NCBI GenBank assembly: GCA_016931995.1
Contig: JAFGDS010000120.1
Location: 1 to 64,000, forward strand
Direction of reading: 5' to 3'
Length of the DNA: 64,000 bases
Source of the DNA: Pirellulales bacterium
GTDB taxonomy: Bacteria > Planctomycetota > Planctomycetia > Pirellulales > Thermoguttaceae
This document shows, piece after piece, positions 1 to 64,000 of this stretch. Position 1 is the first letter of the stretch, and each line of letters starts with the position of its first letter. The notes beneath the pieces are model-generated. The model was not told the DNA's origin. It saw only the letters and a list, made by a program, of their open reading frames with translations, and did not search any database. A program made the translations under genes and the position numbers.

Positions 1-145
1 ATTCCATCAACGTAACACCACCAGACAGCCCTACAACTCACTAACTCGCCAACACAAGAATTCCATTTCACGCTGAACCAGGACAGTAGCAGGTGTCCTT
101 TCCATCGGTACGTGGTGTTGGAGGAGCCACTGCGATTCATTACGA

Positions 146-598
146 ATGCATTTGCTTCTCCTGTTCGGCGACGAGGAGAACCTCTCTGTTGTGGCGGAGC
201 CTTCTTCGATAGATCTATATGTCCTGGACCTCACACAACCCGTCGATCCATGTTCCGCGCAGACGGCGGACAATAGGGTTTGTACAGGGCCCGTCCGCCT
301 CAACGAGCGGGCACGAGTCAAGCTATCCAGAACGCTTGTCAATCCACGCAACTACGAATTTGGGATGGTCCTAGGCGATGTTACATCCCGCCGGATTCGT
401 GTGCGGGCAACGCGACAGAGAGAACACGTGCTCGTAGACTTGGATCTGCGATATGGAGGAATGGCGATCGTCCGCGACAATGGTAAGTACACGGCAGGGT
501 CACACTTTGTACCAATTTGTCGTCACGCACGTAGGGCCATTCTCGAGGTTGCCAAAGACGCATTTCCAGATGATCGCGACATTCAAGCATTGGAGTAG
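146..598 (+). CDS. hypothetical protein, 150 aa
   Basis: A 150-residue soluble protein of no family I recognise. It has no signal peptide or membrane segment. The C-terminal half has a mixed beta/alpha look, with an Arg-rich stretch (VTSRRIRVRATRQREHVL) followed by hydrophobic beta-like segments and an acidic helical end. Codon use is visibly less GC-biased than in later genes, and the first 650 bases of the window look lower in GC, which may mean recent acquisition. No good ribosome binding site precedes the ATG, so the start is uncertain. Overlapping frames are shorter or less protein-like. Confidence 0.45.
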   Translation: MHLLLLFGDEENLSVVAEPSSIDLYVLDLTQPVDPCSAQTADNRVCTGPVRLNERARVKLSRTLVNPRNYEFGMVLGDVTSRRIRVRATRQREHVLVDLDLRYGGMAIVRDNGKYTAGSHFVPICRHARRAILEVAKDAFPDDRDIQALE

Positions 599-706
599 TC
601 GCGACCCCTCCGTGCCAACATAAGTGAGACAACAAGCTACTCGCCTGGCAGGGGGGCACTGACGCACTGACTGGCGTATCGCCTTCCACCTCTTGGGTGC
701 ACGACC

Positions 707-1240
707 ATGAACGATACCGACCTGCCAAAACCGACCCGCAGTTGGCGCCAGTACAGCCTGCGGGGTTTGTTGCTGTTCACTGCGATCGTAGCCGGATTAT
801 TGAGCATCTTTCAGTTGGGTTTCCAACTTGGGATTGCTTGGGTTTTTCTTTTGTGTTTCGTCGGCGCGCAGGGGATCTTCGTAATGGGATCCGCTTATCT
901 ACCGCGTGGTCAGTCGCCCGGTTGGCTTGCAACAGCCATGTGGATCTTATTGATGTGGGCCATTCTGGCGCCCTGGTTCTGCTGGACCGCGGAAATGAGC
1001 GTCTGGCGGGAGATGCCTCGAGGTCCGTGGCTGCGGATGGGGTACACGTGCTTGTACAAGCTCAACGGATTCTTCGTCATGATCGCACCGTTCGTGTTCG
1101 CGGCGATCGGCGGATTCTCTCGCCGCTCATGGCGGTTCTTCATCGTACTGATTGCATCGCAGGCATTGTTGGCCGCGGTTGTGATCGCAATCGGGGTTTG
1201 GATAGTATCCTTGTTTGCCTGGCCTAGTGGTTGCTATTAG
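707..1240 (+). CDS. multi-pass membrane protein, hypothetical
   Basis: A 177-residue inner-membrane protein with about four hydrophobic helices (roughly residues 20-38, 43-62, 75-93 and 120-165, the last probably two helices). The N-terminus carries the short cytoplasmic motif WRQYSLRGLLLF just before the first helix. Similar polar-then-hydrophobic leaders (RxFSLRxLL) are common in planctomycete membrane proteins of unknown function. No catalytic or transport motif is visible. It stands alone between two unrelated genes. A real coding region is likely because hydrophobic periodicity is clear in this frame only. Confidence 0.72.
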   Translation: MNDTDLPKPTRSWRQYSLRGLLLFTAIVAGLLSIFQLGFQLGIAWVFLLCFVGAQGIFVMGSAYLPRGQSPGWLATAMWILLMWAILAPWFCWTAEMSVWREMPRGPWLRMGYTCLYKLNGFFVMIAPFVFAAIGGFSRRSWRFFIVLIASQALLAAVVIAIGVWIVSLFAWPSGCY

Positions 1241-1350
1241 ATCCACGCCGCGTTCCGAAGAAAGGATGCGGAGTCTGGTTCCACGACCGTGGCGAGAGAG
1301 TTCGGGGACGCAGCCAGTGCATCTTCCGAGAAATCCGTGCCGGTGGTTTT

Positions 1351-1376
1351 CCTTGCGAAGCCGCAAGCGGCTTGTT
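1351..1376. repeat. short hairpin repeat (agccgcaagcggct core)
   Basis: The core at 1359-1372 is a 6-bp palindrome with a two-base loop, preceded by ttgcga. The same tgcgaagccgcaagcggct-type element occurs before nuoH (47220) and nuoK (49251). It belongs to the dispersed short palindromes of this genome. The rest of the gap between 1240 and 1529 shows no gene. Confidence 0.6.
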
Positions 1377-1528
1377 GGCCATGTGGCAACAACTTGCTGG
1401 AAGACGTACAAGTATTGGTGTACGCCCTGTCGGACGCGAACAACACGAGCGACTTCGCTTGGACAAGCAGCGCCCCGCGCCGGAAATCACGAAAAGTCGC
1501 GGTTCGCGGGGGGACACGGTCCATCAAC

Positions 1529-2551
1529 CTACGTCCCCTGTCCGATTGCCTCTCCATCGAGGCGATTCCCCATCTTCCGGTGCGTCTGCGGGTCGATGTC
1601 GTAGCCGATTTGGCGGATCGACCCGTCGCACATGCCCATGTTCATGCCGCCCGGATGGGCGCTTCCGAAGCGGAATGGGTCGTAGAAGCCGGGGGTGTCC
1701 TGCATGGGAGGGTAGATCGCCCCGGGACTGTCGCCGCTCCTGGCGGTCCATCGCGCGCTGTCCTGGTCGTCGGCCGTGTAGGGTCCTTGGTTGTCGCCCT
1801 TGTCGATTAGGAGACCTTCGTAGGCGTCTGGATCGAGGTACTTTTCGCCGACGAGGTAGGTATGCGACGTGCCGTCGCTGATGTCCGACATCCGCACGTG
1901 GAAATGCGCCGCCATGATGCCGGTGCCGTCCTTGCTCGGGCCGAAGTTGAAGCTGCCCGAGTCTCCGACCGTCAGGTTCGCGGGTCCGGCTGGCCAGTCG
2001 AGCTGCACGTCGCCCGCGTTCGCCGCGAAGTCGGTGCGGATCTGGTGCGTCAAAGGACCGCAGAGCATCGGCTCGACAATGTAGCTCGCGGAGCCGGGCG
2101 CCAAGGGATAGGCGACGGGAGCACGCCGCGAAGGACACGACCAGATGACGCAAGGGGTTTGGTAGAGCGTTTTCACGGACGGTTTTGGCTCGTCCATCGA
2201 GTTCGGGTCGGTGGAGGCCCCCAAGTCCCGCAACGTGCCCATTTCGAGAAAGGGGAGCAGCGAGTAACCCCAACAGCCCGGCTGTTCGAGGCCGCTGCCG
2301 CGACCGGGATGGGGCGCCCATTTGTATCCCCAGCCACCGCTGGGCAAGTGCCCGAAACTCGACTCGAAAAGAAGGAAGGCCTTGGAAATCTGCGATACCC
2401 GGTTGGCGCACTGAGTGCGCCGCGCCGCTTCGCGCGCCGCTTGCACGGCCGGCAGAAGCAAGGCAATCAAGACACCGATGATGGCAATGACCACCAGCAA
2501 TTCCACCAGTGTAAAACCAGCCGGTCCGCACGGCCTTTTCGCCGATCGCAT
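1529..2551 (-). CDS. DUF1559 domain pseudopilin-like protein
   Basis: A planctomycete DUF1559 protein with a type IV pilin/type II secretion-like leader. After a short basic leader comes [19 protein letters not shown], the prepilin peptidase site and hydrophobic alpha1 helix, then the usual [17 protein letters not shown]. The C-terminus has the family ending ([22 protein letters not shown], here split). Such proteins are thought to be processed by a prepilin peptidase and exposed at the envelope; function is unknown. I chose the ATG at 2551 because AGGA lies six bases upstream; ATGs at 2566 and 2581 are alternatives that only lengthen the leader. The last residues run into repeat-like sequence near 1530. 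Confidence 0.93.
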
Positions 2552-2965
2552 GGCGCGTCCTTTCATCTCACTTCCGCCCATGGTTTATCAACGGAGCGGG
2601 CGAGAAACTCTACAGAGAATTCAGAGACTATTGTGATAACATCACCCGCGCACCCCTCGATAAAGGTATGTTAATTCAGCACGAGAGGGGGGCGGTGGCA
2701 TTGCGAATCGCGCACGCCGCCAACACGCAATGGAGGGCAAGTGCATCGTGGTTGGCACGCGAGACGATTGGTCGCGGAGGAAGCAGGAGCCATCGTCCCG
2801 TGACGAGGAGGCGGCACGGTCGGCGGGTGGACGCCGGAATCGATCGATCCCCCCTTCTTGACGAAAACGCTCCACCCGGCTAGTCTGGAGGGGTTCCTTG
2901 TCTCGCCCGCGAGCGGTCCTGAGGGTTTCGGGGTCGATCGCTCCAGCGCACCGAGGGCGTCTGCG
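2552..2965. other. divergent intergenic region
   Basis: About 400 bases between the divergent DUF1559 and SHD1 genes, presumably holding both promoters. The part nearest 2600-2680 is locally AT-richer. I see no convincing -35/-10 pair, operator palindrome, RNA gene or coding sequence. An in-frame ATG at 2858 could extend the SHD1 protein, but the added residues lack coding character. Confidence 0.5.
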
Positions 2966-4057
2966 ATGAAGTCCTTTTGTGTCGCGGTTTTCACGTTGGC
3001 CGTTCTGGCATCGCCGTGCGCCGCCGCGCCAGCTCGAACGTGGACCGATTGTCATGGAAAGACTCTGTCGGCCAAGTTCGTCCGCGTTCACGAGGGGAAG
3101 GTCGTGCTGCTTTACGGAGGGCAACCGTTGACCTTGCCGTTCGCGAAGTTCAGCGAGGAGGATCAGCAGTACATTCGCAATTTGCTCGCGGCGCGGGGCA
3201 AGGCGCATCTTCTCCCGCCGGAGAACGGCGGCGACTCCGGCGACGACGCCGATGCCCAAACCGACGGCGCCGGCGGGGGAGTTGCCGCCGGCGCGTCCAG
3301 CCCGGAGCGGACGTGGACCGACGTTCAAGGGCGCACGATCCAGGCGAGGTTCGTCCGCGTCGAGGGCGAGAACGCGGTGCTCCTGAAGCGCGGTCGGGAG
3401 ATATCGGTTCCGCTTGCGCGGTTGAGCGTCGAGGATCAGATGTTCGTCGCGCAGCAGCACGAGGCGCCCCAAGCGACGGGCCGATTGCCGCAGCCAATGG
3501 GCGTGCCGGCGCGGCCGCCCGGCCTTGGGCCGATGGAACCCGCCCAGGCACCGCCCGTGGCGCCGTCCACGGCGATGCCGGGGGCGTCGTTCGACGCTCC
3601 CGGCGGACCGATCGGGCTTTCATCGGGTCCGCATTTCGCGCCGCCGGCGCCACCGCCGCCACCTCCTCCTGCCCCGTCCTTTCCCGAGATTCCGTCGCCT
3701 TGGAGCGGCGGGGGCAACGAACCGCCGCCTTCCGCGGCGCCGTCGTTTCCCGGCGCGTCGTCGCCGGCGATTCCGCCGCAGGATCTTGCGCCGCCGATGG
3801 CCTCGCTGCCCTCCGGTCCGATGTTCGAGTCGGTCAAGGTCTGCGAAAACTGCAAACGACAGGTGCCGTCGGACCTGAAGGCCGGCGACCGCTGCCCGCA
3901 CTGCGGCACGTACTTTGCCTTCGAGCGAGACGAATCGGGGAAGGTGGTGAAGCGCGCCCCGGGAAGGTGGCTTCGGGGCGGCGCCGTCATGGGCGGTCTG
4001 CTCGGCGGCGCGGTGGCGTTCGTGATAACGCTGATCCGCAAGCTCTCGCGGCATTGA
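2966..4057 (+). CDS. SHD1-domain protein with zinc ribbon and C-terminal membrane segment
   Basis: A 363-residue protein with a signal peptide (MKSFCVAVFTLAVLASPCAAA). Two SHD1 (SLA1 homology 1-like) domains follow at about residues 23-75 and 112-165; both show the planctomycete pattern RTWTDxxGxxxxAxFVRVxxxxVxL ending in SxEDQxxV/I. A Pro/Ala/Gly-rich linker runs to about residue 290. Next is a zinc-ribbon-like CxxC...CxxC (Cys293, 296, 310, 313) and then a short Gly/Ala-rich membrane segment near residues 338-358. SHD1 is thought to be a protein-binding module in eukaryotes; in planctomycetes its role is unknown. The ATG at 2966 was chosen because the signal peptide starts there. Confidence 0.9.
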   Translation: MKSFCVAVFTLAVLASPCAAAPARTWTDCHGKTLSAKFVRVHEGKVVLLYGGQPLTLPFAKFSEEDQQYIRNLLAARGKAHLLPPENGGDSGDDADAQTDGAGGGVAAGASSPERTWTDVQGRTIQARFVRVEGENAVLLKRGREISVPLARLSVEDQMFVAQQHEAPQATGRLPQPMGVPARPPGLGPMEPAQAPPVAPSTAMPGASFDAPGGPIGLSSGPHFAPPAPPPPPPPAPSFPEIPSPWSGGGNEPPPSAAPSFPGASSPAIPPQDLAPPMASLPSGPMFESVKVCENCKRQVPSDLKAGDRCPHCGTYFAFERDESGKVVKRAPGRWLRGGAVMGGLLGGAVAFVITLIRKLSRH

Positions 4058-4115
4058 AATTGCCCGACCGGACGAGAGGGCCGAAAAGCGTCGGGAACCA
4101 GCGGCGCCTTTCTCG

Positions 4116-7100
4116 TTACGGGTCGATGAACACCGCCGATACGACCGCATTGCCGTTGGGGTTGGCGCCGGTATGGCGGATCTGGACGCGCGCGCTGCCG
4201 GTGATGGTCCACGTGAGATAGGCGCCCTCGCCCATCCGCTCCACGGCCACGGGACGGACGTCGAGGCGCTGGCCGAAGGAATCGGCGACGACGGCCTCGA
4301 CGGAACGATCGGCGCGATCGTAGTCAAGCAGGTACACGGTGAGGCGATAGGGGCGGTCGTTGGCGGGCGTCACCTGCAAGGCGACCCACTCCGGATCGAA
4401 CCAGCACGAGGCGATCCGACGTCCATCCTCCGCGGCAGGCAGGACCAGCGCGCGGCGGTCGTCGCACGTGGCCGCCCAGGTGAAGGCCGCGCCGCGACGC
4501 AGGTCCAGGTGGAAGCCGTTCTGCACGGTCCGCTCCGCCGAGGGCGTGGCCGCCAACCAGGCCGCCGTCGCTCCGCGGAAGCCGGGCCAATCGCCGCGCC
4601 GTTGGGTATCCATCGCCTGCCACGCGGCGGTTTCTGGGGTTTGCCGCGTCCATCGCAGGGGCAACACGAGTTCCTTGGACGAACGTCCGACGTGGATGGG
4701 CTCGCCCGAGGTCCATGTGGCAAACGACGTGGTTTTGTCCGTGGTTTCGATCGCGAGCCGGACGCGCCGCGGCAGATACCACGCGCCCTCGTCGCCGGCG
4801 GTGATTCGCACCACGGGTTCCGTCAGGTCGTCGATCGTGCAGGGGAACGAGCCCGACTCGCCAGCGAGCGTCCCGACGAGCGTGTCACCCAACCGAACGG
4901 TGAATGGCCCCGGATGGTAGAAGTAATCGCCGTCGAGGCTCAACGTGGCTTTGGCCACTGTCCCCGTGGGCGCGGGCGCCGGCTGCGCGGGAACGCATTC
5001 TCGACGTGGAAAACGGGCGTCGCGGAGGGAGATGAGGCGGTCGGCGTCGGCGTTGTCGAGCGCCGGCGCGTCGCCCTTGCCCACCATGAGCACGGTCGCG
5101 GCGCCGTGGCTGGGCACTTCGACGACGGCTTTGCCCTGGCTGGCGCGGACCGTGGCGCGATATGCCCTACCGCCCAGCGGAATTGCGTGCGCCCAGGTCA
5201 GCTCGCCCGCGTCCGGAGTCGAGATTGTCACTTCGACGCTCTGGGCGTCATGGTTGCCTCGGGTCAGGAATCGGGTGCGCGAGGTCACCGGCACGACGTA
5301 GCGGCCCTGGCCATCCACGAAGAGATCGACGTCGTTCACTCCGGTAACGCCAATGCAGTGGGGTTCGAGCACCTGCCGCTTGCCGGCAAAGACCTTGAAG
5401 AGCGGCGCGAAGAGCTCCATCAGGTCCGCCGCGGTTTCGTCGGGGGCCTGTTGGGAAATGGGGAATCGGTGGGCGATCATCTGCGGCAGCAGGGCGATCT
5501 GAAGGCGCTGTTTGAGATGCGCCTCGAACGGCGCGAGATCGCGTTGGTTCACGTAGGGCCGCTGCTGGTGCCACGCCGACGCCGGACGAAGCGGAATCAA
5601 ATAGCGTTGCGCCAAATAGTCGGACTCGTGACACGAACCGTCCACGTCGCGGAGCAATTCAACGCGCCAAAACTGGTTGACGAACACCCGCTTCCCGGCG
5701 GCGTGGCTGAGTCGGCAGACCTCTTGGACGGCTTCGGCCACCGCGCCGGCCATGTTGTCGGCGGGCCGGTCGCCGATCATCGTCAGCCCGTCGTCGTGGC
5801 CGTAGTCGATAAGGCTTCCCCAGTCCAACCGGTCGATCATGAACCCGTCGAAATCGGGCAGCCGATCGATGTGGCGACGGATCTGCTCCCGCAGGAAGGG
5901 TTGCAGGGCGTACTGCCGACGGGCGTTCATCGCCACGGCGCCCTCCCAGGTCGGAATGGGCTTGCCTTGGGCGTCCTTCATCAAGGCATCGGCGAAACGC
6001 TCCTTGAGGATGCGCTGCGCCTCGGCCGGGTCGCCGCTCTTGCCGCCGGTCCCGCCGTATTCGGTGACGTTGAAATAGGCGTACATCGCGATTCCGTGCC
6101 GGTGCATCTCGGCGATAAAATCGTTAATCCGCCGATCGCTCATCGTCTCGCCGAGCTTCCACAACTTCGCGTAGGTCCATGGAAACCACTCCTTCTCGTC
6201 GGGCAGGTACTGGCCAAGGTGGGTGAACCAAAACGACGACCAGATGAAACGCACGTTCTGGCGTTCCATTTCCGCGAAATCGGGGCGCTGCTGGATGTGG
6301 TGATACCAGAACGCGCCTTCGTAATCGCCGCAGGGCATCGGCGGCTCGAAATACGCGGGATACCGGCCCGCGTAGGCCGCCAGCGCGCCGCGGTAATCCG
6401 CCGGATGCGTGGTGAAAAGGATCCGCAGCGGCGATGGTTTGCCGCCCCCCATGCCGCGATGCCCGAAGGTGAGCCGCAACGTGCGCGCGTCCTTCCACTC
6501 GACCTGCATGTGCGGGATATTGGCGTCCGGCGGCAAGGCAATGGTCAAGGCGCCGTCGCTGGCCGGGTCGAAGACGCTCACCAAGGGCAATACGTAGGCG
6601 TGGCCGTCGGGCGCGCCCCATCGGTAGGCGCCGTAGCGACAGGGTTTGAACGTGGGATGCATCGCCAGGTCGAGCACGCCGCGATCGCTCGGCGTGAAGA
6701 CGCGAAGGGACGGCTCGAGCACGGGCAGCTCGAGGACGATCTCATGCCCGGTGCGCCGCGTCTGGCCGGTGAAGTCCAGATCCCAAACCAACCAATCGCG
6801 GTCCCGCGACCATCGGGATGAGACTATCAGGTCCAGGGGCGGAAGCGATGCGCGGACCGTGGAATCGTCCATGGCCGAACCCTCGGCCGGTGTCGCCGCG
6901 GCGCCGGTTGTCTCGCGTTTCACGGTCATCGTGACGGGAGCGGCCAGCCAGCGACGGTGTCGCGTTTGGACGCCCGTCGGCAGGCCCGTGGACTTGTCGA
7001 TCGTCGCGTGAAGATTGTCGCCGCCGATTCGCCAGGACGCGACGTTGTCGTCGGCGGACGCCATCTTTGCCAGCAAGGTCAGCAGTGCGGCCGCGACGAA

Positions 7101-7124
7101 AAGGATCGTTGTGATTCGCTTCAT
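4116..7124 (-). CDS. exported glycoside hydrolase-like protein (TIM barrel)
   Basis: A 1002-residue exported protein, signal peptide MKRITTILFVAAALLTLLAKMASA. The N-terminal third is beta-rich, like the supersandwich of GH36/GH97-type enzymes. A TIM-barrel-like region begins around residue 270, with aromatic segments (FWYHHIQ, FIWSSFWF, MYAYFNVTEYGG) and a strand ending DFDGFMIDRLDWG near residues 424-436 that could carry a catalytic Asp. The C-terminal part holds beta-sandwich modules. I infer cleavage of a galactoside or other polysaccharide; DUF6259-type proteins are a likely match. It lies downstream of the AraC and URO-D genes on the same strand, suggesting a sugar-induced operon. Substrate cannot be read from sequence. 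Confidence 0.7.
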   Translation of the reverse strand: MKRITTILFVAAALLTLLAKMASADDNVASWRIGGDNLHATIDKSTGLPTGVQTRHRRWLAAPVTMTVKRETTGAAATPAEGSAMDDSTVRASLPPLDLIVSSRWSRDRDWLVWDLDFTGQTRRTGHEIVLELPVLEPSLRVFTPSDRGVLDLAMHPTFKPCRYGAYRWGAPDGHAYVLPLVSVFDPASDGALTIALPPDANIPHMQVEWKDARTLRLTFGHRGMGGGKPSPLRILFTTHPADYRGALAAYAGRYPAYFEPPMPCGDYEGAFWYHHIQQRPDFAEMERQNVRFIWSSFWFTHLGQYLPDEKEWFPWTYAKLWKLGETMSDRRINDFIAEMHRHGIAMYAYFNVTEYGGTGGKSGDPAEAQRILKERFADALMKDAQGKPIPTWEGAVAMNARRQYALQPFLREQIRRHIDRLPDFDGFMIDRLDWGSLIDYGHDDGLTMIGDRPADNMAGAVAEAVQEVCRLSHAAGKRVFVNQFWRVELLRDVDGSCHESDYLAQRYLIPLRPASAWHQQRPYVNQRDLAPFEAHLKQRLQIALLPQMIAHRFPISQQAPDETAADLMELFAPLFKVFAGKRQVLEPHCIGVTGVNDVDLFVDGQGRYVVPVTSRTRFLTRGNHDAQSVEVTISTPDAGELTWAHAIPLGGRAYRATVRASQGKAVVEVPSHGAATVLMVGKGDAPALDNADADRLISLRDARFPRRECVPAQPAPAPTGTVAKATLSLDGDYFYHPGPFTVRLGDTLVGTLAGESGSFPCTIDDLTEPVVRITAGDEGAWYLPRRVRLAIETTDKTTSFATWTSGEPIHVGRSSKELVLPLRWTRQTPETAAWQAMDTQRRGDWPGFRGATAAWLAATPSAERTVQNGFHLDLRRGAAFTWAATCDDRRALVLPAAEDGRRIASCWFDPEWVALQVTPANDRPYRLTVYLLDYDRADRSVEAVVADSFGQRLDVRPVAVERMGEGAYLTWTITGSARVQIRHTGANPNGNAVVSAVFIDP

Positions 7125-7202
7125 TGTTGTGTCCCTCGTGTGAGTTGCCTCATATGCTTTTTTATTGGTGGGAACGTATGGGCTCCAACGTCCGCGTGTT
7201 TG

Positions 7203-8285
7203 TCATCGGCACGGCGTATGGACGATCGCGTCCACCATCGCCTGGAAGTTCTCCATGGGCGTGTCCATCTGCACGTGGTGCGTGGGGCCGAGAATCAGTC
7301 CGCCGTCGCGGCCAATGGTCCGCAACCGCGCTAGCACCTCGCGGCGGACGTCGTCCGGCGTGCCGAAGGGCAAGGTGTGCTGCTCGTCGAGGGAACCCCA
7401 AAAGCAGAGGCGATCGCCGTACAGCCGCTTGATCTCGTCGGGATCCATGCAAGCCGGCTGGATCGGATTCAGGACGTCCAATCCGATATCGATCAGCTCG
7501 GGCACGATCGCGCGCGGATCGCCGTCGCAGTGGTAGGCCACCTTGACGCGCGGGTTGATCGCCTTCAGCTCGGAGATGAACGTCGCCAGACGCGGCTTCA
7601 GGAATTGCCGCCAATGGGCCGGCGAGATCATCATGCCGTGTTGCGTGCCGACGTCGTCGCCGATCCAGATCATGTCGACGCCCATCCGCGCGAGTCGCTT
7701 GGCGGCGGTCAGGTGGTATTGGTGCGGAATCTCGAGAATGCGGTGGGCGAGGTCCGGATCCGCCACGAAGTCGACCAGCAGGCGCGACAGCCCCCGCAGG
7801 GCCCAGGCGGTCTCGAAGATCGTGGTCACCGTGACGCCCACGATGTAGTACTCGCCCCCGTGCCGGGTGAGCAGGCTCTCGGCCTCGAGATAGAGTTCCG
7901 GGCGGTTGGGGTCGGGCGGTCGATAGGCGTCGATCGCCTTGTCGTCGGCGAGGGGATGGGTGGCCACCTCGGTGTAGACGCCCTGGCCGAAGGGCGTGGT
8001 GTACGCGCACGGCCGCCAGCCGACGCCCCACTCGTCGGTGTAGGGCTCGTTCTTCTGGTAATAACAGTTCGCCCAGCCCACCGACGTCAAAAGCATGTCT
8101 TCGTCGAGCGCGATCTCGAGATCGTAGGTGTTTCCACCGCCGTGTGGATTGTGGCCGGCGCCGGCGTCCAGGCCCATGTGTTGGCGCAGCCGGAGGGCGA
8201 ATTCCGGCGTGAAGCTGATCTGCATGGGGCAGCGATCCGGCCGCTCGTGGTTTAGGGCGGTGAGGACGCGCTGGCGATGGTTCAT
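7203..8285 (-). CDS. uroporphyrinogen decarboxylase (URO-D) family protein
   Basis: A 360-residue URO-D superfamily barrel opening with MNHRQRVLTALNHERPDR, the usual start of the methyltransferase-like branch. Family landmarks are WIGDDVGTQHGMMISP near the middle, AYHCDGD, and GLDVLNPIQPACMDP. True heme-pathway HemE differs at the N-terminus, so this is more likely a relative of corrinoid methyltransferase MtaA/CmuA or an uncharacterised planctomycete paralogue. No corrinoid protein is encoded nearby. The start at 8285 is supported by GAGG about eight bases upstream. It is 90 bases downstream of the AraC regulator and 78 bases upstream of the glycosidase-like gene. Confidence 0.85.
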   Translation of the reverse strand: MNHRQRVLTALNHERPDRCPMQISFTPEFALRLRQHMGLDAGAGHNPHGGGNTYDLEIALDEDMLLTSVGWANCYYQKNEPYTDEWGVGWRPCAYTTPFGQGVYTEVATHPLADDKAIDAYRPPDPNRPELYLEAESLLTRHGGEYYIVGVTVTTIFETAWALRGLSRLLVDFVADPDLAHRILEIPHQYHLTAAKRLARMGVDMIWIGDDVGTQHGMMISPAHWRQFLKPRLATFISELKAINPRVKVAYHCDGDPRAIVPELIDIGLDVLNPIQPACMDPDEIKRLYGDRLCFWGSLDEQHTLPFGTPDDVRREVLARLRTIGRDGGLILGPTHHVQMDTPMENFQAMVDAIVHTPCR

Positions 8286-8374
8286 GGTGTTCCCTCGGGG
8301 GCGCTGGTTGTTCTTGCGTGTTGGCGAGTTGCCGCCGCGTCCGCGCGCCCATGCGATCGCGCCGAGGACCTCGG

Positions 8375-9277
8375 TCACTCCGAGATGGGCCTTTGCGAAC
8401 CGATGCGCCATCGATGGGGCGGCACGGCGGCCACCTTTTTGAACAGCTTCGAGAAATGATGGACGTTTTGAAAGCCGAGTTGTTGAGCGATGTGTTTGAT
8501 GGGCAGATCCGACGCGCGCAGCATCATCTTTGCCCGGCCGATCTTCATCTGCAGATGGTATTGGTAGGGCGACAGGCCGGTGTGTTGTTTGAACACGCGG
8601 CGGAGATGGCCCGCGCTGACTCCGAGCGAGTCCGCCAGGTGTTCGATCATCGGCAGCGTCTCGGTGTGTCCTTCAATGGACGCGCGTGCCCTGCGCACCA
8701 GATCGCGGGTACGGTCGTCGGCCCGCCGATTCTGTCGCGCGGCCAGGATTGCCGCGAGGATTCGAAGCGTGTCGGCGGCGATAAGCTGCTGGAAACCCGC
8801 CGTTTGGGATTCGAGCCGATCGAAAATCGCCGTGAACGCGCGGAGGATTTCGTCGTCCACGCCGGCGTCGAATACGGGCGTATCTGGCGAGATGAATCCA
8901 TGGCGCCGCATCCGCTCGGCCATGTCGCCATGGAACGTGACCCAGTATTCGCGCCAGCCGATGTCTCGGAGGGGTCGATAGCGGTGCCACACGTCGGGAA
9001 ACAACAAGAAGGCGGCGCCGGGCCCAACGCCCAAGCGTCCCGTCTCGTTGGATTCAAACTCGCCTTGGCCGTCGGAAATATAGACGACGGCGTATTCGTG
9101 GAAGCTGCGACCCCTGGGCCAACGGAACTCGTGCGATGGCGGATGAACGTGGTCGCGTTGAGGATAAAGGCTGTTCGGCGAGACGTTCCTCCAGCCGGCT
9201 CCGGTCACGTACAGTCCCCACTGTCTGTCCCTTGGGCTGATTGGAAGATAGCGGTAGTATTGATTCGTTTTGGGCAT
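8375..9277 (-). CDS. AraC family transcriptional regulator
   Basis: A 300-residue regulator. The N-terminal cupin-like sensor (about residues 1-150) contains FHEYAVVYISDGQGEFES and FLLFPDVWHRYRP, typical sugar-sensing AraC features. The C-terminal ~100 residues hold two helix-turn-helix motifs: IEHLADSLGVSAGHLRRVFK and IKHIAQQLGFQNVHHFSKLF. The start at 9277 is favoured by GGTGG five bases upstream; ATGs at 9292 and 9343 would add up to 22 residues. It heads a same-strand group with the URO-D and glycosidase-like genes and probably controls them, but the inducer is unknown. Confidence 0.92.
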   Translation of the reverse strand: MPKTNQYYRYLPISPRDRQWGLYVTGAGWRNVSPNSLYPQRDHVHPPSHEFRWPRGRSFHEYAVVYISDGQGEFESNETGRLGVGPGAAFLLFPDVWHRYRPLRDIGWREYWVTFHGDMAERMRRHGFISPDTPVFDAGVDDEILRAFTAIFDRLESQTAGFQQLIAADTLRILAAILAARQNRRADDRTRDLVRRARASIEGHTETLPMIEHLADSLGVSAGHLRRVFKQHTGLSPYQYHLQMKIGRAKMMLRASDLPIKHIAQQLGFQNVHHFSKLFKKVAAVPPHRWRIGSQRPISE

Positions 9278-9561
9278 GTAATCCACCCGCATGGGCGATG
9301 CGGCGCGAAACCATCCCGGGTGTGCAATGCGCCCCTCCCGCATTAGCCTAACGGCGTGCCGAACCGCATGTCAAGATAAAAAGGCCGATTCGGGAGAATC
9401 CATTCCCATCGACGGATGCCGCGCCCAAGGCCCTAATGAATGCCCCTGATTGTGTGCGGAATGGATAAAGACCAGTCCGTTTGCGCTATGCGGCGCGGGA
9501 TGGAACTCTCTCCGACGGATACCGGATTGTTCCAAACGGACCGCGGGGCGCGATCTCTTGT

Positions 9562-10866
9562 TCACAAGGAAAGCGACCGTCTCATTCGCTCGTGGAGGGC
9601 GCCTAGCTTCAGGGCCCCCAAAAGCCAGAGGGTGGAAAAAGCCACGGCGGCCGCGCCCACCGGCAGGCTCAGCATCGAGAGCAAGGCCGGCGACCAGGCG
9701 CCGAGCATGTCGCCGCTTCGGTAGATGAAGGTGTCGATGAACGGCTTCGATTTGTACTTCTCGCCTGGTCCCAGAGGGATGTAGAGGATTTCACGCACCG
9801 GGCGATCCACGGCGTAGTGCAGGCCGCGGCGCAACGTCTGAAGAACCACCAGGACGGCGAAACTGGGCCAGACCCAAAGCGCGCCGAGTCCCAGGATCGA
9901 AATCGCCGGGAGCAGGGCCAGCATCGCGCGCAGGCCGAACACCCGGATGAGGCGTTCCGTGAGGAAGAGCTGCGTCGCGAGGGTCAGGACGTTCGTCCAG
10001 AAATCGATCCTCGCGAAGGCGGCGGTCCGCGCCGACTCGCTGGGGAAGGCGTCGGCGATGATCGCCCCCTGCTCCAGGTAGAGGATTGTGCTCACCAACG
10101 AAGAAAGCAGAATGAAGGCGCAAAGCAGGGCGAGAAAACGCGAGCCGGCGATCAGCCGCAAGCCTTCAAGCGCGCCGGGGCCGGGTTCGCGCGGGCCGCC
10201 GGCGCGATCGCTCAATTGGAGCCGGCGGGCCAGAGCGCCCACGCACCGGGCGGCCGCTTCCAGGAATACCGCGGCCGCCAGAATCAGAACGCCGGCCGAG
10301 GCGCGTTCGGAGAGGCCGAAGACGCCCTCCCGGCTCACGGTTTCCGTGACGGCGGCGCCGGCGATCGCTCCGAGCGAGCCGCCCACCGAGACGATGCCGA
10401 ACAGTCGTTTGCCTTGCTCCTCGTCGAACGTGTCGGCCATGAACGCCCAGAAGACGCTCACGACGAACAGGTTGTAGACGCTCATCCACACATAGAACAC
10501 GTAGCCCAACGCCGCGCCGCCGCGGCCTGGAAGCAGATGGAACAGCGCGAAGAAGACCAGCAGGTTCAGCGCGAAGAACCGATACGCCAGCGGAATGAAG
10601 CGCCGCCGGGGCAGGCGCGAGACGAACGCGGAGAAGGCGGGATTGACCAGGAGCATCACGACCATCGTGGCCGTCATCAGCCAGGGCAGCCGGTCCGCGC
10701 CCTGGGCAATGCCCAGGGCCTCGCGCAGGGGCCGAAGCAAGTAGTAGCCCAACATGAGAAAAAAGAAGTAGCTCGCGGCCAGCGCGAGCACCGCCCCTTC
10801 GCCCGGCCGGACCTTCAGCACGCGCTCCAACGGATGTGCGATGGCGCGAAGGGGAGAGGGGCTCAT
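9562..10866 (-). CDS. NTP/NDP exchange transporter family membrane protein
   Basis: A 434-residue integral membrane protein with about 11-12 hydrophobic helices. The N-terminus (FFFLMLGYYLLRPLREALGI), the pattern WAFMADTFDEEQGKRLFG and the following GxSLGAIAG resemble the NTP/NDP exchange (TlcA/Npt) branch of the MFS-like carriers. In Rickettsia and Chlamydia these import host ATP. Homologues in free-living bacteria are known from genomes, but their substrate is unclear; they could move nucleotides or another anion across the inner membrane. It is monocistronic, divergent from the SDR gene starting at 10959. The family call is firm; nucleotide specificity is inference. Confidence 0.8.
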   Translation of the reverse strand: MSPSPLRAIAHPLERVLKVRPGEGAVLALAASYFFFLMLGYYLLRPLREALGIAQGADRLPWLMTATMVVMLLVNPAFSAFVSRLPRRRFIPLAYRFFALNLLVFFALFHLLPGRGGAALGYVFYVWMSVYNLFVVSVFWAFMADTFDEEQGKRLFGIVSVGGSLGAIAGAAVTETVSREGVFGLSERASAGVLILAAAVFLEAAARCVGALARRLQLSDRAGGPREPGPGALEGLRLIAGSRFLALLCAFILLSSLVSTILYLEQGAIIADAFPSESARTAAFARIDFWTNVLTLATQLFLTERLIRVFGLRAMLALLPAISILGLGALWVWPSFAVLVVLQTLRRGLHYAVDRPVREILYIPLGPGEKYKSKPFIDTFIYRSGDMLGAWSPALLSMLSLPVGAAAVAFSTLWLLGALKLGALHERMRRSLSL

Positions 10867-10915
10867 GGGGTTCCGGGGGGGCGGGCGGGAGACGGAGGCC
10901 GACGCGGCATTGTAT

Positions 10916-10921
10916 TATAAT
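10916..10921 (+). promoter_or_regulatory. possible -10 box (tataat)
   Basis: A perfect TATAAT within gtattataatggg stands out in very GC-rich sequence, 37 bases before the ATG of the exported SDR protein. No good TTGACA-like -35 lies 16-18 bases upstream (the site reads cggagg), so the promoter call is weak. Confidence 0.35.
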
Positions 10922-10958
10922 GGGAAGTCGCCCCCCTCACAATGTTCTCGGAGATACC

Positions 10959-12083
10959 ATGTCTCACACCCACCGATGCATCGTGGCCGCGCTGGCAGTC
11001 TTGGCAATCTCGTTCTCCATCGCCCACGGGCAGCCGCCGACTCCGCCGGACCGGCCTCTGCGAATCCTCGTGCTAGGCGGCACGGGCTTCCTTGGGCCGG
11101 CCACCATCGAATACGCCCTGGCCCGCGGCCATAAGGTGACGATGTTCAACCGCGGGAAGACTCGCCCGGACCTCTTTCCCCAGGTGGAAAAGCTCCACGG
11201 CGACCGCGATCCCAAGAAGGGTGAAGGGCTCAAGGTGCTGGAGAAAGGCGAGTGGGACGTCGTCATCGACAACAGCGCCTACTTCCCGCGCATGGTCGCG
11301 GCCTCCGCGGGGCTTCTGGCCGATCGCTGCAAACAGTACATCCTCATTAGCACGATCTCGGCCTACGGCGTGCCTAACCCGGTCGGCGGCGATGAATCCG
11401 CGCCGCTGGCCACGATGGCGGATCCCACGTTGGAGACGATGGGCGAGCACTTTGAGAACTACGGCCCGCTCAAGGCGCTTTGCGAGCAGGCGGCCCAGAA
11501 GGCGATGCCCGGCCGGGTGACGATCGTTCGCCCCGGGTTCATCGTGGGGCCGGACGATCCCTCGGGCCGCTTCACCTACTGGCCCGTGCGCTTCAGCCGG
11601 GGCGGCGAGATCGCCGTGCCGGGGTCGCCCTCCGATCTCGTCCAGATCATCGACGTCCGCGATCTGGGGGCGTGGCTCGTGACACTCGCGGAGAACCGCA
11701 CGCATGGCGTGTTCAACGCCTGCGGACCCGAGAAACCGATGCGTTGGGGCCAGATGATCGAGGCGTGCCTGAAACTCGCTCCCGCCGAGAGCCGCGTCGC
11801 GTGGCTCCCCGCCGCGTTCCTCTCAAAAAACGGCGGCCCGGGATTTCCCATCTGGGTCGCCAACGAAGGCGGCGGCCAAGGCATGCACACCTGGAGCAAC
11901 GCCAAGGCCGTTGGGGCCGGGTTGAAATTCCGCCCCGTGGTGGAGACCCTGGAAGACACCCTCGACTGGTATCGAACCCAGGAGCAGACGAGCCAAGGCC
12001 GCACCCACCTAGCCGACCCCTCCGCCGAAGCCGAGGCGGCGGCGTTGAAGGCGTGGAAGGGGGAGGAGGCGGTGAAGGAGTGA
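10959..12083 (+). CDS. exported NAD-dependent epimerase/SDR-fold protein
   Basis: A 374-residue extended short-chain dehydrogenase/reductase with an N-terminal signal peptide (residues 1-25, ending IAHG). The Rossmann nucleotide-binding motif LVLGGTGFLG follows at about residues 36-45. STISAYG supplies the catalytic Ser and YGPLK the Tyr-x3-Lys pair, so the active site looks intact. Family members act on nucleotide sugars or related substrates; here a periplasmic location is suggested by the leader, which is unusual for an NAD enzyme though seen repeatedly in planctomycetes. The start was set at 10959 because the signal peptide begins there. Confidence 0.88.
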   Translation: MSHTHRCIVAALAVLAISFSIAHGQPPTPPDRPLRILVLGGTGFLGPATIEYALARGHKVTMFNRGKTRPDLFPQVEKLHGDRDPKKGEGLKVLEKGEWDVVIDNSAYFPRMVAASAGLLADRCKQYILISTISAYGVPNPVGGDESAPLATMADPTLETMGEHFENYGPLKALCEQAAQKAMPGRVTIVRPGFIVGPDDPSGRFTYWPVRFSRGGEIAVPGSPSDLVQIIDVRDLGAWLVTLAENRTHGVFNACGPEKPMRWGQMIEACLKLAPAESRVAWLPAAFLSKNGGPGFPIWVANEGGGQGMHTWSNAKAVGAGLKFRPVVETLEDTLDWYRTQEQTSQGRTHLADPSAEAEAAALKAWKGEEAVKE

Positions 12084-12178
12084 GGGTCATGCCCACGCAC
12101 TGCACGTCTCAGGAGAACATGCCCACGACAAGCGTGAACATGGTACCAAAAACGCCACACTCTTTACCAACTCGCGCC

Positions 12179-13627
12179 TTACCGCGTGATCTTGCACCCC
12201 GGCAAAGCCTCTTGGAGCTTCTTCAGGCCGGCGTCGGTGAGCTGGGTTTGGCGGAGGTTGAGCGACTTGAGGCTCTTCAGGCCGGACAGGGGCTCCACGC
12301 TGGCGTCGGTCACGGGGTTCTTTTCGAGCTCGAGGGTTTGGAGCTTGGCCAGTCCGGCCAGGTGGGCGACGCCGGCGTCGGTGATGCGGTCGTCGATCAG
12401 CGAGAGGTATTCCAGCTCGGCGAGCTTCGCCAGATGCGCGAGGCCCGCGTCGGTGATCTTCGTGTGCCACAGGTCGAGCCGGCGGAGCTTGGGGAAGTTT
12501 GAAAGCTGCGCCAGGGCGTTGTCGTCGGCCATGGTTTCGCTCATATCGAGCGTGCGAAGGTTCTTCGCGCCGACCAACGGGACCAAGGCCGCCCCGGTGA
12601 TGGGAATATCGCGCAGCTCCAACGTCTCCAGGTTCACCAGGTCGGCCAGGTGTTTGAATCCGTCGTCGGTGACGTACGAGCGGAAGAGGCTCAATTCCTT
12701 CAGTCCGGTAAGGCCCTTGAGATGGGCCAGACCCTCGTCGCCAACCTCGGTGTCTTCCAGGTTCAGCGTGACCAGCTTGGACATGCCGGCCAGTTGGGCC
12801 AGGCCGTCGTCGCTGATCGACGAGCGGAGCTTGAGCACCTTCAATTCGGGCAGTTCCTTGACGTGCTCCATGCCGGCGTCGGTGACCATCATGCAGCCGC
12901 GCAGGTCGAGCAGGCGGAGCTTTTTGGCCTGTTTGACGTGGGCCAGGCCGGCGTCGGTGATGTTGTTGTACAGCAGGTGCAGGTATTGCAGATTGGGCAG
13001 CTTGCAGATCTCGGCCAGGCTGGCGTCGGTGAGCTTGGTCGTCCGGCGGAGGTTCACGCTTTTGAGCGACGCCATCTTGGCCAATTCGGCCACGCCTCGG
13101 TCGCTGGCGTCCGTGTTGTAGAGCGTGATATCGACCAGGCCCGGTAGCGCGGTGAGCTTGGCGACGCCGTCATCGGTGATCTCGGCGCCCCAGACGAGCA
13201 GCTTCTGGAGGTCCTTGAGGGCCGCCAGCGTGGCCAAGTCGTCGTTGGTCGTCGCGCAGAGATCGAGGTTCACCTCGGTCACGCGACCCGCGGCATCCTG
13301 TACCACTTTGCCGCCGAGTTCCCGGATTCGGTCGAGGGCCTTTTTGACCTCGGGCGAGTCGGGCGGGGCCAAGACGACCGGCGGCTCGGGCTTCGGCTCT
13401 GGTTTCGCCTCCGGTTTGATCTCCGGCGCGGGCACCGCTTCGGGCGCGGCGGCGGGCGGGGCCGGCTGATCGGCATTTGCCGCGGGCTGGGTCGATGGCT
13501 CTTCCGTCGCGGTCGTCGCGGCAGCGCCCGACTTGTCGGCGGATTTCGGCTTGTTCCCTTCGGGCGCCCCGCAGCCCAGAGTGCCCACCAGTGCCAGGAC
13601 GACCGCCAGTTGTATCCAACGGTTCAT
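12179..13627 (-). CDS. leucine-rich repeat lipoprotein
   Basis: A 482-residue predicted lipoprotein: leader MNRWIQLAVVLALVGTLGC with the lipobox Cys at residue 19. A Pro/Ala/Glu-rich linker with Lys-Pro-Glu repeats runs to about residue 90. From about residue 105 to the end there are roughly 15 leucine-rich repeats of 23-24 residues with the consensus LxxLxxLxLxxTxITDxGLAxLxx, of the AMN1/RNI type. Such repeats form a curved solenoid for protein binding; no enzyme domain is present. It converges on the SDR gene, leaving 95 bases that carry partial catgcccacg repeats but no clear terminator. Confidence 0.92.
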   Translation of the reverse strand: MNRWIQLAVVLALVGTLGCGAPEGNKPKSADKSGAAATTATEEPSTQPAANADQPAPPAAAPEAVPAPEIKPEAKPEPKPEPPVVLAPPDSPEVKKALDRIRELGGKVVQDAAGRVTEVNLDLCATTNDDLATLAALKDLQKLLVWGAEITDDGVAKLTALPGLVDITLYNTDASDRGVAELAKMASLKSVNLRRTTKLTDASLAEICKLPNLQYLHLLYNNITDAGLAHVKQAKKLRLLDLRGCMMVTDAGMEHVKELPELKVLKLRSSISDDGLAQLAGMSKLVTLNLEDTEVGDEGLAHLKGLTGLKELSLFRSYVTDDGFKHLADLVNLETLELRDIPITGAALVPLVGAKNLRTLDMSETMADDNALAQLSNFPKLRRLDLWHTKITDAGLAHLAKLAELEYLSLIDDRITDAGVAHLAGLAKLQTLELEKNPVTDASVEPLSGLKSLKSLNLRQTQLTDAGLKKLQEALPGCKITR

Positions 13628-14130
13628 TGCGCGTTTGCTCCGTGATTGAAGCCAAAAGGATCTGCCCAGACGCTTCCCGTGATCGGGCTACTGGGGCTGT
13701 GGGAGGCGACTCCTGTCGCCGATTGCCGAAAAGAAGTCCCATTTCGGCGACAGGAGTCGCCTCCTACAAGTCGGTCTCTTCCCGGATCATCTGCCCAACC
13801 TATCGCAAGGGTTCGCCCCACGGAAGGCCCCCGAGGGGCTGGCGTGATGGGAGGCCGGTTGGGTGTCACTGCTGGCTTGTCCAGCCGTGCCGGAATAAAT
13901 TGTCGCGAGGCAACGGAATACGCACACCGCTGGGCAAGCCGAAAGTGGCACCCTTCGTCCTTGGTGTCGGAGCACGCTGTTGCTCCATGCCCGTGGGGGG
14001 AATGTTACCGGGATGCCGCAGCTTGCACGGGCCGGGCGGGATCGGTATTCTGTGTAGAGGGCCCCTGCTGGGCCGCCCGCCTCGACCTCCCACCACCATC
14101 CATCCTTTCACGGTTTTCAGGAGCGCCACC
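13628..14130. repeat. repeat-filled intergenic region
   Basis: About 500 bases between divergent genes. It holds an inverted repeat with 22-base arms and one mismatch (13699-13720 against 13745-13766, core ggcgactcctgtcgcc) whose single arm recurs at 62010. A second element near 13868-13890 (cactgctggcttgtccagc) resembles the hairpin at 37206. The last bases (aggagcgccacc) supply the ribosome binding site of the gene at 14131. No coding sequence is convincing here. Confidence 0.75.
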
Positions 14131-15462
14131 ATGTCAGATCGGGCTTCGCGTCGACAGTTTCTTCAGGCTTCGGCCGCCACGGGCATCGGCTTCTGGGTTG
14201 CCGCCGGCGCCCGCGCGCAGGATGAAAAGAAAGAGGAATCGCCCAACGACCGGATTGCGATGGCCAGCATCGGCATCGGCGGCAAGGGCTCCAGCGACTC
14301 GGAGGACGCAGGCCGTCACGGCGACATGGTCGCCATCTGCGACGTCGACAAAAAGCGTCTGGAGGGAACCGCCCGCCGCTTTCCCAAGGCCAAGACCTAC
14401 ACCGACTTCCGCAAGATGCTCGACGAGATGGGCCCGAGCATCGACGCGGTGACGGTGAGCACGCCCGATCACACGCACACGGCCGCCGCGCTGATGGCCA
14501 TGCGGATGGGCAAGCACTGCTTCTGCCAGAAGCCGCTGACGCACACGATCCACGAAGCCCGGCTGATGGGCAAGGTCGCCCGCGAAATGGGCGTCGCCAC
14601 GCAGATGGGTAACCAGGGCACGGCGGAGAACGGGCTGCGCGAGGCCGCGGCGATGATCCGCGCCGGCATGATCGGCACGGTCAACGAGGTACACGTTTGG
14701 ACGAACCGGCCGATCTGGCCGCAAGGCGGCGGGCGTCCGGAATCGGTCCCCTGCCCCGAGCACATCGAGTGGGACCTGTGGCTTGGCCCGGCCCGCGAGC
14801 GGCCTTATGGCCCCGGCTATCATCCGTTCGCGTGGCGGGGGTTTTGGGATTTTGGCACGGGCGCGTTGGGCGACATGGCCTGCCACACGATGAACATGCC
14901 GTTCGCCGCGCTGGATCTGCGCAATCCGGTTTCGGTCGAGGCGGAAACCTGGGACGACTACGCCAAGGAAGCCGACCGCTACGAGACCTATCCGAAGTGG
15001 TCGATCATCACGTTTGAGTTCCCGGCCAACGACGCGCGGCCGGCGGTGAAGGTGATGTGGTACGACGGCGGCAAGCTGCCCTCGACCGATCTGGTGGGCG
15101 GCCGCAAGCTGGCCGAGAGCGGCTGCATGGTGATCGGCGAGAAGGGCACGGTGTTTTCGCCGAACGACTACGGCGCCGAGTTCGAGATCATCGGCGACGT
15201 GACCAAGCCCGAGGTCGAGATCGACAAGTCGCCCGGTCATTTCGAGGAATGGGTCCGGGCGATCAAGGGCGGCCCGGCGGCCATGTCGAACTTCCCGGAT
15301 TACGCCGGCCCGCTGACCGAGACGATTTTGCTGGGCAATCTGGCCCTGCGGGCGCAGCACAAGGTCGAATGGGACGCGGAGAACCTGCAGGCCAAGGGCG
15401 CCGCGTGGCTCGACGAGATCGTTAAGCCGACGTATCGCGCCGGCTACGTGCTGGACGTGTAG
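14131..15462 (+). CDS. Tat-exported Gfo/Idh/MocA family oxidoreductase
   Basis: A 443-residue oxidoreductase. The leader has a twin-arginine motif (SRRQFLQ) followed by a hydrophobic stretch ending ARAQ, so a folded, cofactor-loaded enzyme is probably exported. The Rossmann domain shows IGIGGKG, an acidic residue after the second strand (ICDVDK), and CQKPLTH in place of the classic EKP motif; the Lys is kept. The C-terminal alpha/beta domain contains WDFGTGALGDMACHTMNMPF, with the conserved Asp and His of this family. These enzymes act on sugars or inositols with NAD(P). AGGAG precedes the ATG. It is unlinked to an obvious pathway here. Confidence 0.93.
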   Translation: MSDRASRRQFLQASAATGIGFWVAAGARAQDEKKEESPNDRIAMASIGIGGKGSSDSEDAGRHGDMVAICDVDKKRLEGTARRFPKAKTYTDFRKMLDEMGPSIDAVTVSTPDHTHTAAALMAMRMGKHCFCQKPLTHTIHEARLMGKVAREMGVATQMGNQGTAENGLREAAAMIRAGMIGTVNEVHVWTNRPIWPQGGGRPESVPCPEHIEWDLWLGPARERPYGPGYHPFAWRGFWDFGTGALGDMACHTMNMPFAALDLRNPVSVEAETWDDYAKEADRYETYPKWSIITFEFPANDARPAVKVMWYDGGKLPSTDLVGGRKLAESGCMVIGEKGTVFSPNDYGAEFEIIGDVTKPEVEIDKSPGHFEEWVRAIKGGPAAMSNFPDYAGPLTETILLGNLALRAQHKVEWDAENLQAKGAAWLDEIVKPTYRAGYVLDV

Positions 15463-15503
15463 CGCGGCGGGCGGCGCGCCTTGAAGCAATGCAAAGTGTG
15501 GCT

Positions 15504-15590
15504 GGAGGGGGACAGTCCCATTTTCGCGGCGATTCAGCCATTCCAACGAACCGAGTCCTCTGCGCCGCGAAAATCGGGACAGTCCCCTCC
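15504..15590. repeat. long hairpin repeat (ggggacagtccc family)
   Basis: Arms at 15504-15530 and 15563-15590 are nearly perfect inverted copies (ggaggggac-gtccc-attttcgcggcg) around a ~32-base loop. Related copies occur at 30749-30803, inside a coding sequence, and at 59125-59180. It sits between convergent genes, so it could also act as a transcription barrier. Confidence 0.8.
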
Positions 15591-15606
15591 GCGGTGCTTC
15601 GCGCCG

Positions 15607-17034
15607 TCACCGATTCGCGCAGCCCGCGCAGGTGGCGCAGGTGGCGCCGTCCCAACAGTAGGTGCAGAGCTTCTCCTTCGGCAGGCCGATCGCGGAGACG
15701 AGGTCGCCAAGCGTCTGGTATTGCAGGGACGTGATTTCCAGGCTCTGGCGCACGCGCTGGGTCATGGCGGCGTGGCGGTCGGAGCCGGACTCGGCGTACT
15801 CGGCCAACTGGTCCTCGCCGTCGCCCAGTTCCTTGATGGCCTTGCGGGCGGCCAGATCGAGGACCGACTTCGACCGGGAGAAGTTGAGGAACTTGCAGCC
15901 GAAAACCAGCGGCGGGCAGGCGGGCCGCATGTGGACTTCCTTCGCGCCGCAATCGTACAGCCGGCGGATCGTGTCGCGTAGTTGCGTGCCGCGGACGATC
16001 GAATCCTCGCAGAACAACAGCCGCCGGTCGCGAATCAGCTCGGGGATGGGGATGAGTTTCATTCGGGCGACGAGGTCGCGCACGCGCTGATCTTGTGGCA
16101 TGAAGCTTCGGGGCCAGGTGGGCGTGTATTTCACGAAGGGCCGGCCGTACGGGACGCCGGCGGCGTTGGCGTAGCCGATCGCGTGCCCCGTGCCCGAGTC
16201 CGGAATGCCCGCCACGAGGTCCACCTCGCACCGATCGGCCCGGGCCAGGGCGGCGCCGCAGCGATTGCGGACCACTTCGACGTTGATGCCTTCGTAGTGC
16301 GACGCGGGGTAGCCGTAGTAGACCCAAAGGAACGCGCAGATCTGCATTGCCTCGCCGGGCCCCGCGAGCGTTTCGGCGCCTTCGGCCGTCACGCGCGCGA
16401 TTTCGCCGGGCCCCAAATACCGTTCCAATGCATAACCCAGATTCGGAAGCGCGCACGTCTCGAGCGTCACCGCGTAGCCGTCCGCGCCGCGCCCAATCAC
16501 CAGCGGCGTGCGTCCCAGCCGATCGCGGGCGGCATAGAGGCAATCCCCCGTAAGCAGCAAAAGCGAGCACGAGCCCTCGATAACCTGCTGGGCGCGGCGG
16601 ATCCCGTCTTCAAACGTGCTCTCCTGATTGATGAGGGTGGCCACCAGTTCGGTGGGATTGACGGCGTTGCCGCTCATCTCGGAGAAGTGGGCGCTGCGGC
16701 TGTTGAACACGGCGGCCGACAGGGCGTCGAGATTGTCGATGCGTCCGACCGTGGCCAGGGCGTACGTGCCCAAATGCGATCCGATGATCAGCGGCTGATC
16801 CTCGTAGTCGCTGATGACGCCGATGCCGATGGGGCCGGACATCTGCGCCAGATCGTCCTCGATCTTGCTTCGGAACTGGGCGTTGGTGATGTCCTTGATG
16901 ACGCGGACCAGCCCCTGGTTGTTGCCCACGGCCAACCCGCCGCGGACCGTGCCAAGATGCGAATGGTAGTCGGTGCCAAAGAACAGATCGCGGACGCAAT
17001 CCGTTTTGGAGACGACCCCGTACAATCCGCCCAT
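15607..17034 (-). CDS. amidophosphoribosyltransferase-like protein without N-terminal Cys
   Basis: A 475-residue PurF paralogue. It has a class II glutamine amidotransferase-like domain (about residues 1-230) and a phosphoribosyltransferase domain with the PRPP motif LFCEDSIVRGTQ near residue 355. The N-terminus reads MGGLYGVVS where active PurF has Cys as its first mature residue (MCGI-type), so glutamine hydrolysis should be impossible; ammonia might be used directly, or the protein may do something else. The C-terminus is Cys-rich (CTYCWDGATCATCAGC). I recall annotated homologues in Bacteroidetes that also begin MGG, so this is a family trait. GGAGGAG precedes the start. A normal PurF is encoded at 57257-58834. 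Confidence 0.85.
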   Translation of the reverse strand: MGGLYGVVSKTDCVRDLFFGTDYHSHLGTVRGGLAVGNNQGLVRVIKDITNAQFRSKIEDDLAQMSGPIGIGVISDYEDQPLIIGSHLGTYALATVGRIDNLDALSAAVFNSRSAHFSEMSGNAVNPTELVATLINQESTFEDGIRRAQQVIEGSCSLLLLTGDCLYAARDRLGRTPLVIGRGADGYAVTLETCALPNLGYALERYLGPGEIARVTAEGAETLAGPGEAMQICAFLWVYYGYPASHYEGINVEVVRNRCGAALARADRCEVDLVAGIPDSGTGHAIGYANAAGVPYGRPFVKYTPTWPRSFMPQDQRVRDLVARMKLIPIPELIRDRRLLFCEDSIVRGTQLRDTIRRLYDCGAKEVHMRPACPPLVFGCKFLNFSRSKSVLDLAARKAIKELGDGEDQLAEYAESGSDRHAAMTQRVRQSLEITSLQYQTLGDLVSAIGLPKEKLCTYCWDGATCATCAGCANR

Positions 17035-17131
17035 GGATGCTCCTCCCGCAGACCGCCCCGGCGCCAACGCTCCCCAAGACAAGACTTCTTGGAGCCATTG
17101 AACACGCTTCGCGGCCTTCTGGCAAGGAGGG

Positions 17132-17989
17132 TCATCGTCGAAGGAGGCGGACGATCCGACCGGCGCCCCAGATCCCCAGACCAAGAGCCGCCAGCACCCC
17201 CACCCAGGGCAACACCATGACGACCAGGAGCGAGAGACCCTGGCACGCGTCGATCAGACAATGGAGCGACGTCTGGAACGTCCGGCGCGCCCGCGTCGCG
17301 TAACCGGGCACATCCGGCGTCTTGTGGATTGGGATCTCGCGGACGTTCAGGTGGATCGTGGCCAGCGCGGTCAGGTCCGCGAGCACGCGAAGGCGCCCCT
17401 CCATTTGCTCGACTTCGCCGCGGACGCGGGCCAGCTCGCGTTCGACGGACAAGATCTCGTCGAGTTTGCCCGTTGCCTCGTCCAATAATCGCACCAGGCG
17501 ATCTTCCTGACGCTTCTTGTTGCGGATGCGTACGTCAAGGTCGTAGAACTCCTCGGTGACGTCCTTCGAGTCGGCGCTTTCGTTGTCGATCTCGCCCAGT
17601 TGCCGCAGGGCCTCAAGGCATGCGTCGTAGCGATCGACCGGCACGCGGATCGTCCAGGTTCCGCGGCGCGCCGCGCGTGAGGCGTTGTCCACGTCGGAGC
17701 GCGCCACGTATGCTCCGAAACGATCCGCGACGGCCGCGACGGCGCCGGGCACGGGGTCGAACTCCTCGACGGCCACGTGCAACGTTGCCGTGTGGACGAT
17801 CTTCCGCACGTGGCGATCTGGCCCGGAAGACGGATCGTCCGATTTGACCTGGCCGATGACGGTGGACGGGATCGAGGAATCCACCCGTTCCAGCACGGCG
17901 TCCGGCGTGACGGCGTCGCGTCCGGTCACCGGCGCCTGTCCACACCCCAACGCGCATACCCCCAGCGCAAACCACGCAACGTATCTCAT
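17132..17989 (-). CDS. DUF4349 lipoprotein
   Basis: A 285-residue DUF4349 protein. The leader ends in ALGVCALGC, a lipobox-type site with Cys16. The DUF4349 core follows: VRKIVHTATLHVAVEEF, then GTWTIRVPVDRYDACLEAL and a charged helical coiled-coil stretch (about residues 145-205). A C-terminal membrane helix lies near residues 250-272 and ends in basic residues. The family is membrane-associated and of unknown function. It lies 97 bases upstream of the PurF-like gene and 120 bases downstream of the 184-residue membrane protein, all on the minus strand; co-transcription is possible. Confidence 0.88.
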   Translation of the reverse strand: MRYVAWFALGVCALGCGQAPVTGRDAVTPDAVLERVDSSIPSTVIGQVKSDDPSSGPDRHVRKIVHTATLHVAVEEFDPVPGAVAAVADRFGAYVARSDVDNASRAARRGTWTIRVPVDRYDACLEALRQLGEIDNESADSKDVTEEFYDLDVRIRNKKRQEDRLVRLLDEATGKLDEILSVERELARVRGEVEQMEGRLRVLADLTALATIHLNVREIPIHKTPDVPGYATRARRTFQTSLHCLIDACQGLSLLVVMVLPWVGVLAALGLGIWGAGRIVRLLRR

Positions 17990-18109
17990 GGCCGTTTCCG
18001 TCCGGTTCGCTAGAGAAACGAGACTCAGCGCCCGTCTGTATGATCCGCGAGTCCGGCGAGATATTCCCTCGCGTCGCGCGATTGGCGCGCGAGGACGGAT
18101 GGTTCGCGG

Positions 18110-18664
18110 TCAATCGCGTGGCCGCGCGCCGGGCCGGCCGGGCCAGGGAGGCACGTCGAGCCGGGGCGTCGCCAAGCTCGGGGCGGCTGCCGAGGGTTCC
18201 GGCGGCGGGATCGCGGTCGCCGGCCCGCTCGACGCCGCGGTGTTCGGCCGAAGGTCGGCAAAGAGCATGAAACGGATCGCGTCCACCGGCGAGCCCTTTT
18301 GACACAACGCGAGCGTGAGATTGGGCGTGTTGAAGCGTTCCGGCTCGAGAAAGAGCCGAGCCGGTTGGTCGAGTCCTTGATGTCGAGCCAATTGCCAAAG
18401 CGCCCAGCATTCGGACCAACGGAGCCGATGGGCGCGGCAGAGAGTCCAGAAGAGCCAAAGAGGGCTGTTGTACGGGCGGGACCGGTTTCGCCGGTCGACG
18501 TACCACGACCAGATCATCATGCCCACAAGGAGCGCGGCCATGATCGCGATCACGATCATCCAGTCGCGCGCATTGAAGGTTGTGGGGTGGCGGGCGCTGC
18601 GGCGGATCGCCTCGGAATCCCACTCGATCCGCGCCAACGCGGCAAGTCTCGCGAACGTGGTCAT
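18110..18664 (-). CDS. single-pass membrane protein, hypothetical
   Basis: A 184-residue protein not assigned to a family. One strong membrane helix lies at about residues 34-56 (WMIVIAIMAALLVGMMIWSW), followed by a basic, Trp/Leu/Arg-rich helical region (LWLFWTLCRAHRLRWSECWALWQLARHQ) and a Pro/Ala-rich, probably disordered C-terminus. Its start codon overlaps the stop of the upstream HEAT-repeat gene by four bases (ATGA), so translation is coupled and the two products probably work together. Confidence 0.72.
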   Translation of the reverse strand: MTTFARLAALARIEWDSEAIRRSARHPTTFNARDWMIVIAIMAALLVGMMIWSWYVDRRNRSRPYNSPLWLFWTLCRAHRLRWSECWALWQLARHQGLDQPARLFLEPERFNTPNLTLALCQKGSPVDAIRFMLFADLRPNTAASSGPATAIPPPEPSAAAPSLATPRLDVPPWPGRPGARPRD

Positions 18665-20271
18665 GGCAGACTGGTCTCGGGGTTTTCGGCGGCGGCGCGC
18701 TCCTCCAGGGCCCGGCGCGCGGCCTCGCGGACCGCGGTGGAGCGGTCGGACAACGCCCTGCGCAGCGCCCGACCCGCGGCGCGCGACGGCGATTGGCTCA
18801 GAACGTCCACGGCCTCGATGCGGACCAGGTGGTCCGGATCGCGCCGGAGCACGGCAATCACGTCCCGCTCCACCTCCTCCAGGACGTCCAGCACCACCAC
18901 GATCCTGAGGGCGCGCAATCGGCGCGTGCGCAGCTCGGAATGAAACTCCCCGCGAAGCCGCGGGACGGTCGTCGGGTCGATCCGCTTGACCAGTTGACCG
19001 GTGTGTTGGCGGGCGGATTCGTCCAGAAGATCGAAGATCCCGACAAACCGGTCGAAACTGAATTCTTCAAGGCTTTCGCGAATGGCGCGGCGGACGATCT
19101 CGTGCGGGCTGTCGAGCAATTCGAGCAGGCGCTCCAGCACGCCGGGAATACCCCGCCCGCGCAGCCGTGGAATGACTTCCGCCTGCACGATGGCGTCGTC
19201 GTCGGCCAGCGCGCGAACGGCCAGGTCGTTGGCCTCCACGCCGCTGAATTCGGCCAGCGCCGCGGCGGCCGCGCGGCGGCCCTCGAGCTTGCCGTAGATC
19301 AGGAGGTGCTCGATCACGGCGAAGGCTTGGCGGCGGGAGACGTTCGATCGAACCACGAATTGCACGGCGGCCGCCTGGCCGTCGCCGTCCAATTCCACGA
19401 GAACGGCCGGCGCGTTGGCGAGCCAGGCGATCGACTCGATCCGCTTCAGGTTCCGCGACACCGCCTCGGCGGGCGCGCGCCCAATCCTCGTCATCAGCAA
19501 CCGCACGAACGGCAGGTCGTACCGCTTGCCGATGACCGAGAGCATGGTGGAACACACGCCGGGCTCCTCCAGGCCGCCGAGCAGCAACTGGATCACGCCC
19601 GGCCGGCTGCTCTTGGATAGAACGTCCACCATGACGACGAACGCGGGATCGTATGGATCGTCGAGGATCTGGCGCAACGCGAGGTTCGCGCAGTCGGCCA
19701 AGGTCAGGAACGCCTCGATCGGCTCCCGCCGCCGGTGTTGGCCGAATCGGCTCACGGACGATTCCAGGGCGGTCAACAGGGAGGCGCGGATCATGCGTGG
19801 ATCGCGGCGCCGTTGTCCGTCGTCGGAAGCGGCGGACAGTTCGTCCCAGAAGATGTCGATAAGTCGCAGCAGGGTTGCGCCCAGACGTGGACCGTTGGGA
19901 TTGAACGGATCGCCCAAGGCGTTGAGCAACGTGGGGATGAGGTCGAACTCGTCGAGCCAGACGGCCACCTGACAACCGTTGGCGCACGTCTGCTCGTCGG
20001 GGCTCAACAGGGCGTCGCGCAGGGCGCGGCCCATCCGCCCGCGGCATTGGGCCACGGCCGCTTGGCCCGCCGCGTCCAACTGGTGGAGTCGCCGGATCAC
20101 CTCGCGATGCCCCGCCGCGTTGCGCCGGGTCAAAAGGGCCCAAAGGGCCTTGTCCCGAATCATCTGCCAGCGCGAGTCCAGCGCCGCGATCAATACGTCC
20201 ACGGCCGCTTCGTTTTCGGTCGTCGCCAGGACGTCGATGGTGGCCGCCAGGTGGTCGCTCACGTCGCGCAC
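18661..20271 (-). CDS. HEAT-repeat protein
   Basis: A 536-residue all-helical protein built from HEAT/Armadillo-like repeats of ~30-40 residues, for example AVDVLIAALDSRWQMIRDKALWAL near the start, LVRIEAVDVLSQSP and AGRALRRALSDRSTAVREAARRAL (each here in part) near the end. No signal peptide or catalytic motif is seen, so it is probably a cytoplasmic scaffold. It is first of a minus-strand group and overlaps the downstream membrane-protein gene by four bases, which suggests that it is recruited to the membrane by that partner; this is inference. Confidence 0.82.
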   Translation of the reverse strand: MRDVSDHLAATIDVLATTENEAAVDVLIAALDSRWQMIRDKALWALLTRRNAAGHREVIRRLHQLDAAGQAAVAQCRGRMGRALRDALLSPDEQTCANGCQVAVWLDEFDLIPTLLNALGDPFNPNGPRLGATLLRLIDIFWDELSAASDDGQRRRDPRMIRASLLTALESSVSRFGQHRRREPIEAFLTLADCANLALRQILDDPYDPAFVVMVDVLSKSSRPGVIQLLLGGLEEPGVCSTMLSVIGKRYDLPFVRLLMTRIGRAPAEAVSRNLKRIESIAWLANAPAVLVELDGDGQAAAVQFVVRSNVSRRQAFAVIEHLLIYGKLEGRRAAAAALAEFSGVEANDLAVRALADDDAIVQAEVIPRLRGRGIPGVLERLLELLDSPHEIVRRAIRESLEEFSFDRFVGIFDLLDESARQHTGQLVKRIDPTTVPRLRGEFHSELRTRRLRALRIVVVLDVLEEVERDVIAVLRRDPDHLVRIEAVDVLSQSPSRAAGRALRRALSDRSTAVREAARRALEERAAAENPETSLP

Positions 20272-20610
20272 CCCTCCCGCCTCGGAGAATCCGACTCTTC
20301 CGGTGGTATCGGATTTGCAGGCAATTGCCTCTATTCCAAGCGATATAGGTGATTCAAATTGCGCACACTACCCAATCCAACCCCCTTTGGTTTGCCTCGT
20401 CGTGCAATATCAGCTTCTCGGGGAGGGTGACCGCGTGGGCGTCCCGGAACGTCCGGGTTTATCCACTCCGTGGCCGCAGTCGGCAACACGACTGGGTTAT
20501 GTCATGCCCCATGTTGGGAAGAGCGAACGGGTCGGGTTGATTCCAGGCGGGAAAAATGCGCAAATGCGGCGTGTGCGGAGAAACACGGCATCCGTTTAGG
20601 AGGTGAGGTC
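20272..20610. other. divergent intergenic region
   Basis: About 340 bases between the HEAT gene and the three-gene operon starting at 20611. It is less GC-rich than its surroundings around 20330-20420 and must hold promoters for both sides. I see no clear consensus promoter, riboswitch or hairpin. It ends in a strong Shine-Dalgarno, taggaggtgaggtc, directly before the ATG at 20611. Confidence 0.5.
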
Positions 20611-20865
20611 ATGGCCAATGCGGCTACGTCGGGTGTCCTTGACCGGGAATTCCTGCCCTTGCGAGCGAGGTTGATCGATCTGGCGGCGGCGCTGGACCGG
20701 ATCGACCGGGCCAGCGGCCTGCCGGCGGCGGATCCACGCCGGGAGCAGATCGCCCACGGTTTGGCCGTGCTCAATTCCCCGGAGCCGAACCGCGCGGAAG
20801 CGGTGCTCGCGGCCTTCTCGCTCCCCTACGACCCCGAGTGGCGGGCCAAGACGCCGCGCGGTTAA
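20611..20865 (+). CDS. small helical protein, first gene of TatD/phosphoesterase operon
   Basis: An 84-residue soluble protein, mostly helical (REFLPLRARLIDLAAALDRI and a second helix after a Pro break), ending with a short PYDPEW motif. The start is set by a near-perfect Shine-Dalgarno (AGGAGGTGAG) seven bases upstream. I recognise no domain. It lies 62 bases upstream of the EboB-like TatD gene and probably forms an operon with it; I have the impression that similar ~85-residue proteins precede this hydrolase in other planctomycetes, but that needs a search. Confidence 0.75.
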   Translation: MANAATSGVLDREFLPLRARLIDLAAALDRIDRASGLPAADPRREQIAHGLAVLNSPEPNRAEAVLAAFSLPYDPEWRAKTPRG

Positions 20866-20927
20866 CCAGCCGCTCGCGGCTTCGCAACGAACGACACCGA
20901 TCCAACTTTCGTGAAGGACCCCAACCG

Positions 20928-21746
20928 ATGGACTTCTTCGATCCCCACATCCACGTCGCGTCGCGGACCACGGACGATCTGGCCCTCATGGCCAAGATGG
21001 GCTGCGTCGTGGTGGGCGAGCCGGCCTTTTGGATGGGCTACGACCGCGGCGGGGTGAATAGCTTCCACGACTACTTCCGCCAGTTGACCGAATGGGAGCC
21101 GAAGCGCTGCGCCGCCGCGGGCATCGAGCACTACGCCTGGATGGGGCTCAACGCCAAGGAAGCGGAGAATGTCGGCTTCGCCCGCGAGGTGATCGCCGAG
21201 TTGCCCGCCTTTCTCGAGCGCCCCAACGTGCTCGGCGTCGGCGAGATCGGGCTGCACAAGTGTACCCGCAACGAGGTGACGACGCTCCTGGGGCTCATCG
21301 ACGCGGCGCTGGCATCGAGCCAGATGATGCTCTTCCACACGCCGCACCTGGAGGACAAATACAAGGGCACGCGGATGATTTTGGACGTCCTTGCCGACGA
21401 CCGGCGCGTGGACCCGGCCCGGGTGTGCATCGACCACTGCGAGGAGCACACGATCCGGCTGGCGCTCGAGTCCGGCTATTGGGCCGGCGTGACGCTGTAT
21501 CCCACCACGAAGGCCACGCCCGAGCGAACGGCCGACATGGTCGAGATGTATGGCCCGGAGCGTCTGCTGGTCAACTCGTCGGCGGACTGGGGGCCGTCGA
21601 ATCCGCTGGCCGTGCCGGAATTCATCGCGACCATGCGGCGGCGCGGTCATCCCGATTCGCTCATTCGGCGCCTGGTGTACGAGAATCCCCTGGCATGGTT
21701 CCGACAGAGCGAGCATTTCCGATTTGCGCCGGCGCGGGCCACATGA
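20928..21746 (+). CDS. TatD family metal-dependent hydrolase, EboB-like
   Basis: A 272-residue amidohydrolase-fold protein. It opens MDFFDPHIHVASRTTDD, giving the HxH metal motif; GVGEIGLHK carries the conserved Glu; FHTPH and CIDHCEEHT supply further His ligands; and LVNSSADWG ends with the conserved Asp. These features, especially SRTTDD and the Ser-Ser-Ala-Asp-Trp ending, match EboB of the ebo/edge cluster better than housekeeping TatD DNases. In other bacteria ebo products are linked to moving a metabolite to the periplasm. No other ebo gene (eboA, C-F) is near. Its stop overlaps the next start (ATGA). Confidence 0.85.
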   Translation: MDFFDPHIHVASRTTDDLALMAKMGCVVVGEPAFWMGYDRGGVNSFHDYFRQLTEWEPKRCAAAGIEHYAWMGLNAKEAENVGFAREVIAELPAFLERPNVLGVGEIGLHKCTRNEVTTLLGLIDAALASSQMMLFHTPHLEDKYKGTRMILDVLADDRRVDPARVCIDHCEEHTIRLALESGYWAGVTLYPTTKATPERTADMVEMYGPERLLVNSSADWGPSNPLAVPEFIATMRRRGHPDSLIRRLVYENPLAWFRQSEHFRFAPARAT

Positions 21747-22459
21747 CGTCCCAGAAGAAGACGTACTTTGTCTCGGACCTGCACCTGTTCTCGAACCGGT
21801 CGCAGGAGCACCGGTACCGGGACGAGATTCTCGCCAAGGCGGCCGGCGCGGAGCGGTTTGTCCTGGGCGGCGACATCTTCGACTTCCGCTGGAGCACGAT
21901 GGCCAGCCACGAGGAGACCGCCGCGCGCGCGGCCCACTGGCTCCGCGAGCTGGCGATGGACCGGCCGGACTGCTGGTTCCACTTCGTTCTGGGCAACCAC
22001 GACTACCACGCCTCGTTCATCGAGCGGCTCGACCATCTGCGCGATCGGCTGGCCAATCTGTCGTGGTATCCGTTCTACGTCCGGCTCGGCAGCGCGGTCT
22101 TCCTGCACGGCGACGTGGCCGATCGGCGGATGACCGCCGAGAAGCTGCTGGATCGTCGCGCGCTGTGGTTGCACAAGCGGAAGCGCGGCCGCGCGGCGAG
22201 CCGGCTGTACGACCTGGCCGTGTCGGGCCATCTCCACCGGCCCGTGGTCCATCTGGCTCGGCGAAAGCGCACCGTCGCCCGGCGGATTCTCCGCTACCTC
22301 GAGGAGATTGGCGAGGGCCCCTCGACGGGCTTGCGGAACGTCTACTTCGGCCACACGCACGTCGCCGTGTCGGACTACGCCTTCGGCGGCGTCCTGTTTC
22401 ACAACGGCGGGGCGCCGATCAAGGGCCTGCACTTCCGGATCCTCGAGGCCGAGACGTGA
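21743..22459 (+). CDS. metallophosphoesterase (LpxH-like)
   Basis: A 238-residue calcineurin-type phosphoesterase. Metal-binding motifs are in order: SDLHLF (DxH), LGGDIFDFR (GDxxD), LGNHDYH (GNHD), LHGDVAD and FGHTHVAVS (GHTH). Size and layout resemble UDP-2,3-diacylglucosamine hydrolase LpxH, but the region between GNHD and GHTH is divergent, so another phosphate ester is possible. It overlaps the TatD gene by four bases and is last in the operon. Repeats begin right after the stop. Confidence 0.85.
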   Translation: MTSQKKTYFVSDLHLFSNRSQEHRYRDEILAKAAGAERFVLGGDIFDFRWSTMASHEETAARAAHWLRELAMDRPDCWFHFVLGNHDYHASFIERLDHLRDRLANLSWYPFYVRLGSAVFLHGDVADRRMTAEKLLDRRALWLHKRKRGRAASRLYDLAVSGHLHRPVVHLARRKRTVARRILRYLEEIGEGPSTGLRNVYFGHTHVAVSDYAFGGVLFHNGGAPIKGLHFRILEAET

Positions 22460-22828
22460 GACGTGGGGCGGTCGGTGGCACGGTCTCCGGCGCGCCGATT
22501 GAGTGCCACTGGCTCTGCCAGTGCGTGAGTCGCGGCATCTTCGACACTGGCAAAGCCAGTGGCACACGCGCGAGGGGCGGGGGGGCGGCACGGTCTGAGC
22601 GTGGAGAAGGCCGTGGTTGCCGACTACGGGGATTCGCCACGCCCTTTGCTACGCTCAGAGCGTGCCACCCATCAAGATGGCATGATTCCACCTACAAGAT
22701 GGTCCAAAGCGGCGCCAGTCGCTTGCATGACGCCCGGCGACGACGACAATAGAGGGTTGCGGGGGGAATCCCCTGCCCGTCCGACCCGCCGTCTTCCTTC
22801 CCCAACGATCAACCCGAGAGGACCCGCC
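22460..22828. repeat. repeat-filled intergenic region
   Basis: About 370 bases after the operon. A composite hairpin pair lies at 22503-22524 (gtgccactggctctgccagt) and 22545-22565 (cactggcaaagccagtggca); each arm is itself palindromic and they are inverted relative to each other. The next ~200 bases hold repeat-like sequence (gtggttgccgactacgggga region) without coding character. The region ends before the ATG at 22829. Confidence 0.75.
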
Positions 22829-24199
22829 ATGAGTCATTCGCAAGACAGCACGAGTTCGCGTCGCGCGTTTTTGAAGAGCACCGGCCGGATCGCCGCCGCG
22901 TCGGCGTTGGCGGGGGTGATGGTCCCGCGGGTTCACGCGGCCGAGGACAACACGATCCGTCTGGCATTGGTCGGCTGCGGCGGCCGGGGCACCGGCGCGG
23001 CGGCCGACGCGATGCGCGTCGGCGGCGGGCCGATCCAGCTCGTGGCCATGGCCGACGTCTTCGAGGACCGGGTGGCCGGCAGCTACGGCCATCTGAAGCA
23101 GGGTCTTGGCGACAAGATCGACGTGCCGGAGGATCGCCGGTTCGTTGGATTCGACGCGTACCAGAAGGCGATGGACTGTTTGAAGCCGGGCGACGTGGTG
23201 ATCATGGCCACCCCGCCGGCGTTCCGCTGGGTGCATTTCGGCTACGCCATTTCCAAGGGCCTGAACGTCTTCATGGAGAAGCCGGTCACGGTCGATGGCC
23301 CCTCGACCCGCAAACTCTTGGCCCTGGCCGAGGAGTCGGTCAAGAAGAACCTCAAGGTGGGCGTGGGATTGATGTGCCGCCACTGCAAGGCGCGGGGCGA
23401 GCTGTACGATCGGATCAAGGGCGGCCAGATCGGCGATATCCTGACGCTGCGGGCGTATCGCATGCACCCGCCGGTCGGCTCGGCGTTCGTCGCTCCGAAG
23501 CCCGACGGCATCAGCGACGTGCTCTATCAGATCCGCCGGTTTCACGGGTTCCTTTGGGCCAGCGGCGGATGCTACAGCGATTTCCTGATCCACAACATCG
23601 ACGAATGCTGCTGGATGAAGGACGCCTGGCCGGTTCGCGCCCAGGCCACCGGCGGGCGTCACTACCGGGGCGACGCGGTCGATCAGAACTTCGACAACTA
23701 CGCGACCGAATACACGTTCGCCGACGGCACGAAGCTCTTCCTGTACGGTCGGTACATGGTCGGCTGCCACGAGGAATTCGCCAGCTACGCGCACGGCACG
23801 AAGGGCTCGGCGGTGATTTCCACGGCCGCGCACACGCCCACCAAGTGCCGCATGTACAGCGGCCAGAACTTCACGCGGAAGGAGATGACCTGGGCCTTCC
23901 CGGGGACGGAGCCGAGTCCGTACCAGCTCGAATGGAATCACCTGATTGACGCCATCCGCCAGGACAAGCCCTACAACGAGGCGAAGCGCGGCGCCGAGGC
24001 GAGCCTGGTCACGTCGATGGGCCGGATGGCCGCGCACACGGGCCGGATCATCACGTACGACGACATCCTCAACAGCGACCACGAGTTTGCCCCGGACGTC
24101 GACAAGCTCGCGCCGGATGGTCCCGCCCCGCTCGTGGCAGGCCCCGACGGCAAATACCCCGTGCCCATGCCCGGCATCAGCGTCAAGCGGGAGTATTGA
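22829..24199 (+). CDS. Tat-exported Gfo/Idh/MocA family oxidoreductase
   Basis: A 456-residue enzyme with a twin-arginine leader (SSRRAFLKS) and a hydrophobic stretch ending VHAAE. The Rossmann motif is LALVGCGGRGTG; the classic EKP motif is intact (FMEKPVTV) at about residue 150. The C-terminal domain contains GGCYSDFLIHNIDECCWM, with the family Asp and His. It differs clearly from the paralogue at 14131-15462 in insertions and length, so the two are separate subfamilies. Substrate is presumably a sugar or cyclitol. It stands alone between two repeat blocks. Confidence 0.93.
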   Translation: MSHSQDSTSSRRAFLKSTGRIAAASALAGVMVPRVHAAEDNTIRLALVGCGGRGTGAAADAMRVGGGPIQLVAMADVFEDRVAGSYGHLKQGLGDKIDVPEDRRFVGFDAYQKAMDCLKPGDVVIMATPPAFRWVHFGYAISKGLNVFMEKPVTVDGPSTRKLLALAEESVKKNLKVGVGLMCRHCKARGELYDRIKGGQIGDILTLRAYRMHPPVGSAFVAPKPDGISDVLYQIRRFHGFLWASGGCYSDFLIHNIDECCWMKDAWPVRAQATGGRHYRGDAVDQNFDNYATEYTFADGTKLFLYGRYMVGCHEEFASYAHGTKGSAVISTAAHTPTKCRMYSGQNFTRKEMTWAFPGTEPSPYQLEWNHLIDAIRQDKPYNEAKRGAEASLVTSMGRMAAHTGRIITYDDILNSDHEFAPDVDKLAPDGPAPLVAGPDGKYPVPMPGISVKREY

Positions 24200-24205
24200 T
24201 GCACG

Positions 24206-24300
24206 TGTGCCACTGGCTTTGCCAGGGTGTGGGCGCCAATGGCTTTGCCAGTGCCCTGTGATACCCGGTTGCGCGCACTGGCAGAGCCGGTGGCGCGCAA
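24206..24300. repeat. palindromic repeats (ccactggctttgccag family)
   Basis: Three degenerate copies: 24208-24226, 24236-24253 and 24277-24296, the last inverted. They fill the 122-base gap between two convergent genes and may act as hairpin terminators. Confidence 0.75.
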
Positions 24301-24321
24301 GGCGGCCGATCGCGGTGGCGT

Positions 24322-27183
24322 TCAGTCCAACCCGACGAGGATGGGGTCGATAGCGGGTCGGAGCAAGGTGCGCCTGGTCGGTGAAGGCCGGCGCGCCGCG
24401 CGGGAATCGAGTTCGCCTAGCGACCACGCCAGGCGCGGATCGAGCGACGCTAGATCGCCGCGCGCTTGGGCAAGGACCTGATCGCGAAGACGATCCTGGT
24501 CCGCCGGCACGACGGTCGGCACGTTATCGGCCGTCGAGGCATCGGCGTCCGCCGTATCGTCCGCCGCATTGGCGCGCGTGGAGGCCGGCGCGGCCGAACC
24601 AGCCTCGTCCGGCGGAACGCTTCGCAGCGGCGAGAGTCGGCGAGGCTTCGCATTCGCGTCGGAACGTTGCCTTGGCCCCACGAACCGGGCGTCAAGTTCC
24701 TCGCCGGTCGTCGCCGCGTCTCCGCCCGGCGGCGACCAGTTGGCCGCGAGGATCGCCAGGTCGAGTTCGTCGACGCGGCCGTCGCCGTTGAAGTCGCCAT
24801 CGTCCCAGGTGAACGCGCCGGGTTTGAGCCAGTGCGACGCCAGCACCGCGGCGTCCAAAGCGTCGACGAGATCGTCGCCGTTGGCGTCGCCAATCACGCC
24901 GTATTCGTACACGCCGGCGTCCACGGTCACGTGGATTATCCGCGGCCGGTTGTCCCAATCGACCGCCAGCGGATTGCCGCTGGCGTCCAGGGCCCACGCG
25001 TTGCTGCCGGCGTTGATCGCCGCGCTACCGCTGGCGACGTGCAAGTCGCCGTAGTCGTCGTTGGCCGATTCGTCCACGCCGGGCGTTGCCGGATCGTCTC
25101 CCCAGCCGTCGCCACCGTCGGACGGATCGCGGACGAACCGCGGATCGAGATCGATGAGGTTCCCCGTGCTCGGCTCAGTCAGCTCTCCGCACAGATTCGC
25201 GAAGTATGTCGCCTCGTTGCCGGCGAGGATCGAATTCATGGCCAAGAGCGTGCTGGCGGTGGAGTTGCAGATGCCGCCGCCGAGGTCGGCTTGGTTGCCA
25301 GCGAGCGTCGAATTGGTGATGCGCAGGACGCCGTACGCGCGGTTCGACACGGCGCCGCCCTCGGCGGCTGTATTGCCCACCAGGATGGAGCTGATGACGT
25401 TCGTCGCGCCGTGGAAGCTGTCGATCGCGCCGCCGTAGCCCTCGGCGGCATTGCCCTGGAATGTCGAGAACGTCACGGTCAGCGTGGCGTAGGCGCGGTT
25501 GGCGATTGCGCCGCCGAGCTGGGCCGAATTGCCAGCGAGGGTGGAGTTGGCGATGGAGAGCGTGCCGGCGTTCGCGATGGCGCCGCCGCTGGCGGCCGTG
25601 TTGTTCTCGATTGTGCAGTCCGCGACGGCGAGCGTCCAGGCGTTGTGGATGGCGCCGCCGTCGGTTTGGGCGTTGTTGCGGGCGAGGGTCGATCCGACGA
25701 GGCTCAGCGCGCCGAATCCGTCGTTGCGCAGGGCGCCGCCGCTGGCCGCCGCGTTGTCGGTCAGGGTCGCGCGAGTCAGGCCGAGCGTGCCGGAGTTGAA
25801 CGCGCCGCCGCCGCTTCCACCCGCGGTGTTATGCGCGACCGTGGAATCGGCCAGGCTCATCGTGCCGAGATGGTAATTATAGATCCCGCCGCCGTGTTCG
25901 TTGGCCGTGTTATCCGTGATGGTGGAATCCGCGATGGCGAGCGTGCCGTGCATATCGCCGAAGACGCCGCCGCCGAGGTCGGCGGTGTTGTGTGAGATCG
26001 TGGCGCCGGCGACGCTCATCGTACCGAAGCCGTCGTTGTAGAGCCCGCCGCCGCGGCCGGCCGAGTTGCCCGCGATGAGCGAGTTGGAGACGCTCAGCGC
26101 GCCCGCGTTGGCGATGGCGCCGCCGTCGAGACCGGCGGAGTTGTCGAGGAAGGGGGAAGCGACAATGGTCGCGGCGATGGGCCGCCGGTTGTAGACGGCG
26201 CCTCCCGAGGCGGAGGCGGTGTTGCTTTCGAACGTGGAGTCGACGATGGCCAGCGTGCCGGAGGCGACGTCCTCGGCGCAGCCGACGGCGCCGCCGTTGC
26301 CCTGCGCGCCGGAGGCGGAGTTTCCGAGGAAGGTTGACTCGGCGACGATCGTGGCGCCGCCGCCGATCCAGATTGCGCCGCCGCCGTCGTCCGACGCGGA
26401 GTTCTCCCAGAAGGTGGAGTCGTCCACGTCCAGCGTTCCGAGCTCGTTGACGATTCCGCCGCCGCGGCCGGCCGAATTACCGGAAAAACCGGTTCTCGTC
26501 ACGGTCGAATGGGCGGACTCGCCGGCATTGAAGATCCCGCCGCCCTCCGCGGCGGAGTTACCGGAGAACGCGGAAAAGGCGACGTTCAGATCGCCGCGAT
26601 TGTTGAATATGCCGCCGCCGCGATCCGCCACGTTGTCCACGAGGTTCACGTAGACCACGTGCAGGGTCGTTCCTGGACTGTTATAGATCCCGGCGCCAAG
26701 GGTGGATGCGCCGCCGGCGATCGAAAGACCGACAATCGACACGTGAAGCCCGGAGCCAACGGAAAAGACGCCGCTTTGATGATTTGCATCGATCCGGAGC
26801 GAGCCGGCTCCGGGGCCGTTGATCGCCACGTTGCCCGCGATTTCCAGCGGCGCCCCGCCGAGAACGATGGCGCCGCCGGAGATATCGCGGGCGAATTGGA
26901 TCGCGTCGTCCTGCGTCGCGCTGCCCGCCGGGGCGTCGCACACGGGGGCGTTCGTGTTGGCCGCCTCGAGGGCTTCGCGGAGGGTGATGACGCCGTCGAG
27001 GGCCACCACGTCGGCCAGGGAGTTCACCGTGTAGGCGGTCAATAACCGTCGGTCCTCGAGCGCCTCGCAGCGCAGAAGCCGACCGCCCGCCGCCGGGCGC
27101 GTGCCGCGCAAGCCCTGAAGCGAGGCTCGCGGCCCGCCGCGACGGAGCGGGGGGCGGCCCCAGAGTGCCCATGGCTTGCGCAT
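24322..27183 (-). CDS. LEPR-XLL surface protein with beta-helix repeats and dockerin
   Basis: A 953-residue extracellular protein. The N-terminus is arginine-rich and carries LRCEALEDRRLLTAYTVNS, the planctomycete LEPR-XLL-type signal. ITLREALEAANTN matches the CSLREAI motif that begins many repeat adhesins. Residues ~110-740 contain about 25 short repeats with GGGIxNxGxLxxxxSTxxxNxA, forming a right-handed beta-helix like that of chlamydial polymorphic outer-membrane proteins. Near residues 770-825 are two calcium-binding dockerin repeats (GDANGDDLVDALDAAVLASH; DFNGDGRVDELDLAILAANW). A disordered Ala/Arg-rich tail follows. It is probably displayed on the cell or secreted; the dockerin may bind a cohesin. 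Confidence 0.9.
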   Translation of the reverse strand: MRKPWALWGRPPLRRGGPRASLQGLRGTRPAAGGRLLRCEALEDRRLLTAYTVNSLADVVALDGVITLREALEAANTNAPVCDAPAGSATQDDAIQFARDISGGAIVLGGAPLEIAGNVAINGPGAGSLRIDANHQSGVFSVGSGLHVSIVGLSIAGGASTLGAGIYNSPGTTLHVVYVNLVDNVADRGGGIFNNRGDLNVAFSAFSGNSAAEGGGIFNAGESAHSTVTRTGFSGNSAGRGGGIVNELGTLDVDDSTFWENSASDDGGGAIWIGGGATIVAESTFLGNSASGAQGNGGAVGCAEDVASGTLAIVDSTFESNTASASGGAVYNRRPIAATIVASPFLDNSAGLDGGAIANAGALSVSNSLIAGNSAGRGGGLYNDGFGTMSVAGATISHNTADLGGGVFGDMHGTLAIADSTITDNTANEHGGGIYNYHLGTMSLADSTVAHNTAGGSGGGAFNSGTLGLTRATLTDNAAASGGALRNDGFGALSLVGSTLARNNAQTDGGAIHNAWTLAVADCTIENNTAASGGAIANAGTLSIANSTLAGNSAQLGGAIANRAYATLTVTFSTFQGNAAEGYGGAIDSFHGATNVISSILVGNTAAEGGAVSNRAYGVLRITNSTLAGNQADLGGGICNSTASTLLAMNSILAGNEATYFANLCGELTEPSTGNLIDLDPRFVRDPSDGGDGWGDDPATPGVDESANDDYGDLHVASGSAAINAGSNAWALDASGNPLAVDWDNRPRIIHVTVDAGVYEYGVIGDANGDDLVDALDAAVLASHWLKPGAFTWDDGDFNGDGRVDELDLAILAANWSPPGGDAATTGEELDARFVGPRQRSDANAKPRRLSPLRSVPPDEAGSAAPASTRANAADDTADADASTADNVPTVVPADQDRLRDQVLAQARGDLASLDPRLAWSLGELDSRAARRPSPTRRTLLRPAIDPILVGLD

Positions 27184-27353
27184 CGTGGATGTCCTCCGCG
27201 GCGGAGATCGAGAAGACTCAACTCAAGGGTGCGAATCCTCCGCCCGACGGCGCGGGGTCGTTCGACGAGATCGGCTCGACCCACGGAAGCGCCACCCCTA
27301 TTATTAACTCCCCGGGGTGACATTTCAATCCGCCAAGCAAGGGGGCCGGTCGC

Positions 27354-29462
27354 CTACTTCACGTCGCGGACCTCCCAGACCGTGTGCGTAACCAACGCGC
27401 CGTCCTCGACATAGACCTCGCGGGTGACCGAGCGGAGCGCCTGGGCGCATGCAAGCAGCGTGTCGACGTGTTCGAGAACGAGGGCTTCATCGGCCTGAGC
27501 GACGCCGAGTCGCCGAACGAGGTCCCGAGCGGCGTCCCGCACGGCCGGCGCGGCCAGCTCGACCAGGCCGGCCCAATTGACGTACGCGAGCGTTGCCTGC
27601 GGGCGTTTTGGATCCGCCGGCAACGTGGCGGCCTTCGGCGGCGTGTCGGCCGCGAGCCGCTGCGCCTGCCGCGGCGTCGAGGCCAGCACCCAGACGCGAT
27701 CCGTCCGAACCCACGGTCCGGACGGCGGGGCGTCCGTCGGCGCCGGCATCTTCGCGGCGAACTGATCCGGCGGAACGTCGGCCAGGGCGTCGGCGGTTTC
27801 TTCATACAGCAGCCAGACCTGCTCGTAGGCTTTGCGAAGCCGATCGGCGGCGCCCGAATCGAGCACCAGGGCCGGCTGCAATTCCCGACCCGCTCCGCCC
27901 GGCGCGGGCTCGGCCGTGACCACCAGCGCGATCTGTCCATCGGCCAGCGTGGGTCCCACGACCTCGCGGGCCACGGTGTTCGCCTGCCGCAACGCCGCCC
28001 TCAGCATGGCCGCCGCCACGCGGCAGTGCTTCCGCCACGGCGGGTCCAATTGCCACAGCGCGTAGTCGTCGAAATAGCCGTAGGCCACGTCGAGCCACTT
28101 CACCCAGGCGTCGTGCCGGCCGGGCGTCCACGCGCTGCGGTAGCTCATCACCACTAGTGGGTCGCCGCCCAGATGGTCCAACAGGTCAAAGGGCCGATAG
28201 CCGTCGCGCCAGGGGTGTTCGCCGTAGTCGAACGTGTACCACTCGACGCCGCGGTCGGTCCAACGCGACACGCTCACGATCGCACCCGGCTTGCGCAACC
28301 CCGCGGCGACGTCCTCGGCCAGCAGGCCCAGGTCGCGGTGGAGCCGTTCCCGCGTTGGGGGATCGAGCGGGGCGGCGGACAAATGCTCCCGCGCGGCGGC
28401 CGCCAGCGCGGCGACGTGCCGGGGGCCGGCGTGGATCTGTCCGCGCAGGGCCTGACTGCAATAGCTCACCGACGTGCACACGCCGGTCATCGACCGCAAG
28501 CGTTTCAGCTCCTCGCGGTCGGCCAGCGACGCGCCCTGGCCCAAGCCGGCCAGCACGTCGAGCGACGAGCCGACGGAGACCAAGAGGTAGTCGCCCTTGA
28601 CGCCCACGGCCACCACGAGCCGGAGGTTCCGCACGGCCTCGACCAGACGCCGCTCGGGCGTGGTCTTCTCGTCGGCCTGCGCCGGTGCATTGCCTAGCGG
28701 CAGCAGCTTGCCGTCGAGCGTGAGCGTGACGAACGTGGCGTCGCCCACCTGGGCGCGTCCCATCCGCCCGCGCAGCTCGGGCACGGACCAGCACAGGCCG
28801 CCGAGCGACAATTCGATCTTGCCCACGTGCTCGACCGCCCGGGGCACGTCGCGCACCTTGAACCCCACGACCACGTTCGGGAGCTTGATCCGATCCGCCC
28901 GCGAGGCCAGCGCGGCCACGAGCCTATCGCGATACGGATTGCGCCCCGGTTGAGAGGGCGCGCCCAGCAGTTGCGCCACGGCCGGGTCGTACACCGTCTC
29001 GCAGGCGACCTCTTGAACGAGCTCCGCCAGATCGACGAAGCCGGCGTCGCCGAAGACGAAGATCTCCTGGTCGAACATGTCGCGCAGCAAGGCCAACAGC
29101 CGCTGCGTTTGCGGATCGTTCCAAAGGGTGTGGACCTCGGCGGCGCCGGGCTGACCGGCGGATGCCATCCGATCGGCGCGCCGGGCGAGTTCCGCCTCGG
29201 CCGTGGCGGCCAGATCCGCGCCCGCGCGGCAGACGGGCATGGCCGCGAGCTTCGCCCAGGCGCGGCTCCCGCGGATCACGTCGATCTGCCAACCGGGGGC
29301 GATGCACGCCCGATAGAAGGCCGCGTCGCGCGGGACCAGATCGAGAGAGGTCGTTGTCGGATCGCCCGCGACGTCGGCGCGAGCGACAATCGAACAGCCC
29401 AGCATCCAAACGAATGCGATGGTCGCGGCGAGGCGCAGGGACACGCGGAGCGGGTGCGACAT
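27354..29462 (-). CDS. exported protein of unknown function, 702 aa
   Basis: A 702-residue protein with a cleavable leader (residues 1-29, ending IVARA). No domain is recognised with certainty; the alternation of short beta-like segments, for example FVTLTLDGKLLPL and LVVAVGVKGDYLLVSVG, with helical segments resembles the DUF3352-type exported proteins found in planctomycetes. No catalytic motif is seen. It is located between the surface protein and tRNA-His on the minus strand, with 237 bases upstream before the tRNA. Confidence 0.75.
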   Translation of the reverse strand: MSHPLRVSLRLAATIAFVWMLGCSIVARADVAGDPTTTSLDLVPRDAAFYRACIAPGWQIDVIRGSRAWAKLAAMPVCRAGADLAATAEAELARRADRMASAGQPGAAEVHTLWNDPQTQRLLALLRDMFDQEIFVFGDAGFVDLAELVQEVACETVYDPAVAQLLGAPSQPGRNPYRDRLVAALASRADRIKLPNVVVGFKVRDVPRAVEHVGKIELSLGGLCWSVPELRGRMGRAQVGDATFVTLTLDGKLLPLGNAPAQADEKTTPERRLVEAVRNLRLVVAVGVKGDYLLVSVGSSLDVLAGLGQGASLADREELKRLRSMTGVCTSVSYCSQALRGQIHAGPRHVAALAAAAREHLSAAPLDPPTRERLHRDLGLLAEDVAAGLRKPGAIVSVSRWTDRGVEWYTFDYGEHPWRDGYRPFDLLDHLGGDPLVVMSYRSAWTPGRHDAWVKWLDVAYGYFDDYALWQLDPPWRKHCRVAAAMLRAALRQANTVAREVVGPTLADGQIALVVTAEPAPGGAGRELQPALVLDSGAADRLRKAYEQVWLLYEETADALADVPPDQFAAKMPAPTDAPPSGPWVRTDRVWVLASTPRQAQRLAADTPPKAATLPADPKRPQATLAYVNWAGLVELAAPAVRDAARDLVRRLGVAQADEALVLEHVDTLLACAQALRSVTREVYVEDGALVTHTVWEVRDVK

Positions 29463-29700
29463 GGTGGTTCCACCTTGATTGGAGACGAGCGCGGCTGGTC
29501 GCGAACGGGTTGCCCGACGAACCGGCCGGCGCGACGGGCACGTTCCTTTATCCTACCCACGCCGCAAGGTGGTGGGCAATTCACTTGGGCGCGGCGGCGG
29601 GGGCCTTGCCGGGCGGTGTTTTTGTGGTAGTTTGGATGGAATCGGTACTTCGTTGCCGAGAGGGGCGTTGGGCGTTGGCATCCCGCCCATGCCCCCCGTG

Positions 29701-29774
29701 GTGGGTGTAGCTCAGTTGGTTAGAGCACTGGATTGTGGATCCAGAAGTCGAGGGTTCGAGTCCCTTCACCCACC
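29701..29774 (+). tRNA. tRNA-His (anticodon GTG)
   Basis: A complete cloverleaf. Acceptor gtgggtg pairs with cacccac; the D arm is agctcagttggttagagc; the anticodon stem ctgga/tccag encloses ttgtgga, giving GTG for histidine; and the T arm contains ggttcgagtccc. The base before the gene (29700) is G and the discriminator (29774) is C, the G-1:C73 pair that is the hallmark of tRNA-His. CCA is not encoded. The sequence downstream is T-rich (ctttccttttctt) and may terminate transcription. Confidence 0.97.
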
Positions 29775-29813
29775 CCTTTCCTTTTCTTGGCCTGCCGGGG
29801 TCCGATCTCGCCA

Positions 29814-29842
29814 CGTCATCCCGAGCGAAGCGAAGGATCTCG
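29814..29842. repeat. gtcatcccgagcgaagcgaagg repeat
   Basis: One arm of a dispersed repeat whose full inverted-repeat form lies at 52002-52070; a degenerate arm lies just before proB at 59591-59622. Confidence 0.7.
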
Positions 29843-29894
29843 TCGGCCCGGAGCTAGTCGGATCGCATTGCTGGGCACATGGGGCGCCGGCACG

Positions 29895-30206
29895 ATGAGC
29901 ACAGCCAGAAACGGGCCGGTGCTCGTGGCCCTTGTCGCGTGTGCGATCGTGGGCCTCGTGGGTGGCGTGTCGTGTCCCGCGCAAATTGTTCCCGTGCTGT
30001 GCATCGTGGGCATCGGTCTGGGCTTGGTTGCCGTCGCCATGGCAGTCAGGCATCATTTGTCCCAAACCTGCCAGGGTTGCGATGGCGAGGATGCCGAGTC
30101 CCATGGTGGGCGAAGATCTCTCGGGACGGGGCAACCCAATTCATTGCACGAAGAAAAAACGCACGCCGACAACCTGGATGGCAAGGGTGACGCGGGAGGT
30201 GGCTAA
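29895..30206 (+). CDS. possible small membrane protein
   Basis: A 103-residue reading frame with two hydrophobic segments (about residues 8-26 and 30-50) followed by a CQGC pair and a polar, Gly/Asp/His-rich tail. No strong ribosome binding site precedes the ATG, and an open frame also exists on the other strand. It could be a small membrane protein or chance; I lean slightly against it being a conserved gene. Confidence 0.3.
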   Translation: MSTARNGPVLVALVACAIVGLVGGVSCPAQIVPVLCIVGIGLGLVAVAMAVRHHLSQTCQGCDGEDAESHGGRRSLGTGQPNSLHEEKTHADNLDGKGDAGGG

Positions 30207-30305
30207 GGCCCCTTTTTGCTCGCCGCCGGCGGTGGCGCGCTTGTGGTACAATGGGGCGTCAAGTGTGTCGCCCCATTCCGGCTTCTTCATGAAGAACGGT
30301 GTTCC

Positions 30306-31058
30306 ATGTCTAACGTCCCGTCCCCACGCCGACTCCGTTTCTCCCTCGGCGAGATCGGCGCGGTCGCGTTCACGGCGGTCTACATGGCGGTTTGGCTGGC
30401 CGTCTCGTTCTTGCTGAAGAACGACGAGTTCGTCTTTTACTTCGTCGTCATGTGCCTGCTGATCGTCGCCGTGGGAGCGGTGCATCTGCGGGTGCGGCTG
30501 CACGTGGGGGCGCTGTGGGGATTGTCGATCTGGGGATTGGCGCATATGGCCGGAGGGCTGATGCCCGTGCCGGCGGCCTGGCCCATCAAGGGCGACGCGC
30601 ACGTGCTGTACAACTGGTGGATCGTGCCGGGCGCGCTCAAGTACGACCAGTTGATCCACGCCTACGGGTTCGGCCTGGTCACGTGGATCTGCTGGCAGTC
30701 GCTCCGCGCCGTCCTGGCCCGCCGGGCCGGGGACGGGCTCGGTCGCGTTGGGGACCGTCCCGGTATTCGTGTGGACGAAAACGGGGCTGTCCCCCTCGAC
30801 GCGTCATCGCGCGACGTGCCCAAACCCACGCTCGGCCTGATGACCTTGTGCGTCGCCGCCGGGATGGGCTTTGGCGCGGCCAACGAAGTGGTCGAGTTCA
30901 TCGCCACGCTCGCCCTGCCCGGCACGAACGTCGGCGGCTACGAAAACACCGGCTGGGACCTTGTGGCAAATCTCGTCGGATGCGTGGCGGCGGCGACGAT
31001 CATTGCCATCCGGCATTCGTCCGCGCCGGCTTCCGGTGGGAGCGGGCGGCGGCCCTAG
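30306..31058 (+). CDS. DUF2238-like membrane protein carrying an internal repeat
   Basis: A 250-residue inner-membrane protein with about six or seven hydrophobic helices. The DUF2238 (YjdF)-like signature is visible in WWIVPGALKYDQLIHAYGFG and the late GFGAANEVVEFIA. Function is unknown. Residues ~148-166 (GRVGDRPGIRVDENGAVPL) are encoded by a copy of the genome's ggggac-gtcccc hairpin repeat (30749-30803), which lies in a predicted loop between helices and keeps the frame open. A TACAAT box at 30247-30252 may be the -10 element. The gene ends just before a bidirectional terminator. Confidence 0.82.
   Translation: MSNVPSPRRLRFSLGEIGAVAFTAVYMAVWLAVSFLLKNDEFVFYFVVMCLLIVAVGAVHLRVRLHVGALWGLSIWGLAHMAGGLMPVPAAWPIKGDAHVLYNWWIVPGALKYDQLIHAYGFGLVTWICWQSLRAVLARRAGDGLGRVGDRPGIRVDENGAVPLDASSRDVPKPTLGLMTLCVAAGMGFGAANEVVEFIATLALPGTNVGGYENTGWDLVANLVGCVAAATIIAIRHSSAPASGGSGRRP
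30749..30803. repeat. hairpin repeat inside a coding sequence
   Basis: The sequence ggggaccgtcccggtattcg ... acgaaaacggggctgtccccctcgacg matches the family seen at 15504-15590 and 59125-59180, with the shared features gtccc, cgaaaa and gtcccc-tcgacg. It is in frame within the DUF2238-like gene. Confidence 0.7.
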
Positions 31059-31089
31059 CGCCTCGCGACGCGCGGGCGCAAAAGAAAAG

Positions 31090-31113
31090 GGCGGCCCCTA
31101 TCGGGGTCGCCCT
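31090..31113. terminator. bidirectional rho-independent terminator
   Basis: A GC-rich stem, gggcggcccc/ggggtcgccc around a four-base loop (one G-T pair), lies between convergent genes. On the minus strand it is followed by ttttctttt; on the plus strand by tgtcttgttgtcttt. It can therefore serve both the DUF2238-like gene and the PEP-CTERM gene. Confidence 0.85.
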
Positions 31114-31139
31114 GTCTTGTTGTCTTTGAAACCGCTCGG

Positions 31140-31796
31140 TCACGAGGTCTTCGTCCGGCGGCGGATCGCGCCGGCCGCAAGGACAATGGCGCCCATTCCG
31201 GCCCAAACGCCGAACGAGGCAACCTCCGGCACAACCGCCTCGGTACGGGCGATGCCGAATTCTCCGAGGGCGAAGTCGACGTCGGAACTCACCGTGATCG
31301 ACGACAGGACATCGGCAAGGTCGGTTGTGTAGAATCCAAAACCTGCCGCGCCGGAACTGCCATGAATGTCTTGCGTGACGCTCACGCCGCTTGCCGTCTC
31401 CACCGTGACGAATGTATGCAACGCAAACGGATTCGGCTCGGCATAGAAATAGAATGCCCCGGTTTCGGCGGGCATACTCAGAGTAACGCTCGTCGCCCCA
31501 TTCGAGAAGTACACATCGCCGGTGTAGCCGTGGCTCCACGTTGCCCAACCGGCGCCGATCTGGCGATGGTTCACCGAAGGCGAGAACGCGAGATCGCCGC
31601 CCAACGGCGACGCCAGCGACGACACGTTCACCCCGAGCAGACCCGTATCGTCCGGGAACGCGGTCATGGTGAAGGCGCCCAGGGCGCCCGGTGGCGCCGA
31701 CGTGCCCAACGACACACCGACGATCGCTCCCGCCGCTTGCCCCAACCCCACGGCCAACACGCCGACGAACGCCAGCAAGGGTGACATCCTCCGCAT
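31140..31796 (-). CDS. PEP-CTERM protein
   Basis: A 218-residue exported protein: leader MRRMSPLLAFVGVLAVGLGQAAGA (first 20 shown in part), a beta-rich body with DIHGSSGAAGFGFYTTD, and a C-terminal sorting signal of VPEVASFGV, a hydrophobic helix, and RRRTK. The PEP variant is Pro-Glu-Val, within the normal range. PEP-CTERM signals are processed by an exosortase in bacteria that make exopolysaccharide; no exosortase is in this window. The start at 31796 has AAGGAG seven bases upstream; 31787 is an alternative. Confidence 0.85.
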   Translation of the reverse strand: MRRMSPLLAFVGVLAVGLGQAAGAIVGVSLGTSAPPGALGAFTMTAFPDDTGLLGVNVSSLASPLGGDLAFSPSVNHRQIGAGWATWSHGYTGDVYFSNGATSVTLSMPAETGAFYFYAEPNPFALHTFVTVETASGVSVTQDIHGSSGAAGFGFYTTDLADVLSSITVSSDVDFALGEFGIARTEAVVPEVASFGVWAGMGAIVLAAGAIRRRTKTS

Positions 31797-32285
31797 CGCA
31801 CAGCTCCTTGTAAGAAATCCCACGTTGCAGCCGAAAGAAACACCCCCTCCTCCGTAGCTCCTTTGGGCCGGTCGGGGCCGATCCTGACATCTTCCCGCTA
31901 GAAAAAAGCGATTTTGTTGGCTTTTCGGCGAATCGAACAAAGATGAGATGAATGGGGTAAATGGGGGTTCTTGTTCGCCAGTTCCCGGGCAACCGAACGA
32001 GACCACGGTGGTACCGCGAGTGCTTCCCCCCGCGGGGAACCCGACGGCAGGCAGGCGCGGGGCCAATCAAGTTCACTGCGCCGAACGCATACTTCCTGGT
32101 GGTGTGTCTGCAATGGTCTTGCCGTCTGCGCCGGCCATGCAGCCCCATGGGGTGTCTTTTGACCACGTTTTGTGTTGTCAAAAGCCCCCATGTTGCCCAA
32201 AGACATGCTACCTTTGCCATAGTCGGGCATCCTGTATTGCCCTGTTTTGTTTCAGGACGAACCCTCAGACGCCGGACGGTTTGGC
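31797..32285. other. divergent intergenic region with inverted repeat
   Basis: About 490 bases between the PEP-CTERM and DUF11 genes, with several locally AT-rich stretches (31900-31960, 32150-32190). An imperfect inverted repeat lies at 32147-32163 and 32177-32191 (atgggg-cttttgac / gtcaaaag-ccccat) with a 13-base loop. It could be an operator or an attenuator for the DUF11 gene ~95 bases downstream. No coding sequence is supported. Confidence 0.5.
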
Positions 32286-34772
32286 ATGAGGCGGGTCGGA
32301 ATGGAAAGCCGATGGTGGCTCGTCGGGGCGGCGCTTGCCGCGGTCGCACTGGGCGGATGCGCGGGCTTGCGATCCAGCGGGATCGATCCGTCCGGCGAGC
32401 ACGTCTTCGCCCAATCGCCCTTCCAGTCCTCGTCCGGGCCGTATTACCGCGAGTATCCCGGCGGGTCGCTCGCCTGGGACAACACCCAGGTGATCGTCAC
32501 GCCCGCCAGGACCGTCGCCCCGGTCGGCAGCGACGTCGTTCTTCTGGCGGGCGTCCGCGGGCCGGACGCGTTTTTGCGGACCAACGAGCGGGTGGAATGG
32601 GTGATGTCGCCCGGCGGAGTGGGCCAGTTGGTCGATTACGGCCGCGGGACGTGGACCGATCTGGCCTTCGGCGATTTCAACTGGCCCCGCAAGGTGAGCC
32701 CCACCTGGGCGATCACGAGCACGTCGCGGCGATACCTGCGGCTGAACCAGGAGACGCCCACGCCCACCGACGACGTCCTGGTGCTCCGCGGCCAGACGTG
32801 GGTCACGGTCAACTCGCCCGTCGAAGGAACCAGCTACGTCACCGCGTTCGCGCCCAGCGTATACGGCTGGAACGAGCGGAAGCAGACGGCCGTGATCCAC
32901 TGGATCGACGCGGAATTTGTCTACCCGCCGGCGGCGATCAACCCCGCCGGCGGACGCCACGTCTTTACCACGACCGTGACGCGGCACACGGATCATGCGC
33001 CGTGCGAGGGCTGGATCGTGCGTTATCAGATCCGCGGCGGCCCGCCCGCCGGCTTCGCCCCGCAAGGCACTCAGATGGTCGAGGTGCCCACGAACGAGGC
33101 GGGCCAGGCCAGCGCGGAGATCGCGCAGGCGCAGGCTGCCCCGGGCGTGAACCCGATTCGGATCCAGGTAATACGGCCGGCGGGTGCGTGGGCGGGCGGG
33201 ACGCGGCTGGCCGTCAGTTGCGGCAGCACCACCGCCACGTGGAGCGCGGCGCAGTTGGCCATCCGGAAGTCCGGCCCGGCCGCCGCGGGCGTCGGCGCGG
33301 AGCTGACCTATCGGATCGACGTGACCAATCCCGGCGACCTGCCGGCCGACGACGTCCGGGTGACCGACGAGATCCCGGCCGGTTTGGAGTACATAAGCAG
33401 TGAGCCTCAGGCCCAACAGAGCGGCGCGGGCCTCGTCTGGCAGCTTGGACGGCTCGAGGCTCGGCAAACCCGAAGCTTCCAGGTCCGCGTGCGGGCCGGC
33501 CAGAGCGGCACGATCACGAGCTGCGCGGAGGCCACGGCGGGTGGCGGAGGGCTGCAAACGCGCGACTGCATCACCACCACGATCGGCGCGCCCGCGGTGA
33601 AGATCGACCTCCTCGGACCCAGCAAAGTCGGACTGGGCGAGGAGGTGAACTTCGAGATTCTGGTGACCAATCAGGGCCAGGTGCCCGCGACGGGTCTTCT
33701 GATTGAAGACCGCTTCGATGAGGGTCTGGTCCACTCGGAGGCGCCGAGCCCCATCAAAAAGGACCTGGCCGACCTTGCGCCGGGCCAAACCCACCGCATC
33801 GGCGTCACCTTCCGCACCACCCGGATCGGCTCGCTGTGCCATGAGGTCGAGGTGACGGGCGCGGCGGGCATCCAAGTCACCGGGCGGCGGTGCGTCGAGG
33901 TTGTGGCGGGCGCCGCGCCGTCCAGCGGGCCGGCCCCGGGGCCGGGATTGGTCGCGCCGCCGCCTATCCCGCCGGCCACCAGCCCCGACGTGACCGTGAA
34001 GAAGAGCGGACCAGCCTCCAGCGAGGTGGGCAAGGACGCGCTCTTCGACATCCAGGTCCGCAACACGGGCAACGCCACGCTCACGAACGTCCGCGTGGTG
34101 GACACGTACGACGCGGAGTTGAAGCCGGTCGAGGCGACGGGGGGCCACCGCCGCATCGGCAATTCGCTCGAGTGGACCATCGCGTCGTTGGCCCCGGGCG
34201 CGTTTGAGGAGTTCCAGGTGCTCTGCCGGTGCCAGGCCCCCAGCGCGCGGACGTGCAACCGCGTCACCGCCACGTCGACCGAGGGCGTCCGGCACGAGGG
34301 CGAGGCCTGCCTGAGCATTGCCGCCGCGGCGCCGGGTCCCGCGCCCGGCGGCGCGACTGGCCCCGGCACGGGTTCCGAGCCCGCCGCGCCGGCCGGCGCG
34401 GAGCTGTCGCTGAGGATGATGGCCTTGCACAATCCCGTGCGGGTGGACACGCCGTTGACCTACGAAGTATTCGTGGAAAATCCGAGCACGACGGCCTCCG
34501 CGCACGACGTGGTGCTCGTCGTCACCCTGCCTCCGGAGATGAAGCCGCTTTCCATCGGCACCATCGGACCGGCGCGGCACGCGATCGCCGGGCAGACGGT
34601 CCGATTCGAGCCCGTCGCCGAGATTCGTCCGGGCGAGACGCCACCCCTGTTGTACCGCATTCACGTCAACACGCTTCGCGCCGGCAACGTCGTCGTCCAG
34701 GCGGAGCTCACCAGCCGCGAATCGCCCCAACCCATCACGCGCACGGAAGAAACGGAGATTATCGCCCAGTGA
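32286..34772 (+). CDS. DUF11-repeat lipoprotein
   Basis: An 828-residue predicted lipoprotein; leader with lipobox AVALGGC. The first ~320 residues are beta-rich and unassigned. After this come four DUF11-like immunoglobulin-fold repeats starting near residues 330, 445, 575 and 705, each with the pattern KxGPxxxxxGxxxxYxIxVTNxGxxxAxxVxVxD. DUF11 repeats make long stalks at bacterial surfaces, so this is probably an envelope structural protein. Gly/Pro/Ala-rich linkers separate the repeats. ATG at 32301 is an alternative start. The gene stops right at the SRAP remnant. Confidence 0.88.
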   Translation: MRRVGMESRWWLVGAALAAVALGGCAGLRSSGIDPSGEHVFAQSPFQSSSGPYYREYPGGSLAWDNTQVIVTPARTVAPVGSDVVLLAGVRGPDAFLRTNERVEWVMSPGGVGQLVDYGRGTWTDLAFGDFNWPRKVSPTWAITSTSRRYLRLNQETPTPTDDVLVLRGQTWVTVNSPVEGTSYVTAFAPSVYGWNERKQTAVIHWIDAEFVYPPAAINPAGGRHVFTTTVTRHTDHAPCEGWIVRYQIRGGPPAGFAPQGTQMVEVPTNEAGQASAEIAQAQAAPGVNPIRIQVIRPAGAWAGGTRLAVSCGSTTATWSAAQLAIRKSGPAAAGVGAELTYRIDVTNPGDLPADDVRVTDEIPAGLEYISSEPQAQQSGAGLVWQLGRLEARQTRSFQVRVRAGQSGTITSCAEATAGGGGLQTRDCITTTIGAPAVKIDLLGPSKVGLGEEVNFEILVTNQGQVPATGLLIEDRFDEGLVHSEAPSPIKKDLADLAPGQTHRIGVTFRTTRIGSLCHEVEVTGAAGIQVTGRRCVEVVAGAAPSSGPAPGPGLVAPPPIPPATSPDVTVKKSGPASSEVGKDALFDIQVRNTGNATLTNVRVVDTYDAELKPVEATGGHRRIGNSLEWTIASLAPGAFEEFQVLCRCQAPSARTCNRVTATSTEGVRHEGEACLSIAAAAPGPAPGGATGPGTGSEPAAPAGAELSLRMMALHNPVRVDTPLTYEVFVENPSTTASAHDVVLVVTLPPEMKPLSIGTIGPARHAIAGQTVRFEPVAEIRPGETPPLLYRIHVNTLRAGNVVVQAELTSRESPQPITRTEETEIIAQ

Positions 34773-35085
34773 GGTCGGCTCGTGCTAGTCGACGGTTTCC
34801 ACGAATGGCAAAAACAGGGGCGCAGTCGCCGGCCGCACTGCTTTCGGATGCGGGACGACGACCGGCCGTTCGGCTTTGCCGGTCCGTGGGAATCGTGGGA
34901 AGACCCCGAGGCCAGCCCGATCGAGTCGTGCGCGATTCTCACAACGAAACCGAACACATTGATCGAATCCGTACACGACCGGATGCCGGTGATTCTCTCC
35001 GAGGCAGACTATGCCCGGTGGTTGAACCCGGCGGTGCGCGACGTGCGGCTACTTCTGCCGCCATTGCGCCCCAAAGTGGCCGCAA
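34773..35085 (+). pseudogene. truncated SRAP/YedK (SOS response-associated peptidase) remnant
   Basis: About 100 codons match the C-terminal half of SRAP proteins: DGFHEWQKQG, FGFAGPWESWEDP, IESCAILTTKPN, and VHDRMPVILSEADYARWLNP, in the correct order. The N-terminal half, including the catalytic Cys of the MCGR motif, is missing; the similarity begins directly after the stop of the DUF11 gene. The end also decays after LLPPLRPK. SRAP proteins form DNA-protein crosslinks at abasic sites; this copy cannot, because the Cys is gone. The open frame continues into the next gene by chance. Confidence 0.85.
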
Positions 35086-35138
35086 CGCATTTCCAAACAC
35101 GTTCTTATGCCGGGTGGCGTGCGTCCCGCGACGGGCGC

Positions 35139-35888
35139 TCAGAGCAGACTCTCCAGGAGGAGGCGGATTTTGCGCATTTCGGCGGGCTGGTCCACCTCGG
35201 GCGCGGGCGCGAGATCGACGGTCAACGCGCGGTTGTACTTGCGTCGCTCCAACTGCGAAACCAGCCGGCCGTATTCGACGTCCCCTTGGCCCACGCGGAC
35301 CTGGACTTGATCCTTCGTCGAGTCGCGAAGGCGAACGTGGATGACGTACGGCATGATTTGATCGTAGTTCGCGCCGCCGTAGGGACCGTACACGAAATGG
35401 CTGGGATCGAGCGTCACGCCCAGTCCCTTGACGTTATCGCAGAGGACTTTCACCGTGGCCGGATCCTGCGTGATGCGGCCGGATTCGGTCAGAAGCCCCA
35501 CCACCGCCCCGTCCACCGCGGCCAACGCGACCATCTCGCGGAGCCGCTCGACCTCGGCGTTGAACGGCGTGCCCAGCTCCGACGCGCGGACGGTCAGGGT
35601 GATCGCCTTGGTGGCCTTGGCCAGACGGCAGCACGCGGCGAACTGCGCGTAGTACCGGTCCTCGGGGGCCTCGATGTCCACGCTGTAGCCGACCGGCGTG
35701 AGACGGTGGGTCTCGCGGCAGATTTGGATCGCCCGGTCGAGATCGGCCTCCACCTCGGAAGGCTTCAAGTGGCCGCCCGACTCGTGGACCATGATCTCCA
35801 CGGCCGAGTATTCCAGATCCACCAGCCGCGCCATCGCGGCGTCCAGCGGCAAGTTGGCAAAACAACGACTCGTAGCGGCGACAAACAC
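35139..35888 (-). CDS. xylose isomerase-like TIM-barrel sugar phosphate isomerase/epimerase
   Basis: A 249-residue AP-endonuclease-2/xylose isomerase-fold protein. Landmarks are AVEIMVHESGGHLKPSE, GVTLDPSHFVYG and YVIHVRLRDSTKDQ, which supply likely metal-binding His, Asp and Glu residues. I chose the GTG at 35888, giving MFVAATSRCFANLPL, because GGAG lies eight bases upstream and the sequence upstream lacks family character. Members interconvert sugars or cyclitols, often with Gfo/Idh/MocA enzymes; two such enzymes are encoded in this window, but not adjacent. Confidence 0.85.
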   Translation of the reverse strand: MFVAATSRCFANLPLDAAMARLVDLEYSAVEIMVHESGGHLKPSEVEADLDRAIQICRETHRLTPVGYSVDIEAPEDRYYAQFAACCRLAKATKAITLTVRASELGTPFNAEVERLREMVALAAVDGAVVGLLTESGRITQDPATVKVLCDNVKGLGVTLDPSHFVYGPYGGANYDQIMPYVIHVRLRDSTKDQVQVRVGQGDVEYGRLVSQLERRKYNRALTVDLAPAPEVDQPAEMRKIRLLLESLL

Positions 35889-36122
35889 GCGTGGTACTCC
35901 GTTTCCGTGGACACCCACCCCGTTCACGCTCAATATGCCCCGATAGCTTAATCCGAGCCGCCCTCCCAAGGCAACACCATCGGCCCGGGGGCGTCTGGCC
36001 GCGCCGTTGCCACGGGCTTAACCTAGAGTAGAATGGCGCGCCGGCGCGACAACGGGCGTGCGCGGTCTTCGCCGATTTCTTCCTCTGGGCGGTACACCGC
36101 CCGCAATCGCCGGGAGTCACCG

Positions 36123-37196
36123 ATGGATACTGTCCCCACCCAAGAGGGATCACCCCAGTCGCCTTTCGTGGCGCAGATCGTGGATCGCCCTGCCCCGCCA
36201 CCCCGCCGCGGGTCCCGCGTGTTCCGGACACTCCTGCTCCTGGCGTTTCTGGTCGTGCTGGCCGGTTCGCTCTTTCTGAACCTGATTCTCATTCCCGGCG
36301 GGTGGTCGGGCTTGAGCGGAGGGAAGAAAGTCCGCGAGGAGTACTTCTCCCACGAGCGGCTCGCGCGGGACAAAGTGGCCATCCTCACCGTGTCCGGCGT
36401 GATCCTCGACGGCGAGGGCTTCGTCAAACGGCAGATCGACCACGCCATGGCGGACGACAATCTCAAGGCCCTGGTGCTCCGCGTCGACTCGCCCGGCGGA
36501 ACGGTCTCCGGCAGCGACTTCATCCTGCACCACCTTCGCAAGTTGGCCCGGCAGCGAGGCATCCCCGTCGTGGTTAGCATGGGCTCGGTGGCGGCCAGCG
36601 GCGGCTACTACGTCTCGATGGTCGTCGGCGACACGCCCGAGACGATTTTCGCCGAGCCAACCACGTGGACCGGCTCGATCGGCGTGAAGATCCCCCACTA
36701 CGACCTTTCCGAGCTTTTGGCCGGTTGGGGCGTCAAGGAGGACACCATCGCCAGCCATCGGCTCAAGACGATGGGCAGCCTGGCCAAGCCGCTTTCCGAG
36801 GAAGAGCGGAAGATCTTCCAGAGTCTCGTGGACGACAGCTTCGCGCGGTTCAAAAAGATCGTCCGCGAGGGTCGGCCCAAGTTCGATGCCGATCCCAAGG
36901 CCCTGGACGCCCTGGCCACGGGCCAGATCTTCGACGCCGAGCAGGCCCTCGAAAGCGGTCTGGTCGATCGGATCGGCTTTGTCGAAGAGGCCGTCGATCG
37001 CGCGATCGAGCTGGCGGGCCTCGATCCGGAGGACGTGCTCGTGGTCAAATACAAGCGCGAGCCGAGCCTGGCGACGATGCTGATCGGCGAGGAAGCCCGC
37101 GGCGCGGCCTCCGAGTGGCAGACCCTCGTCGAGATGACCACGCCCCGGGCGTACTACCTGGCCACGTGGCTCCCCTCGGCGTTGGCGACCGATTGA
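36123..37196 (+). CDS. sppA: signal peptide peptidase SppA (short form)
   Basis: A 357-residue membrane-anchored serine protease. It has an N-terminal cytoplasmic stretch, a membrane helix at about residues 35-55, and a single S49 protease domain. The catalytic Ser is Ser159 in VAASGGYY and the general-base Lys is Lys215 in SHRLKTMGS. GxxGG-type RVDSPGG precedes it. This matches the short Bacillus-like SppA, which degrades leftover signal peptides as an oligomer. GGGAG upstream supports the ATG at 36123. It is monocistronic. Confidence 0.92.
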   Translation: MDTVPTQEGSPQSPFVAQIVDRPAPPPRRGSRVFRTLLLLAFLVVLAGSLFLNLILIPGGWSGLSGGKKVREEYFSHERLARDKVAILTVSGVILDGEGFVKRQIDHAMADDNLKALVLRVDSPGGTVSGSDFILHHLRKLARQRGIPVVVSMGSVAASGGYYVSMVVGDTPETIFAEPTTWTGSIGVKIPHYDLSELLAGWGVKEDTIASHRLKTMGSLAKPLSEEERKIFQSLVDDSFARFKKIVREGRPKFDADPKALDALATGQIFDAEQALESGLVDRIGFVEEAVDRAIELAGLDPEDVLVVKYKREPSLATMLIGEEARGAASEWQTLVEMTTPRAYYLATWLPSALATD

Positions 37197-37519
37197 CGCG
37201 GCGGGCACTGCTGGACAAGCCAGCAGTGGCGCCCGTTCCGGCTCGGCAAGAGCCTCACCCTCCTGGACGACACCGCCGGCACGCCCAAACCCACCCCATT
37301 CGGGAATTCCGTGGGCCCGATCGGCGTCATATAATAAGAAGATGCCATCTCCTCGTCCCCTCTCCCTCCGGAGAAGGGTTGGAGTGAGGGCTTCCAGGCG
37401 TTGGGTGGCACGCCCTGAGGCACGAAGGGCGTGGCAAGTTGGCAATCACGCCCTTCGTGCCTCAGGGCGTGCCACCCCGTGTGCGATGGAGAGCGTGCCA
37501 CCAACTCGGTCAACTTACC
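37197..37519. repeat. repeat-filled intergenic region with perfect 31-bp inverted repeat
   Basis: A hairpin with 9-base arms lies at 37206-37228 (cactgctgg/ccagcagtg). A cccctctccctccgg-type repeat lies at 37356-37392. A perfect 31-base inverted repeat (37403-37433 and 37447-37477) with a 13-base spacer contains acgcccttcgtgcctcaggg; a decayed piece of it lies after nuoN near 55466. A TATAAT at 37330-37335 may be a -10 box for the next gene. Confidence 0.85.
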
Positions 37520-40500
37520 ATGTCGATCCTTAGCCCTCCGGAACAGACCGTCGAAGCCGCCGCCCCCTCCCAGCCGGAGGTGGTGGTGGCCGAGCGTCTG
37601 CGCCGCACGGGCCGGCACGTGCGGGGCGTCGAGACGGCATCGGGGATCCTGGCGCTCCTGATCGGCGCCATCGGCTACCTGTTTCTCGCGGCGCTGGCCG
37701 ATCATTGGCTCGTCGCCGGCGGGCTCGGTCCGCTGGGGCGATGGCTGGTGCTGGCCGTCCTGTGCCTGGCGGTTGGGGCCTATGGCTGGCGGTTCGTGGT
37801 CCAACCTCTCTTTCGCCGGGTTAATCCGGTCTACGTCGCCCAGACGATCGAGCAGAGCGGTCCCTCGTTCAAGAACAGCTTGATAAACTTCCTATTGTTG
37901 CGGCGGGAATCGCGGCAGGTCGCGCCGGCGGTGTTCGAGGCGGTCAGTCGCCGCGCGGCCGACGACGTCGTGCGGATTTCGCCCGAGGTGGCCGTCGATC
38001 GCGGGCACGTCCTGCGACTGGGTTACGTTCTGGTCGTTCTCGTGCTGGTCGGCGCGATCTACCAAGTGGCTTCGCCGAAAAGCCCGCTGCGGTCCGCCTT
38101 CCGCATGGTGTTGCCTTGGGCCGACATCGCGGCGCCCACGCGCGTGACGTTTGAAGACGTCGAGCCGGGCGACGCAGTCGTGTTCCACGGCGAGCGGATC
38201 GTCGTCTCCGCCGAAGTCACCGGCCTGGGCGACGATGAGCCCGTGCTGCTTTTCTACACCACGGCCGACGGCCAATGCGTCGATCAAGCCATTCCCATGG
38301 CCGTGCCCGAGGGCAAATACCGCCACGAATGCGCGCTGCCGCCGGACAGCTTCGGCATGCAACAAGACGCCCAATACTACTTGGCCGCGGGCGACGGCCG
38401 CACTCCGCGGTTCTCGATCACCGTGCAGACCGCGCCGACCATTGACGTGGAGTCGATCCACTACGACTACCCCGAATACACCGGTCTGACGGACCGGACG
38501 GCGGTGGGGCAGGGCGACGTGCGGGCAATCGAGGGAACCGAGATTACGGTTCGCGCTAAGGCCAGCCGCCCGATTGACTGGGCGCAGATCGACCTGGGCT
38601 GCAACGGCTTGCGCGGCGTTCCGATGACGATCGAGGGCGACGAAGCGGTCGGCCGTTTCACGCTGCGGCTCCGCGCCGACGAGCCCGGCCGGCCCGAGTT
38701 CGACGCCTACCAGATCCGTTTCGTCGACGCGTCGGGTCGGGAGAATCGCCGCCCGGTTCGCTATCAAATCGACGTGATTCCCGACGTGCCGCCCGAGGTC
38801 GCCTTCGTCGATCCACCGGCCGAGCACGTCGAGCTGCCCAGCAATGGCCGGCTTGAATGGACCCTCGAGGCCCGCGATCCCGATTTTGCCCTGCGGGGCG
38901 TCGCCCTGCGGGCGCAGAGCGAGGGCAAGAGCCTGCCGATCCCGTCGCTATTGGATCGGACGGCGTCCGACGAGCCGTATCGCGGAACGTTCCGCGGCAA
39001 AGTGCCCTTCGAGCCGGCCAAGCTCGAATTGTCGCCGGGCGATCGGATCGTCTATTGGGCGGAAGCCAAGGACAACAAGACGCCCCTGCCTGGCCGAAGC
39101 GAAACGCAGCACCGTTGGATCACAATCGCCGAACCAAGCCGCGATCCGCCGCCGGGTGAACAGCCTCGCGATCAAGGGCCCTCGGGCAAGGGTGAATCGG
39201 ACCGAGGCGACCAACCGCCGAGCCCAGACGAGCCGCCCGGCCAGCCGCCGCCAGACCCGTCGCGCCCACCCGAGGAAAACCAACAACCCAACCAACAACA
39301 AGACCCGGCCAACGAGCAGCAAGAGCCCGGCCAGGAGCCCGGCGCCGGCGAGGGTTCCCAGGGCAATCCGGACCAACAGGCCGAGCAACAGCCCGGACAG
39401 CAGCCGCCCGAGCCGGGCGAGGACGCCGGCGGTTCGCCCGACGCGAATCAACCCGGCCAGAACACAAAAGACCAAGACAAAAACCAGCAAGGCCAAAACC
39501 AACAGGCTTCGGACGCGCCGGGCCCCAACGGGCAAGGGCAAGGCCAACCAAAACCGGGCGCGGCGGGCCAGGGACAACAGGGCGACTCGTCGCCGGAACG
39601 CCCCTCCGAGCCGCTCGATGGCCAGGCGAATCCCGGCGACGTCTTCGAGCAGGTGCTCAAGCAACGCGAGAAGGCCCAATCCGAGCAATCAACAGGGCAA
39701 GAACAACCCGGGAAACCACAGTCCGGACAACAACAACCTGCCGAGCAACAGTCGGCCCCGCGGCAACCGGGCCAACCCCAGCCCGCGCCACAGCAACCCG
39801 ATCAAACGCAACAACAATCGCAACCGGGCTCGGGGCAGCAGCCCGGCCAACAACAGCCCGACCAACAACAGCAATCCGCACGGGGTGAGCAGCCGGGCGA
39901 GCAAGATCCCGACCAACGGCAACAGCCAGGCCAACCACAACCGGGCCAGCAAGGCGCGAGCGCGGAAGACACGGCCGCGGAGCCGGGCGGCCAGCCCGCC
40001 GGCGAGAATCCGACGGGCCAGCCGCAGTCGGGCGGCGACGCGGCGCCTTCCGGAAACCCCGCGCCCCGGCCCGATCCCACCGCCGGACCCGGCCAACAAG
40101 GCAACCAAGAAGCCGGCACGCCCGCCGCGCAAAAGGACGCTCGCCCAGGCCAGAAGCAGCCGGGCCAACCGCAGGGCCAACCCGGCGACGAACGACAACC
40201 TACCTCGCCCAGCGCCAGCCCGCACGACTCCAACGCCCAGGGCGACACCTCGGGCGACCGCTCCGGCGGCGGCGAAGAGGGCGGCGGTCAGCGGGCCAAT
40301 CAATCCGGCACGGGCGCGGCCGGACGAAACACCGAGTCCGAACAGGGCGGTTCCACCGGCTCGCAACCGGGCCAAGGTCCCACCGGCGACCGGCCCGGCG
40401 ATCGCGTCGAGGCCGACAGCCCCACCGGCCGCTCGGCCGAAAAGCAGCCTGGCCAAGGCGAAGGGCGGCCCGGCGACGCGACCGCGAAAGACGGCGAGCA

Positions 40501-41086
40501 TGCCGATGGTCCCTCGCAGCAGCCCGGCGAATCCCCGGGCCAAGGCGATCCGAGCGGCGGGCCCCGCCAGCCTGGGCAGGCCCAGCCGGGACCGAGCGAG
40601 TCGGGCCAGGGTGGCCAAGGAGCCCAGCCCGGCCAGCAGGGCCCATCGCTTGGCGGCGGTCGCAACACCGGGCAGGGCCAGCCCGACACCGGCCAAGAGC
40701 CCGGCGGCGACGAATTCAACAAGGAGTTCGCCCAGAAGCAGACCGATCTCGCCCTGGAGTTTCTCAAGGATCAGCTTGCCAAGGAAAAGCCCGACCAGGA
40801 GCTGCTCGATGCCTTGGGCGGGTGGACTCGCGACGACCTGGCCGAGTTCACGCGCCGCTGGCAAGAGATGAAGCAGGCCGCCGCGGGCGACGATGCCCAG
40901 GCCGCGCGGAAGCAGCTCGACGAAGCCCTGCGGAGCCTGGGGCTGCAGAGCCGGCGGAGCGATCTTCGATCGGGCACGACCAACGACGCGCAGCGCGGCA
41001 TGTTCGGCACGCGCCGCATCGCCCCGCCGCCCGGCTGGGAAGATCAGATCGAAGCGTATCGTCGCGGCATCGGCGCGGGGCGGTAG
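37520..41086 (+). CDS. very large membrane protein with Gln/Pro/Gly-rich region (DUF4175-like N-terminus)
   Basis: A 1188-residue protein. Two membrane helices lie near residues 42-65 and 70-90 and a third near 180-200. Residues ~200-530 form beta-rich, Ig-like segments with TIDVESIHYDYPEYTGL, which resemble planctomycete DUF4175-type proteins. About residues 535-1080 are low-complexity and rich in Gln, Pro, Gly, Asn and Glu (GQQPG, QPGQ, NQQ). The last ~100 residues are helical and charged (FAQKQTDLALEFLKDQLAKE, then LGGWTRDDLAEFTRRWQEMK). It probably spans the envelope, with the disordered part crossing the periplasm. Role unknown. Confidence 0.85.
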   Translation: MSILSPPEQTVEAAAPSQPEVVVAERLRRTGRHVRGVETASGILALLIGAIGYLFLAALADHWLVAGGLGPLGRWLVLAVLCLAVGAYGWRFVVQPLFRRVNPVYVAQTIEQSGPSFKNSLINFLLLRRESRQVAPAVFEAVSRRAADDVVRISPEVAVDRGHVLRLGYVLVVLVLVGAIYQVASPKSPLRSAFRMVLPWADIAAPTRVTFEDVEPGDAVVFHGERIVVSAEVTGLGDDEPVLLFYTTADGQCVDQAIPMAVPEGKYRHECALPPDSFGMQQDAQYYLAAGDGRTPRFSITVQTAPTIDVESIHYDYPEYTGLTDRTAVGQGDVRAIEGTEITVRAKASRPIDWAQIDLGCNGLRGVPMTIEGDEAVGRFTLRLRADEPGRPEFDAYQIRFVDASGRENRRPVRYQIDVIPDVPPEVAFVDPPAEHVELPSNGRLEWTLEARDPDFALRGVALRAQSEGKSLPIPSLLDRTASDEPYRGTFRGKVPFEPAKLELSPGDRIVYWAEAKDNKTPLPGRSETQHRWITIAEPSRDPPPGEQPRDQGPSGKGESDRGDQPPSPDEPPGQPPPDPSRPPEENQQPNQQQDPANEQQEPGQEPGAGEGSQGNPDQQAEQQPGQQPPEPGEDAGGSPDANQPGQNTKDQDKNQQGQNQQASDAPGPNGQGQGQPKPGAAGQGQQGDSSPERPSEPLDGQANPGDVFEQVLKQREKAQSEQSTGQEQPGKPQSGQQQPAEQQSAPRQPGQPQPAPQQPDQTQQQSQPGSGQQPGQQQPDQQQQSARGEQPGEQDPDQRQQPGQPQPGQQGASAEDTAAEPGGQPAGENPTGQPQSGGDAAPSGNPAPRPDPTAGPGQQGNQEAGTPAAQKDARPGQKQPGQPQGQPGDERQPTSPSASPHDSNAQGDTSGDRSGGGEEGGGQRANQSGTGAAGRNTESEQGGSTGSQPGQGPTGDRPGDRVEADSPTGRSAEKQPGQGEGRPGDATAKDGEHADGPSQQPGESPGQGDPSGGPRQPGQAQPGPSESGQGGQGAQPGQQGPSLGGGRNTGQGQPDTGQEPGGDEFNKEFAQKQTDLALEFLKDQLAKEKPDQELLDALGGWTRDDLAEFTRRWQEMKQAAAGDDAQAARKQLDEALRSLGLQSRRSDLRSGTTNDAQRGMFGTRRIAPPPGWEDQIEAYRRGIGAGR

Positions 41087-41122
41087 GGGACCGCCTTACC
41101 GCAACCAAGCTTCTCTGGTTGC

Positions 41123-41148
41123 GCGCTCGGAGCGCTGACCCTTTTTTT
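41123..41148 (+). terminator. possible terminator after the 1188-residue protein gene
   Basis: A short GC-rich stem (gcgct-cgg-agcgc) is followed five bases later by ccc and seven Ts. Another hairpin, cgcaacca/tggttgcg, lies just before it at 41100-41123. The stem is short, hence the modest confidence. A ctcccgcgagagcggg-type repeat follows at 41316-41342. Confidence 0.45.
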
Positions 41149-41355
41149 GCCGGTCTCGCGCGGATTTCGGCGGCGGCGAAGCGCGGCATCCGGAAGCCGT
41201 TATCCCGAAGGGGCAGATGTCCGGCATCGCACCTGACAATTGCCCCAAAAAGAAGGTCAACGGCGTAGCGTGTCGCCCCATTTCAAAACACGTTCTCAGC
41301 TCCTCGCACCTCCTCTCCCGCGAGAGCGGGAAAGGGGAGATGGGGTAGAGGCTGT

Positions 41356-44300
41356 TTAGCACGTCAGCGTGACTTCGACGCTCTGGCCCGGCTCGACGAC
41401 GATCGGCTCGGCCAGGGCGAGGGTCACGCGGCGGCCGTCTTGTTTGGCGCTTACATTCAGCGCGCCGCCGCCCAGCGCGATGGTCGCCTCGGAGAGCTTG
41501 GCGTCCTCGGGCAGCTCAAAGGCGAGGGTGGCCAGGGGGACCTTGCCCCAGCGGACCTCGACGCGGTTGGTTTGCTTGCCGGCTGCGCGCTTCTGCGAGA
41601 TCGTGCCCCAGCCTTCGGCCGTGGTGAACGCCGCGCGGAAGTCGTCGGGCGTGATCCGCGGGGCGAAGCCGAGATGACGCTTCGGCCCGTGGCACTCGAA
41701 CCCGCACAGGCCCAGGAACACGCCATGCGAGGCCAGCGCGCGGGCGTAGTGGTCGCCGCACTCAACCTCGTTGTACGGGTTGCGCTTCGAGGGATGGTAT
41801 CGCTCGTGCGCGCCGCGGCAGATGACCAGGGCCTCGTCGACCATGCCTTCCCAGGCCATGTGGCCGGCCACCTGGTATTCGATGCCGGTCCAGACTTCGT
41901 TCTTGTAGAGGACCGGCTCGGGCATGCGCTGGCCCTTGGGCCAGGTGCAGGTGAACAGGCCCGGCTCGCCCGGCATGGCGAACCACCGTTGGGGCTTGAA
42001 ATGCTCGTTTTGCGGCCCGACGTCCGGCGCCCAGTTGTACTTCCAGATCGAGGCGAGCGCCTTGAGCACCGCGTCCTTCGGGTAGATGTAGCCCAGTCCA
42101 ACCTGATGGGCCCACCCCTGGCCAAAGAGCTGGTCGGAAAGACATCCGATGCCGTATTGATGCTTGGGATGTTTTGCCAGATCGACTTCCTGGATGAAGT
42201 ACTCGCCGTTGAAGAGCCGTTCCATGCTGGCCTTGCTGCCGCGATCCCAAAGCTCGTGGCATTTCTTGGCGAAGTCCTCGTCGCCCAGCTCGCGGGCCAT
42301 CTCCTCGGCCGCACGCAGGGCGCCGAGGTACAGCGACCCGACCATCGTGTTGGGGCCCTGGAAGTTGATGTCGTACGTGTTGTGCTGCGAGCCCTCCAAG
42401 AGGCCGTTATCGTCCTTGTCCTCGCGGATGAGGAATTCGAGCGCCTTGCGGACGTGGGGCCAATTCCGCTTGAGAAATTCGTCGTCCGCCGACATTCGGT
42501 GTTCGCGAAGGGACTTGAGGATGGTTCCGCCTTGGCTGTCGCCGGCCCAGAAGTCGTTCGACTCGCCGCGGAAGTGGATCTCGCCCGTGTCGGCCACGAA
42601 GCCGGCCTTGGGGTTGAAATCCTGCATTTCGCGGACGGAGCGTTCGAGCCGGGGGAAGAGCCGGGCCATGCCGTGCTCGTAGTTCCACACGTGGGCGCAC
42701 GTGCCGGCGCAGCAGCCGACGCCCTCCCACGCCCAAAACCGACCGTTCCCCCACCAATGGCACGTGCCCGTTGCCAGGTACGAGTTGGTCGAGAAGAGCC
42801 GATCCAACAGCCACCAGGGCAGGGTCGAGTCGTACCAGGTGTCACGCCACAGCCGCGTGTCGCGAGAGAGCGGCTCCAGGTTGTCCTGGACGTATTCGGC
42901 CACGTCTTGGGCGGTCTGGAAGCGATTGGCGTAGAAGTTCTTCTTGCCGCGGTCGGGTCGCTTGGGGAAACACCACGTCACGACGAACGGAACCTTCGCT
43001 TCCTCGCCCGGCTCGAGCGAGAGTTTCCGCCCGACCGCGCCCACGAGCGCGTCCTCGACGAGCGGCACGGTCGCCTTGCCGCCCTGAGCCAGTCCGCCGT
43101 TGGCGAAGAGGACCTCGCCGGGTTTGCCGGCCGGCAGGGCCGCGCTGGCCAGCGTCGTGCCGGGACCGGCCAACACGGCCAAGCCCATCGAACCGAAGTC
43201 TTCTTGGTCCTCGAGCTTGCCCTTGCGGCCGGAGCGGGGCCTGTCGCCCATTTCGATCTGGTCCACGTTCACGTGACCCCACGGACCCGAGGCCGCGTCG
43301 ACGATCTCGATTTTCGCCTCCTTGCCGGCCAGGTCGCGGACGTCCCAGCTTTGCCAGGCAAGCCGTTCGGCGTCGCGCCCCGTGGCCGTGCGCATCTTCT
43401 TGCCGTCCACCAGCAGATTGATGCACGCGCGATTCGGCTGATTGCCGCCGCCAATCAGGAACGAGATAAACGACCGGTCGATCGTGAAGCGGGGCGAAGT
43501 GAGCTTGCCGTGGGCATTGTCGCCGCCAAGGAACGTGTTGACCATGCCCTTGCCTTGGAAGCCGGTCACATTCTGCTGGCCGGGCAGGGTGCCCTGGGTG
43601 GGTCCCTTGCCAATGGCGTCGCCCTCGGCCGTCCAGTCCTTGTAGCCGTCGTCCTCGAAGTCGGCCAGGACGCGGGGCTCGCGGTCGGGCGTCTCCGGCT
43701 CGATGCCCTGGGCCGTGCCCAACACCATCGTCAGCCCGTCGCGATCGACCACCTCGTTCGTGCGCGTGCCCAAAAGTTCCGACGCGCTGAACGCGGACAC
43801 GGCGTTTCCGAGCCACCCGGCCAGCGTCACCTCGACCGTGGCGTCCGACGTGTTCTTGACCGTGAACTCCATCACCGTGGCCGGCAGGGCCGATTTCGCG
43901 GCCGCCAACGGGATGAAGGGCGAGAAGGCCTCGAGCTTGATCGACACCGGCAACTCCGCGTCGACGTAGTCGATCAATCCGATCGGATACTCGCCCCGGA
44001 AGGTCACTTCCGGAAAGCCGTCGCAGTCGAGCGTCTTGATCGTCGTCTTGCCGTCGGCGACGACGCGGACGGCGAATCCCTGCGCGACCGGCGACGTGCC
44101 GGCGCGGACCTTGTTGTAATTCTCCGCGCCCCAGCCGCTGAAGTTGTGCTGGTTGAAGATCTCCCAGCCCATCAGACGCCCGTCGCCCACCAGATACAAC
44201 TGGCCGGCGCCGATGCCGCCGATGGGCATGCCGATCGTCTCGAGGTCCTTGCCGCGGTGGACGGCCGGCGCGCCCCTGGCGGCGATTTCGGCGATCCATT

Positions 44301-44523
44301 CCGGCTTGAGGCCCTTGTCGGCCGGCACGTAGTGGCCCGGCAACTCGGGCGGAGGCGCGTCCTGGGCCGCGGCGGCGCGCGGAACGCCCAAGCCGCCCAG
44401 GGCGGCCGTGCTGGCGCCGGCCATTTGGATGAACCGACGGCGGTCCATGCCTTCGCAGCCGCCGGGGGGGCAACCGCAAGCACCGTTCGACGTGTTTTCG
44501 CGAGCTTTCCGGTCGGCGGACAT
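41356..44523 (-). CDS. Tat-exported GH116-family glycoside hydrolase with inserted module
   Basis: A 1055-residue enzyme of the GH116/DUF608 (GBA2-like glucosylceramidase/beta-glucosidase) family. The leader is unusual: Cys-rich CGCPPGGCEG, then a twin-arginine MDRRRFIQMAGAS. The N-terminal beta domain has MPIGGIGAGQLYLVGDGRL; the helical barrel has GVGCCAGTCAHVWNYEHGMA and VADTGEIHFRGESNDFW, matching GH116 catalytic-region patterns. About residues 285-425 (FEDDGYKDWTAEGDAIGKGP ... GPWGHVNVDQIEM) interrupt the beta domain with a module like the beta-sandwich found with planctomycete GH32 enzymes, probably carbohydrate-binding. The start at 44523 lies after AAGGGGA. Substrate is inferred. Confidence 0.9.
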   Translation of the reverse strand: MSADRKARENTSNGACGCPPGGCEGMDRRRFIQMAGASTAALGGLGVPRAAAAQDAPPPELPGHYVPADKGLKPEWIAEIAARGAPAVHRGKDLETIGMPIGGIGAGQLYLVGDGRLMGWEIFNQHNFSGWGAENYNKVRAGTSPVAQGFAVRVVADGKTTIKTLDCDGFPEVTFRGEYPIGLIDYVDAELPVSIKLEAFSPFIPLAAAKSALPATVMEFTVKNTSDATVEVTLAGWLGNAVSAFSASELLGTRTNEVVDRDGLTMVLGTAQGIEPETPDREPRVLADFEDDGYKDWTAEGDAIGKGPTQGTLPGQQNVTGFQGKGMVNTFLGGDNAHGKLTSPRFTIDRSFISFLIGGGNQPNRACINLLVDGKKMRTATGRDAERLAWQSWDVRDLAGKEAKIEIVDAASGPWGHVNVDQIEMGDRPRSGRKGKLEDQEDFGSMGLAVLAGPGTTLASAALPAGKPGEVLFANGGLAQGGKATVPLVEDALVGAVGRKLSLEPGEEAKVPFVVTWCFPKRPDRGKKNFYANRFQTAQDVAEYVQDNLEPLSRDTRLWRDTWYDSTLPWWLLDRLFSTNSYLATGTCHWWGNGRFWAWEGVGCCAGTCAHVWNYEHGMARLFPRLERSVREMQDFNPKAGFVADTGEIHFRGESNDFWAGDSQGGTILKSLREHRMSADDEFLKRNWPHVRKALEFLIREDKDDNGLLEGSQHNTYDINFQGPNTMVGSLYLGALRAAEEMARELGDEDFAKKCHELWDRGSKASMERLFNGEYFIQEVDLAKHPKHQYGIGCLSDQLFGQGWAHQVGLGYIYPKDAVLKALASIWKYNWAPDVGPQNEHFKPQRWFAMPGEPGLFTCTWPKGQRMPEPVLYKNEVWTGIEYQVAGHMAWEGMVDEALVICRGAHERYHPSKRNPYNEVECGDHYARALASHGVFLGLCGFECHGPKRHLGFAPRITPDDFRAAFTTAEGWGTISQKRAAGKQTNRVEVRWGKVPLATLAFELPEDAKLSEATIALGGGALNVSAKQDGRRVTLALAEPIVVEPGQSVEVTLTC

Positions 44524-44780
44524 CGTGGATCCCCTTTCGGTTCGTGAGAGTTGGGATTCCTGAGAGGACATCCATGGCCACATGCCGCGCCGGCGGGGGG
44601 GTAGTCTGCGTCGTGCGTGGGGAAGGGAGGCGGAAAACGCTTCCCGGTTGGGCACGTCGGCGCGGCGGATGGTCGCTCATGGTAGAACATGTTCCCGCCA
44701 ATTGCAACGAGCCAGCGCGTCGCCGCGCGCCGAACAAGGCGGCGCCGGTGGCCAGCGATCCCCCCGGCGGCGTTAGCGGC

Positions 44781-44808
44781 TTGCAATCGCGGGGCGATGG
44801 CGTACAAT
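44781..44808 (+). promoter_or_regulatory. candidate promoter of the nuo operon
   Basis: ttgcaa and tacaat are spaced by 16 bases, close to the vegetative consensus, and end 63 bases before the nuoA ATG. It is the best such pair in the 348-base divergent gap (44524-44871), which otherwise shows no gene or hairpin. Confidence 0.45.
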
Positions 44809-44871
44809 CGGCCCTTTTCTCGGGGGGCTCTTTGGGCTGTTCCCCTTGCGCGCCGCGACGTTGGGTATCCG

Positions 44872-45450
44872 ATGATCTCGACTTCGATTGTCGCCTATTT
44901 GACGCTCTTTCTCGGCGCGAGTTTCGCGTTTCTCTTTGCGGCGCTGCTGGTTGGGTGGTTTTTGCGCGCGCGGGCACCCAACCCGGTGAAGAAGGAAATC
45001 TATGAGTGCGGCGAAGCGCCGATCGGCTCGAGCCAGGTGCGGTTTGATCTGCGGTTTTACGTCGTCGCGCTGGTGTTTTTGGTCTTCGACGTGGAAGTGG
45101 CGTTCCTCTTTCCCTGGGCGACGGTGTTTGGCGACGCGACGCGGCTGATGGACCCCGGCGCGGCCGCCGCGGTAACCGCGGACGGCGCGGTCGCCCTCTC
45201 GGCGACGGCGCAAGACGACCTCCGATCGCTGGGCGTCGCGCGGCCCGAGCTGCCCCTGCCCGGCGGCACGGTCGCAGTCAATCGGGCGCGTCTCGCGCAA
45301 GACGGCCGGCTCTTGGCCATGACGGCGATGGCCGACGTGGCCGTGTTTTTCGGGGTGCTCCTGGTCGGGTTCGTCTACGTGTGGTACCGGGGCGACCTGG
45401 ATTGGGTACGCGCGATGGGGCGGCCGGCCCCTGGGTTGCGGCAAGGGTAA
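44872..45450 (+). CDS. nuoA: NADH-quinone oxidoreductase subunit A
   Basis: A 192-residue membrane subunit of respiratory complex I, first of the nuo operon. The conserved core is intact: VKKEIYECGEAPIG on the first loop, then RFDLRFYVVALVFLVFDVEVAF in the second helix. The third helix is VAVFFGVLLVGFVYVW. NuoA is usually 120-150 residues; here about 65 extra residues, Ala/Asp-rich and hydrophilic, lie between helices 2 and 3 (about residues 90-150), a loop that faces the periplasm in known structures. The start at 44872 is the first that gives a normal N-terminus. nuoB does not follow, unlike in most bacteria. Confidence 0.93.
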   Translation: MISTSIVAYLTLFLGASFAFLFAALLVGWFLRARAPNPVKKEIYECGEAPIGSSQVRFDLRFYVVALVFLVFDVEVAFLFPWATVFGDATRLMDPGAAAAVTADGAVALSATAQDDLRSLGVARPELPLPGGTVAVNRARLAQDGRLLAMTAMADVAVFFGVLLVGFVYVWYRGDLDWVRAMGRPAPGLRQG

Positions 45451-45453
45451 GCC

Positions 45454-45978
45454 ATGGACGCCGAGGCGATCTTTCGCGAACTCCAGAAGCGCCACCCGAA
45501 GTGGACCCTCGCCGTCGACGCCGCGGCGATCGACCCGTGGATCGAGGTCGCCCCCGAGGGAATCCTCGACGCGTGCCGCACGCTCCGCGACGAGCCGGGG
45601 CTGGTCTTCGACATGCTGCACTGCATCAGCGGCGTGGACTACCTCGCGGCGGCGGATCGGAAGGACGCCGGCTCGGGGCCTCGCGTGGAGGTGCTTTACC
45701 ATCTTTCGAGCATGATCCACCGGCATCGGATCGTGCTTCGCGTGCGGCTGCCGCGGTGGAAGGACGACGTGCCCGGCGAATTGCCCGAGCTGGCCAGCGT
45801 GAGCGGCGTGTGGCGGACGGCGGACTGGCACGAGCGCGAGGTGTACGATCTGGTGGGCGTGCGTTTCCTCGGCCATCCCGACCCGCGGCGGATCCTCTGC
45901 CCGGACGATTGGCAAGGCCATCCGCTGCGCAAGGACTACGAAGTGCCTGACGAGTACCACGGGATCCGGGTGAAGTAG
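45454..45978 (+). CDS. nuoC: NADH-quinone oxidoreductase subunit C
   Basis: A 174-residue peripheral-arm subunit. It has the family ending: WRTADWHEREVYDLVGVRF, GHPDPRRILCPDDW and HPLRKDYEVP. It lies three bases after nuoA, so there is no space for nuoB between them; it is a single NuoC and not the fused NuoCD or NuoBCD. It is part of the quinone module with NuoD. Confidence 0.95.
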   Translation: MDAEAIFRELQKRHPKWTLAVDAAAIDPWIEVAPEGILDACRTLRDEPGLVFDMLHCISGVDYLAAADRKDAGSGPRVEVLYHLSSMIHRHRIVLRVRLPRWKDDVPGELPELASVSGVWRTADWHEREVYDLVGVRFLGHPDPRRILCPDDWQGHPLRKDYEVPDEYHGIRVK

Positions 45979-45982
45979 TCCG

Positions 45983-47188
45983 ATGGTGATGGAACGCATC
46001 AGCGCCGAGTTGGTCGAGTGCGACGTCCACACGGACGAGCTTCTGATCAACATGGGTCCACAGCACCCCAGCACGCACGGCGTGCTGCGACTGGTGTTGC
46101 GGACCGACGGCGAGCTGATCCTCGACGTGATTCCGCACATCGGTTATTTGCATCGTTCGGCGGAGAAGCTCGGCGAGAGTCTGGCCGCGCGGCAGTGGCT
46201 GCCCTATACCGACCGGCTCGACTACCTGGCGTCGATGAACATGAACCTGGGCTGGTCGCTGGTGGTGGAAAAGCTACTGGGCCTCGAGGTGACGCCCCGA
46301 GCGGCGTGCGTACGGGTGATGGTGGCCGAGTTGAATCGGATTGCCAGCCACCTGGTGGCCGCCGGCTGCTACGGGCTGGACCTCGGCTCGTTCACGCCGT
46401 ATATGTACGCGTTTCGCGAGCGGGAGAAGATCCTCGATCTGTTCGAGGCGGCCTGCGGGGCCCGGCTGACGTACAGCTACATCGTGCCCGGCGGCGTGAC
46501 GGCCGATCTGCCCAACGGCTGGCTCGACCGGTGCGCGGCGTTCCTCGACCAGTTCGATCCGACGATCGACGATCTGCACGCCGTGTTGACCAGCAACGAC
46601 ATCTTCATCCGGCGCACGGCCGGCGTGGGCGTCTTGGACATGAAAACGGCCATCGACTACGGCTGCACCGGGCCCGTGCTGCGCGGCAGCGGCGTCGACT
46701 GGGACCTGCGGCGAGACGGCGAGCCGTGGTACGCGCGGATGTACGAGGGCTACGCGTTCGACGTGATCGCGCCGGTGCACGGCCATTACCGCAACGAGGC
46801 GGCCTACCCCGCGGCGCCCCGGGCGGCCGTGGTGGGCGATTGCTGGCACCGGTTCTTCGTCCGGATGATCGAGGTGGTGCAGTCGATGGCGATTATCCGG
46901 CAGGCGATGGACCGCTACCGCGGGACGGACGCGTCGATGGGGCAACCGATCAAGGCCACGCAGAAGCTCCCGCGGGGCGAGGCCTACCTGGAGACCGAGG
47001 CCCCCAAGGGCCAGATGGGCTTCATGGTGATTGGCAACGACACGAAGACGCCGCACCGCGTCCGGGCGCGGAGCAGTTGTTTCTGCAACCTGTCGGTCGC
47101 CCCGGAGCTTTGCCGCGGCGGCCTCGTGGCCGACGTGCCGGCCGTGATCGGTTCGCTCGACCTGGTGCTGGGAGAAATTGATCGTTAA
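45983..47188 (+). CDS. nuoD: NADH-quinone oxidoreductase subunit D
   Basis: A 401-residue 49-kDa-type subunit that lines the quinone site. Conserved motifs are MGPQHPSTHGVLRLV (with the quinone-site His), HIGYLHRSAEKL, and the C-terminal VVIGS-type end GSLDLVLGEIDR. GRGEAYLETEA-like LPRGEAYLETEAPKG is present. It starts four bases after nuoC; ATG at 45989 is an alternative start. After the stop a repeat fills the gap before nuoH. Confidence 0.96.
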   Translation: MVMERISAELVECDVHTDELLINMGPQHPSTHGVLRLVLRTDGELILDVIPHIGYLHRSAEKLGESLAARQWLPYTDRLDYLASMNMNLGWSLVVEKLLGLEVTPRAACVRVMVAELNRIASHLVAAGCYGLDLGSFTPYMYAFREREKILDLFEAACGARLTYSYIVPGGVTADLPNGWLDRCAAFLDQFDPTIDDLHAVLTSNDIFIRRTAGVGVLDMKTAIDYGCTGPVLRGSGVDWDLRRDGEPWYARMYEGYAFDVIAPVHGHYRNEAAYPAAPRAAVVGDCWHRFFVRMIEVVQSMAIIRQAMDRYRGTDASMGQPIKATQKLPRGEAYLETEAPKGQMGFMVIGNDTKTPHRVRARSSCFCNLSVAPELCRGGLVADVPAVIGSLDLVLGEIDR

Positions 47189-47219
47189 TTAGCGCTGACG
47201 TTGAGCCGGCTATGTGCGA

Positions 47220-47274
47220 AGCCGCAAGCGGCTGACACGTTTTCCGCTTTCCATTTTCCGCTTTCCGCTTTCCC
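47220..47274. repeat. palindrome plus tandem tttccgc repeat before nuoH
   Basis: The tgcgaagccgcaagcggct element (palindrome 47220-47233) is followed by ttttccgctttccattttccgc, a run of imperfect 7-12-base direct repeats reaching to within a base of the nuoH ATG. No purine-rich ribosome binding site is visible in front of nuoH as a result. Confidence 0.75.
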
Positions 47275-48444
47275 ATGACCACTTTCCTGCTCCAGTGGCT
47301 GAACCCGCCTTGGCTGGCGTACGCGTTGGCGGCGCTGGTGCATTGCGGACTGTTGCTCGCGCTGGTGGTCGGGTCCGTGGCCGTGTGCAACTGGGCGGAA
47401 CGAAAAATAGCCGGTCGGGTTCAGGACCGGCTGGGACCGGCGCGGGTGGGCGGGCGGTTCGGCTGGCTCCAATCGCCGGCCGACGGGTTGAAGCTGCTGT
47501 GCAAAGAGGACTTGATCCCCGCCGACGCGGATTCGTTGCTCTTTCGTTTCGCGCCGTACATCAGCCTCGGGGCCTCGTTCGCCGCCTTCGTGGCCATTCC
47601 GCTATCCAACGACTGGGTCGCCCAGCGCCTGGACGCCGCCGCGTTTTTCGTGCTCGCCGTGGCGGGGCTCGAGGTGTTTGGCGTGATCCTCGGCGGCTAC
47701 GCCTCCGGGTCGAAGTGGTCGCTCTTCGGGGCGATGCGCGAGGCGGCTCAAGTGGTCAGCTACGAGGTGCCGCTGGGCTTGTGCGTGCTCGTGCCCGTGA
47801 TGGTCGCCGGGACGATGAACCTCGTGAAGATCGGCAACATGCAGGAAGGCTGGTTCACCAACTGGCTCATCTTCCACGACCCGTTCACCTTCATCACGTT
47901 TTGGGTCTATCTCACCTGCGCGGTGGCCAGCGTGAATCGGGCGCCGTTCGACCTGGCCGAGGCGGAAAGCGAACTAGTGGCCGGCTTCCTCACCGAGTAC
48001 TCCGGCTTCCGCTGGAGCGCGTTCTTCATGGCCGAATACGGCTCGATGCTCGCGGTGAGCTTCCTGGCGGCGATCCTCTTTTTCGGCGGGTGGAACGGGC
48101 CCGTTCCGATCGCGCGGTGGTTCGGCCTGATGCAGGAAAACGGTCCGCTGGCCGGATACCTGGGCAATCTGCTCGGCTTGGCCAACATGCTGGCCAAGGG
48201 ATCGCTGGGCATCGTCGTGATGATGTGGATCCGCTGGACGCTCCCACGACTGCGGATCGACCAGGTGCTCACCACCTGCCTGAAATACTGCATCCCGCTG
48301 GCCGCCGCCACGTTCGTCGGCGCGATGGCGTGGACGTTCGTTGCCCGGGGGGGGCTGAACGCGGGGAATGACGACGCAACGACGCGACCAGGTGTGGCGA
48401 CAGGGGGCGTCCAGGGTGAAGTCGCAATGACCAAATCACAATGA
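47275..48444 (+). CDS. nuoH: NADH-quinone oxidoreductase subunit H
   Basis: A 389-residue membrane subunit that links the quinone site to the proton-pumping arm. Motifs: ERKIAGRVQDRLGPARVG, LQSPADGLKLLCKED, RAPFDLAEAESELVAGFLTEYSG (first 20 residues and beyond, in part) and KGSLGIVVMMWIRWTLPRLR. About eight helices. The last ~30 residues (GNDDATTRPGVATGG ... MTKSQ) are not family sequence: they read into the aatgaccaa repeat, so the original stop was probably lost or moved by repeat insertion. Weak Shine-Dalgarno. Confidence 0.95.
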   Translation: MTTFLLQWLNPPWLAYALAALVHCGLLLALVVGSVAVCNWAERKIAGRVQDRLGPARVGGRFGWLQSPADGLKLLCKEDLIPADADSLLFRFAPYISLGASFAAFVAIPLSNDWVAQRLDAAAFFVLAVAGLEVFGVILGGYASGSKWSLFGAMREAAQVVSYEVPLGLCVLVPVMVAGTMNLVKIGNMQEGWFTNWLIFHDPFTFITFWVYLTCAVASVNRAPFDLAEAESELVAGFLTEYSGFRWSAFFMAEYGSMLAVSFLAAILFFGGWNGPVPIARWFGLMQENGPLAGYLGNLLGLANMLAKGSLGIVVMMWIRWTLPRLRIDQVLTTCLKYCIPLAAATFVGAMAWTFVARGGLNAGNDDATTRPGVATGGVQGEVAMTKSQ

Positions 48445-48580
48445 CCAAAGAATGATCAAAGAATGACCAAGGGCCAAATCCCAATGACCAACGACGTTTG
48501 TGACAATGACCAAGAGCGAGGTTTGGAGCATTCGTGCTTCGGATCTTCCTTGGACATTGGGACTTGGTCATTGGTGATTT
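48424..48580. repeat. aatgaccaa-type repeat between nuoH and nuoJ
   Basis: Degenerate direct copies of caatgaccaaa occur at 48425-48515, then inverted pieces (ttggacattgggacttggtc at ~48551-48572). This spot is where nuoI is normally found. Similar dispersed sequences are familiar from planctomycete genomes, though I cannot name the element. Confidence 0.75.
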
Positions 48581-48611
48581 CGCACAACCCGGCTAACCAA
48601 CTCGATTGAGC

Positions 48612-49241
48612 ATGAACCCCATCAACTGGCACTCCTGTTTCTTCCTGCTGGCCGCCGCGGTGGCGTGCGCGGCGGCGCTGGGCGTCGTGGCGAGCAAGAA
48701 CGTCGTCCGCATGGCGGTGTTTTTGCTGCACGCGCTGGGGGCGGTCGCCGGGCTGTTCTTCCTGGCGGGCGCGGATTTCGTCGGCGCGATGCAGTTAATG
48801 ATCTACGTCGGCGGCACGCTCGTGCTGATCGCCTTCGGCGTGATGCTCACCGCCCGGCGGCCGTTCCTCTCGATGGACACCAAGCTCGCGCAGTGGATCG
48901 CCGGGACGCTGGTGGGCGGGTGCCTGCTGGCGGTGCTGCTGCGGTCGGCGTTGAGCGTGGACGATTGGGCCGGACCCGTCTCTGCCGCGCCGCGAGCCCA
49001 AGCCGAGGATCTGGCCACGGCCGCGCCCTTGGGAATGGGCATGTTGGGCGTTCGCGTGGATCGGCTCGACGAGCCCGAAGCCGCCCGCCGCGAGGGCATG
49101 TCCGGCTACCTGCTGCCGTTTGAAATCATCTCCGTGCACCTCTTGGTCGTGCTGATCGGCGCCGCGTATCTGGCCCGATCCACCCGACCCGGCGAGGCAC
49201 GGCTTCGAGAGAACGTTGAGGACAAGATCAACGCCGGATAG
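48612..49241 (+). CDS. nuoJ: NADH-quinone oxidoreductase subunit J
   Basis: A 209-residue membrane subunit with five helices. The conserved third helix region GADFVGAMQLMIYVGGTLVLI is present in part, including the YVG pi-bulge of the E-channel. A hydrophilic insertion of ~50 residues (about 115-165) precedes the last helix; this loop is periplasmic in known structures. C-terminal EIISVHLLVVLIGAAYLAR is normal. It follows the H-J repeat and is 48 bases before nuoK. Confidence 0.94.
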   Translation: MNPINWHSCFFLLAAAVACAAALGVVASKNVVRMAVFLLHALGAVAGLFFLAGADFVGAMQLMIYVGGTLVLIAFGVMLTARRPFLSMDTKLAQWIAGTLVGGCLLAVLLRSALSVDDWAGPVSAAPRAQAEDLATAAPLGMGMLGVRVDRLDEPEAARREGMSGYLLPFEIISVHLLVVLIGAAYLARSTRPGEARLRENVEDKINAG

Positions 49242-49250
49242 CGCTCCCCG

Positions 49251-49269
49251 TGCGAAGCCGCGAGCGGCT
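49251..49269. repeat. short palindrome between nuoJ and nuoK
   Basis: tgcgaagccgcgagcggct, a variant of the elements at 1351 and 47216. Confidence 0.6.
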
Positions 49270-49289
49270 GGCGAGGTCGGAATTCAACC

Positions 49290-49637
49290 ATGTCGCTATT
49301 CACCCAACCCATTGGACTAACGCATTACCTCGTCGTCGGGGCGATTCTGTTCGCCGCGGGCGTGGTGTGCATGGTGACGAAGCGCAACGCCATCGGCGTC
49401 CTGATGGGCATCGAACTGGTGCTCAACGGGGCGAATCTGAACTTCGTGGCGTTCGCCAACCCGGCGCTGCGGGCCGATCCCGGCCGGGCGGTGGCCTGGA
49501 TGGATGGGCACATGATCGCCCTGTTCGTGATCGTGCTGGCGGCGGCCGAGGCGGCCGTGGCCCTGGCGATTGTCTTGAGTTTCTACCACAATCACGCCTC
49601 GGTCGACGTCGACGAGGCGGATGAACTAAAGGGTTAA
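49290..49637 (+). CDS. nuoK: NADH-quinone oxidoreductase subunit K
   Basis: A 115-residue subunit with three helices: LTHYLVVGAILFAAGVVCMV (part), IGVLMGIELVLNGANLNFVAF with the essential Glu, and IALFVIVLAAAEAAVALAIV with the second conserved Glu. These are the proton-channel Glu residues of NuoK. Size is normal. It is 19 bases from nuoL. Confidence 0.96.
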   Translation: MSLFTQPIGLTHYLVVGAILFAAGVVCMVTKRNAIGVLMGIELVLNGANLNFVAFANPALRADPGRAVAWMDGHMIALFVIVLAAAEAAVALAIVLSFYHNHASVDVDEADELKG

Positions 49638-49656
49638 CGGCCCGGCCGACGACGCG

Positions 49657-51969
49657 ATGGACCTATCGACCACCTTGCCGATACTCCTGGGACTGGCCTG
49701 GCTGCTGCCGCTGGCCTCGTTCGCGCTGGTGGTGCTCTTTGGCCCCTGGATGGGCCGGCGGGGCGTCGGGGCCGGATACCTGGCCACCGGGGCCATCGCC
49801 GCCGCGTTCGTTCTGTCGTTCGTGGCCCTGTTGGGTTGGCTGGGGCAGCACGGGCTTGCCTCCGGCGAACACGGCGCCCACGCCGATCCGATACCTCCCG
49901 TGGCCGGCGAGTGGTACGCCCTGGGCACGTTCGGCGCCTTGACGATCACGATCGGCTACTACATCGACTCGCTCACGCTCGTCATGTTCATGATGGTCAC
50001 GCTCGTGGCCACGTGCATCCACGTCTACTCGTTCGGCTACATGCACGAAGAACTCGGCGTGGTCACCGACCCATTGGTGACCCGGGCCAACGGCCGGCCG
50101 CTGAAGCGCCGGGGGCGGTTTCACCGGTTCTACCAGTATTTCTCGCTCTTCTGCTTCAGCATGTTGGGACTGGTCCTGGCCGGCAACGTCGCCATGGTGT
50201 TCGTCTTCTGGGAACTGGTGGGCATCTGCTCCTATTTGCTCATCGGTTTCTATATCGAGCGCCAAAGCGCCTCGAACGCGGCCAACAAGGCGTTCATCGT
50301 CAATCGGGTGGGCGACTTTGGGATGCTCATCGGCATGATGGTCCTTTGGTCCACGCTCGGGACGTTCTCGTTTAGCGGGATCTTCGAGCAGGTCCGGCCT
50401 GCCGCCTCGGGCCACGCGCTGGTCGTGCCCGACGGCATGGTGCGGGCCGCGGCCGCGGACGAAGTCGAGCGGATCGTGCTGGCGAACCCGAATCCGGCAA
50501 TCGCGGAACGGAACATAGCCGCCCAGGTGCCCGCGTGGCGCGAAGCCGGCCATGGCCGGTGGCTCTTGATCGTGGCGGGGCTGGGCATTTTCTGCGGGTG
50601 CGTGGGCAAGAGCGCGCAGTTCCCGCTGCACGTCTGGCTGCCCGACGCCATGGAAGGCCCCACGCCGGTGAGCGCCTTGATCCACGCGGCCACGATGGTC
50701 GCCGCGGGCGTGTACCTGGTGGGACGGTTCTACCCGGTCTTCACGCCCGAGGTGCTCTTGGTGATCGCCTGCGTGGGCGCCATCACGCTCTTCATGGCGG
50801 CCACGATCGCCATCACGGCCACGGATATCAAGCGGGTGCTGGCCTATTCGACCGTGAGCCAGTTGGGCTACATGATGCTCGGCCTGGGCGTGGGCGGCTG
50901 GGTGGCCGGGTTGTTCCATCTGATTACGCACGCGTTCTTCAAGTCGCTTTTGTTCCTCGGCTCCGGCTCGGTCATCCACGCCTGCGGCACGAACGAGATG
51001 CCGCGGATGGGCGGCCTGCGGCGCAAGATGCCCTGGACCGCCGGCACGATGCTCGTCGGCGCGCTGGCCATCTCCGGGGCGGGCATTCCGCTTTTGATCG
51101 GCCTGAGCGGATACCACTCGAAGGACGCGATCCTCGCGCAGGTCTTCGCGTTCCGCAAGGATAATCCCGGCCAGGGCGACCTGTTGTTCTGGATCGCGGC
51201 GATGGGCGCGGCCATCACGGCGTTCTACATGTTCCGCCTGTGGTACATGACGTTTGCCGGCGAGCCGCGCGACGCGCACGCGGCCGCCCACGCCCACGAG
51301 TCGCCCCGGTCGATGGTCGCGCCGCTGGTGGTGTTGGCCGCGCTGGCGGTGGTCGGGGGGTGGAACGTGCCGTGGACGGGCCTGGGCGTGCGGCCGCTGG
51401 TGGATCAAGCCCGGCCGCTGGGCACGGAGGTTGGCATGACGGCTCCCGCGGCCGCCATTCCGGCCGAGAGCGCATCGCACGAGCCCGCGATCCACCGGAT
51501 TGTCTCCTGGATCGCGTTTTTCGCGGCCTTGGGCGGCTTCCTCGTGGCCACCGGTTTTTACGGCCTGCGCCAGCTCGATCCGGAGAAAGTCCGCCGGGTA
51601 CTGGCCCCGGTGCATTGGTTTCTGAAGAACAAGTGGTTTTTCGACGAGCTGTACCGCTGGGTGTTCGTGCGGCCGACACTCGCCGCGGCGCGCGTGGTGG
51701 CGGCGTTGGATCGTATCGTGCTCGATGGGCTCGCCCACGGCGCCGCGGGGCTCGTGCGGCTGGTCTCGCGGCTGGACGACCTGATCGACCGGCTCATCGT
51801 GGATCGGCTGGTCAACGCGGTGGGCGAGTGGACCTACGCGACGGGCTTGCGTCTGCGCGCGGTGCAAAGCGGCAATCTGCGGCAGTACGTCATGTGGATC
51901 GCCGTCGGCACCGTCGGCCTGTTCGTCTTGGTCAGCCTGTTCTGGAACTACGCGGCGGCGGGTAATTGA
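49657..51969 (+). CDS. nuoL: NADH-quinone oxidoreductase subunit L
   Basis: A 770-residue antiporter-like proton-pumping subunit, larger than the usual ~610-660. Conserved pieces: FVFWELVGICSYLLIGF (Glu), FIVNRVGDFG, CVGKSAQFPLHVWLPDAMEG (Lys) and STVSQLGYMMLGLG. About 60 extra residues (about 250-305, VRPAASGHALVVPDGMVRAA ...) sit before the Lys-bearing helix, on the periplasmic side by known topology. The C-terminal half includes the long lateral helix region. A gap with a repeat follows before nuoM. Confidence 0.95.
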   Translation: MDLSTTLPILLGLAWLLPLASFALVVLFGPWMGRRGVGAGYLATGAIAAAFVLSFVALLGWLGQHGLASGEHGAHADPIPPVAGEWYALGTFGALTITIGYYIDSLTLVMFMMVTLVATCIHVYSFGYMHEELGVVTDPLVTRANGRPLKRRGRFHRFYQYFSLFCFSMLGLVLAGNVAMVFVFWELVGICSYLLIGFYIERQSASNAANKAFIVNRVGDFGMLIGMMVLWSTLGTFSFSGIFEQVRPAASGHALVVPDGMVRAAAADEVERIVLANPNPAIAERNIAAQVPAWREAGHGRWLLIVAGLGIFCGCVGKSAQFPLHVWLPDAMEGPTPVSALIHAATMVAAGVYLVGRFYPVFTPEVLLVIACVGAITLFMAATIAITATDIKRVLAYSTVSQLGYMMLGLGVGGWVAGLFHLITHAFFKSLLFLGSGSVIHACGTNEMPRMGGLRRKMPWTAGTMLVGALAISGAGIPLLIGLSGYHSKDAILAQVFAFRKDNPGQGDLLFWIAAMGAAITAFYMFRLWYMTFAGEPRDAHAAAHAHESPRSMVAPLVVLAALAVVGGWNVPWTGLGVRPLVDQARPLGTEVGMTAPAAAIPAESASHEPAIHRIVSWIAFFAALGGFLVATGFYGLRQLDPEKVRRVLAPVHWFLKNKWFFDELYRWVFVRPTLAAARVVAALDRIVLDGLAHGAAGLVRLVSRLDDLIDRLIVDRLVNAVGEWTYATGLRLRAVQSGNLRQYVMWIAVGTVGLFVLVSLFWNYAAAGN

Positions 51970-52001
51970 CGAAACAGAAATTCAATCCATGGGAGTTCTC
52001 G

Positions 52002-52070
52002 GTCATCCTGAGCGAAGTGAAGGATCTCTCGTCGAGCGTTGTGCGGATTCTTCGCTTCGCTCAGAATGAC
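52002..52070. repeat. gtcatcctgagcgaag inverted repeat between nuoL and nuoM
   Basis: Arms at 52002-52027 (gtcatcctgagcgaagtgaa...) and 52046-52070 (...ttcgcttcgctcagaatgac) are imperfect inverted copies; a further aatgacga piece follows. The 160-base gap has no gene. Related single arms lie at 29814 and 59591. Confidence 0.8.
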
Positions 52071-52128
52071 GAGGACGTTCGGAATGACGAGAAGGTGACG
52101 CCTGATAACTCGATCGAGTCCTTATGTC

Positions 52129-53865
52129 ATGCCTGATTTGAATAGTCCCATCGTGTTTCTGAGCTTGATCGTGTTTCTGCCCGCGGCCGCGGCGCTGGCG
52201 CTGGGGTTCGTCCCCGGCGGGTGGGGCGATCGGATCAAGGGTTTCGCGTTTGCCACGACGGTGGCCGTGTTCCTGCTCACCGTCTGGCTGGCCTTGCCCG
52301 GCGGAGGGGCCGACTCGATGCGGTTCGCGCTGGGCGATGGCCAAATGCAAAAGACCGTGAGCGTCGATTGGATCCCGTCGTTCAACGTTTATTACTTCCT
52401 GGGTATCGACGGGATCAGCCTGCCCTTGGTCGTGCTCACGTCGTTTTTGAGCATGTTGGCCATGGCCGCCAGCTTCACGATCCAGCGGCACGTGAAGGCC
52501 TATTGCATCCTGTTTCTCCTCCTGGAGACGGGCATGTTGGGCGTGTTCATGGCGCTGGACTTCTTCCTGTTCTACGTGCTGTGGGAAGTGATGCTCCTGC
52601 CGATGTACTTCCTGATCGGCGTCTGGGGTGGACCGCGGCGGGAATACGCGGCGATCAAATTCTTCCTGTTCACGCTGGCCGGCAGCGTCTTGATGCTCAT
52701 CGCCATTCTGATGCTGTACTTCGCCAGCGACGTGCGGAAGCTGCCTCAGGCCCGATGGGACGCTTGCCACTTGAGCTCGGACGTGACGGCGCGGGCGCGG
52801 ATCGACGCGACGGGCGAGCCGGTGCACACGTTCAATCTGCTGGCCCTGGCCGAGATGGGCCGGCTGGAAAACTCGCCGTTCGACAAGGAGTTGCTCTGGG
52901 GCAAGTCGATCCAGTGGTGGGCGTTCCTGCTCTTGCTGGTGGGCTTCCTGGTCAAGGTGCCCGCGGTGCCGATCCACACGTGGCTGCCCGACGCCCACGT
53001 CGAGGCCCCCACGCCCATCTCCATGATCCTGGCCGGGGTACTTCTGAAGATGGGCGGGTACGGCATCATCCGGATCTGCTATCCCATTTGCCCCGACGCG
53101 GCCTACGAACTAGCCTGGCTGGTCTGCGGCATCGGCGCGGTGAGCATGGTCTACGGGGCCCTGGCCGCCATGGCGCAGAAGGATTTCAAGCGCCTGGTGG
53201 CCTACAGCTCCGTCTCGCACATGGGCTACGTCGTCCTGGGCCTGGGCGTCTGGTCGATCACCCCGGGCAACCTGCTGGCGACCGACTACTGGAAGCTCGG
53301 CATGAACGGCGCCATGTTCCAGATGATCGCCCACGGCATCAGCTCGGCCGGCATGTTCTTTTTGGTCGGCGTGATTTACGACCGGGTGCACCATCGCGAC
53401 CTGGACCGCTTCGGCGGGCTGTTCGCCAAAATGCCCGTCTATAGCGGCATTTCGATGGTCATCTTCTTCGCGGCGCTGGGTCTGCCGGGCTTGTGCGGTT
53501 TCATCGGCGAGGTGTTCGTCGTCCTCTCCGTCTGGAAATACAGCACCGCCCTGGCCGTGGTGGCCGCGTCGGTGGTGATCCTCACGGCCGGGTACATCCT
53601 TTGGACGATCCAGCGGGTGTACCTGGGACCGGAGTACAAAGGCCCGCACGGCGAAGCGATCACCCGCATGACCCGGCGCGAAATCGCCATTGCCGCGCCG
53701 CTGGTGGCGCTGGCGATCGTGCTGGGGGTCTATCCGCGGGCGCTTCTGGATTACACGAAACCCAGCGTCGCCCAGACGGTCGATAACCTGGCCGGGTGGA
53801 TGGAGCGGGTCAAATTGCCGGAGCTTCGCGACCGCGCGGCGATGGAGGAACGAGCACGACCGTGA
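52129..53865 (+). CDS. nuoM: NADH-quinone oxidoreductase subunit M
   Basis: A 578-residue antiporter-like subunit. Conserved sequences: FFLFYVLWEVMLLPMYFLIG (Glu), KFFLFTLAGSVLML, GFLVKVPAVPIHTWLPDAH (Lys) and YSSVSHMGYVVLGL. About 40-50 extra residues lie between the helix ending LYFASDV and the Lys helix (about residues 203-255), in a periplasmic loop. The ATG at 52129 gives the normal N-terminus. The stop overlaps the nuoN start as GTGA. Confidence 0.95.
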   Translation: MPDLNSPIVFLSLIVFLPAAAALALGFVPGGWGDRIKGFAFATTVAVFLLTVWLALPGGGADSMRFALGDGQMQKTVSVDWIPSFNVYYFLGIDGISLPLVVLTSFLSMLAMAASFTIQRHVKAYCILFLLLETGMLGVFMALDFFLFYVLWEVMLLPMYFLIGVWGGPRREYAAIKFFLFTLAGSVLMLIAILMLYFASDVRKLPQARWDACHLSSDVTARARIDATGEPVHTFNLLALAEMGRLENSPFDKELLWGKSIQWWAFLLLLVGFLVKVPAVPIHTWLPDAHVEAPTPISMILAGVLLKMGGYGIIRICYPICPDAAYELAWLVCGIGAVSMVYGALAAMAQKDFKRLVAYSSVSHMGYVVLGLGVWSITPGNLLATDYWKLGMNGAMFQMIAHGISSAGMFFLVGVIYDRVHHRDLDRFGGLFAKMPVYSGISMVIFFAALGLPGLCGFIGEVFVVLSVWKYSTALAVVAASVVILTAGYILWTIQRVYLGPEYKGPHGEAITRMTRREIAIAAPLVALAIVLGVYPRALLDYTKPSVAQTVDNLAGWMERVKLPELRDRAAMEERARP

Positions 53866-55445
53866 ACTTCCACTTGTTGCTCCGTAGCGCGCTGGACGAC
53901 ACGCTTGGCCCGACGCTCGCGGCGTTTCGGCCCGAGTTGGCCCTATGCGCGACAATCGTGGCGCTGCTCGTGGTGCGGATGTTCCTGCCGCGTTGGCGGC
54001 TGGGGCCGCCTTGCGTCGCCGCGGTCGGGGTGATCGTCGCCCTGGTTCTCGCGGCGCCGTGGCACTACCTCTCCTCGGTGGGCATGGACCGGGCCGTGCC
54101 GATCTTCACCGGCATGCTCACGTTCGATACGTTCTCCGTCTTCCTGCGGAGCCTGTTGCTGCTGTTCGTGCTGCTCTTCGTGATGTTCACGCAGTGCTCG
54201 GGCGTGCCCCGCGAGGAGTCGGCCACGGAGTTTTACGTGCTCGTGCTGGGCGCCACCGTGGGCATGTGCCTGATGGTCTCGGCCAACCACATGCTCGTCG
54301 TGTTCCTGGGCATGGAGATGGCCAGCCTGCCGTCCTACGTGCTAGCCGGCATGATGCGCCACGAACGCCGCGCGAGCGAAGCCGCGCTCAAGTACGCCGT
54401 CTACGGAGCGGGCACGGCCGGCGTCATGCTCTACGGAATCAGCCTCCTGGTCGGCGCGCTCGGCTCGGCGCATCTGCCCACCATGGCCGGAGCCCTGGCC
54501 GACGCGCTGGCGGCCGGCCCGCTGGGCGACCGCGCGGTCGTCCTCATGCTCGGCAGTCTGATGATCGCCGTGGGCCTGGCCTTCAAGCTTTCGGCGGTGC
54601 CGTTTCACTTCTGGGCGCCCGACGTGTTCGAGGGCGCCACGGCCGAAGTGGCCGCGTTCCTGTCGGTGGCCTCGAAAGCGGCCGCGCTGGGCCTTCTCGT
54701 GCGGCTCGTGGTCGGTCTGGGCGGCGTCGCCGATCCGGCGGGACTTGAAGCCCTCGCGCCGGTGCGCCATTATCTCGGCATCCTCATCGCCTCTCTGGCG
54801 GCCGTCACGTGCACGTTCGGCAATCTCGCGGCCTACGGCCAGACGAATCTCAAGCGGCTGTTGGCCTATTCGACCATCGCGCACGCCGGATACATGATGA
54901 TGCCCGTGGCGGCGATGGCCTTCCTCATGGGCCGCGACCCGGCCGGCGCACGCGCGGCCGCGGCCGCCGTGGTCTTCTACGTCTCGATCTACCTGTTCAT
55001 GAATCTCGGGGCGTTCGCCGTCGTGGCGTTTGTGCGCAACGCGACGGGCAGCGAGCAGATCGACCATCTGGCGGGCTTGATCCGCCGCTCGACCGGTCTG
55101 GCCGTGTGCTTCGCCGTCATGCTTTTCAGCCTGGTGGGCTTGCCGCCCTTGGCCGGATTCGCCGGCAAGTTCGCGGCGTTCGCCGCGGTGTACGACGCGG
55201 GCTTGATTTCGCTCCTGGTCATCGGCCTGGTCAACACGGTGTTGAGCCTGTTCTACTACCTCCGCGTCGTGAAGGTCATGGCCCTGGCGCCCGAGTCGGA
55301 GGAGCACCCGGCGGCGGAGATCCCGCTGGGTTCGACGCCGGGGGTGTTCTGCCTAGCGCTGACCGTACCCCTGGTGGTCTGGGGCATCTGGTGGAACGGC
55401 CTGTTCACCTGGGCCCAAGCCGCCGCGGCGCTGCTGGTCCCGTGA
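53862..55445 (+). CDS. nuoN: NADH-quinone oxidoreductase subunit N
   Basis: A 527-residue antiporter-like subunit with about 14 helices. Family motifs: FLGMEMASLPSYVLAGMMR, ASEAALKYAVYGAGTAGVML, FKLSAVPFHFWAPDVFEGA (Lys) and LLAYSTIAHAGYMMM. The start is GTG at 53862, overlapping the nuoM stop by four bases, with GGAGG about 13 bases upstream. It ends the operon; no clear terminator follows, only a decayed acgcccttcgttcctcgggac repeat before the convergent ferredoxin-like gene. Confidence 0.95.
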   Translation: MNFHLLLRSALDDTLGPTLAAFRPELALCATIVALLVVRMFLPRWRLGPPCVAAVGVIVALVLAAPWHYLSSVGMDRAVPIFTGMLTFDTFSVFLRSLLLLFVLLFVMFTQCSGVPREESATEFYVLVLGATVGMCLMVSANHMLVVFLGMEMASLPSYVLAGMMRHERRASEAALKYAVYGAGTAGVMLYGISLLVGALGSAHLPTMAGALADALAAGPLGDRAVVLMLGSLMIAVGLAFKLSAVPFHFWAPDVFEGATAEVAAFLSVASKAAALGLLVRLVVGLGGVADPAGLEALAPVRHYLGILIASLAAVTCTFGNLAAYGQTNLKRLLAYSTIAHAGYMMMPVAAMAFLMGRDPAGARAAAAAVVFYVSIYLFMNLGAFAVVAFVRNATGSEQIDHLAGLIRRSTGLAVCFAVMLFSLVGLPPLAGFAGKFAAFAAVYDAGLISLLVIGLVNTVLSLFYYLRVVKVMALAPESEEHPAAEIPLGSTPGVFCLALTVPLVVWGIWWNGLFTWAQAAAALLVP

Positions 55446-55517
55446 CCGCGGGCGCCCATTCTCGCGACCACGCCCTTCGTTCCTCGGGACGCATCACCCA
55501 AAAGAAGAAAACCCGGA

Positions 55518-56261
55518 CTACAGCGCGTCGTCGTCCAGGTCGTCAACGAGTCTGTCGAGGTCGTCGTCCGCGCGACGGCTTGGGCGGCGGGCGGGCGGCG
55601 GGTCGGCGCGGCCCGCGATCGTCGGCTCGGGGCACTCCGGGAACACGATGGCCCCGGCCGGACATACGCGCGCGCACGCCGGGCAACCCGGCCGGCACGC
55701 GTCCGGCTGCTCGACCAGGACCTTCTCCGAGCCGTCCAGCCCGAAAACGCCAAACAGACAGAAGTTCAAACACTCCAGGCAATTGACGCACCGCTGGCCG
55801 TCGATGACCGGATACCAGCGCTCGCGCGTCTTCTCGGCGATCCGGCGAGGACCGGCCGGCTCCACCCCGCCCGCGACGCCGGCCACGAGCGGCTCGATCC
55901 GAGCCAGACACGCCTCGACGTCCTCGCACTGATCCAGATCGACGCACCAGATCGTTCGCGAGCTGGACGAATCGGCCCGTTTGGCCGCCGTGCCCCGGGC
56001 GCCGTTCACGCCAAACTGGTCCAACAGGGCGTGCATGGCGCGAGAGGCCATCCAACCCAGCGCGACCAAATCCCCGTCGATCGCCCGCAGCGCCGCGACG
56101 ACCGGCCCGTCGGGCGCCAGGTCGTACGCGTGCGGCGCGACGAGCACCGTCAAGCCAGCGCGCCGCCCGAGCGCGTCCAACAGCGCCGTTTCCAGGGCGC
56201 GCCGATGGGGATCCGCCGCGCGCGACGTGAAGACGACGATACTCGGAGTTTCGTGCATCAT
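55518..56261 (-). CDS. 4Fe-4S ferredoxin-type protein with unassigned N-terminal domain
   Basis: A 247-residue protein. The first ~150 residues form an alpha/beta domain of unknown family (IVVFTSRAADPHRRALETAL, LVALGWMASRAMHALL). Residues ~165-215 carry two 4Fe-4S motifs: CVNCLECLNFCLFGVFG (CxxCxxCxxxC) and CRPGCPACARVCPAGAI (CxxxCxxCxxxCP). The tail is Arg/Asp-rich. It starts 50 bases after ispH on the same strand, so it may donate electrons to IspH or another Fe-S enzyme; this is inference. Adjacent in-frame ATGs at 56261 and 56258 are equivalent. Confidence 0.8.
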   Translation of the reverse strand: MMHETPSIVVFTSRAADPHRRALETALLDALGRRAGLTVLVAPHAYDLAPDGPVVAALRAIDGDLVALGWMASRAMHALLDQFGVNGARGTAAKRADSSSSRTIWCVDLDQCEDVEACLARIEPLVAGVAGGVEPAGPRRIAEKTRERWYPVIDGQRCVNCLECLNFCLFGVFGLDGSEKVLVEQPDACRPGCPACARVCPAGAIVFPECPEPTIAGRADPPPARRPSRRADDDLDRLVDDLDDDAL

Positions 56262-56310
56262 GTTATTCCAGGGCAGGGCGTTTGGTAACATGGGTGCCAC
56301 GTCCACGCTC

Positions 56311-57234
56311 TCACGATCGCAACGGCTCCGGCAGGACGAAGCGGACGTTTTCCTCACAGATGGTACGTTCGACGACCTCGGCGGGAAAGTGCCGCCGCAG
56401 CAGGGCCACGCACGCTTGGACCACGTCCTCCGGCGCGCTGGCGCCGGCGGTGACGAGGACGGTCTGGCCGTCGGAAAAGGCGTCCAGACGGATATCGTCC
56501 GGCCCGTCCACCAGGAACGTGGTCAGGCCGCCGGCACGGCACAATTCGGCCAGCCGCTGGCTGTTCGAGCTGTTCTGGCTGCCCACCACCAGCGCGGCGT
56601 CGGCCTGCCGCGCCAGTTCGAGCACGGCCTCTTGGCGGTTCTGCGTGGCGTAGCAGATGTCTTGTCGTTTCGGCCCGACGATGGCGGGGAATCGCTCGGC
56701 CAGCCGCGCGATGATCCGCCTCGCGTCGTCAATGGACAGCGTCGTCTGGGTGAGGTAGACGACGCGACCGGGATCGGGCACGTCGAGCTGGTCGACCTCC
56801 TCGGGCCGCCCGACCACGCGGATGGCCTCGGGCGCTTCGCCCAGCGTGCCGACCACTTCGTCGTGTCCTCGATGACCCACCAACACAATCGTGTACCCCG
56901 CCGCGGCGTGGCGGACGGCCTCGGCGTGGACCTTGGTCACCAGCGGGCAGGTCGCGTCGATCGCGCGCAAGGCGCGCCGCGCGGCCCGCTCGCGCACGGC
57001 CGGCGCGACGCCATGCGCGGAGAAAAGCAGCGTGGCTCCCTCGGGAACGTCGTCCACGTCGTCGACAAACACCACGCCGCGCCGTCGGAACCGCTCGACC
57101 ACCCAGCGGTTGTGGACGATCTCGTGGTAGACGTGGATCGGCGCGCCGAACCGCTCGATCGCCCGATCGAGGCTCTCGATCGCCATGTTCACGCCGGCAC
57201 AAAACCCCCGCGGGGCGGCAAGAAGGATTCGCAT
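56311..57234 (-). CDS. ispH: 4-hydroxy-3-methylbut-2-enyl diphosphate reductase
   Basis: A 307-residue Fe-S enzyme catalysing the last step of the MEP isoprenoid pathway, making IPP and DMAPP from HMBPP. The three cluster cysteines are present: Cys12 in APRGFCAGV, the Cys of DATCPLV and that of DICYATQNRQ. Substrate-binding His residues lie in VYHEIVHN and FSAHGV, and SQNSSNSQRL is the conserved Ser/Asn motif. It lies 22 bases after purF and 50 bases before the ferredoxin-like gene, all likely one operon. Confidence 0.96.
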   Translation of the reverse strand: MRILLAAPRGFCAGVNMAIESLDRAIERFGAPIHVYHEIVHNRWVVERFRRRGVVFVDDVDDVPEGATLLFSAHGVAPAVRERAARRALRAIDATCPLVTKVHAEAVRHAAAGYTIVLVGHRGHDEVVGTLGEAPEAIRVVGRPEEVDQLDVPDPGRVVYLTQTTLSIDDARRIIARLAERFPAIVGPKRQDICYATQNRQEAVLELARQADAALVVGSQNSSNSQRLAELCRAGGLTTFLVDGPDDIRLDAFSDGQTVLVTAGASAPEDVVQACVALLRRHFPAEVVERTICEENVRFVLPEPLRS

Positions 57235-57256
57235 GGCGCCCTGAGTTTCATCCTCC

Positions 57257-58834
57257 CTACCTTGGACTCGCGGCCGACTCGTACGTGCGGCCCGCGACGC
57301 CGGCCAGGTAGTTCTCTTGGGCCTTCCGCGCGAGCTTCTGGCCGCAGGGCGTGGGGTAGACGCCGGTGATGCAGGCGCGGCAGAGACGGTCGGCGTCCAG
57401 GCCGATCGCGCGGGCGACCGACTCGACCGGCAGATACCGCAGCGAATCGGCCCCGAGGTCCGCGGCCATCTTCCGCTCGACCTCCTCGGTGAGCGGCCCG
57501 CCTTGCAGGTACGCCGGGGCGAAAAGTTCCGAAATCGTGGACATGTCGATGCCGTAGAAGCACGGCGAGACGATCGGGGGGCAGGCCACGCGGACGTGGA
57601 TCTCGCGGGCGCGACCGAGCTTGCGGATCCGCTCCAACAGCACGCGCATCGTCGTGGATCGCACGATCGAGTCCTCGACCAGCAACACGCGCTTGTCCTC
57701 GAGCACCTGCGGCAGCGGCGTGTACTTGGTCTGCGCCTTGCGGGCCCGCGACTCCGTGCCTTCGATGAACGTCCGGCCGCTGTAGCGGTTGCGGATGAGC
57801 CCTTCCAGGCTGGGGATGCCCAGCTTGAACGCCATCGCGTCGGCCGCCGCCTTGCTCGTGTCGGGCACCGGCACCACGATCGTGTCCTCGTCGAGCGGAA
57901 CGGTTTCGAGCCGGGCCAGCTCTTCGCCCAGGGCCTTGCGCGCAAGATACACGCTCCGCGAGTCCATCGTGCTGGCCACGTTCGAGAAGTACACCCACTC
58001 GAAGAAGCAGCTCGCCTGGCGCGGGCTGGAGGCGAACCGCTGGATCTCAAGCCGACCGTCCGCAATGGTCACCGCCTGGCCCGGCAGAAGCGACTTGATT
58101 TCCTCCGGGGCGAAACCCAAATTCAAGAGCGCGACGCTCTCGCTGGCGGCGGCGAACAGAGGACCTTGAATGGCGTAACTCAACGGCTTGACGCCCAGCG
58201 GGTCGCGGGCGACCAGCATGTCGCCCAGCGCATTGAGAAACACCAGGCTGTAGGCCCCGTCGAACCGCCGGGCGATCTCGCGGCACATGTCCACCAGCGG
58301 CGGCCGTTTGGCGTGCGACAGCGCGCGGCAGATCACGTGCATGATGATCTCGGTGTCGGTGTCGCGGGCAAGGTAGTTGTCGTTGTCGGAAAGCAACTCG
58401 TTGCGCAGCTCGTCGAAGTTGGCCAACTGGCCGTTGAACGCGAAGCTGAACCACTTGTGTTTGCGGATGTGGTGCCGCTCGAAGGGTTGGGCGTGGTTCC
58501 GGTCGGTGCGTCCGCAGGTGGCATAGCGGACGTGCCCGATGGCCGCGCGGCCCGCGTACTCCCGCATCAGGCTTTCGTGCTTCGCCCGGTGGTTGGTGCG
58601 GAACACCTCGCTGACCGTGCCCACGTCCTTGAACGTGTCGATCAACTGCTTCCGCGCGGGGTTGAAGGTGGTCATGCCGGCGGCAAGCTGCCCCCGGTTT
58701 TGGATGTCCAGCAGCATCCGCGGCATAAGGCGGGAAACGAATTCCGCGCCTTGTTCCGGGCAGAGCGGGCTGGTCGCGTCGCTGGGCAGATGGTAGATAG
58801 CCGCGACTCCGCATTCTTCGCGCAATGGGCTCAT
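57257..58834 (-). CDS. purF: amidophosphoribosyltransferase
   Basis: A 525-residue enzyme for the first committed step of purine synthesis (PRPP + glutamine to phosphoribosylamine). The N-terminus REECGVAAI places the catalytic Cys at residue 8 after a short propeptide, so unlike the paralogue at 15607-17034 it should be an active glutaminase. [12 protein letters not shown] and [11 protein letters not shown] are family motifs; the PRPP site is [13 protein letters not shown]. Cysteines near the C-terminus ([15 protein letters not shown]) fit the Fe-S cluster form known from Bacillus PurF. It is first gene of the purF-ispH-ferredoxin-like group. Confidence 0.94.
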
Positions 58835-59630
58835 GGGTATCCTGCGACCCGGACGTGGAAGTCGCCGTGACGGGTTCGACAGAGGCTATCCGGATGGGCA
58901 AAAAACGAAAGCCTGTCCCGGGAGGTCCGCGTCTTGGTCCCCTCTCCCTCCGGGAGAGGGTCAGGGTGAGGGCGTTTCGGTCGGACCGATTGCATCGTCT
59001 GGGCGACGTGGATTCAGCTTCCCCAACAACCACCATTGTATCCGGTTTGTGCGATTTCTCAACCGACCGCCCCCCACCGCCCTTTTGGCCAAATCTGGCC
59101 GACGATATGCTGAGAGCCGTCAGGGTAGTTCCCTGTTTTCGTATCCGCGAAAATCGGACTGTCCCCTTCGACGCCTCACCGGGGCAGTCGCCGGCATACC
59201 ACGTGTGGGGAAGTTGTGGCACAAGAGAAGGCGGGTAGGGGGGGTGAGTCAACAACGTGATCGCTGCCCACCAACATCATGGTTGATCCGAGTAAAGAAA
59301 GCGCGCAGGGGCTCTGCCCCCGCACCCCCGGGATTTTTCGAGGCATGGCTCCGGTGTCCAATGGCATTTGCAGCGGGAAGGCGATCGCTCGTTTCTTGGG
59401 GCGCACTGGCAGAGCCAGTGGCACACGGCAGGTCGTGTCGTGCCCACACCCATTGGACACCGGAGCCATGCCTTAAAAAATCCTGCGGCGAAGCCGCATC
59501 GGCATCATGCCTTGTGGTGGCGAATCCTCGAGTCGGATGAGCCAACGTCATCACACGACAAGAAATAAAGTTGTCTCTCAGCGAAAAGAGTCATCCTGAA
59601 CCCAGCGAGGGATCGCTGGAAGATCCACTC
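58835..59630. repeat. 800-base repeat-filled divergent region
   Basis: No gene is supported. Contents in order: a cccctctccctccgggagag repeat at ~58939-58975; a ggggac-gtccc-family hairpin at ~59125-59180 (cgaaaatcggactgtcccc); a nested palindrome at 59341-59473 with perfect 24-base arms (aggcatggctccggtgtcca...) enclosing a second palindrome (cactggcagagccagtg, 59404-59420); and a decayed gtcatcctga arm at 59591-59622 that reaches to within nine bases of the proB ATG. Promoters for purF and proB must also be here but are not evident. Confidence 0.8.
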
Positions 59631-60770
59631 ATGTCATACCTATTACGCCAGGAAATCGCGACCACGGCGACGACGTTGGTCGTCAAGGTGGGTACCCGCG
59701 TGTTGACCCAGTCCAACGGACAGCTCGACGAAGACCGTGTCGCCCAGTTGAGCGAGCAGATCCATCGGGTAAAGGTCACCGGCCGGCGGATCGCGCTGGT
59801 CAGCTCCGGCGCGGTGGGGGCCGGCATGGGGCGGCTCGGACTCGCGCGACGGCCCGCCGACCTCGCCCACCTTCAAGCGGTCGCCGCCATCGGACAGGGG
59901 GCCCTGGTCGAGGCGTACGAAAAGGCCCTGCGGGCGCACGGCCACCATGCCGCCCAAATCCTGCTCACCGCCGAGGACCTCGACCACCGCACCCGGTACC
60001 TCAACGCCCGAAACACCATCCTCACGTTGCTGGACCTCGACGCGGTGCCCATCATCAACGAAAACGACACGGTCGCCGTCGACGAGCTGCAGACCACCTT
60101 CGGCGACAACGACCGGCTCGCGGCCATCGTCACGAATCTGATCCGCGCCCCGCTTCTCGTGCTGCTTTCGGACGTGGACGGACTGTTTGACCGGAGCCCC
60201 GCGGAGCCCGGCGCCGCGGTGATCCCCACGGTGACGCGGTTCGATGAATCGCTCCGCGGCCTGGTTCGCGACTCCTCCGGCGGCCTCGGCAAGGGAGGCA
60301 TGGCCAGCAAGCTCGAGGCCGCGCGCGCGGCCACCGCGGCCGGCGAGAACGTCATCATCGCCGGCGGCCGGACTCCCGACGTGCTCACCCGCATTCTCGC
60401 CGGAGAGGAGGTCGGCACGCTGTTTCTCGCGCAAGGCCACACCGTCGCGGCGCGGAAGCGGTGGATCGGATTTACCGTGCAGCCGCGCGGCGCGCTGGTG
60501 CTCGACGACGGCGCCCGCGCGGCCGTCGTCGAACAGGGCCGCAGCCTGCTGCCCATCGGCGTCGTCGAGGCCACTGGCCATTTCAAGAAGGGCGACGTGG
60601 TGGCCTTGCAGAACGCGCAGCGGGTCGAGTTCGGTCGAGGGCTCATCAATTACAACTTCGAGGAAATCCAGCGGATCAAGGGCCTGCGGACCGACCAGAT
60701 CCGCCAGGTGTTGGGCCATTACCCCTACGACGAAGTCATCCACCGAGACAACATGGTCGTCACTCGCTAG
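59631..60770 (+). CDS. proB: glutamate 5-kinase
   Basis: A 379-residue enzyme of proline synthesis, phosphorylating glutamate at the 5-carboxylate. The amino acid kinase domain has VVKVGTRVLT, LVSSGAVGAGM, PIINENDTVA, FGDNDRLAAIV and LLSDVDGLFD. A PUA domain occupies about residues 285-370, as in most bacterial ProB. The ribosome binding site (ggaag, eight bases upstream) lies within the decayed repeat noted above. proA is not adjacent; the repeat block that follows ends the unit. Confidence 0.95.
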   Translation: MSYLLRQEIATTATTLVVKVGTRVLTQSNGQLDEDRVAQLSEQIHRVKVTGRRIALVSSGAVGAGMGRLGLARRPADLAHLQAVAAIGQGALVEAYEKALRAHGHHAAQILLTAEDLDHRTRYLNARNTILTLLDLDAVPIINENDTVAVDELQTTFGDNDRLAAIVTNLIRAPLLVLLSDVDGLFDRSPAEPGAAVIPTVTRFDESLRGLVRDSSGGLGKGGMASKLEAARAATAAGENVIIAGGRTPDVLTRILAGEEVGTLFLAQGHTVAARKRWIGFTVQPRGALVLDDGARAAVVEQGRSLLPIGVVEATGHFKKGDVVALQNAQRVEFGRGLINYNFEEIQRIKGLRTDQIRQVLGHYPYDEVIHRDNMVVTR

Positions 60771-60807
60771 CGGGGGGCGTCGTGCGGATGTGACCTTATC
60801 CAGCGCG

Positions 60808-60905
60808 TGCCACTGGCTCTGCCAGTGCCAAAAACGCGTGCCACTGGCTCTGCCAGTGCTCCATGCCAGGAGCGCATCCCCACCGGCCGAGCCAGTGGCA
60901 CGCGC
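60808..60905. repeat. three ccactggctctgccag palindromes
   Basis: Two direct copies (60809-60828, 60839-60860) and an inverted part (~60884-60903) fill most of the proB-lpxK gap. Confidence 0.8.
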
Positions 60906-60939
60906 CAAGGTCGACCTTCTCCGAGAATGTGAGCCAGCC

Positions 60940-62007
60940 GTGGCGTGGGATCCTTCCAAATTCCGCGAACTCGTCAGCGGGCGCCGCCGCGGCGCGACCG
61001 CCGCGTTGCTCCGGGCGGGCTTGCGCGCGGCGGAAGTGCCGTATCGGATCGCGGTCGGCTGGCGCAACCGGCGATACGACCGCGGGAAGATCGAAATCCA
61101 CCGCGCGGGCGTGCCGGTGGTGAGCGTCGGCAATCTGTCGCTGGGCGGGACCGGCAAAACGCCGATGGTGCAGTGGATCGCCCGTTGGTTCCGCGGCCAA
61201 GGGGTCCGCGTGGCCGTCATCAGCCGCGGCTACGGCGCCGAGGACGGCGCGGCCAACGACGAAGCCCTCGAACTGGAGCAGAAGCTGCCCGACGTGCCGC
61301 ATCTGGAGAATCCCGACCGCGCGGCCGCCGCCCGGGTGGCCGTCGAGGAGCTGGACATGCAGGCGATCGTGCTGGACGACGCCTTCCAGCACCGCCGGAT
61401 CGCCCGCGATTTGGACGTCGTCCTCCTGGACGCCCTGGAGCCGTTCGGCTTCGACCACGTATTCCCGCGGGGTACGCTGCGCGAGCCCGTCTCCGGGTTG
61501 GCTCGGGCCGACGTGGTGGCCCTGTCGCGAGCCGACCTCGTCGCGCCGGCCGAGCGCGAGGCGATCCGACGACGCGTGCTGGAACACGCCCCGCGAGCGC
61601 TTTGGATGGAAGTCGTCCACCACCCGGCGGCGCTCTGGGCCGCCGACGGTCGGCAGCAGCCGATCGACGCGCTTCGGGACCAGCCGGTCGCCGCGTTTTG
61701 CGGATTGGGCAATCCCACCGGCTTCCGGCGCACGCTCGATGCTTGCGGCTATCGCACGATCGCCTTCCGCACGTTTCCCGATCACCACCGATACGACCGC
61801 GGCGACGTCGAATCGCTCGCGGATTGGGCCAAGGCCCTCGACGTTCGGGCGATTCTCTGCACGCACAAGGATCTCGTCAAGCTCGGCATCGACCGCCTGG
61901 GCCCCCACCCGCTGTGGGCGCTTTCCATCGAACTGGAGTTCCTGACCGGCCAGGCCGAGTTCGAGGAACAGTTGCGCCGTCTGCTGTCGCTGGGACCGGC
62001 GATGTAG
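60940..62007 (+). CDS. lpxK: tetraacyldisaccharide 4'-kinase
   Basis: A 355-residue lipid A kinase that phosphorylates the 4' position of the disaccharide precursor at the inner membrane. The P-loop is GNLSLGGTGKTP (about residues 64-75), followed by SRGYGAEDGAANDEAL and VLDDAFQHRRI (the DDxFQH signature), and FPDHHRYDRGD near the C-terminus. The start is taken as GTG at 60940, the only in-frame start between the repeat block and the first conserved residues; no good Shine-Dalgarno precedes it. Its presence argues for a lipid A-containing outer membrane. Confidence 0.93.
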   Translation: MAWDPSKFRELVSGRRRGATAALLRAGLRAAEVPYRIAVGWRNRRYDRGKIEIHRAGVPVVSVGNLSLGGTGKTPMVQWIARWFRGQGVRVAVISRGYGAEDGAANDEALELEQKLPDVPHLENPDRAAAARVAVEELDMQAIVLDDAFQHRRIARDLDVVLLDALEPFGFDHVFPRGTLREPVSGLARADVVALSRADLVAPAEREAIRRRVLEHAPRALWMEVVHHPAALWAADGRQQPIDALRDQPVAAFCGLGNPTGFRRTLDACGYRTIAFRTFPDHHRYDRGDVESLADWAKALDVRAILCTHKDLVKLGIDRLGPHPLWALSIELEFLTGQAEFEEQLRRLLSLGPAM

Positions 62008-62009
62008 AG

Positions 62010-62098
62010 AGCGACTCCTGTCGCCGCCCCGATGTGTGCCACGGGCTCCGCCCGTGCGTTGGCCAGCACATTCGAGCCCACGGGCACGCCCGTGGCAC
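62010..62098. repeat. gactcctgtcgcc and gccacgggctccgcccgtg repeats
   Basis: A single gcgactcctgtcgcc arm (62010-62025) is followed by paired palindromes at 62036-62057 and 62076-62098 (gtgccacgggctccgcccgt / cccacgggcacgcccgtggc). The rest of the gap to 62301 shows no gene. Confidence 0.8.
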
Positions 62099-62301
62099 CG
62101 GGACGAAGACGGAATCCGCAGCGAAATCCACCCAATCCGGGGGGATTTAGATATTCTCCTATCTGTTTTGTCAGGATATGCCCTCGGGCGGCACATGCAT
62201 GATAAGGGATGCGAGCGGCTTGTCCGGCTGTCTGATCGCCTTCCGTGGGCTTGGATTACACACTAATGAGGGGCGATGGTTACCCAGTTGGAGAGTTTGT
62301 G

Positions 62302-63087
62302 ATGAGGAAAGTGCTTGTCCTTCTTGCCGTGGCGGCCATTGCCCTGGTGTGCTGCGACAACGCCGCCCGCGCGGCTTACCAGAAGATCGAGTTTGACACG
62401 CTTCTCGGAGGCGGGCTGAGCTACGACCAGAGCGGCGCCGACGTCGTCGCCAATGCGGCGGGCGCGTACCGCCAGGCCGTCAGCGCGTCCGGCGACCTCA
62501 CCAGTCTGCAGCAGATCGGGGGCGACGGTATCCACAACCCGATCTCGGGCAATTTCGCCATGTTCGGGATCTTCCACTACGAGGACCCGACCGACGTCCT
62601 GGGTTGGGGAGCAAGCAATCCCACGACCCCGTTCGCCCTGGAAGTCCGGGCGTGGGGCGTTGGGCTCGATGCGAACATCGATCAATATGGTCAACCTGAT
62701 CCCCTTGATGGCGAATTCGACTTCCCCGAGAGTTTCACCCTCAATGCCATCGACATGCCGGATGTGGACTACCTGAGCGCGACCTTCGCGCAACTCGGCG
62801 CGTGGGGCAACACCGACGTGACTCAGGGGCAAGGCGATGTCCGCGTCTGGATGGACATCACTCTCCTGCCGGGCCAGCTTGCTGCGCTGAGCGTCGTCAT
62901 CGACGGCTTCGCGACGGACAACTGGCCCAGCGTGGAAGCCAATCTGCTGTTTGGCGCGTTGCAGGGCTACACGCCGGGCGTGACGCCCGGCTCCGGCTTC
63001 TACGCGGCCGTGCCCGAGCCGACCGCCTTATTGATCTGGACGGTCCTGGGTGCGTTGGGCGCGGTTGTCTTCGCCCGGCGGAAGTAG
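62302..63087 (+). CDS. PEP-CTERM protein
   Basis: A 261-residue exported protein: leader of ~25 residues (MRKVLVLLAVAAIALVCC...), a beta-rich body with many Asp, Gly and Ala residues (LGWGASNPTTPFALEVRAWG), and the sorting signal VPEPTALLIWTVLGALGAVV followed by ARRK. The PEP motif is canonical. A possible binding role in the matrix is only inference. GGAGAG lies seven bases before the ATG at 62302. A strong terminator follows the stop by ~30 bases. Confidence 0.88.
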   Translation: MRKVLVLLAVAAIALVCCDNAARAAYQKIEFDTLLGGGLSYDQSGADVVANAAGAYRQAVSASGDLTSLQQIGGDGIHNPISGNFAMFGIFHYEDPTDVLGWGASNPTTPFALEVRAWGVGLDANIDQYGQPDPLDGEFDFPESFTLNAIDMPDVDYLSATFAQLGAWGNTDVTQGQGDVRVWMDITLLPGQLAALSVVIDGFATDNWPSVEANLLFGALQGYTPGVTPGSGFYAAVPEPTALLIWTVLGALGAVVFARRK

Positions 63088-63116
63088 CCAAGCCCGGCCT
63101 CAACGAACAGATTTCA

Positions 63117-63153
63117 GGCGGCGAGGGGATCGACCTTCGCCGCCTTTTCTTTT
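63117..63153 (+). terminator. rho-independent terminator
   Basis: A perfect 8-base stem ggcggcga/tcgccgcc with a 12-base loop is followed by ttttctttt. It ends the PEP-CTERM gene and stands just before the converging minus-strand group. Confidence 0.9.
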
Positions 63154-63158
63154 CCGTT

Positions 63159-63326
63159 CTACCCGCCGGCGGCCAGGACGACCAAAAACGCGATCCAGCC
63201 GACCAGCAGCGCGGCGCTGGCGGCCAACAGCGCCCGTTGGGCGCGCGTCGGAATCGGCCGGGTCGTTGTCGGCGCCGGGGGATCGACGGGCACCGGGGCG
63301 CGGGCGGCGTGCTTGCGGCGGTTCAT
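63159..63326 (-). CDS. small membrane protein, 55 aa
   Basis: A 55-residue protein: a basic N-terminus (MNRRKHAARAPVPVDPP), a Pro/Thr-rich linker, then one membrane helix (ALLAASAALLVGWIAFLVVL) ending in AAGG and a stop. It starts seven bases after the stop of the Minf_1886 gene, so co-translation is likely. No family is recognised. The layout (short basic head, linker, C-terminal helix) is like a tail-anchored protein. Confidence 0.75.
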   Translation of the reverse strand: MNRRKHAARAPVPVDPPAPTTTRPIPTRAQRALLAASAALLVGWIAFLVVLAAGG

Positions 63327-63332
63327 GGCGGG

Positions 63333-63755
63333 CTATTCCTCGTCGGCCGAGGCGATTTTGAAATCGCGGCGAAACGCCGTCTCGAAGTCGAAAACGTTGT
63401 TGAAATCCTCGCGGCGGTCCTCCTTCGTCTTGCGCATCTGGCCGATGCGGATGAGATTGAAGACGATCTCGCCGAAATCGCCCGTCTCATGTATGCCCCA
63501 GCTTGCCAACACGTCCTTGGCCATGTAGCCGAATTGGTGCAGGGCGAACTGGCGGATGGCCTCGCAGAGCTGCTGGCCGGTGACGTGCCGCTGGGGGCCG
63601 GCCTCTTCTTCACCCGACTCGGGCGAGACCTCGGTGCCCAGCTCGAGCACGTCCTGGGCGTAGCTGAGGGCCTCGAAGACGAACACGTACGCGTCGAAGG
63701 CGTAGCGCGAGTCCTCCTTGAGCAGTTCGACGATCGGGTGCGAGGGATCGAGCAT
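63333..63755 (-). CDS. Minf_1886 family protein
   Basis: A 140-residue soluble protein of the Minf_1886 family, shared by planctomycetes and verrucomicrobia and of unknown function. Family features are YAFDAYVFVFEALSYAQ near the N-terminus, HVTGQQLCEAIRQFALHQFG in the middle, and WGIHETGDFGEIVFNLI. The last ~40 residues are charged. It lies 24 bases downstream of the RicT-like gene and directly upstream of the small membrane protein; the three probably form an operon. Confidence 0.9.
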   Translation of the reverse strand: MLDPSHPIVELLKEDSRYAFDAYVFVFEALSYAQDVLELGTEVSPESGEEEAGPQRHVTGQQLCEAIRQFALHQFGYMAKDVLASWGIHETGDFGEIVFNLIRIGQMRKTKEDRREDFNNVFDFETAFRRDFKIASADEE

Positions 63756-63779
63756 GGTGGTTCCACTCGTGCCGGCGGC

Positions 63780-64000
63780 TTACGACGACGTCGCGGATTG
63801 CTCCTCGGGACGCGCGGGCGGCGGCTCGTCGGCGGCCGGCGCGGCGATATCGCCGACGTCGACGAGCTTGCGAACCCGATCGTCCATTTCGACCAGCAGT
63901 TGACCGGCCAGGATCTCCTGGCCGACAATCCGACCCGAGCCGTGGGGCGTCTGGACGCGGGCGCCGATCGGGGGCAGCCGCTTTTGGAGTTGTTCGTAGA
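63780..64000 (-). CDS. PSP1/RicT-type protein, C-terminal end only
   Basis: Only the last ~73 codons are in the window; the start lies beyond 64000. The sequence YEQLQKRLPPIGARVQTPHG and the following SGRIVGQEILAGQLLVEMDD match the C-terminal part of PSP1-domain proteins (RicT/YaaT in Bacillus), which act in an Fe-S complex affecting RNA processing. The end is Pro/Ala/Glu-rich. It is followed by the Minf_1886 gene. Confidence 0.75.
   Translation of the reverse strand, partial: YEQLQKRLPPIGARVQTPHGSGRIVGQEILAGQLLVEMDDRVRKLVDVGDIAAPAADEPPPARPEEQSATSS

Follow-up and report, generated by a model that had tools for sequence, protein, structure and literature searches.

A dispersed palindromic repeat carried in frame by protein-coding genes of a probable planctomycete genome

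The open reading frame at 30306-31058 on the forward strand of the window, the 64,000-nucleotide stretch of DNA analysed here, comprises 250 codons plus stop and shows coding signal on both sides of a repeat throughout which the frame stays open. Its product is predicted to be mostly helical and is probably a membrane protein of unknown family. The DUF2238-like label that a first-pass annotation had given the gene is unsupported, as Pfam yields a single row at E≤1, for DUF1440 (E 0.19, under the cut-off), and NCBIfam gives no match at E≤1e-5. Homologues occur in 2 of 40 related genomes (3 of 40 in the tally that counts the home genome) and at 74 loci in genome_contigs, with labels that are mostly Verrucomicrobiota or Planctomycetota; from these neighbours the home genome is taken to be probably planctomycete. 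The repeat is a 53-nt short-form palindromic element with tag at 30750-30802 on the forward strand, recognized by the covariance model R1 (67.5 bits, E 1.4e-13), by its blastn relatives and by its hairpin, and it codes for about 18 residues, GDRPGIRVDENGAVPLDA. DNA folding places the outer hairpin arms, GGGGAC and GTCCCC, at 30750-30755 and 30789-30794 on the same strand. The score and the open frame bear out the earlier description of a dispersed hairpin repeat lying in frame inside a coding sequence; the ggggac-gtccc hairpin named there is real, although the full unit is a palindrome of about 45-53 nt with a one-sided tag. Directly upstream, at 30729-30749 on the forward strand, lies a probable degenerate extra half-unit, GGGGACGGGCTCGGTCGCGTT, recognized visually by comparison with the half-units that accompany other copies. 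Rfam gives no match up to E 1 over 30600-30950. Two further family members lie elsewhere in the window, a long variant of 88 nt at 15500-15587 on the reverse strand (62.1 bits) and a degenerate short copy at 59123-59174 on the forward strand (36.3 bits). Both are outside genes by the codon model, in agreement with the earlier naming of 15504 and 59125 as copies between genes.

Protein alignment with homologues from several phyla indicates that the segment is additional to the family. The extra segment, residues ~142-171 of the product, is missing from all 73 distinct homologues that span the site, a set that leaves out L142, L144 and L145 (site not spanned) and L071 and L072 (which repeat L069 and L070). 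These homologues are shorter at the site by 21-33 residues (median 27; exactly 27 in 46 of the 73), that of the Planctomycetaceae MAG with the highest listed identity (L073) by 28 and that of genome G005 by 24. The expected indel at the repeat is therefore seen at the protein level, and the outcome that had been named as refuting, conservation of the same residues in homologues, did not occur among the 73. An AlphaFold2 model built with 42 homologues (mean pLDDT 86.7) gives residues 141-170 a pLDDT of 56-58 between helices 113-144 and 176-203, so that in the model the extra residues form a low-confidence loop between two confident helices. Because the spanning homologues are shorter and the model places the extra residues in a loop, the segment reads as a loop insertion, with a length that is approximate. 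The first-pass annotation had put about 19 residues without a stop in a loop; the loop and the lack of a stop stand, while the protein segment amounts to about 27 residues, since the probable degenerate half-unit, which falls within the segment missing from homologues, and a short linker accompany the element.

The palindrome is a dispersed, imperfect one with both intergenic and intragenic members. A blastn search with 63 bases finds 40 places at E≤10 in the home genome (G000, 5.43 Mb, 153 contigs) and 17 at E≤5.4e-4, that is, the window copy and 16 others, and a 20-nt pattern of the arm, one mismatch allowed, gives 64 matches against none for the reversed-pattern control. R1, built from 26 short copies with the window copy among them, returns 142 rows at E≤1 in the same genome; these are not a copy count, because the palindrome often scores on both strands, and the copy number it yields is a lower bound, because only 150 of 3762 candidates were scored. 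Rescanning of 89 fetched surrounding stretches together with the window gives at least 111 sites that do not overlap. Of these, 99 are short, at most 56 nt, and 12 are longer, measuring about 60 or 80-92 nt; the longer ones mostly keep the same arms around a different loop. The unit has the form GGGGACnGTCCC..TTTTCG..CGAAAA..GGGACnGTCCCC with a partly conserved tag at one side and a stem of about 17-20 positions with mismatches; the short-form consensus is GGGGACTGTCCCGATTTTCGCGnCAGCGAAAAnGGGACTGTCCCCTTCGACGC and its reverse strand reads GCGTCGAAGGGGACAG... Among the 99 short copies, the GCGTC tag is conserved at 42-68% per base, the A two bases ahead of GGGG is kept in 95, and 28 have a further half-unit of about 24 nt beyond them, at a 1% level set by random stretches of the genome. 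Beside the copies at L219, L229 and L211 the 5′ edge of the element is repeated in short tandem, for example GGCGATGAAGGGGACAG twice in L219, which suggests slippage.

Copies inside genes are common. Gene context was called by a purpose-made codon model trained on the fetched stretches (third-position GC 87%), which scored as much as 210 bases to either side of a copy, excluding the repeat and 25 adjoining bases, and whose threshold for gene calls was fixed after the scores were known. By this measure 34 of the 99 short copies, in 31 ORFs of which three carry two copies each, lie between coding flanks that agree in strand and frame, with no stop intervening. The search for further in-frame copies suggested by the first-pass annotation thus adds many to the window copy, and its proposal that insertion into genes is tolerated finds support well beyond the window gene. 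Of the other short copies, 4 are frame-shifted, 1 meets a stop, 11 have coding flanks on opposite strands, 45 lack a clear coding signal in a flank and 4 have no open frame. The contrast of 34 in frame with 5 shifted or stopped (p 4.9e-12 against one third) leaves aside 60 of the 111 sites, 55 for a non-coding flank and 5 for want of an open frame, as well as the 12 sites whose flanks code on opposite strands. The excess would be automatic, and selection unneeded, if each insertion were 3n long. Of 3000 sites drawn at random from these stretches, 46.5% class as in frame and 2.1% as shifted or stopped, so that short copies, with 34% in frame, are only mildly depleted from genes.

The hosts include conserved enzymes. 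In a Pfam scan of the 30 ORFs besides the window gene, supplemented with NCBIfam, DNA polymerase I (PolA) exceeds the cut-offs of two equivalog models and carries its insert between the 5′-3′ and 3′-5′ exonuclease domains. Dihydrolipoyl dehydrogenase (Lpd), NuoL with two copies and a SelD-AhpD domain fusion also lie above an NCBIfam cut-off, and a DinG/YoaA-type helicase and a KBL/BioF-like PLP enzyme lie under theirs. Further hosts are an E1-transketolase-lipoyl fusion, a squalene-hopene cyclase-like protein, an Eco57I/N6 methylase, a glycosyltransferase, an SNF2 helicase, an FtsX/MacB protein with two copies, and others; several host ORFs have no Pfam match at E≤1e-5. Five of the 31 ORFs, window gene included, were compared with homologues, and in each the protein-level evidence for insertion consists of shorter homologues. 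For Lpd, all 28 spanning homologues (L381 dropped) are without the approximately 19 residues. For PolA, all 25 (L444, L445, L448 and L451 dropped) are without the insert, at a site that is a linker of variable length. The KBL-like insert is absent from all 12 aligned homologues, the best 12 of 29 loci fetched from relatives (L453-L464), most of which have short segments of their own at the site; against PDB chain 8s1y, query residues 223-263 stand opposite chain residues 256-257. In DinG, where loop length at the site is variable, 28 of 29 homologues are without the insert, and against PDB 6fwr 35 residues of the DinG-type helicase stand opposite none. The exception, from genome G004, carries a copy of its own that agrees in site, orientation and phase, and the DinG insertion is either older than the split of the two genera, or happened twice independently, or was copied across.

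Taken together, these data make it highly probable that the segment arose by insertion of a small non-autonomous mobile palindrome, MITE- or REP-like, that was retained in frame and is translated. Copies would have spread through the genome, presumably via transposition, and those landing with a total length divisible by three, in a stop-free phase and in a length-tolerant loop or interdomain linker would leave the gene open. Such retained copies would be translated as roughly 18-40 extra residues, and copies that break genes would be lost. From the sequences we infer both the translation of the inserts and the action of selection as the filter. The earlier suggestion that the element is a source of new peptide segments would accordingly hold for the addition of residues by this presumed translation, while no gain of function is shown.

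An improbable alternative is that the copies are selected regulatory hairpins, acting through RNA or DNA topology, that arose or were kept for function and are not mobile passengers. The window copy does form a strong hairpin in RNA as well as DNA folds (with DNA parameters -15.5 kcal/mol, z -4.5, none of 200 shuffles as good), and the DinG-site copy common to two genera is compatible with long retention. Against a regulatory role, the copies are spread over unrelated genes, with 17 in-frame copies in sense and 17 in antisense orientation, and genome G002 has seven nearly identical copies in different surroundings, with flanks conserved for about 25 bases. We give still less credence to the reading of the segment as ordinary lineage-specific sequence in a variable loop whose DNA resembles the repeat by chance. 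It draws on the DinG, PolA and KBL-like sites, which are variable loops or linkers where some homologues have long unrelated linkers; chance is countered by a DNA identity of about 80% to intergenic copies over about 50 nt, in either orientation and several phases, and ordinary protein sequence by the fact that the same element DNA gives unrelated peptides in different hosts. Bypass or removal of the inserts at the RNA or translation level is scarcely credible, as it would account for tolerance within conserved enzymes yet would make frame and stops irrelevant, when 34 of 39 same-strand copies hold the frame without stops and phase use among copies is uneven.

The insertion reading, with translation of retained copies, can be followed further in this uneven use of phases. 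The counts depart from what stop codons allow (sense 9, 6 and 2; antisense 2, 0 and 15; chi-square p 1.8e-4). Just 4 of the 34 copies use one of the three phases whose consensus peptide has a net charge of +3 to +5, and 30 use the other three (p 2e-5, for a grouping chosen after the data were known), a rarity of basic peptides suggesting translation and selection. Alternatively, a target preference tied to codon phase could produce the bias. The proposition that the element is unusually stop-free is only partly borne out. In the 65 short copies that do not belong to the in-frame set, 5.1 of 6 frames are open on average; shuffles give 3.5, palindromic shuffles 3.9 and random 53-mers of the genome 4.8, and all six frames are open in 26 of the 65 (40%) against 27% of the random 53-mers.

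Related genomes carry the family in 24 of 60 cases at E≤1e-3 and give a mixed picture for the in-frame excess. With codon models trained on just 12-49 genes each, 8 of 24 short copies in relatives are in frame (1 of 12 in G002, 2 of 5 in G004, 4 of 6 in G041, 1 of 1 in G013) and one is frame-shifted. None of the 12 longer copies of the home genome is in frame (Fisher p 0.017), but a rule that long variants avoid genes is contradicted by G013, where 3 of 9 long copies are in frame and 3 shifted; in G048, 0 of 11 are in frame. At L387-L392 of G002 the short palindrome lies within a larger near-identical repeat whose flanks, AGCGGCCGTCCAGCAACAA and TTGTTCTTGGACGGCCGCT, are themselves inverted, which points to a larger, perhaps recently active element in that genome.

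As to how the palindrome moves, the best mobiliser candidate, put forward tentatively, is the Y1 (HUH) transposase encoded at G000:C119:48531, which belongs to the RAYT/TIRYT class and is one of seven matches to Y1_Tnp in the home genome. Its gene (locus L062, ORF 1468-2163, with NHWH) is flanked by CGAAAACGGGACAG units, has upstream a tandem array of AACGAAAACGGGACAGG-like units and is enclosed by 44-nt inverted repeats that are 82% complementary. The element's arm motif, CGAAAA-(1-2 nt)-GGGACAG, would link array and palindrome; it occurs three times at this gene but just once in 598,804 bases distant from copies, and it is absent from the other 36 Y1 loci scanned, so that one in 37 has it. 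The complete element is not found near any of the seven Y1 matches of the home genome, nor as a terminal repeat at any of the 37 Y1 loci, which include 30 of 80 rows from relatives. Of these loci, only L292 in G002 holds a complete element, about 1.3 kb from the Y1 match.

Other repeats were observed at Y1 loci and in the window. At L307 (G052, same order), several AAAGGGGACAGGCGCATATA repeats (273-292, 1023-1042 and 1070-1089) that have the GGGGACAG end in common with the palindrome occur at a Y1 locus, with the Y1 match at 1501 if positioned as in other loci. A second dispersed palindrome, TGCCACTGGCTCTGCCAGTGC, lies in the window at 22500-22524, 24204-24254, 60804-60859 and 62033-62057, with inverted copies near 22545, 24276, 59404 and 60881. 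Since copies of it also lie on both sides of another Y1 gene of the home genome (L061 1249-1321 and 2121-2146; Y1 match 1501-1842), the genome probably harbours several palindrome families with Y1 transposases. An inverted pair of 29-nt sequences of type CATCCCGAGCGAAGCGAAGGATC (29811-29839 and 52046-52074, 86% complementary) is possibly a third dispersed family, and one member reads HPERSEGS in the open frame 29733-30206. A perfect inverted repeat of 31 nt around a 13-nt spacer, GGGTGGCACGCCCTGAGGCACGAAGGGCGTG, at 37403-37477 appears by eye unrelated to the element.

The kind of event is already known, as Rickettsia palindromic elements (RPEs) and GTAG/CGTC-tagged REPs inside genes have been described, whereas this particular family appears undescribed in the literature searched. 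According to the excerpts of PMC2229807 and PMC3767692 available, RPEs are 100-150 bp long, a survey that is cited counts 19 reading frames with an in-frame RPE, an RPE-bearing gmk product is translated and active, RPEs and Wolbachia palindromic elements (WPEs) add residues in exposed places, and several families use more than one position. Like RPEs and WPEs in those accounts, the present palindromes are intergenic as well as in frame in unrelated conserved genes. Compared by description, they differ from the larger RPEs of small host-bound genomes in being about 45-53 nt long, GC-rich and located in a 5.4-Mb genome of another phylum. The REPs of Di Nocera et al. 2013 (PMC3733652), in the parts available, are mostly intergenic but some lie within ORFs, among them the gene for DNA polymerase I and further repair genes, and the CGTC class has no flanking transposase. 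The present element resembles them as a short tagged palindrome that is sometimes intragenic, again including DNA polymerase I. It departs from the CGTC shape, given in the same excerpts as a stem of 8-9 bp and a loop of 4-5 nt, by its longer stem, and the CGTC tag is represented by a GCGTC that is in the consensus but only partly conserved. The sequence GGGGWSAS is the motif reported for TIR-flanked Y1 (TIRYT) transposases in parts of PMC3733652 and PMC6006769, and the element ends, GGGGACAG on the reverse strand of the consensus, match it; unlike the TIR repeats, the complete element does not form terminal repeats at the Y1 loci. The parts of PMC3733652 on these repeats report in-gene copies for REPs and mention none for TIR repeats. 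The excerpt of PMC2996958 presents palindromic amphipathic repeat coding sequences as intragenic repeats in tandem, found in mollicutes among others; they are likewise palindromic DNA translated within proteins, whereas the element here is a dispersed single insert. Among the open-licence papers matched by the letters of the palindrome none has a bacterial-repeat title, and among the matches listed from that literature none describes such elements in planctomycetes. The family can be classed with the protein-coding palindromic repeats of the RPE-like kind, with possible kinship to TIRYT-type repeats.

Rickettsia provides the best-known coding palindromes, which are readily explained there by the decay of small host-bound genomes. 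Here the same phenomenon is found at scale in a 5.4-Mb, probably planctomycete genome, in PolA, a DinG-type helicase, Lpd and NuoL. A further-reaching and rather doubtful reading is that of a peptide-donating, Y1-mobilised palindrome built of half-units of about 24 nt with nearly stop-free phases, for which landing in frame is normal and whose retained loops in housekeeping enzymes are sorted by charge. On this reading, the share of short copies in genes (34%) would come close to that of random sites (46.5%) because landing in frame is normal, and housekeeping enzymes of a probably free-living planctomycete lineage would keep lineage-specific loops, with selection sorting them by phase charge. 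For annotation, repeat-derived segments of this sort may pass for protein features. As the family recurs among the related genomes, the rate at which mobile DNA contributes protein segments, the selection on phase and the identity of the mobiliser become testable.
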